Part shown: positions 1-23,497 of the stretch, one piece after another
Layout: the number at the start of each line of letters is the position of its first letter
Numbering within the stretch: position 1 is the first letter of the stretch
IMG/VR virus record: IMGVR_UViG_3300031772_000293
Span: 1 to 23,497 of that record
DNA from: a virus
Length of the DNA stretch: 23,497 bases
Direction: 5' to 3' (one strand)
Notes under the pieces: generated by a model
What the model was told of the DNA's origin: nothing
Database searches by the model: none
What the model saw: the letters and a program-made list of their open reading frames with translations, nothing else
Program-made: the position numbers and the translations under genes

Positions 1-1
1 G

Positions 2-106
2 GGCATTCCTATCAAGACCCTAGGCCCCTCTAGGATCACGGGCTATTGCATTCCATCGAGTGCTAACACCACAAGCGAATTGTCATTCGACTTCTCGGAG
101 ATCTGA
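2..106 (+). CDS. C-terminal end of an upstream virion protein (partial)
   Basis: An open frame enters from the left edge and ends at a TGA three bases before the next ATG. It gives 34 residues, beginning GIPIKTLGPSRITGY and ending LSFDFSEI. The fragment is too short to assign. The three-base gap to the next gene and the shared direction indicate the same operon, and the neighbour makes a structural protein likely. The next gene's ribosome binding site (cggag, 96-100) lies inside this coding end, as expected for coupled translation. Confidence 0.55.
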   Translation, partial: GIPIKTLGPSRITGYCIPSSANTTSELSFDFSEI

Positions 107-109
107 ACC

Positions 110-1099
110 ATGAGCGTACAGTTTGGCAATGCATTCATCATCAGTGCGGTCACATGGCAGCAATTTAAAAACACAGTTAACACAAATTCGTCATCAGTGC
201 AGTACGATGACGACGGCACGCAGTACACAATTTTTGCCGTCGACTCTCCTCTTGTGTATGTGACCTACATCACCAAGGGCACAGTGCCAGATGCACCGGG
301 CTATAGCCAGGCACAAAACGATTCCAACAAGGCAGACTTTGAAAACAACTTCAAGTCACGTTGCAATTTGCCCGTCAAGTTGTTCGATACCGGCGATGAT
401 CGCTGGGTATACCGGCTCGGGAACATGACGTCGACTAGCAGCCTTGAACTGCTGGTCTCAACAAATGGCTACTTTGAGCAACAAAGTCAAGGCCAACGTG
501 CCGTGGTGTCAACTTCTGCCAGCGATGCAAATCCTGCAGGCGCCGGTGCCAAGGCCGTCCGAATCACGTTCCTCAACTCGAACTACCAGAAGAAGATCGA
601 AGACGTCAACCTCAACGGCACCACCGCCGTTGCGACGGTCAACACTGACATCAGGTTCATCGAAAAATTTGAGGTCATCAAGGGCACAGCAGCAGTCGGC
701 AAGATCACGTTGACGACGGGTTCTACGGGTCTAGGCGAGATCTGCAGCATCGGTGCTGCAACGACTGATGCATTCTTGTGTCATCACTACATTCCATCAG
801 GTTCCAAGGCCGAGGTCATCGAGTGGAGCGTCACCGTCAGCGACGACGCAAATATGAAGCTCAAGGCTCAACGGTGGTTCAGCGGTAGCCTAGTCGACCC
901 AATCTTTCTAGACCTTGACAACATGGTCGGTATTGCCTCGGGTTCACGGAGCGATCTTTCACGTACGTTTAGGTCTGTGCCGCTGCAGGAAAAGACGTAC
1001 GTTCGCATCACCTCGACTGCGGGTCAGGCAAGTCAAACGACAGTTCGTGCACGTTTGAACGTTTGGGAAGATGCATTGTACGTCAGTGGTTCTGGTTGA
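110..1099 (+). CDS. Virion structural protein, beta-rich, unassigned
   Basis: This encodes 329 residues with no signal peptide or membrane segment. The sequence is rich in Ser, Thr, Gly and Val with short alternating hydrophobic stretches, typical of phage beta-sandwich virion proteins. Two segments recall patterns I associate with phage virion proteins: GYSQAQNDSNKADFENNFKS at about residues 76-95, and a stretch near residues 155-195 containing VNLNGTTAVATV, a motif common in tail or head surface proteins. The start is ATG, 9 bases after cggag. It sits between another structural gene end and a lipoprotein gene. A tail-fibre, head-decoration or adsorption role is possible, but the sequence does not decide. 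Confidence in the gene is high; confidence in a specific role is low. Confidence 0.7.
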   Translation: MSVQFGNAFIISAVTWQQFKNTVNTNSSSVQYDDDGTQYTIFAVDSPLVYVTYITKGTVPDAPGYSQAQNDSNKADFENNFKSRCNLPVKLFDTGDDRWVYRLGNMTSTSSLELLVSTNGYFEQQSQGQRAVVSTSASDANPAGAGAKAVRITFLNSNYQKKIEDVNLNGTTAVATVNTDIRFIEKFEVIKGTAAVGKITLTTGSTGLGEICSIGAATTDAFLCHHYIPSGSKAEVIEWSVTVSDDANMKLKAQRWFSGSLVDPIFLDLDNMVGIASGSRSDLSRTFRSVPLQEKTYVRITSTAGQASQTTVRARLNVWEDALYVSGSG

Positions 1100-1123
1100 C
1101 AACTTGTATTGGAGATTCATGAC

Positions 1124-2320
1124 ATGAGAAAAATGTGGAAATTGTTTATTGTGATGTTGTTGGTTCTTCTTGTCGCGTGTTCTACGGGTGAACCTGCGCC
1201 TCTGCCTTCTCTCGAGCCTGTGTCAGTACAGACTGCTTCGTTGGTCACGTGCCCGACTCCGGCACAGCTCGACACTGACCTAACGGTAGCAACGCAAGGT
1301 GCGATCGTTGACCTGGCAGGTGTCAATCCGATCACCTGTCCCGAGGTGTCGATGACGGGAACCTGGTCGGGTGGGTCGCTTGTCTTTTCTGATTCTCCCG
1401 AGACCGTTCCTGTGCGAGGAAGGCTGTACGAGGATAGCTTCCTAGCCACGTCGGGCACCACCTACAACCGCATGTGGGTCTACCACGTGAACGGCAAGGC
1501 ATCGGGCAAGATGAAGCTAGCGATCCTGATCAAGAACACCAGCGCAAGTTCTGCAACCCTAACGATCCAGAAGAAAGGCGTTGCAGGTCCCTCAACGGCC
1601 TTCGTCACTGTCGGCAAGCTAGGATTTCAGCGTTGGCTTCAGTCGACTGCAGGTACCCCTGTGACGGTCACTGCTGGTACGACCGTTCGTCTAGACTCGG
1701 TTTCACTTGAGGTGCTGATGAATCCGGGTCAGCTGATGCACGGCATCTACGACATCAGCATGACGCAGGCATACAAGTTGACAGTCTGTGCCCTCGATCA
1801 GAATGATGCACCGTTGACGGTGTGCCCAGGCTTGTCGGTCCTGTCTCGCGATACTCACGATCGTGGCACGTTCCCATTCGCAGACAAAGTATATGACACA
1901 GCCTCAGGTGTGTCGATCGATACTGCGGCGGGCATCCAACAGTTCCCGCTCAACAGCAACTCTGCATCTGATCCGGATGCAATGGGAACTGATGCCACTG
2001 ACGGCACTGCCATGAGGCTCCACGGTAACATCGGTGTCCTGTATCGCATGCACATCTTGACAAACTCGACCGACGGACAGAACGTAGGCTTCGTGCTCAA
2101 TCCTCGCGGTGGTTACTGGGGGACTGCAGTCAATGCATCGGTTGGGTTGCTGCCCGGCGGAGTCTTCCTGTGTCCAGCAGCCCAGGAAGGGCTCAGTGAC
2201 AACACGAAGGCAGTTGTTGAAGGGCGCTACACGCCCGGTGGTGGCCTGACCCCGTGGATGCAGTGGATGATGACGGGTGGCTCGAATGCCCCTGTTAGAG
2301 TCGTTGCTGTACCTCACTGA
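1124..2320 (+). CDS. Predicted lipoprotein carried in the structural operon
   Basis: This encodes 398 residues. The start is ATG 1124 with ggag at 1111-1114; an upstream in-frame TTG at 1109 has no ribosome binding site of its own. The N-terminus is a classic type II signal: MRKMWK, a hydrophobic run FIVMLLVLL, then the lipobox LVAC with the acylated Cys at residue 19, followed by STGEPAP. The mature part is beta-rich, with repeated Thr/Ser/Gly-rich segments and several Cys (residues about 42, 71, 222, 234, 346) that could form disulfides outside the cytoplasm. The mid region (VYHVNGKASGKMKLAILIKN) reminds me of bacterial surface proteins rather than virion proteins. Possible roles are superinfection exclusion, as with the T5 lipoprotein Llp, or another envelope-modifying moron function; this is inference only. 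A strong terminator follows. Confidence 0.75.
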   Translation: MRKMWKLFIVMLLVLLVACSTGEPAPLPSLEPVSVQTASLVTCPTPAQLDTDLTVATQGAIVDLAGVNPITCPEVSMTGTWSGGSLVFSDSPETVPVRGRLYEDSFLATSGTTYNRMWVYHVNGKASGKMKLAILIKNTSASSATLTIQKKGVAGPSTAFVTVGKLGFQRWLQSTAGTPVTVTAGTTVRLDSVSLEVLMNPGQLMHGIYDISMTQAYKLTVCALDQNDAPLTVCPGLSVLSRDTHDRGTFPFADKVYDTASGVSIDTAAGIQQFPLNSNSASDPDAMGTDATDGTAMRLHGNIGVLYRMHILTNSTDGQNVGFVLNPRGGYWGTAVNASVGLLPGGVFLCPAAQEGLSDNTKAVVEGRYTPGGGLTPWMQWMMTGGSNAPVRVVAVPH

Positions 2321-2339
2321 CGTTCAACATAACACGTGT

Positions 2340-2376
2340 AACGGCGCCTCCTACTTATGAGGCGCCGTTGTTTGTT
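2340..2376 (+). terminator. Rho-independent terminator after the lipoprotein gene
   Basis: This is a perfect 11-bp stem (2340-2350 with 2359-2369, core GGCGCCTC/GAGGCGCC) and an 8-base loop, followed by a T-rich run (ttgtttgtt). It starts 19 bases after the lipoprotein stop. The loop carries TACTTAT, the same string as the late-promoter motif used elsewhere in the window. Confidence 0.85.
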
Positions 2377-2449
2377 AATGGACATCAAAATTACCACACA
2401 TGATTTCTTGAAAAAGCCTGTTCTTTGATGCGGTGTAGAATTGAACTGA

Positions 2450-2953
2450 ATGCCACTGACGCTGCTACAAAATGCAAATTTCGGTAGAAATCGAGCTGAC
2501 GTTACGGGTTCGACAGGTGTGGGCTACACTGTTCTTGATGTCGCAGGCGCAGTCGTCTCACCGAGAACGACCACAGGCGTCTATCAATTGACGTCAGGCA
2601 GCGGCATATATGCTGCCAACGTAACGTATCCTGATAATTTCAACGGTCAAATCCTGTGGGATTGTCCTGCGATCACAGGTTCGATGAGCCTGATTTTGTC
2701 AAAATCATTTGCGACTGAAGAGCAGAATGTTCAAGCCAATGATCCCAAAGTTGCTGACACTTGGCAAATGGTCAATTCAGTCACTGGTTCAATTCAGAGA
2801 TTGATCGACTCAGCATATGGACGTTGGCACATCATCGGTAATCAGATGAATTTTTACAAAGAAGACAACGTCACGTTGGTCGCGACATATAACCTCTATG
2901 ATGATCTGGTTGCTCCGTCGATGGACGCAGTGTTCCAGAGAATCAAAGTTTGA
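2450..2953 (+). CDS. Phage protein of unknown function, probable virion component
   Basis: This encodes 167 residues. Residues 1-90 look like a small beta domain (GVGYTVLDVAG, GVYQLTSGSGIYAANVTYPD). The last third is helical, then has a short beta hairpin pattern GRWHIIGNQMNFYKEDNVTL followed by an aromatic/acidic stretch. I have seen this type of C-terminus in short marine phage structural proteins, but cannot name a family. No good ribosome binding site precedes the ATG, so translation may depend on a site I cannot recognise. The next gene begins 8 bases after its stop, so the two are likely cotranslated. Confidence 0.6.
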   Translation: MPLTLLQNANFGRNRADVTGSTGVGYTVLDVAGAVVSPRTTTGVYQLTSGSGIYAANVTYPDNFNGQILWDCPAITGSMSLILSKSFATEEQNVQANDPKVADTWQMVNSVTGSIQRLIDSAYGRWHIIGNQMNFYKEDNVTLVATYNLYDDLVAPSMDAVFQRIKV

Positions 2954-2961
2954 GGTGACGT

Positions 2962-3321
2962 TTGACTCATCCAGTCAATCGCATAGTCACCCGTGGAATG
3001 GGAACATCTCGTGGAAGGCCCGGCCGCGCCGGCCTTGTGACACAGGGCTACGGTGGATTTAGGATCGTAGAAGAGTTCAAACGCATTGTCCGTGTAGGTC
3101 AATCGGGCGCCAAACGAGCCCTGCGTGAACTGGAAGAAATCGTTGTATGGGCCAAGTTGATCAGGATCAATGATGAACCACCTCTCGTCAAGATAGAAGG
3201 TTTCATCCGCGTCAGAGTAAATTCAGCAGTTCGCTACGCAATTGGTCTGACTGAACACCTTTCAACACGTGTTAGAAAAGCCTGGGAAGACATCAAGATT
3301 ACGATCAGGCGGTTGAAGTGA
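2962..3321 (+). CDS. Small basic phage protein of unknown function
   Basis: This encodes 119 residues from a TTG start. The choice rests on gaggtg at 2952-2957, four bases before the TTG and overlapping the previous stop. An in-frame ATG at 2998 is an alternative but would remove the conserved-looking N-terminus. The N-terminal segment has paired glycine turns (IVTRGMGTSRG, LVTQGYGG), a pattern seen in small phage proteins found beside head and tail genes. The remainder is amphipathic and rich in Arg and Lys, ending IKITIRRLK. No enzyme motif is visible. It closes a two-gene unit; a promoter motif for the next gene follows at once. Confidence 0.55.
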   Translation: MTHPVNRIVTRGMGTSRGRPGRAGLVTQGYGGFRIVEEFKRIVRVGQSGAKRALRELEEIVVWAKLIRINDEPPLVKIEGFIRVRVNSAVRYAIGLTEHLSTRVRKAWEDIKITIRRLK

Positions 3322-3324
3322 CAA

Positions 3325-3332
3325 GATACTTA
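3325..3332 (+). promoter_or_regulatory. Putative late promoter, GATACTTA
   Basis: This is an exact copy of the GATACTTA motif that recurs upstream of genes in this window. It resembles the T4 late element TATAAATA at 6 of 8 positions. The last A lies seven bases before the ATG of the next gene. If spacing follows T4 (element at about -13 to -6), transcription would start at about 3338 and leave a leader of about two bases. Confidence 0.6.
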
Positions 3333-3339
3333 TGAGACA

Positions 3340-3993
3340 ATGGAACCACTCGTTGAAACGATCTCGCTGGATCCTGAAGAGTCCAACGAACTGGCCTTCA
3401 AAATTAAAGTTGAAGGCGCCTCCCCTGCTCCTGCCCGTGTCAGGCTAGTCTGTGAAGCTGAAGACGTATCGTACATGTTCAATGGTCATGGTACCGGTGA
3501 AGACGGCGTTGTCCAGTTCATTGTGCCTCAAATGAAAGGTCGATTGACTGATGGAATGTACCAAGCCCGCGTTGAAGTGTTGATCGAAAACCGCTATTTC
3601 GCGCCGGTGCATTTTCAAATCAATTTCAAAAAAGCTCTCACTGTAGTCGCTGAGTCGTTCAATTTGACACCACGCGCGAAAAAATCAGAAATCACTGTCA
3701 CAGCAGCACCAGTAGTGGTCAATCGCCGTCAGGTTCAACCTTCACAGGTTTCTGTGCCCACTGTGTCGACACCGATCATTCTTGCGGCAACACCACACGC
3801 GGGGTCTAAGACACCAGGCATTCATGATCACATGCCTACCGCCCGTGTCGCGGCTGAGGTGACTCTCAAAGAGAGGTACGAAATTAGGACCCGTGAAGAA
3901 CCGGCGCCTATTGTCAATAAACCAAAACCCCGTGACGAAGAAAGCCTGATCAGAGACCTGGCGCGCAGTTTTATTCGCGGTCGTCGACGTTGA
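3340..3993 (+). CDS. Two-part phage protein of unknown function, possible scaffold or virion accessory
   Basis: This encodes 217 residues. Residues 1-100 form a compact beta-type domain (LDPEESNELAFKIKVEG, VVQFIVPQMKGRL, YQARVEVLIENRYFAPVHFQ), a pattern I connect with uncharacterised proteins of marine T4-like phages. Residues about 105-200 are Pro/Ala/Val-rich, low in predicted structure and probably a flexible linker. The C-terminus is strongly basic (DLARSFIRGRRR). Such a layout would suit a protein that tethers to DNA or to another virion part, but that is inference. No Shine-Dalgarno sequence can fit between the promoter motif and the ATG. The stop codon directly abuts the stop of the convergent minus-strand gene. 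Confidence 0.6.
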   Translation: MEPLVETISLDPEESNELAFKIKVEGASPAPARVRLVCEAEDVSYMFNGHGTGEDGVVQFIVPQMKGRLTDGMYQARVEVLIENRYFAPVHFQINFKKALTVVAESFNLTPRAKKSEITVTAAPVVVNRRQVQPSQVSVPTVSTPIILAATPHAGSKTPGIHDHMPTARVAAEVTLKERYEIRTREEPAPIVNKPKPRDEESLIRDLARSFIRGRRR

Positions 3994-4380
3994 TTAGCGC
4001 CATGGATTCTCGTGGCATGCCCGGCACTTAAAACAATTGTCCATATCACGGACGCCACTGATGATGAAATCGCCACAGTGATCGCACTTTTCGCCTTCTT
4101 GACATGGGATGTGTTTCACCACGTCTGATCCTTGACGAATTACGATACCTTCATCATTGAGAAATTTTTTGTCTGCACCATATCGCTTCAACGTCCTATC
4201 GGTCATCATAGATGAATTTGGGTGACTTAGATAAGAAGGCACGTAACACAGGTACAATGTTGAACTGCCATCACCTTCACGGCCGATGATCTGGACCTTC
4301 ACGGGCCTCATGACAATGTCACGGTAACCAAAGGTATCATCGACTAGGACAACTAGCTCGTCACCGATTTTGTATCCCAT
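3994..4380 (-). CDS. Zinc-ribbon protein of unknown function
   Basis: This encodes 128 residues. The N-terminal half (GYKIGDELVVLVDD onward) looks like a small beta barrel. The C-terminal 35 residues hold a Cys cluster: CDHC at 99-102, CFKC at 116-119 and Cys122, ending CHENPWR. The ending CxxC-x2-C-x-ENP-[YW]-R is a pattern I recognise from small zinc-binding proteins of T4-like marine phages. Zinc binding is likely; a nucleic-acid or protein-binding role is inference. Only this gene and the homing endonuclease run on the minus strand, and its upstream region lacks the late motif, so it may be expressed early or in the middle phase. Its stop touches the stop of the convergent neighbour with no base between. 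Confidence 0.65.
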   Translation of the reverse strand: MGYKIGDELVVLVDDTFGYRDIVMRPVKVQIIGREGDGSSTLYLCYVPSYLSHPNSSMMTDRTLKRYGADKKFLNDEGIVIRQGSDVVKHIPCQEGEKCDHCGDFIISGVRDMDNCFKCRACHENPWR

Positions 4381-4453
4381 AGTTTCACCGTACCATTCTG
4401 TGTGTTAGAGTTACACCACTGTCAGAGTTGAAGTTCCTCATCGATCAACGCTC

Positions 4454-4461
4454 TATACTTA
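4454..4461 (+). promoter_or_regulatory. Putative late promoter, TATACTTA
   Basis: The ATACTTA core with a T in first position is the copy closest to T4 TATAAATA. It lies in the 96-base gap between the divergent zinc-ribbon gene and the neck operon. The predicted start near 4467 leaves a leader of about ten bases that still contains ggaagg for the ATG at 4477. Confidence 0.6.
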
Positions 4462-4476
4462 TCGCAGGAAGGTCAC

Positions 4477-5724
4477 ATGCCGAGTTTTGTCCAGACAATT
4501 GCACCTACGCCCTTCGGCTTTTTCGACAGCGACCTGCAGTTTCAACATGAGGCTGACGGCATGGTCACCTTTGTCAAGCGCAAGCTCGGTGATGATGTCC
4601 TGTCAGTTGAGTTGACCAGCAAAGAGATTTGGGCTTGTTTCGAGGAAGCGTGCTGTGAATACGCTCGCAAGATCCACGAGATGAAGATCCAGTCAGAACT
4701 AGCCAACGTTTTGGGCATGCCGACAGGTAGCACCAACGACCTGACGAATCGATATCCCCACCAGACGCTGGAGTTTTTGATGCGTCAAGCTTCGCCATAC
4801 TCAACCTATGCCGGTGTCGGGGGTGCCTACGATGCAACGTTGGGTTACTTTGACATCGTCGGCGGTCAACAGGACTACAACATATACACCGCCCTCAAGG
4901 ACGCTGTTTCAGGCACCGTCATCTACAATAACATGACGACCAAGAGTCAGATCCGAATCATCGAGGTCTTTCACTTTGAACCGTTGGCTGCCCAGTCGAC
5001 CTTGTTGAATGCCAGCAACATCACCAACTTCTTGGCTACCAACTTCAACTACGAGAGCTACGTCAACAGTACCATCTTCTACGTGCTGCCCGTCTTTGAG
5101 GACGTCCTCCGACGCGGGATGCTAGAGACTGCCTTTCGTGTCAGACGATCGAACTACAGCTATGACATCATCGGCAGCAACCTGAGAATCTATCCCATTC
5201 CAGTCACAGACATCCAACTGGGCAAATTGTACGTCAAAGTACAAGCCGGACAGCTCGATCCATTGAATGCCTCCGCGCTCCAAGGCCAAGACCAGTCGAT
5301 ATATGGTGTATCAGGTCCCCAGAACGTGCCGTTGGGAAACATTCCATTCGTCAGCATCACACAGCCTGGTCGTCAATGGATCCGTCAGTACACTTTGGCC
5401 CTGGCCCGTGAGCTGTTGGGCCTGATTCGTAGCAAGTTTCAGACCATCCCGATCCCCAATGCCGACCTACAACTGAACGGTGAGGCCCTGGTGACGCAAG
5501 GCCGCGAAGACAAAGACAAGCTCGGCACACAACTCAAAGAGTTCCTTGACAACCTGACCAACGCTAAGCTGATGGAACAACAGGCTGCCCTGGCAGAATC
5601 TATGCAGAAACAATTGAAATACGTCCCTATGCCTCTCGGCAAGAGCATCGTGATCGGTTTATGTCGCGTCTTTTCATCACACCCCGAGAGCTCAACTTCA
5701 TCTCTGACATCACCAAAGAGCTGA
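4477..5724 (+). CDS. Neck / head-tail connector-type virion protein
   Basis: This encodes 415 residues. The start is ATG with aggaagg at 4466-4472. The N-terminal region has a helical signature, DVLSVELTSKEIWACFEEAC followed by YARKIHEMKIQS, then YPHQTLEFLMRQASPY and later FYVLPVFEDVLRRGMLETAF. I recognise this arrangement from large structural proteins encoded just before the tail sheath in marine myophages, where they are often labelled neck proteins (T4 gp13-like); direct similarity to T4 gp13 cannot be judged here. It would act at the head-tail junction. The last 21 residues (after KSIVIG) are read through the start of the next gene in another frame. The stop is one base change away from a TAATG junction, so the natural C-terminus may be residue 394. 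Confidence 0.6.
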   Translation: MPSFVQTIAPTPFGFFDSDLQFQHEADGMVTFVKRKLGDDVLSVELTSKEIWACFEEACCEYARKIHEMKIQSELANVLGMPTGSTNDLTNRYPHQTLEFLMRQASPYSTYAGVGGAYDATLGYFDIVGGQQDYNIYTALKDAVSGTVIYNNMTTKSQIRIIEVFHFEPLAAQSTLLNASNITNFLATNFNYESYVNSTIFYVLPVFEDVLRRGMLETAFRVRRSNYSYDIIGSNLRIYPIPVTDIQLGKLYVKVQAGQLDPLNASALQGQDQSIYGVSGPQNVPLGNIPFVSITQPGRQWIRQYTLALARELLGLIRSKFQTIPIPNADLQLNGEALVTQGREDKDKLGTQLKEFLDNLTNAKLMEQQAALAESMQKQLKYVPMPLGKSIVIGLCRVFSSHPESSTSSLTSPKS

Positions 5725-6335
5725 TCAAGGACGTGGTGGGCCAGAAGATCTACTACTATCCCATCTCTGAAGCCAAGACACAGGTTCACTCGATCTACAA
5801 TGAAGCCTTGAAAAAAGTGTTTGATAACCCGATCGCGATCGATGCACTGGTCGACAACAATTTTCAGACCGATACCAAGATCGACCAGTTCGGCATCGAT
5901 GCACAGTTCAAGATTGAGGCATACGTGCAGTACCGCGACTTGATTGAAAAGGGAATCAACGTGACGATCGGTGATTGTTTTTCATTTTCTGACGTGTTCT
6001 ATGAGATCACAGAGCGTTCGTTCATGCGCAACATCTATGGTCTGCCTGAACACAAGGACGGCGTCAAGCTCGTCGGAATCCGTGCCCGTGAGAGCCTGTT
6101 CAAGGCACTGGTTGTCGGTCCGACCGACATTTCACGACCTGAAGCCGATGCTGTGCAGACGGTCTTTGTCCAACAACGTGGTTTCTCTGAGAACAAAGAA
6201 GGCAGAACAGCAGACTTGCGAGACCTTGTCAAGAACGGCGTCCTGGAACCTCCTCTGACGGGTCCGAAGGAAGTTTCACCTCTGGGTGATCCGGACCAGG
6301 CCGGCCCAGCGTTCTACGGTGAGGATGAAGACTAA
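5661..6335 (+). CDS. Neck-type virion protein, possibly T4 gp14-like
   Basis: This encodes 224 residues. The core resembles the gp14 neck pattern as I know it from T4-like phages: ELIKDVVGQKIYYYPIS at the N-terminus, then a segment with IYNEALKKVFDNPIAIDALV, QFGIDAQFKIEAYVQYRDLI and GDCFSFSDVFYEITE. The last 60 residues are acidic, Pro/Gly-rich and probably disordered. The ATG lies inside the upstream gene, overlapping it by 64 bases, with no good ribosome binding site of its own, so translation is likely coupled. Its stop overlaps the next start as TAATG. Place and order (before tail completion and sheath genes) support a neck role. Assignment to gp14 is moderate at best. Confidence 0.55.
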   Translation: MSRLFITPRELNFISDITKELIKDVVGQKIYYYPISEAKTQVHSIYNEALKKVFDNPIAIDALVDNNFQTDTKIDQFGIDAQFKIEAYVQYRDLIEKGINVTIGDCFSFSDVFYEITERSFMRNIYGLPEHKDGVKLVGIRARESLFKALVVGPTDISRPEADAVQTVFVQQRGFSENKEGRTADLRDLVKNGVLEPPLTGPKEVSPLGDPDQAGPAFYGEDED

Positions 6336-7630
6336 TGCCGACACGGTTCAACGCAAGACCTAGGTCTAACTACGGTATCGCTCCCCTTCCCACGGGTTAC
6401 GATAAAGGCGGATCCACGAGTGACCTTGTCATTCCACCCGTGGGTATCGGTGACGTTGACGTGGGCATCTTCAATTTGTTCGACAAGGAGATTCCATTTG
6501 CCGTCGGTGGCGAAGACAGTTCTGACCTCAAAAAAGTTCCCATTGTCTTCGCTGGCGGTGAAAAATGGGCCCTGCTGAAGCGCAACAGGCCACTCCGCGA
6601 TAAGACGGGTTCGTTGATATTGCCCATCATCACCATCGGTCGACCCAACATTTCACAGACAGTCAATGACGACATCACCGGCCGCGGAATCAACCAACGA
6701 ACCGGAGAAATCGTCATCAGGAGAAGGCTCGATAAATCAGACCGTGGTTACCAAAATCTGATTAATCGAATTTTTCTGCGCCACCAGAGTGGGCTCGCGG
6801 TGCCTCCCGGAGAGGCTGACACGGGTCAACTGTCGACCTCCCGCGCCATGGGTGACCTTGCAGACAACGGGATCATCGATGATGGGGGCCTGATGTTGCC
6901 TGATCGGACTAACAACGTCTATGAAACGCTGGTGATACCCAGCCCGCAGTTTTTCACCGCCAACTACGAGATCATCATCTGGACGCAGTACATCCACCAT
7001 ATGAATCAGATTCTAGAGACGATGATCTCATCATTTTTGCCTCAGACACAAGGTTGGCGCATCGATACCCCGAAGGGTTATTGGTTCGTGGCTTCGATCA
7101 CTGATGACGTATACAATGCTGAGACAAATTTCGAAGACATGAGTCAAGGTGAACGACTCATCAAGTATAAGATCAACGTCAAGGTTCCTGCGTACATCTT
7201 TGCTTCTTCTGCACCCGGAGTCCCCATCCCCGTCAAACGTTATGTTAGTGCTCCTGACATTTCTTTCAACACAGGTGTGGCCACTTCTGAAGCTGACGAT
7301 ACCAGTTTCATTGATGATCCCTTGTTGGGTGCTGATGATCCAACGCTGCCGCTAGCCGACGGAAGTGTCAAGAATACTGATCAACGTCGCAATGGTCGCG
7401 GGCGCCTGTTTGTCGCAGGAGACGAGATTGATCCCAATGATCCTGCTTTGTTGTCGCTTCCCCGTGGAAGATCACCTGCACATTTTAAACGCCTTGTCAC
7501 TAGAAATTCTCAAGGCAAATTGGTAACACGGTTGGTCAGAGTGGCATCGATCAATGCTGCCACGGGTGAAACTGTGTTCGCTCCAGGTACCGACCTAGGA
7601 GATTTGACGATAGTGACCATTGAGAACTGA
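6335..7630 (+). CDS. Tail-completion / virion protein, possibly sheath-terminator (gp15-like)
   Basis: This encodes 431 residues, beginning at a TAATG overlap with the preceding gene. Visible conserved-looking blocks are KKVPIVFAGGEKWALLKRNR (residues ~67-86), ILPIITIGRPNI, EIVIRRRLDKSDRGYQNLIN, then IIIWTQYIHHMNQILETMIS followed by a GWRI...FVASITDDVY segment and a QGERLIKYKINVKVPAYI block. The WTQY..HMNQ.LE helix followed by beta strands recalls the T4 gp15 tail-terminator region, where a Gln-rich helix precedes strands that contact the sheath. That comparison is from memory and could be wrong. The last 100 residues are Asp/Gly-rich and flexible. Its position right before the sheath genes is as expected for a tail-sheath stabiliser. 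Confidence 0.55.
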   Translation: MPTRFNARPRSNYGIAPLPTGYDKGGSTSDLVIPPVGIGDVDVGIFNLFDKEIPFAVGGEDSSDLKKVPIVFAGGEKWALLKRNRPLRDKTGSLILPIITIGRPNISQTVNDDITGRGINQRTGEIVIRRRLDKSDRGYQNLINRIFLRHQSGLAVPPGEADTGQLSTSRAMGDLADNGIIDDGGLMLPDRTNNVYETLVIPSPQFFTANYEIIIWTQYIHHMNQILETMISSFLPQTQGWRIDTPKGYWFVASITDDVYNAETNFEDMSQGERLIKYKINVKVPAYIFASSAPGVPIPVKRYVSAPDISFNTGVATSEADDTSFIDDPLLGADDPTLPLADGSVKNTDQRRNGRGRLFVAGDEIDPNDPALLSLPRGRSPAHFKRLVTRNSQGKLVTRLVRVASINAATGETVFAPGTDLGDLTIVTIEN

Positions 7631-7658
7631 CCGTCAACAATTTTCGTCACCAACGTCC

Positions 7659-7666
7659 GATACTTA
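7659..7666 (+). promoter_or_regulatory. Putative late promoter, GATACTTA
   Basis: This is an exact GATACTTA copy in the 75-base gap before the first sheath gene. The predicted start near 7672 would give a leader of about 34 bases with a strong gaggagag ribosome binding site at 7691-7698, the best translation signal in the window. This suits a highly expressed structural protein. Confidence 0.65.
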
Positions 7667-7705
7667 TCATAGTGATTCCACACCGTAGTAGAGGAGAGAA
7701 CGGTA

Positions 7706-10700
7706 ATGCCTGAGCAGACTTTTAGGTCGCCCAATTTTTATCAACGCGAAATTGACCTTTCGGCCACGACTCCGACAGGGCCTGTCGGTACTCCCGCAGG
7801 CGTCATCGGAACGTCCAACAAGGGTCCTGCCTTCGTGCCGATCACCGTCGGTAACTTCGATGAGTTCGTTGCTACGTTCGGTAACTTGGACCCGAGACGA
7901 TTCGGTCCCTATGCTGTCAATGAATTCCTGAAGAACAGGAATGCCCTGACTTATCTCAGGGTCCTCGGCGCCGGAGCTAACGCAACGTCGACTGACATTG
8001 TTCGCACGTCAGTGACTGGCCGCGTAGTCAGCGCTGGAATGCACATCGATGGGACAACGGCACCTGACGATAAGTTGGGTCGTCACAATGGTGTGGTCCA
8101 GCTATTGACTGCCCGTCACACGTTGCAGACAGCTGAAGCCTACGGAATTCCGATGTTCACGGATAACGATTCATTTTCAGGTGCAATTGTCAACCTGGTC
8201 CGTGGACTAGTCATGACGCCTACGACGGCACGCTTGATGGTGCTCGATGGTACGGGTTCAACCGTGGGTGTATTCAACGGATCAAACATTGATTCAGCAA
8301 ACCTTGTCAATGGGACGTTCAAGCTAGCAATTTCTAGCACTTTGGGCAATGCTTTCTGGAATGCTGACAATAACCCGGGTGTCAAAATCTTCACGGCATC
8401 TCTCAATCCAACGAGCCCTAATTACTTTGGCAAGATCCTCAATTCAGACCCAGACAAGTTTGTCTCAGAACAACACTTGGTATACGCAGATTTCCCTGTC
8501 GATGATGAATTGGCGACAGCGACTTCGGTGGCCGCTGTCTCGGGTTCCAATGTGACCAGTGCCAACTCTGGTGATACTACGTTGGCCATGCGTAAGGTTT
8601 TTGGTGCCTATGACACCCGGTACCGTGCTCCTCAAACGACGTTCTTCATCTCGCAGCCTTTCGGCGCGACAGAGTACGATCTTTTTAAGTTTGAGGCCTT
8701 GGACGATGGGCAGTACGCCAATACCTTGTTCAAGATCGCAATCACAGATCTCAAGGCTTCGCTGGATGATTCTAGCCCGTATGGGACATTCACTGTCCAG
8801 GTCAGGGACTGGAATGACAGTGACACTAATCCCTTTGTTCTCGAACTGTTTCCAAACTGTTCTTTGAACCCGACGGCTGACAATTACGTTGGTAAGCTGA
8901 TCGGTGATCGCAAGGTCATGTACAACTTTGATGCCACTATCGATACTGAGCGTCGAATCGTCGCCTCGGGTAAGTACCCGAATGCCTCGAAATACGTTCG
9001 CATCGTCATGACTGATCAGGTCGAACGTGGTCTGGTGCCACAGAAGACATTGCCTTTTGGTTTCCGCGGCACGCAATTGTTGAAGACCAACAATTCATTG
9101 ACTGACACACCGCCAACGACAACTTCGAGTCGTCTAGCCGGTGCCTTGGGTCCGTCTTCGCTGTCTTCTATGTCAGGTTCAATTCTACCGCCAATTCCGT
9201 TCAGGATCAAGGTCACCAAGGGCGACGTACCCATCGGTGCTGCATGGTTGGGTCAGCCCGGTTCGACTGAGTTGACATTGTCTCTGTACTACTGGGGCGT
9301 CAAGTTTGAGCGCAATACTCTACCTCTGGATCCTAATTTGGTCGGTGAGGCCAACGGTCTATTGTCGAACTACACCAAATTCATGGGCATTTCACAGCTC
9401 GATGCTCTGGTCACCGGTTCTGGTGCCGATACTCTGAACAACAACAAGTTCACTCTAGCGAAGGTTGCTTTCTCAAATGGCGCCCTGACTGACCTCACCT
9501 CGTCTGTCAGCGATCACATGAGAGAAGCAGCGTACATTCGCAATGGTAAACTGGACCTGTCTGGTTACACCATCAAGGACCCTGTTCTCGGCAACCGTGT
9601 CACCCTGGCGACTCTGTTGGCCAAGGGGACGGCGGCTGACTTCAATCGGTTCTCAACGTTCACCAAGTTCATCACCTTCATGGCCGGCGGCTATGATGGC
9701 ACCAACTTCCTGGACCGCGATGCCCGTCGCTTGAATGATAAGGCTTCATCATTTGATGCAGGCGGCGGAGCAGCTATCGGTTACACAGCTCCCGGCCTTG
9801 GGTTCAATCCTGCAGGTACTGGTCAATCGAACAGCACAGTCGCTAGCTACAAGACTGCCGTCGATATCATGACTGATCCGCTGGTTGTCAACACCAACAT
9901 CTTGGCACTTCCAGGCATCCGTGAGAGTTTCATCACCGACTACGCTATGCAGAAGGTCCGTGATTACGGACTGGCCTTCTACGTGATGGACATTGCAGCT
10001 TTTGATGATTCATCTAATCGTCTGTACGACGATTCGACGGCCAGGCCGAGCGTTGATCAAACTGTCAACCAGCTCGATTCACGGGCGCTGGACAACAGCT
10101 ACACAGGAACGTACTTCCCAGACGTTTTCATTGACGATGCAACGAACCGTCGACGCGTCAAAGTTCCCTCTTCGATCGCGGCAATGGGTGCCCTGGCATT
10201 CAACGATCGGGTGTCTTACCCATGGTTTGCGCCGGCAGGTTTCAATCGTGCAGCTCTAGATTTTGTCACTAACGTTGGAATCCGTCTCAACGTCAGCGAC
10301 AGGGATCGTTTGTACGATTCACGGGTCAATCCGATCGCCACTTTCCCGCGGCTTGGGTTCGTTATTTACGGGCAAAAGACGCTGCAGGTCAACAAGTCGG
10401 CTCTTGACAGGGTCAACGTTCGCCGCCTGTTGCTCGAGGTCAAGCGCATCATCATCGGCATTGCGCAGCGGTTGGTGTTTGAGAACAATACCCCTGAGGT
10501 TCGCAACAAGTTTGTCGCAGATGCTGTCTTGCAATTGGGCTTGATTCAAGTTCAAGCCGGTGTTGAAGCGTTTCAAGTCATCATGAATGAGACGAACAAC
10601 TCGCAACAGGACATCGACCTCAACCGGTTGAATGGAAAGATCGTCATTGTCCCGACCCGCGTCATCGAGTATATCGCAATTGATTTTGTGATTACCAACA

Positions 10701-10720
10701 GCGGAGTAAGCTTTGTCTAA
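7706..10720 (+). CDS. Tail sheath protein, first paralog
   Basis: This encodes 1004 residues, longer than T4 gp18 (659). It forms the contractile outer tube of the tail. The N-terminus carries the sheath signature PAGVIGTSNKGPAFVP near residues 30-47, followed by NEFLKNRNALTYLRVLGAG. The C-terminal domain is equally clear: YPWFAPAGFNRAAL, SALDRVNVRRLLLEVKR and the closing strands KIVIVPTRVIEYIAIDFVI, which in sheath proteins form the handshake with neighbouring subunits. The central 600 residues are beta-rich and variable, probably surface-exposed insertion domains. The ribosome binding site is gaggagag, eight bases from the ATG. It is followed 204 bases later by a second, equally complete paralog with matching ends. 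Family assignment is secure; which of the two makes the bulk of the sheath is not. Confidence 0.95.
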   Translation: MPEQTFRSPNFYQREIDLSATTPTGPVGTPAGVIGTSNKGPAFVPITVGNFDEFVATFGNLDPRRFGPYAVNEFLKNRNALTYLRVLGAGANATSTDIVRTSVTGRVVSAGMHIDGTTAPDDKLGRHNGVVQLLTARHTLQTAEAYGIPMFTDNDSFSGAIVNLVRGLVMTPTTARLMVLDGTGSTVGVFNGSNIDSANLVNGTFKLAISSTLGNAFWNADNNPGVKIFTASLNPTSPNYFGKILNSDPDKFVSEQHLVYADFPVDDELATATSVAAVSGSNVTSANSGDTTLAMRKVFGAYDTRYRAPQTTFFISQPFGATEYDLFKFEALDDGQYANTLFKIAITDLKASLDDSSPYGTFTVQVRDWNDSDTNPFVLELFPNCSLNPTADNYVGKLIGDRKVMYNFDATIDTERRIVASGKYPNASKYVRIVMTDQVERGLVPQKTLPFGFRGTQLLKTNNSLTDTPPTTTSSRLAGALGPSSLSSMSGSILPPIPFRIKVTKGDVPIGAAWLGQPGSTELTLSLYYWGVKFERNTLPLDPNLVGEANGLLSNYTKFMGISQLDALVTGSGADTLNNNKFTLAKVAFSNGALTDLTSSVSDHMREAAYIRNGKLDLSGYTIKDPVLGNRVTLATLLAKGTAADFNRFSTFTKFITFMAGGYDGTNFLDRDARRLNDKASSFDAGGGAAIGYTAPGLGFNPAGTGQSNSTVASYKTAVDIMTDPLVVNTNILALPGIRESFITDYAMQKVRDYGLAFYVMDIAAFDDSSNRLYDDSTARPSVDQTVNQLDSRALDNSYTGTYFPDVFIDDATNRRRVKVPSSIAAMGALAFNDRVSYPWFAPAGFNRAALDFVTNVGIRLNVSDRDRLYDSRVNPIATFPRLGFVIYGQKTLQVNKSALDRVNVRRLLLEVKRIIIGIAQRLVFENNTPEVRNKFVADAVLQLGLIQVQAGVEAFQVIMNETNNSQQDIDLNRLNGKIVIVPTRVIEYIAIDFVITNSGVSFV

Positions 10721-10722
10721 TT

Positions 10723-10753
10723 CTGGTATTTCTTTCAATTGAAAGATAACCAG
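10723..10753. repeat. Imperfect palindrome after the first sheath gene
   Basis: A perfect 16-base palindrome, TCTTTCAATTGAAAGA (10731-10746), is flanked by CTGGT (10723) and ACCAG (10749), allowing an extended interrupted hairpin. It begins 3 bases after the sheath stop. There is no T-run, so it may stabilise the mRNA end or bind a protein rather than terminate. The remaining sequence to 10900 holds no gene I recognise. Confidence 0.5.
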
Positions 10754-10900
10754 TATGCATGCAGCAATAGCATGTGTACGAAGACTGGACGTTTGAAGAA
10801 ACACCCTGGCATCACTTGCCTTGATGTGTGAACTCCTATGTAAGGATCTGTTACAGATATTGAGCCGCTTCTTTTCGTGGCTACAGATGTGATGTGATGT

Positions 10901-10908
10901 GATACTTA
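10901..10908 (+). promoter_or_regulatory. Putative late promoter, GATACTTA
   Basis: This is an exact copy, preceded by three GATGT units in tandem (about 10886-10901). The predicted start near 10914 leaves about eleven bases before the ATG, including agagg at 10915-10919. Confidence 0.6.
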
Positions 10909-10924
10909 AAACGCAGAGGCTAGA

Positions 10925-13900
10925 ATGGCACAACTGAAATTTGGCAGCGCCGGCGTTACAGCAAAAGAAATTGACCTTTCTGGACCGGTGGTCCAGCAAC
11001 CGGTCGGAATCCCAGCAGGCATCGTCGGTACAGCCCTGAAGGGGCCGGCATTCGTACCAGTCACTGTTGGAACGATCAGCGATTTTTACGCTAAATTCGG
11101 AAAGACTGACGGTAAGAAATTCGGTCCACTTGCTGTCACTGAATGGATGCGTAATGCCGCCGCTGTCACTTATCTGAGGGTCCTCGGCGTGGGCGACGGA
11201 AAACAGAACCAGTCGGACGGGTCAGTCAATGCCGCCGGATTCACTGTTGGTCAGTTGTTGCCGCGAGCTTCCGATGGCTCACTAGCGGGAAACCAATATG
11301 CCAACTCAGGCACGTTGGGTTCACCTCTCGGGCGAACGTATTTCTTGGGCGCCTTCATGTCAGAATCGGCCGGTTCAACGGTTTTTTCCTCAGCAGGACT
11401 TCAAGGCCCTGGATCTGTCACGCCGGGTGTCAATACTGCTGTACCCATCGTCCGTGGTATTTTGATGGCACCTTCTGGCGTCATTATGCGTGTTTCCTCG
11501 TCGACTGATGGGACCAACTCAGCCCCCGCCTCGACGTTGGTCGCGACTGACGCAACATCAAACGGCAGCCTCGTGGGATCGATTGTCCTGCAAGAGAATA
11601 GCACTGCCAAGCAGGACTTTGTTTTGTTGTTGAATGGTCACCAGGGCACTGATCCTTTGTATCCAAATGTGATCACGGCCTCGTTTGATATGACGAGTCC
11701 CAACTATTTCAGCAATGTTCTAAACACCGATCCCTTCAAGGTCCAGCAGGCCGGTCACTATCTCTATACGTTCTGGGATATTCACCCAGCCACTGCAGTT
11801 GTCACAGGTTCAGGCCTGGTCTCCGAGACTTCTGGAGCCTTTGCCGCGACTGCTCCTAAGACGGGTGCTGAGGCCGCTGTCTTCTTGACGACGAGTTCCC
11901 TGTCACGCAATGTCGGTAGCTCGACTGTGCCTAATTACGAGGCCTTCACTGACAGGTTTAGTCACGCTAAGTCACCGTGGATCATCTCGCAAAAGTTCGG
12001 TGGTGCCGCGGCAGACCTGTTTAGACTCCATGCTCTCGATGCCGGCGCCGATGTCTCGACATTGTATAAGGTTTCGATTGAAAATCTGACGCCTTCGACA
12101 GATCCAGCCAACAAGTTTGGGTCATTTGACCTGGTGATCCGCGATTGGAACGACCGCGACGTTGCCCAATTGCCGCTCGAGGCCTTTCGTGGTATCAATC
12201 TGGACCCTAGTTCAGACCGCTACGTTGCCAAGATCGTCGGCGATGCCCATGTGTTCTTTGACTTCAACCGCGCTGAACCTGCACAGAAGATCGTCATTGA
12301 CGGCAACTATTCAGCACGGTCTAACCTCGTCAGGGTCGAAATGGACGCCGGCGTTGAAAACGGCAGCACAGATCCGACGGCACTGCCTGTTGGATTCCGC
12401 GGCGTTGAACACTTGGTCACCTCGGGTTCTGCACCCCTGGCATCGATCTCTGGTTCACAGTTGACTTCTGCAAATTTCTTGCACCGCGCCGTGTCGCCGC
12501 CTCTGCCGATGAGGAACGATATCACCAATGGTTCAGGACAGAAGGTTTCTGTCAACCCGTTGCTGTACTGGGGCGCGCAGTTTGAACACGTCACCAGCCT
12601 GTCGACACCGAATGCTTCAACACTGAAGAACTATTCGCTCAAGGCGTTTGCCACGTATCTGCCTGATTTTTCGATCACAAATCAGAACGTGGCCGCCGGT
12701 GACAACACCGGAACAGTCGACACAGATGCCCTGGGCATCATCGACGCAGACCGGTTCTGTAACAATTTGTTCACCCTCGAGAATGTCAAAATCGTCACGG
12801 GATCGACGACGCTGGCCGATCCGACACAGTGGGTCTCTGCACAGTACGTTCGAAATGGATCAGCAGTTCCTGATGAAACCGCCAAGACAAGACTGTTCAC
12901 CGTCGACGACCTGATCCAGGCCAACCGCCGCTTCGCCAAGTTCACCTTCTTGGTGCAAGGTGGCTTCAACGGCCTCGACTTGCTCGACAGGGATTCAGTC
13001 GAGCTCAACAACACGGCTGTGACGGCAGACATGAATGCCACCAACCGTGGCCGTGACCAGGGACCCAACGTCCGGGCCTATGCTAAGGCGCTGCAGATCA
13101 TGCAGAACGTTGTCAACACCGACATCCAGCTGCTGGCGATCCCTGGCATCCGCCACCCGATCGTCACCAATGCCGCGGCAGACGCTGTCAAGGATCGCTT
13201 CGATGCCCTCTACATCATGGATATCGAGCAGTTCGACAACAATGACGATGAAGTCTTTGTCGACAGCCAGCTGCCTTCGGTGGCGCTGACGGCGCTGGCT
13301 TTCGCCACACGGGCCCTCGATAACAACTTTGCGGCCGCCTACTTCCCTGACGTGGTGATGCCGGATCCCAACACCAAGACCAACCTCATCGTGCCGCCTT
13401 CGGTGGTCGTCTTGGGTGCTCTAGCCTTGAACGATGCCATCGGTCACCCATGGTTTGCACCGGCAGGTACCACGCGTGGTGCACTGTCGACGACACTTGA
13501 GGCCCGTGTTCAATTGTCGAAGACCAACATGGATGCCTTGTACGATGTGGCCGTCAATCCGTTGGTCGCCTTCCCGGGCAATGCCTCAGGAGGAAACAAC
13601 CCGAAGGGTGGTGTGGTCGTCTGGGGTCAGAAGACACTGCAGGCTGCGGCATCCGCCCTGGACCGTGTCAACGTTCGTCGGTTGCTGATTGAGATCCGTC
13701 GCCAGGTCAGGGACATCTCACAGACGATCATCTTTGAGCCCAACAGGGCGGCCACACTGGCCCGCTTCACTGCGGCAGTCACGCCGAGGCTGCAGAGCAT
13801 CCAGGCCCAGTCCGGTCTCGAGCGGTTCAAGGTCATCATTGACTCATCGACGACGACGCAGCAGGACATCGAGAACAATACGATACGTGGAAAAATTTTC

Positions 13901-13972
13901 GTTCAACCTACGAAATCGATCGAATTCGTTTCATTGGATTTTGTGGTCACCAATAACATCCAGAGCATTTGA
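10925..13972 (+). CDS. Tail sheath protein, second paralog
   Basis: This encodes 1015 residues. The same domain plan as the preceding gene is plain: PAGIVGTALKGPAFVPVTVG with TYLRVLGVGDG near the N-terminus, TSPNYFSNVLNTDP in the middle, HPWFAPAGTTRGAL and DRVNVRRLLIEIRRQ in the C-terminal domain, and the closing strands KIFVQPTKSIEFVSLDFVV. Both ends and all core blocks are intact, so it is not a decaying copy. The centres have diverged strongly. Its 3' half looks richer in G+C than the first sheath gene by eye. Multiple sheath types exist in contractile injection systems such as Afp/PVC; here the second could form a special ring, a segment of the tail, or a host-specific variant. This is inference. 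Confidence 0.95.
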   Translation: MAQLKFGSAGVTAKEIDLSGPVVQQPVGIPAGIVGTALKGPAFVPVTVGTISDFYAKFGKTDGKKFGPLAVTEWMRNAAAVTYLRVLGVGDGKQNQSDGSVNAAGFTVGQLLPRASDGSLAGNQYANSGTLGSPLGRTYFLGAFMSESAGSTVFSSAGLQGPGSVTPGVNTAVPIVRGILMAPSGVIMRVSSSTDGTNSAPASTLVATDATSNGSLVGSIVLQENSTAKQDFVLLLNGHQGTDPLYPNVITASFDMTSPNYFSNVLNTDPFKVQQAGHYLYTFWDIHPATAVVTGSGLVSETSGAFAATAPKTGAEAAVFLTTSSLSRNVGSSTVPNYEAFTDRFSHAKSPWIISQKFGGAAADLFRLHALDAGADVSTLYKVSIENLTPSTDPANKFGSFDLVIRDWNDRDVAQLPLEAFRGINLDPSSDRYVAKIVGDAHVFFDFNRAEPAQKIVIDGNYSARSNLVRVEMDAGVENGSTDPTALPVGFRGVEHLVTSGSAPLASISGSQLTSANFLHRAVSPPLPMRNDITNGSGQKVSVNPLLYWGAQFEHVTSLSTPNASTLKNYSLKAFATYLPDFSITNQNVAAGDNTGTVDTDALGIIDADRFCNNLFTLENVKIVTGSTTLADPTQWVSAQYVRNGSAVPDETAKTRLFTVDDLIQANRRFAKFTFLVQGGFNGLDLLDRDSVELNNTAVTADMNATNRGRDQGPNVRAYAKALQIMQNVVNTDIQLLAIPGIRHPIVTNAAADAVKDRFDALYIMDIEQFDNNDDEVFVDSQLPSVALTALAFATRALDNNFAAAYFPDVVMPDPNTKTNLIVPPSVVVLGALALNDAIGHPWFAPAGTTRGALSTTLEARVQLSKTNMDALYDVAVNPLVAFPGNASGGNNPKGGVVVWGQKTLQAAASALDRVNVRRLLIEIRRQVRDISQTIIFEPNRAATLARFTAAVTPRLQSIQAQSGLERFKVIIDSSTTTQQDIENNTIRGKIFVQPTKSIEFVSLDFVVTNNIQSI

Positions 13973-14002
13973 CACAGTATTATACATGGATTATGATGAT
14001 CT

Positions 14003-14136
14003 ATGTTCATTGTGTACAAGCATACGTGCAAGATCAATGGAAAGTTGTACGTAGGATTCACTCCTAAGATGATGAAGACGCTCATGTCCTGAACAAAAAG
14101 ATTTACGGTGGCACTCCACCGGGAGACAACGAATGA
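14003..14136 (+). pseudogene. Broken GIY-YIG homing endonuclease relic
   Basis: The ATG at 14003 opens a 29-codon frame, MFIVYKHTCKINGKLYVGFT and on to a TGA at 14090-14092. IVY-KHT-KINGK-YVG-FT matches the GIY-YIG N-terminal motif (GIY, then ten or so residues, then YIG). After that the match continues in another frame from 14068: DDEDAHVLNKKIYGG, which resembles the following helix of such nucleases, and this stops at 14136. The domain is therefore frameshifted and lacks all downstream parts, including the catalytic Glu and DNA-binding region. It lies between the second sheath gene and a tag-protein gene, a typical landing place for free-standing phage homing genes. Confidence in the motif is fairly high; the frame change is inferred. 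Confidence 0.65.
14106..14121 (+). promoter_or_regulatory. Small hairpin directly before a ribosome binding site
   Basis: A perfect 6-bp stem CGGTGG/CCACCG has a 4-base loop (cact). Its last base is the first G of the gggag ribosome binding site (14121-14125) of the tag gene at 14133. It could modulate ribosome access or protect the mRNA 5' side. There is no T-run, so it is not a terminator. Confidence 0.4.
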
Positions 14137-14465
14137 AACTTACTGAACAGCAGCTCCGCAAGATCATCAAGCAGGCCGTCAAGGAACACCTTGCCGAGAC
14201 GACGATGTCTCAAGGCAAAGTCGAGGGACCATTGAAAGAATTCGTGGGTCACCTCAATTTGGCTAAGAAAGACCTAGGCATGCTGTTCCAACAGATCTCA
14301 GATCCCACTGCGGAAGCTCAGGCCCAGTGGTTGCTAAATGCCGTCAACACCATCATCAAGAAGCTCGACCAGATGCCGAAGCTGACGCAGGATCCCTGGG
14401 CTGATCCTGGACACAGGCGATTAACGTGGCCCAGCTCGTCACTGTCAAGCAGCTCCGTAAGTTGA
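14133..14465 (+). CDS. Small helical protein with N-terminal LRxII tag (tag family 1)
   Basis: This encodes 110 residues. The start is ATG with gggag seven bases upstream. The N-terminus, MKLTEQQLRKIIKQAVKEHL, is a basic amphipathic helix shared in pattern with four other small proteins in this window. Residues 30-90 are two predicted helices (FVGHLNLAKKDLGMLFQQIS and the region around WLLNAVNTIIKKLDQM). The C-terminus is Ser-rich and is read over the start of the next gene with a 40-base overlap, so only about 95 residues may be under selection. No enzyme motif is visible. The partial resemblance of its body to tag family member 17374-17655 (helix, then a Trp-containing helix) suggests common descent. 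The function is unknown; see the tag-family finding. Confidence 0.65.
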   Translation: MKLTEQQLRKIIKQAVKEHLAETTMSQGKVEGPLKEFVGHLNLAKKDLGMLFQQISDPTAEAQAQWLLNAVNTIIKKLDQMPKLTQDPWADPGHRRLTWPSSSLSSSSVS

Positions 14466-14650
14466 TCGGCGAGGCCCTCGATATCAAGGTCCGTGAATAC
14501 CGTCAGACCGGTCAATTTGACGAGCCCAAACGGTCGCTGCGCAGCCTCATTGAAGCCCCTCAGGAATCGCGCATTTCTGTGTTGGAGCTACAATATCTGA
14601 TTGATGAAGAATTCTCTGGTGCAGTCTTGAGGGCACAGAAAAGGCCATGA
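14426..14650 (+). CDS. Small protein with LRKLI tag (tag family 2), GTG start
   Basis: This encodes 74 residues from a GTG start; a weak caggcg lies seven bases before it. The tag is VKQLRKLIGEALDIKVREY, displaced a few residues from the N-terminus compared with its relatives. A Pro/Arg linker follows (residues ~27-45), then an acidic helix RISVLELQYLIDEEFSGAVL. It overlaps the previous gene by 40 bases and the next by four (ATGA), so the three genes are a translationally coupled set. The I-G-E-A string inside the tag matches the (L/I)xE consensus cut by T4-type prohead protease. No function is known. Confidence 0.6.
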   Translation: MAQLVTVKQLRKLIGEALDIKVREYRQTGQFDEPKRSLRSLIEAPQESRISVLELQYLIDEEFSGAVLRAQKRP

Positions 14651-14994
14651 AAACCACCGTCCGTGAGCTGCGTAGGGTGATCCGTGAAGAGGTCGAGCTC
14701 AATGAGATCTTTGGCCTGGGAGGCAAAGATTTTTCGTCCACGCTTGATGACATTCTACAAGACCTCAGCAACACCAATAAAAAAGTTGAAAAGGCCCACG
14801 AGATGGCACCCGCGGGAGCAGCTAAGGCGATCGTGGCCGGCCTGCACAGCGATCTCTTCAACAAGGTTGCTGAGTTTCGCAAGTATATCAAGCAATTGAA
14901 GCAGATGGCCTCAGGCAAGGTGCCAGCGACTGAGTCCCGTGTTCGGTCGACAACGACAACTCATAGACATCGTTGGCGCAACCCCAGATCCTGA
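14647..14994 (+). CDS. Small helical tag protein (tag family 3), 3' end disrupted by nuclease insertion
   Basis: This encodes 115 residues in the present frame. It starts in an ATGA overlap with the previous gene. The tag is MKTTVRELRRVIREEVELNE, containing IRE. The body (residues 20-95) is helical, with long amphipathic stretches including DILQDLSNTNKKVEKAHEM and FNKVAEFRKYIKQLKQM. From about residue 99 the sequence turns into a run of Thr, Arg and His with no protein-like pattern, because the frame enters the opposite strand of the homing endonuclease gene. The original C-terminus was therefore probably replaced at about base 14945-14950. The protein may still work if the lost tail was short. 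Confidence 0.6.
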   Translation: MKTTVRELRRVIREEVELNEIFGLGGKDFSSTLDDILQDLSNTNKKVEKAHEMAPAGAAKAIVAGLHSDLFNKVAEFRKYIKQLKQMASGKVPATESRVRSTTTTHRHRWRNPRS

Positions 14995-16621
14995 CCACGT
15001 TGGCAGCCGCGGCAACGTCGGCTTCGGTCAGTTTGTTTTTCTTGTCGGCACGATACTTGAAGCGATTGAACCTGCCGTGAAAGTCGGTCCACCAGAACCG
15101 CGGTGCCGTCGTTGATGATTTTGTGAATCCTGCAGCCACGTACGCGTTCCCTGTTCCCCCAAGACGCGTGTCGACGTAGGTCATCAATTTATTGATGCCT
15201 CTTTTCTTGGCTTTGGTCCCTGCGTGTGCCACGAGTTTCCCTACACCTCCTGTGACCGTGCAGTCGATCCTTGAACACGATCTTGCCACCTCTAGACAGT
15301 CGCGGTGTTTATTGTGAAACGGCCTCCGAAGGCTCAAGGCCGCTACCAGTTCGCCTTGCTTTGTTTTGAGGCCGAGTGCCAAAGTGGAATTCGTGTCGCC
15401 GTCTATGTGGTTTGCATTGAAGAACTCGCGGCGTTCTTTCAATGTTAGTTCAACGACATCACACTTGCGGGCGAAGAAACGTTCTCTTGTCAAGCCTAGC
15501 CTGTGAGTGATCATGCTCTTGACGATCTGTCGTTTGTCTCGCCATTCGTCTTCGAACACGTGGAGAAGGTGAACGTTGTGTTCTGAACATTGCTGTGTCT
15601 TGTTATTGTGATATGTGCTTGACTTGTGCGCTTCACAGTGCCAGTACAGTCCGTTGTATTCGATTGCCAAGTGCTTGTCAGCAATGAATATGTCGAGCTC
15701 AGCCATTCTCTTTGGACCCGAAATGACCGTACGATCATTAGTGGTCACCTTTTTCATCACGGTTCGTAGCCAACTGGCGATCTCACTCTGTGTCGCAGAC
15801 CCGGCAGGATCACACGTGAAGCAACGATTGTATTTCAACATTCGCAGTGAACCATACGTAGTCGCATTGCACGTGTTACACTTGACTTGAATGTTTGGTT
15901 CCTTGTCGCTGATATATGTGGAGAGGTCACTGATCACCGTGAAACAACCATTGGCCTCTACCCGCGATCTGACGTCGTTCTCTGTGAGACGTTTTGTTGC
16001 ATCGAGTTTTTGTCGCAGATTGACCATCGAGTGGGTGATAGAGTTACGTGCAGCCATTTTTGTGATGCGATCGTCAGTCTCCTTTGTGAGACCCTTGGCC
16101 CAAGGTACGTATTTTCCTGTTTCAAACCCTTCCTTGAGGACAGTGGCCAACGCTGCGATCCTGGCATCATCTTTCTTCGTTTTTCCTTTTGACCATGCTG
16201 TGATCTTGCCTTCAGCAAAGGCTTTCGTTCTACCGATCGCTGTTGCCTTTGCGCGATCACGAATTCGGGCGTCGTTTTCTTTTGTTTTGCCTTTTGCCCA
16301 TCCGACCTTGCCTCGGAGCTTGTCAGCTCTCGTGTCCTTGATCTGACGTGCTTTTTCGGGCCCGTAGGCTGCGTCCAGGTTGGCATTGTGTCCGATTATG
16401 AAAGTGCTGTACCCTGTCTTCCACCCGTTCCATCCCGTAGTAGCACCACATCCACACTTACACTTCACAGGTCCTGAGTTCAGAACGTCCCATGCGCCTT
16501 GACACGTGGTGCCATGAACCTCTTGGAGGTGGCGTTCAAAACTCGTCAACCTTTTTGTTGAAAATGATTGACACAGGTGGCAAGTGACAGCGTCCAACTT
16601 TTTACCAGAAATTGCGCTCAT
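14888..16621 (-). CDS. EDxHD/Vsr-like homing endonuclease with NUMOD-type repeats
   Basis: This encodes 577 residues. Domains in order: a C2H2-like zinc finger (C14, C17, H31, H36); a small CKCGCG cluster at 54-59; three NUMOD-like repeats with the pattern W[AS]KG[KL]TK-x2-D-[AD]-RI at ~108-120, 143-155 and 174-186, typical DNA-binding modules of homing enzymes; a CxxC pair at 248/251 and 267/270; then a PD-(D/E)xK-type catalytic core with SEI (279-281), ELDIFI (308-313), IEYNGLYWH (320-328) and LLHVFEDEW (352-360). This core matches the EDxHD family, exemplified by I-Bth0305I. Residues ~400-520 resemble the acetyltransferase-like (Mom/GNAT-type) tail found in such phage nucleases. The last ~20 residues are encoded antisense to the neighbouring tag gene. 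It runs against all nearby genes and has its own sigma70-like promoter. Confidence 0.85.
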   Translation of the reverse strand: MSAISGKKLDAVTCHLCQSFSTKRLTSFERHLQEVHGTTCQGAWDVLNSGPVKCKCGCGATTGWNGWKTGYSTFIIGHNANLDAAYGPEKARQIKDTRADKLRGKVGWAKGKTKENDARIRDRAKATAIGRTKAFAEGKITAWSKGKTKKDDARIAALATVLKEGFETGKYVPWAKGLTKETDDRITKMAARNSITHSMVNLRQKLDATKRLTENDVRSRVEANGCFTVISDLSTYISDKEPNIQVKCNTCNATTYGSLRMLKYNRCFTCDPAGSATQSEIASWLRTVMKKVTTNDRTVISGPKRMAELDIFIADKHLAIEYNGLYWHCEAHKSSTYHNNKTQQCSEHNVHLLHVFEDEWRDKRQIVKSMITHRLGLTRERFFARKCDVVELTLKERREFFNANHIDGDTNSTLALGLKTKQGELVAALSLRRPFHNKHRDCLEVARSCSRIDCTVTGGVGKLVAHAGTKAKKRGINKLMTYVDTRLGGTGNAYVAAGFTKSSTTAPRFWWTDFHGRFNRFKYRADKKNKLTEADVAAAANVVRIWGCANDVYELSLSTEHGTQSLAPCLRPSASIA

Positions 16622-16638
16622 GATGATGACCTACCGAT

Positions 16639-16644
16639 ATTATA
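16639..16644 (-). promoter_or_regulatory. Sigma70-like -10 box of the homing endonuclease gene
   Basis: The minus strand reads TATAAT here, a perfect bacterial -10 hexamer, 17 bases before the nuclease start codon. A transcript would begin near 16632 and carry a short leader with taggt. The -35 region is weak (about 3 of 6 matches). This suggests expression by unmodified host polymerase, unlike the late genes around it. Confidence 0.5.
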
Positions 16645-16670
16645 ACTTAGGCGGGGTGATGCGTTTAATG

Positions 16671-16678
16671 CATAAATA
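16671..16678 (+). promoter_or_regulatory. Putative late promoter, CATAAATA
   Basis: This matches the T4 late consensus TATAAATA at 7 of 8 positions. It lies 75 bases before the tail tube ATG, in the gap between the divergent nuclease and tube genes. It is the only copy in the window closer to T4 than to ATACTTA. The tube gene would need its own promoter because the inserted nuclease separates it from the sheath operon. Confidence 0.45.
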
Positions 16679-16752
16679 GTTTATAAACGTTTGTGATTCA
16701 GTTATATCTATGTGTTGAAGGCCCGCCATGGGTCAGGAGTGGAGAAAATAAC

Positions 16753-17244
16753 ATGCCGGCAGAGACACTAGACGTAACATCGATGCTCCCCAACAAATTC
16801 GAGCCAAAACGAAAAAATAGATGGGTCCTCATGATCGAAGGCATCGACGCCTACATCATCAAGACAGCGGCCCGACCGACTGTGGCGACCGAAGAAGTCG
16901 TCATCCCGTTCATCAATGCCACCAGGTACCTGGCCGGCAAGACAACGTTCAACACCATCGCGGTCACGCTGCACGATCCGATTGCACCCTCCGGTGCCCA
17001 GCAGGTGATGGAGTGGGTCCGCACGTGTTACGAGAGCGTCTCAGGACGTTCAGGCTACGCTGACTTCTACAAGCGTGACATTCAGCTGAAGATGTTGGAC
17101 CCAGTCGGTACCGTGGTCGAATTGTGGGACATCAAGGGAGCGTTTGCCACCGAAGTCAACTTCGGTGAGCTAACGTATGAAGGTGGAGAACTCGCGGAAA
17201 TTTCTCTCACACTCCGCTTCGACAATGCGGTTTTGCAGTTTTAA
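16753..17244 (+). CDS. Tail tube protein (T4 gp19-like)
   Basis: This encodes 163 residues, the same length as T4 gp19. It polymerises into the inner tube through which DNA leaves the virion. The start is ATG with ggag at 16741-16744; in-frame codons upstream to 16693 lack protein-like sequence. Recognisable features are KNRWVLMIEGIDAYIIKTAA (N-terminal strand pair), EEVVIPFINATRYLAGKTTF (the hairpin that packs between tube subunits), TLHDPIAPSGAQQVMEWVRT with its helix, and the closing strands INFG-type VNFGELTYEGGE. Sheath, tube and tape measure genes in this order are typical, though here a nuclease and tag genes separate sheath from tube. A terminator follows 30 bases later. Confidence 0.92.
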   Translation: MPAETLDVTSMLPNKFEPKRKNRWVLMIEGIDAYIIKTAARPTVATEEVVIPFINATRYLAGKTTFNTIAVTLHDPIAPSGAQQVMEWVRTCYESVSGRSGYADFYKRDIQLKMLDPVGTVVELWDIKGAFATEVNFGELTYEGGELAEISLTLRFDNAVLQF

Positions 17245-17274
17245 GTCGTATACGATCTCTCAAGTAGTTGTTTT

Positions 17275-17304
17275 GAAAGGTCTTTTCGGAGGCCTTTCGG
17301 CTTT
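17275..17304 (+). terminator. Terminator after the tail tube gene
   Basis: GAAAGGTC (17275-17282) pairs with GGCCTTTC (17291-17298) over eight pairs, one of them G-T, with an 8-base loop. The following ggctttaat is only weakly T-rich, so termination may be partial. Confidence 0.6.
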
Positions 17305-17357
17305 AATCTGTTCGACAGTATACATCGCTTTGTCAAATGACAGCGTGACTCGTGCTT

Positions 17358-17365
17358 GATACTTA
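17358..17365 (+). promoter_or_regulatory. Putative late promoter, GATACTTA
   Basis: This is an exact copy whose last A is eight bases before the ATG of the tag gene. T4-like spacing puts the transcript start near 17371, a leader of about three bases with no room for a ribosome binding site. Confidence 0.6.
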
Positions 17366-17373
17366 CTGTTACG

Positions 17374-17655
17374 ATGAAACTGACTTCTCGTGAGCTCCGT
17401 AGGCTGATCAAGGAGACTGTGCAAACGTCACTGTCTGAAAGTCCAGCATTCAGCAACACTGTTCTGCAAGCTGCAGCAAGCGTCCGTTTCGAGTGTAAAA
17501 AATTGGCCGAACTGTGTAACAAGCTGCCTGATGAACTCGATGATCATCAGCGTGAGTCATTGCCGGTCTGGGTCAAAAAATCAATCACTAGCATGCGTGA
17601 ATCGTTGGATGACCTTGAGTCACAGCTTGGTTCTCACAGTTCAGGTCGACAATAA
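17374..17655 (+). CDS. Small helical protein with LRRLI tag (tag family 4)
   Basis: This encodes 93 residues, starting at ATG 17374. An in-frame TTG at 17356 would lie upstream of the promoter motif's predicted transcript start and is rejected. The tag MKLTSRELRRLIKETVQTSL is the clearest of the five and includes the I-K-E string. The body is two amphipathic helices: FECKKLAELCNKLPDEL, then a Trp-containing helix followed by SITSMRESLDDLESQL. Its layout is like that of the tag protein at 14133. No catalytic motif or membrane segment is visible. It is alone in its transcription unit, bounded by its own promoter and a terminator. Confidence 0.7.
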   Translation: MKLTSRELRRLIKETVQTSLSESPAFSNTVLQAAASVRFECKKLAELCNKLPDELDDHQRESLPVWVKKSITSMRESLDDLESQLGSHSSGRQ

Positions 17656-17710
17656 GACTCGGGGAGCGATCGAATTCCTGTCACCGCAGTGGCGATCGAC
17701 ACTCTGTCCG

Positions 17711-17747
17711 GCGAAGGTCCTCATGTTGGGGACCTTCGCGCTATTTA
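17711..17747 (+). terminator. Terminator hairpin after tag gene 4
   Basis: A perfect 10-bp stem (17711-17720 with 17730-17739, GCGAAGGTCC/GGACCTTCGC) has a 9-base loop. The following ctattta is only moderately T-rich and doubles as the promoter motif of the next gene, so terminator and promoter are directly fused. Confidence 0.65.
17740..17747 (+). promoter_or_regulatory. Possible late promoter, GCTATTTA
   Basis: This matches GATACTTA at 6 of 8 positions. T4-like spacing puts +1 exactly on the A of the ATG at 17753, a leaderless start. It sits immediately behind the terminator stem. Weaker than the exact copies. Confidence 0.35.
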
Positions 17748-17752
17748 AGTCT

Positions 17753-18040
17753 ATGCTGCGCATCAAGCGTTTGATCCGTGCCCTGGTCAGGGAACACATG
17801 TCGACTTTTTCGGCCCCTTTGATGAAATTGCCCTATGATGACATGTCACCGTTGCTCGATGACCTTGAGGTGAGGTTGCAAGACGGGACCATGAGCCAAT
17901 CAGACTACGACAGAGAATATGCAGAGGTCTTGCAGGCATCAGGGTGGTCGCCTCTGGAGTTTGAGCAGGAAGTCGACCGGCGTTGGGACTTCGTCGACCA
18001 GCTGCGAGCAGTGGCTCCCAAGGTTCGTTATCGAAACTGA
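17753..18040 (+). CDS. Small acidic protein with N-terminal LIRALVRE tag (tag family 5)
   Basis: This encodes 95 residues. The tag here is MLRIKRLIRALVREHM, a variant of the LR[KR][ILV]I pattern. An alternative start at ATG 17798 (residue 16) has a good aggga ribosome binding site six bases upstream and would remove the tag, so both a tagged and an untagged form could be made. The body is acidic and helical with DDMSPLLDDLEVRLQDGTMS and SDYDREYAEVLQASGWSPLE, followed by FEQEVDRRWDFVDQLRAV. No known family is recognised. The following gene starts 39 bases later (GTG) without a promoter motif and is probably cotranscribed. Confidence 0.55.
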   Translation: MLRIKRLIRALVREHMSTFSAPLMKLPYDDMSPLLDDLEVRLQDGTMSQSDYDREYAEVLQASGWSPLEFEQEVDRRWDFVDQLRAVAPKVRYRN

Positions 18041-18079
18041 CAGTTGATCAAGTCCTGTGACAGAGGTTACCATGACACT

Positions 18080-18394
18080 GTGCAGCGATCGAAAAACAGG
18101 CGACAGTTGACAGACAATTGGGTCAAGCGGACCTCTGGTTCGGCCCACCAGGCCGTGGTAGAAAAAATCGTGCATTATTGCCACAGGGTATCTCACCCTT
18201 TGTTTTTGGGAGAAATTGCCGTCGAGGTCGGGATCAGCCTCTCACGGGCGGAAGAAGTGATGGTCCTGTTGGTCGATTCAGATCAGCTACGTTTTGCCTC
18301 CGCGAGGGAGCGACTTGATCGCGATGCAGCACCTGAGGCCATCATGTTGGCGGTGGTCGGCAAGCAAGACCTGCAAAAGGCTCACAAGCCTTAA
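18080..18394 (+). CDS. Small winged-helix-like protein of unknown function
   Basis: This encodes 104 residues from a GTG start. The candidate ribosome binding site gagg at 18063-18066 is a little far (13 bases); an in-frame TTG at 18044 has none. The N-terminus is basic (QRSKNRRQLTDNWVKR). Residues ~45-80 fit a helix-turn-helix of the winged-helix kind: HPLFLGEIAVEVGISLSRAE then EVMVLLVDSDQLRFA, where GEIAVEVGIS is the turn-helix and LVDSDQLRF the start of a wing. DNA binding is plausible; a regulatory role in late expression would be inference. It is placed between tag genes and the baseplate gene. The stop overlaps the hairpin of a likely terminator. Confidence 0.5.
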   Translation: MQRSKNRRQLTDNWVKRTSGSAHQAVVEKIVHYCHRVSHPLFLGEIAVEVGISLSRAEEVMVLLVDSDQLRFASARERLDRDAAPEAIMLAVVGKQDLQKAHKP

Positions 18395-18397
18395 TTT
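18377..18397 (+). terminator. Weak terminator overlapping the stop of the winged-helix-like gene
   Basis: AAGGCT (18377-18382) pairs with AGCCTT (18387-18392) over a caca tetraloop, followed by aattt. The stem is short but well placed, ending at the stop codon. Confidence 0.4.
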
Positions 18398-18403
18398 GGG
18401 CTC

Positions 18404-18457
18404 CACGTGATGGTTACCTCTATTTACGTAGGCGGTGACAGGAAGTACCATCACGTA
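18404..18457. repeat. Inverted repeat flanking a possible promoter
   Basis: ACGTGATGGT (18405-18414) recurs inverted as ACCATCACGT (18447-18456), ten perfect pairs separated by 32 bases. The possible promoter tcTATTTA (18419-18426) lies between the arms and the aagagg ribosome binding site begins right after the right arm. It may be an operator for a dimeric protein or a long-loop RNA hairpin. Confidence 0.5.
18419..18426 (+). promoter_or_regulatory. Possible late promoter, TCTATTTA
   Basis: This keeps the TA..TTA skeleton of the window's late motif (5 of 8 to GATACTTA). It is located after a terminator and before the baseplate gene. The predicted start near 18432 gives a leader of about 42 bases containing the right arm of the inverted repeat and aagagg. 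The weakest of the set. Confidence 0.3.
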
Positions 18458-18473
18458 AGAGGAAACCCCAAAC

Positions 18474-19346
18474 ATGTCAGAAGAACGCGAGCAGCGTAAC
18501 GAAGTTTTTAAGACCCGTGAGGCCTCAGCGGCCGACCCGCGGATTCCGCAGACCACTGCGGCAGCCCAAGTCAAGTCAGACTTTGGTCTAGACGTTCCAG
18601 TCGAGACGGTGCCTCTGCCTTCTGCAGGCCGCGTCTACCCGACTAATTCGCCACTGTACGGAGCCGAGACTGTCGACATCAAGGCCATGACGGCCCGTGA
18701 GGAGGACATCCTAACGAGTAAGGCCTTTCTCAAGAAGGGAACTGTCATCACAGAGCTGATCAAGTCATGTCTCATTGACAGGAGCATGGATCCGCGCGAC
18801 ATGTTGACAGGGGATCGCAATGCTCTGATGGTCGCCATTCGCATCACTGGCTATGGAGCAGGCTACGATGCAGAAATCGAGTGTCCGGAGTGCCAAACCA
18901 AGGCGCCTCACCAGTTCGACCTGTCGGCCTTGCCCATCAAGCGCCTGGAGATCGAACCGGTGTCCGCTGGCATGAACTTGTTTGAGTTCCTGTTGCCCTA
19001 CAGCAAGAAGACGGTCAAGTTTCGCTTTCTGACCGGCCGCGACGAAGAAGAGATTATGGCCACGTCGGAAAAGCAGAAGAAGTTGGGCCTGCAAGGTGAG
19101 GCCAGCGTCACCACTAACCTGTTGTACAGCATCGTCAACATTGACGCCATCGATGACCGCGGCAAGATCGCGGCCTTCGTTCGGATGATGCCCGCTCGCG
19201 ATTCTCTAGCCTTGCGCAACTACATCCGCGATAGTGAGCCTGGAATTTCAATGAAACAGGAGACATCCTGCCCTGCCTGTGGGCACGTTGAGGAGGTCAA
19301 TATGCCACTCGGCGTGACGTTTCTTTGGCCTGCTGCCGGACGATAA
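18474..19346 (+). CDS. Baseplate hub protein (T4 gp26-like, T4_baseplate family)
   Basis: This encodes 290 residues; the start is ATG with aagagg 11 bases upstream. After a disordered N-terminus (~35 residues) comes the family pattern: VPLPSAGRVYPTNSPL, then VDIKAMTAREEDILTSKAFL, KKGTVITELIKSCLIDR and TGDRNALMVAIRITGYG. A zinc site is visible: CPEC at 137-140 and CPAC at 266-269. This order matches the T4_baseplate (gp26-like) proteins found next to tape measure genes in T4-like phages, where they take part in assembling the baseplate hub around the tape measure. The C-terminus NMPLGVTFLWPAAGR overlaps, in the +1 frame, the beginning of a conserved-looking small reading frame without a start codon; see findings. 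Confidence 0.8.
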   Translation: MSEEREQRNEVFKTREASAADPRIPQTTAAAQVKSDFGLDVPVETVPLPSAGRVYPTNSPLYGAETVDIKAMTAREEDILTSKAFLKKGTVITELIKSCLIDRSMDPRDMLTGDRNALMVAIRITGYGAGYDAEIECPECQTKAPHQFDLSALPIKRLEIEPVSAGMNLFEFLLPYSKKTVKFRFLTGRDEEEIMATSEKQKKLGLQGEASVTTNLLYSIVNIDAIDDRGKIAAFVRMMPARDSLALRNYIRDSEPGISMKQETSCPACGHVEEVNMPLGVTFLWPAAGR

Positions 19347-19608
19347 GGTCCAGCTGATCCTGGAACCCACCTTCCTGTTGATGTACTACGGTGGGTTCTT
19401 GTATGCAGAAGCGTATAATATGCCCGTGGCATACAAGCGCTGGTTCATCGAACGAATCTCAAAAGAGCTCAACAAAGACGGTGATGGCAAGGGCGGTGGC
19501 GATAATCCTCAACCGTTGACTAAGGCTTTGCACCAGAACACACCTGAAATTAGGGCTCTACAAGGCAATGCTCGGCCACAAACACCGTCACGATTGAGAC
19601 GGTTCTGA
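19318..19608 (+). CDS. Small hub/tape-measure-adjacent protein lacking a normal start codon
   Basis: The open frame from 19318 to the TGA at 19606 encodes FFGLLPDDKVQLILEP and on into LMYYGGFLYAEAYNMPVAYK, WFIERISKELNK, a Gly/Asp linker and a basic tail QTPSRLRRF. The pattern (LILEP..LMYYGG..Y.EAY..PV..+.WF..R) is one I recognise from short proteins that follow gp26-like genes and precede tape measure genes. The protein-like part begins in the overlap with the hub gene, but no ATG, GTG or TTG exists in this frame before TTG 19378 / ATG 19381. Either translation starts there, giving about 76 residues and cutting off the first helix, or the ribosome shifts +1 (or -2) from the hub gene. The coordinates cover the full open frame; the true start is undecided. 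Confidence 0.6.
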   Translation, partial: RFFGLLPDDKVQLILEPTFLLMYYGGFLYAEAYNMPVAYKRWFIERISKELNKDGDGKGGGDNPQPLTKALHQNTPEIRALQGNARPQTPSRLRRF

Positions 19609-19611
19609 TTA

Positions 19612-19619
19612 GATACTTA
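19612..19619 (+). promoter_or_regulatory. Putative late promoter, GATACTTA
   Basis: This is an exact copy four bases after the previous stop. Only five bases separate it from the ATG of the Nudix gene; T4-like spacing places +1 on the A of the ATG itself. Confidence 0.6.
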
Positions 19620-19624
19620 GTGTC

Positions 19625-20335
19625 ATGCCCAAGGACAAGTGGACGTCAGCCGGCGGCGTAGTTCTCGATAGCATGGACCCTCCTCACAGGGTCTTTGTCT
19701 GTAAACCTTCCAATAATTTTGGCCCGTGGTGTTTTCCAAAAGGCCGCGTCGACACAGGAGAAGGAATCGAGGCCACTGCCCTCCGTGAGGTCCAAGAAGA
19801 AGCCGGCGTTCCAGCTGAAATTTTGCCTCACGGAGGGCTGGGAACGGGTGTCGGAACCATGAGCATCACACATTATTTTATGATGGTCAGGACCGGTCCT
19901 GTGGGCGGCCACGATGACGAGATGGAAAAAGTTCGCTGTGTCACTCTCGAGGAAGCCGAGCAATTGTTCGCCTCCGCGGGCAATTCGCGCGATATTGGGA
20001 TCCTGAATCGAGCTCGCGCCTATCTAGAAAAGCAACATGAGGTCACCAACATGAGCGACAAGCAACAGCTCAACGAGCTAGGAGTCAATCTTCTCGGTAA
20101 GATTTTCTTTGCCACAGTGGGCGCCTGGCTTGTCGGCAAAGCGGTCAACACTAAGATCAGGGGATCGGAGGACCAAGTTCGCGCAGTTTCCAATGCCATG
20201 TTGGCCTCACGGAGGTTTCAAGAAGAGCTTCGCAGGCCGGGTGCCTCTGTCGACAGCGTGGTTCAGAAGCTCGGCGTCAAGCACATGTCGGCCCAAGAGT
20301 TCGAACGTGCCCTCGGCGTACCCTGGCCCCTGTGA
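19625..20335 (+). CDS. Nudix hydrolase fused to a membrane-type C-terminal domain
   Basis: This encodes 236 residues. The Nudix domain (1-140) hydrolyses nucleoside diphosphates linked to another moiety; the specific substrate cannot be read here. The Nudix box is perfect at 40-62: G40, E46, R54, E55, E58, E59, G61. SAGGVVLD and WCFPKGR flank it as usual. From residue 143 a second part begins: NELGVNLLGKIFFATVGAWL, with a hydrophobic stretch at ~156-174, then a charged helix and the ending FERALGVPWPL. Met143 (base 20051) has its own gagg at 20039-20042, so the 94-residue C-terminal part may also be made separately; I recall similar domains as stand-alone phage proteins. A promoter motif abuts the start codon. 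The tape measure gene follows after ten bases. The C-terminal part's function is unknown. Confidence 0.85.
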   Translation: MPKDKWTSAGGVVLDSMDPPHRVFVCKPSNNFGPWCFPKGRVDTGEGIEATALREVQEEAGVPAEILPHGGLGTGVGTMSITHYFMMVRTGPVGGHDDEMEKVRCVTLEEAEQLFASAGNSRDIGILNRARAYLEKQHEVTNMSDKQQLNELGVNLLGKIFFATVGAWLVGKAVNTKIRGSEDQVRAVSNAMLASRRFQEELRRPGASVDSVVQKLGVKHMSAQEFERALGVPWPL

Positions 20336-20345
20336 AAGGTGAGCC

Positions 20346-23300
20346 ATGGCGGCAGCTGACAAAGAACAGGTAGAGCTAGCGACAAAGCTTGCGTCCTTGA
20401 TGGATCGCATGGCTTCCTCGTCTGGAAAAATTGACGCTAACACCAGCGATCAGGTTGCATCGATGGAAAAACTGGCACAGGCCATGTCTGCACTCGACAT
20501 GCGCGCGGCTGTCAGTCAGCTCAACGAGGTCTCACAGGGTGTCAAGGCCATCGTCGACAAGATGGGTGAGCTAGCCAAGTCGCAGCAAGAAACGCTGGAC
20601 CAACTGGGGAAAAAGGCCGTCGAGGCCGGTACTCAGGTCAGCACCTTGACCGGCCGCATGACGGAAACGAAACTTTCACTGGACGAAATCAACAAGATGT
20701 CGTTCGACAAGTTTTTGAGCGCACTTGAAAACAGTGGCAGCGTCACCGCGGCGCTACAACTTAGCGTTAAAAAATTGGGAGGTGAAGCCAGCAAGAAGTT
20801 TCCAATGTCAATGGCTGTTGCCGCGGCGGCTACTTCAGGCCTCGTGCAGGGATTCAAGAACCTGGTTGCCTTGAGCAAAGGTGTCATGGGTTTCATGTCT
20901 AGTCTGGTCGGCGGCATCGGTTCAGTAGCTGGAGCCATCATTGCGATCCCGTTCAAGATGTTCAAGGGCTTGATCGACATGGCCAACAATGCCGGCGGTG
21001 GGTCAAGTGAACTAGCACAGGCCATCGAAGATCTCCGTAAGGAATTTGGTGCCTTGGGAACGGGTTCTCCCAAGATCATCATGAACATGGCCACTGAATT
21101 GAAGGGGTTCGCTGCCACTGGCCTCGATTCATTTCGCATCTTCGGCAACGTAGCTGAGAGACTGAAGGCATTCTTGAAACTGGCTCAAGGCATGGGACCA
21201 CTGTTCCAGAGCTTTGCTCAAGAATTCAAAGACAATGGTGGCGCAATTCTAGCGTGGCAGAAAGGTCTCGGACTGTCAGATGAACAGATGAAGTCGATCG
21301 GTCAACAGGCCAAAGTCATGGGCAAGTCGATGGCCTCAGTGCTGTTGCCGATGCAAAAGCAGGCTCAGGACCTAGGTGCAGCTTTTGGTATCGATTCTAA
21401 GTTGATCTCGCGGGATATGACCAAAGCACTGGGCGACATGAAACACTTTGCAGGCGCCGCAGTCAAAGAGATTGCACAAGCCTCAGTCTATGCCCGTAAG
21501 TTGGGCCTGGAGTTGCACGATATCACCGGTACCCTGGACGCATTTGAGACCTTTGACACAGCCGCAGAAAATGCCTCCAAATTGTCACAAGCTTTTGGTT
21601 TGAACGTCGATGCCTTCCAGCTGATGGAAGCACAGGATCCTGCAAAGCAGGTCGACATGTTGCGTAAGAGCATGGCAGCTGCAGGCCAAGATGCCTCGAC
21701 ATTCAACAGGCAGCAATTGAAGCTGTTGTCGAGTAGTACGGGCTTGACCGAAGAACAGGCGCGCATGGCCTTTTCGATGAAGAACCAAGGTGTGGGGCTA
21801 GACGAGATCAAGAAGAAGAGCGAGTCTGCAGAGAAGAAACAACTGTCACAGGCTGATGCCATGAAGAAACTGGCAGATTCAATTGAACGATTGGTCCAAT
21901 CAGGAGGTGGCAGTCAAGGTGGTTTCTTTGAGAGGTTCTTCCGCGGTTTCTTGGGAGGAATTCAGGCCTCCAAGGGCTTCCGTGACATCATTATGAACAT
22001 CAAGATGGGACTGATTGCCACCGAGCGTGCAGGTGTCAAGTTGGGCCGTGCCTTTGCTGCCTTGGCACCCATCAAAGACGTTCTAGAAGGTATTGCAGCC
22101 TTGTTTCAGCCTGGAAAGTTTGGCAAGTTGTTCGGCGGTATCTCGACTGAATTTGCCGGATTTTTCAAAGACATGACGACCGGCACCGGCTCGATCAAGG
22201 GCTTGATGGACAACATTCAACGTCATTTTCTTGATTTTTTCAGCACAGAGACAGGTCCGGGCAAGCGGGTCATACAGGGTTTCAAAAGAGTATTTGAAGC
22301 GATTTTCAAGATCTTGACAGAAAGCATCAAGTTCTTGGCCCCGAAAATGGCTGATGTCATCCGCAGCATTGCTAGCTTCATCACTGATCCAAAGAAATTC
22401 ATGGAAGCTGCGGGTGGGGCCACAAGTGGTTTCATGGCCACTGCGATAGCGTTCTTGAAGCCATTGGGCGAGGCCCTCGTTGGTGCAGTCCGTGTGTTGC
22501 TGCCGGCATTGATGGAGTTGGGTTCTGCGATCGTCAAAAAACTGGCAGAACTGTGGGGTATATTGTGGGCCAAACCTGAGGTCAAAGCATTTGTTGCAAA
22601 AGCTGCCCCTGCAATCGCGCTAGTGTTGTTTGGCCCGGCTTTGACAAGGGGACTGTTGGGCTTCATCACCACACAGTTGGGAACGATGTTGTTGAAGTCA
22701 GTCATGACTGCTTTCACCGGTCCTGCTGCCGAGGCCGCAGGATCTGCAGGAACAAAAGGTCTAGGCAAAGTCTTGACCAAGTCGCTGGGTTCATTGGGAA
22801 AGTTTTTGGGTCCAGCAGCCATCATTGCTGTCATCGCTGACCTGGCCGTCAATGTCGACACAGCGATGAAGAAATTTGAAGACAAGTTGGCCCCCACGTT
22901 TGGGAAAACTGAGGCCAAAGTAGGTTCTGCGGCAACTGGTATCATCAATGCTTTGACGTTGGGATTGTTGCCTGATGGTGTACAGGAATCGATTGCAGTG
23001 TCAATTGCTGGTCTTGCTAAAAATGTTTTCTCTGCTGTTGAGAATTTCTTTGGCAAGAGCTTTACCGATCGCCTGAAGGCCTACTTGTCGGCTGGAATTG
23101 ACCTGTTCGCTAGCATCGGCAACTTGATCAAGACAATTTTCAAAGGCAATGAAGGCGACATCGCAGATGCCTTGATGGACGTGGGTGAAAAATTCCTGAA
23201 GTACGTTGGTAACTGGCTCCTATTTTTGGCTGAATCAATTCCCACGTTGGCAGTCAAGATGCTGGCATTTGGTACTAAGCTATTGAGTGCCTTTTGGGGC

Positions 23301-23497
23301 GTGTTGGGTAAGTTGTTTGCAAAGGGTGCCGATCTGCCTATCGTTGGACCGGTCTTTGAGATGATCTCCAAATACTTCACAGTGTTGAGCACTGTGATGG
23401 GCAAGATCTCAGGGTTGTTCAGTGATATTTCAGCGGCATTCAAGAGTTCAGGCGTCGTCGGCGCGATCTTTAATTTTTTGGGTTTGATTTCAACAGT
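20346..23497 (+). CDS. Tape measure protein (partial, runs off the right edge)
   Basis: At least 1050 residues are encoded without a stop. The start is ATG with aaggtgag at 20336-20343. The protein sets tail length and sits inside the tail tube before ejection. The first ~115 residues are a charged, repetitive coiled-coil-type region (SQLNEVSQGVKAIVDKMGEL). Residues ~160-215 are strongly hydrophobic (VMGFMSSLVGGIGSVAGAII), and further hydrophobic segments occur near 750-790 and 815-830, as expected of the membrane-active part of tape measures. Middle residues (~395-500) are Ala/Gln/Lys/Met-rich helices. Trp is rare and Cys appears absent, a common tape measure trait. Position after the hub and hub-adjacent genes agrees. 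No lysozyme or peptidase domain was seen in the visible part. Confidence 0.88.
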   Translation, partial: MAAADKEQVELATKLASLMDRMASSSGKIDANTSDQVASMEKLAQAMSALDMRAAVSQLNEVSQGVKAIVDKMGELAKSQQETLDQLGKKAVEAGTQVSTLTGRMTETKLSLDEINKMSFDKFLSALENSGSVTAALQLSVKKLGGEASKKFPMSMAVAAAATSGLVQGFKNLVALSKGVMGFMSSLVGGIGSVAGAIIAIPFKMFKGLIDMANNAGGGSSELAQAIEDLRKEFGALGTGSPKIIMNMATELKGFAATGLDSFRIFGNVAERLKAFLKLAQGMGPLFQSFAQEFKDNGGAILAWQKGLGLSDEQMKSIGQQAKVMGKSMASVLLPMQKQAQDLGAAFGIDSKLISRDMTKALGDMKHFAGAAVKEIAQASVYARKLGLELHDITGTLDAFETFDTAAENASKLSQAFGLNVDAFQLMEAQDPAKQVDMLRKSMAAAGQDASTFNRQQLKLLSSSTGLTEEQARMAFSMKNQGVGLDEIKKKSESAEKKQLSQADAMKKLADSIERLVQSGGGSQGGFFERFFRGFLGGIQASKGFRDIIMNIKMGLIATERAGVKLGRAFAALAPIKDVLEGIAALFQPGKFGKLFGGISTEFAGFFKDMTTGTGSIKGLMDNIQRHFLDFFSTETGPGKRVIQGFKRVFEAIFKILTESIKFLAPKMADVIRSIASFITDPKKFMEAAGGATSGFMATAIAFLKPLGEALVGAVRVLLPALMELGSAIVKKLAELWGILWAKPEVKAFVAKAAPAIALVLFGPALTRGLLGFITTQLGTMLLKSVMTAFTGPAAEAAGSAGTKGLGKVLTKSLGSLGKFLGPAAIIAVIADLAVNVDTAMKKFEDKLAPTFGKTEAKVGSAATGIINALTLGLLPDGVQESIAVSIAGLAKNVFSAVENFFGKSFTDRLKAYLSAGIDLFASIGNLIKTIFKGNEGDIADALMDVGEKFLKYVGNWLLFLAESIPTLAVKMLAFGTKLLSAFWGVLGKLFAKGADLPIVGPVFEMISKYFTVLSTVMGKISGLFSDISAAFKSSGVVGAIFNFLGLIST

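Follow-up and report, generated by a model that had tools for sequence, protein, structure and literature searches.

A modular N-terminal tag on unrelated proteins of an uncultivated T4-like phage lineage, a probable capsid-targeting propeptide

Four small proteins encoded around the tail tube gene of an uncultivated phage begin with one common N-terminus. We consider it very probable that this N-terminus is the capsid-targeting propeptide of a T4-like lineage, trimmed by an S77 protease, and that the bodies behind it reside in the head and are probably injected. The lineage, judged by its S77 protease and its gp20/gp23-type portal and capsid proteins, appears T4-like, if distant from T4 itself. 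The original prediction, made from this DNA alone, had proposed a capsid-targeting propeptide of the T4 kind, cleaved behind (L/I)xE by a gp21-like protease, and comparison with relatives strongly supports it: the relatives encode an S77 protease, an [LI]xE motif recurs behind the helix in a hold-out set, head-module proteins have tag-like N-termini, and the tag precedes unrelated bodies, enzymes among them.

In the mechanism that we propose, a basic amphipathic helix of ~14-16 residues would attach the new protein to the scaffolding core while the prohead assembles. Cleavage by the S77 prohead protease would follow behind (L/I)xE, where the helix ends (E14), at a further site at about residues 18-24, or at both. 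The propeptide would be lost, and the unrelated mature bodies would remain in the head with the DNA, probably to be delivered into the host at infection. We infer docking, cutting, packaging and delivery from the T4 system, in which all four were established by truncation and fusion experiments (PMC9026906); what the bodies do is likewise proposed.

The window and its tagged proteins

The window spans the whole of an IMG/VR virus record (23,497 bases) that contains a single contig. It covers the neck and tail region of a contractile-tailed phage, with two sheath genes (the one at 7706 matches phrog_23, E 1e-48), the tail tube, a baseplate-hub-like gene and, at 20346, a long open frame that resembles a tape measure protein. 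No head genes lie within these 23,497 bases, and the whole-genome tests were therefore run on relatives. The tail tube relatives are 76-88% identical, and tagged genes lie on both sides of the tube gene in the window and in the relatives. The features discussed below are the following (bits refer to the tag profile):

10925..13972, plus strand: second tail sheath gene, adjoining T1 upstream; assigned from its reading frame and its likeness to the 7706 sheath
14133..14465, plus strand: T1, tagged, 110 aa; tag residues 1-16 at 14133-14180; 34.8 bits
14426..14650, plus strand: T2, tagged, 74 aa; begins with GTG inside the last part of T1; tag residues 3-18; 16.9 bits
14647..14994, plus strand: T3, tagged, 115 aa; 32.9 bits; homologues in L002, L081 and L164/G008
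16693..17244, plus strand: tail tube gene (start may be 16756); phrog_4542, E 6e-27
17374..17655, plus strand: protein T4, tagged, 93 aa; 34.4 bits
17822..18040, plus strand: fifth claimed member, untagged; probable start, as homologues begin at this Met, residue 24 counted from 17753

The tag profile used for this scoring was built from other contigs, with the window sequences left out. When all reading frames of the window were shuffled 100 times, one 16-mer reached 12 bits, and the highest score was 13.9. The N-termini of T1-T4 share the motif M[KR][IL]Txx[QE]LR[RKQ][IL]I[KR]E[EA], ~16 residues long. Five proteins had been credited with this common N-terminus; it is present in those starting at 14133, 14426, 14647 and 17374 and missing from the one at 17753. 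The latter scores -10 bits, and its homologues (L002, L003, L044/L164, L046, L081) align only from its residue 16-24 on and mostly begin MKL[SP], so that the true start of the gene is most likely 17822, without a tag. A fifth tagged protein was rejected on these two grounds.

The IKE, IRE, IGE and LAE triplets reported earlier for T4, T3, T2 and T1, respectively, are all found in the sequence. T1 begins MKLTEQQLRKIIKQAVKEHLAE/T (slashes mark predicted or candidate cuts), and is predicted to be cut behind LAE22 (codons 14190-14198); because residue 14 is Q, [LI]xE fits at the second site only. Its homologue in L062/L064/L171 keeps the body and has an LxE site (MKLSALRLVVREELSRLNE/V). T3 begins MKTTVRELRRVIREEVELNE/I, with candidate cuts at IRE14 (14680-14688) and LNE20 (14698-14706). 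Between T3 and its homologues M1, L8, I12, E14, E15 and E20 are invariant, and the spacing from the helix to E20 varies by 2-4 residues. Protein T4 begins MKLTSRELRRLIKETVQTSLSE/S, with candidate cuts at IKE14 (17407-17415) and LSE22 (17431-17439), and its body has a weak likeness to DUF7239, under the cut-off.

T2 begins VAQLVTVKQLRKLIGEALDIKVRE/Y and could be cut after LIGE16 (IGE codons 14465-14473) or after VRE24 (14489-14497). Deeper in this protein there is another tag-like stretch, RISVLELQYLIDEEF, and T2 can be aligned to proteins of L002 and G008 that carry tags in tandem. Such pairs of tag-like helices are seen in the window (14426-14650), L002 (2042-2767), G008 (L164; 13391-13585) and G010:C1 (20992-21393); in such proteins [LP]xE or LxE precedes the second helix, as in LPE/GRLTTDQLQTVIDEE.

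Two other genes of the window deserve mention. Between T3 and the tail tube, the minus strand carries a 577-aa frame (14888-16621), Cys-rich with zinc-finger-like repeats, for which a Pfam scan gave no match. It resembles a free-standing gene of the endonuclease type that has been inserted here, since T3 and the tube are only ~57 bases apart in the relative L002; the end of T3, at the junction with this frame, is unlike its homologues. Between the baseplate-hub-like gene and the tape measure, the gene at 19625-20335 encodes a NUDIX domain (PF00293, E 4e-15) followed by an unrelated C-terminal part of ~90 aa.

Unrelated bodies behind a shared N-terminus

Across 146 non-redundant tagged proteins, information reaches ~3-4 bits at M1, K2, T4, L8, R9, I11, I12 and E14, the last of which lies inside the profile, so that its conservation is partly selection and not independent evidence. 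Conservation collapses past residue 16-22: information is under 0.5 bit by residues 20-24, residue 22 showing a slight rise. The bodies had been said to differ, and the wider sample bears this out: 616 non-redundant tagged proteins (the 146 and a hold-out set; median length 113 aa) form 424 body clusters, 349 of them singletons, and no Pfam family is common to two members either among 143 tagged proteins or in a second scanned set. On the strength of these 424 clusters the shared N-terminus is a detachable tag and not one domain.

The families that were matched include a HAD phosphatase (RNA-repair type), PAP2, a YkuD L,D-transpeptidase, a P-loop kinase, an exonuclease, GNAT, HNH and a tRNA-ligase phosphodiesterase-like protein. 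Kinase, HAD phosphatase and L,D-transpeptidase stand as complete enzymes directly behind the tag. In the P-loop kinase of L238 (MKITNKQLRQIIKEELNRVLRE/NMGLKMFVLVGPPSVGKS), position 1 of the AAA_33 profile falls at residue 28, behind VLRE22/N, and the tag thus precedes a complete enzyme. The same modularity is visible in DNA: in G025 the tag DNA is 70% identical between genes, whereas bodies and upstream DNA are 27-31% identical. An AlphaFold2 model of T3 (four sequences; low confidence, pLDDT 56) has helices at 5-21, 29-53 and 58-88, that is, the tag as a separate helix and the body as a helical hairpin, with the linker 18-27, including LNE20, as the least certain stretch; the model weakly favours a tag that forms its own helix apart from the body. 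Elsewhere, on the minus strand of G011:C1 at 78980, a 362-aa protein has a weakly tag-like start (11 bits) followed by what by eye is a DnaJ-type J-domain.

That the tag is a piece of one ordinary folded domain, or of a diverged paralogous family, is an outcome that had been named as fatal to the propeptide idea, and it did not occur. T1, T3 and T4 all have helical-looking bodies and some body families recur, as T3 does in three relatives, but the number of body clusters, the loss of information past the tag, the divergence behind the G025 tags and the unrelated enzyme domains all stand against a single fold. Domain content already contradicts this explanation, which we regard as extremely unlikely.

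A cleavage motif and the head module of relatives

The gp21 protease of phage T4 cleaves behind L/I-x-E; when the Glu is replaced by Asp, processing is blocked while targeting persists (PMC9026906). The core of our tag ends in I12-x-E14, which at the level of the motif is the (L/I)xE expected at the end of a capsid-targeting sequence (CTS). A second [LI]xE with its E at residues 18-24 is present in 69 of the 146 proteins of the first set (column shuffle 26 +/- 4, maximum 40) and in 238 of 470 (51%) hold-out proteins, which were chosen on residues 2-14 only. Equal windows further into the hold-out proteins contain [LI]xE in 34-42 proteins (7-9%), and 1000 rounds of column shuffling gave 101 +/- 7, maximum 124. 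Within the hold-out, L and I are enriched before xE, M and V weakly so; after [LI]x, E is sevenfold enriched, K, R, S and N are mildly enriched, and [LI]xD is depleted (21 versus 58). Enrichment of [LI]xE and depletion of [LI]xD are what gp21 specificity, with its block by Asp, leads one to expect (PMC9026906). The residue past the candidate cut is Ala in 25 of 80 cases in the first set, and Gln, Met, Asn and Ala are over-represented in the hold-out. About half of the tagged proteins lack the second [LI]xE. Part of the L/E phasing could arise if the amphipathic helix runs on further, but such an extension by itself would give no preference for E over D.

A cellular signal for sorting or binding that is never cut and has nothing to do with the virion, directing proteins, for example, to RNA, a membrane or a phage compartment, would be in keeping with the ability of basic amphipathic helices to bind RNA or membranes and with the metabolic and nucleic-acid enzymes among the bodies. 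Such a signal predicts neither the second [LI]xE with its [LI]xD depletion nor tag-like N-termini next to a prohead protease, and we hold it to be very improbable.

A gp21-like protease, whose absence would have spoken against a propeptide, had been recommended as a target of search. The S77 protease (PF03420) is encoded by 11 of 16 tail tube relatives and by 14 of 15 further long tag-bearing records; in the long contigs G011 and G002 all searched head genes are missing, not just the protease. The gene order in ten contigs is a ~280-aa HNKKRN protein, the protease, a ~150-aa protein, a ~90-aa protein (in 9 of 10 contigs), the scaffold and the major capsid protein. All nine aligned ~150-aa proteins have the tag-like start [IVLM][ST]...LK.[LI][VI]K[ED].L[VI]EIL.EG, ending in an LxE/G (ILxE/G) site. 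The ~90-aa protein likewise has a tag-like N-terminus, with two tag-like stretches in G010. In 10 of 10 major capsid proteins L[KR]E stands before a Gly/Ser-rich stretch at the delta-domain border, the place where T4 gp23 has LTE65/A. The scaffold has L.EG near its C-terminus in 6 of 8 cases and [LV].E[SG] slightly before it in 7 of 8. One motif thus marks capsid, scaffold and core-region proteins and the tags as well. The tag-like N-termini of the small proteins encoded between protease and scaffold suggest that the tag may bind the scaffold core.

Many tagged genes cluster by the tail tube and not by the head genes, a pattern that is partly an artefact, as the relatives were fetched via the tube. 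The helix could be a peptide that docks onto part of the tail (the tube, tape measure or baseplate), and the tagged proteins tail accessories or tail-delivered. Tagged genes lie beside the tube in the window and many relatives, and in several contigs one tagged family is directly upstream of it. Yet no tail structural protein of the window is tagged, many tagged arrays are far from tail genes, it is small head-module proteins that bear tag-like N-termini, and the [LI]xE grammar fits a head protease. We consider a tail docking peptide improbable and retain the propeptide reading.

As for transcription, no T4-type late promoter (TATAAATA) was found upstream of tagged genes. TATATAT/ATATATA occurs 28-36 bases upstream of tagged genes in G004:C1 and G005:C1 (for example at G004 positions 55539, 66586 and 192658). 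It is present only 9 times in the 213 kb of G004, where all four genes with the element near their start are tagged, one of them being the ~90-aa head-module gene. The element is over-represented in G004 and G005, not in G001, and is possibly a shared promoter of tagged genes.

Spread of the tag, known systems and implications

Via the tail tube 80 relatives were located. In 12 long ones the profile gave up to 28 hits per contig, nearly all of them coinciding with a start codon; shuffled frames gave 0-2. A collection scan with a strict degenerate DNA pattern of the tag matched at least 120 stretches of the viral collection, whereas 257 Gb of bacterial and archaeal genomes yielded only 10, spread over 6 contigs. 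These 6 are probably phage contigs binned into metagenome-assembled genomes (MAGs); two of the assemblies also contain the S77 protease. Dozens of tags lie on NHDW01000006.1 (G029:C5, 306 kb; MAG Methylococcaceae TMED69) and on PBIO01000025.1 (G028:C25, 101 kb; MAG Halobacteriovorax), both probably phage contigs inside bacterial MAGs and possible hints to hosts. The whole-genome search for the tag suggested at the outset, run with the profile on relatives and other IMG/VR contigs, found up to 40 tagged proteins per record among the matches listed, far beyond what the window alone shows (40 in a 284-kb, 29 in a 293-kb and 28 in a 289-kb contig), counts that apply to contigs, which are fragments, and not to complete genomes. 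On the minus strand of G025:C1, tagged genes form dense arrays at 184565-189217 (~11 genes) and 271036-284375 (>20 genes), which resemble an accessory or anti-defence island.

Against named phage records, tblastn with the tag gave one weak hit, the 484-kb metagenomic phage LR756508, which the profile confirmed with 21 tags. The profile has no match in T4, KVP40, S-PM2, P-SSM2, HTVC008M, Mel-JY01, RM378, phiM12, S-SKS1, PA5oct or Atu_ph07; for T4 and KVP40 this holds at E up to 1, and similarity to the T4 tags is thus not seen. The tag string has no match in the open-licence papers searched.

The tag nevertheless has much in common with the T4 CTS of IPI, IPII, IPIII and Alt, which is processed by gp21: a short N-terminus common to unrelated bodies (PMC9026906, PMC3012670, PMC12373910), (L/I)xE at its end with an S77 protease in the genome, a likely association with the scaffold core, and enzymes among the proteins that it precedes (Alt in T4; kinase, phosphatase and transpeptidase here). 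In contrast to the T4 CTS, it cannot be aligned to it, is 14-24 instead of 10 residues long, strongly basic and often followed by two candidate cut sites, has counterparts on core-region proteins and is used about ten times more, on up to 40 proteins per contig versus about four. By this analogy the tag would work like a CTS, with the same layout, a different sequence, another lineage and tens of proteins.

Many head proteins of the giant phages phiKZ and SPN3US have N-terminal propeptides that a gp21-like protease removes after xxE (PMC5694885). Their ejection-protein propeptides resemble ours in this protease and in redundant cut sites, but are mostly >100 residues long, share no short tag and are cut at S/A-x-E, not L/I-x-E (PMC5694885). 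A cultured relative, Flavobacterium phage immuto (NC_055915), has a related tail tube (43%), an S77 protease and a capsid protein with IVSE/A. Four of its proteins start with a shorter variant, MKKS[QE][LI]: gp072, encoded between portal and protease, gp080 and the products of the genes at 102294 and 102880. The immuto tag is two residues shorter than ours and present in about four copies, one of which matches the tag profile well.

The internal proteins of T4 counter Type IV restriction enzymes individually (PMC12373910). This anti-restriction role offers a reason for a large, fast-changing repertoire. Since restriction enzymes are the target of those T4 internal proteins that have been studied to date (PMC12373910), many of the tagged bodies may be early counter-defence proteins.

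We think it rather likely that a widespread uncultivated lineage loads tens of unrelated proteins per particle into the head by one modular tag and delivers them at infection, with a repertoire that would include RNA- and cell-wall-acting enzymes and a tag joined to incoming genes in dedicated arrays. To our knowledge, phage-injected proteins are mostly uncharacterised, and even in T4 few internal proteins have known targets. The tag predicts new N-termini after [LI]xE in virions. It can be read in raw sequence and gives hundreds of candidate injected proteins, nearly all of the 424 body clusters in the sample being without a known family; if the proposal is true, the injected-protein repertoire of these phages would be legible from sequence alone.
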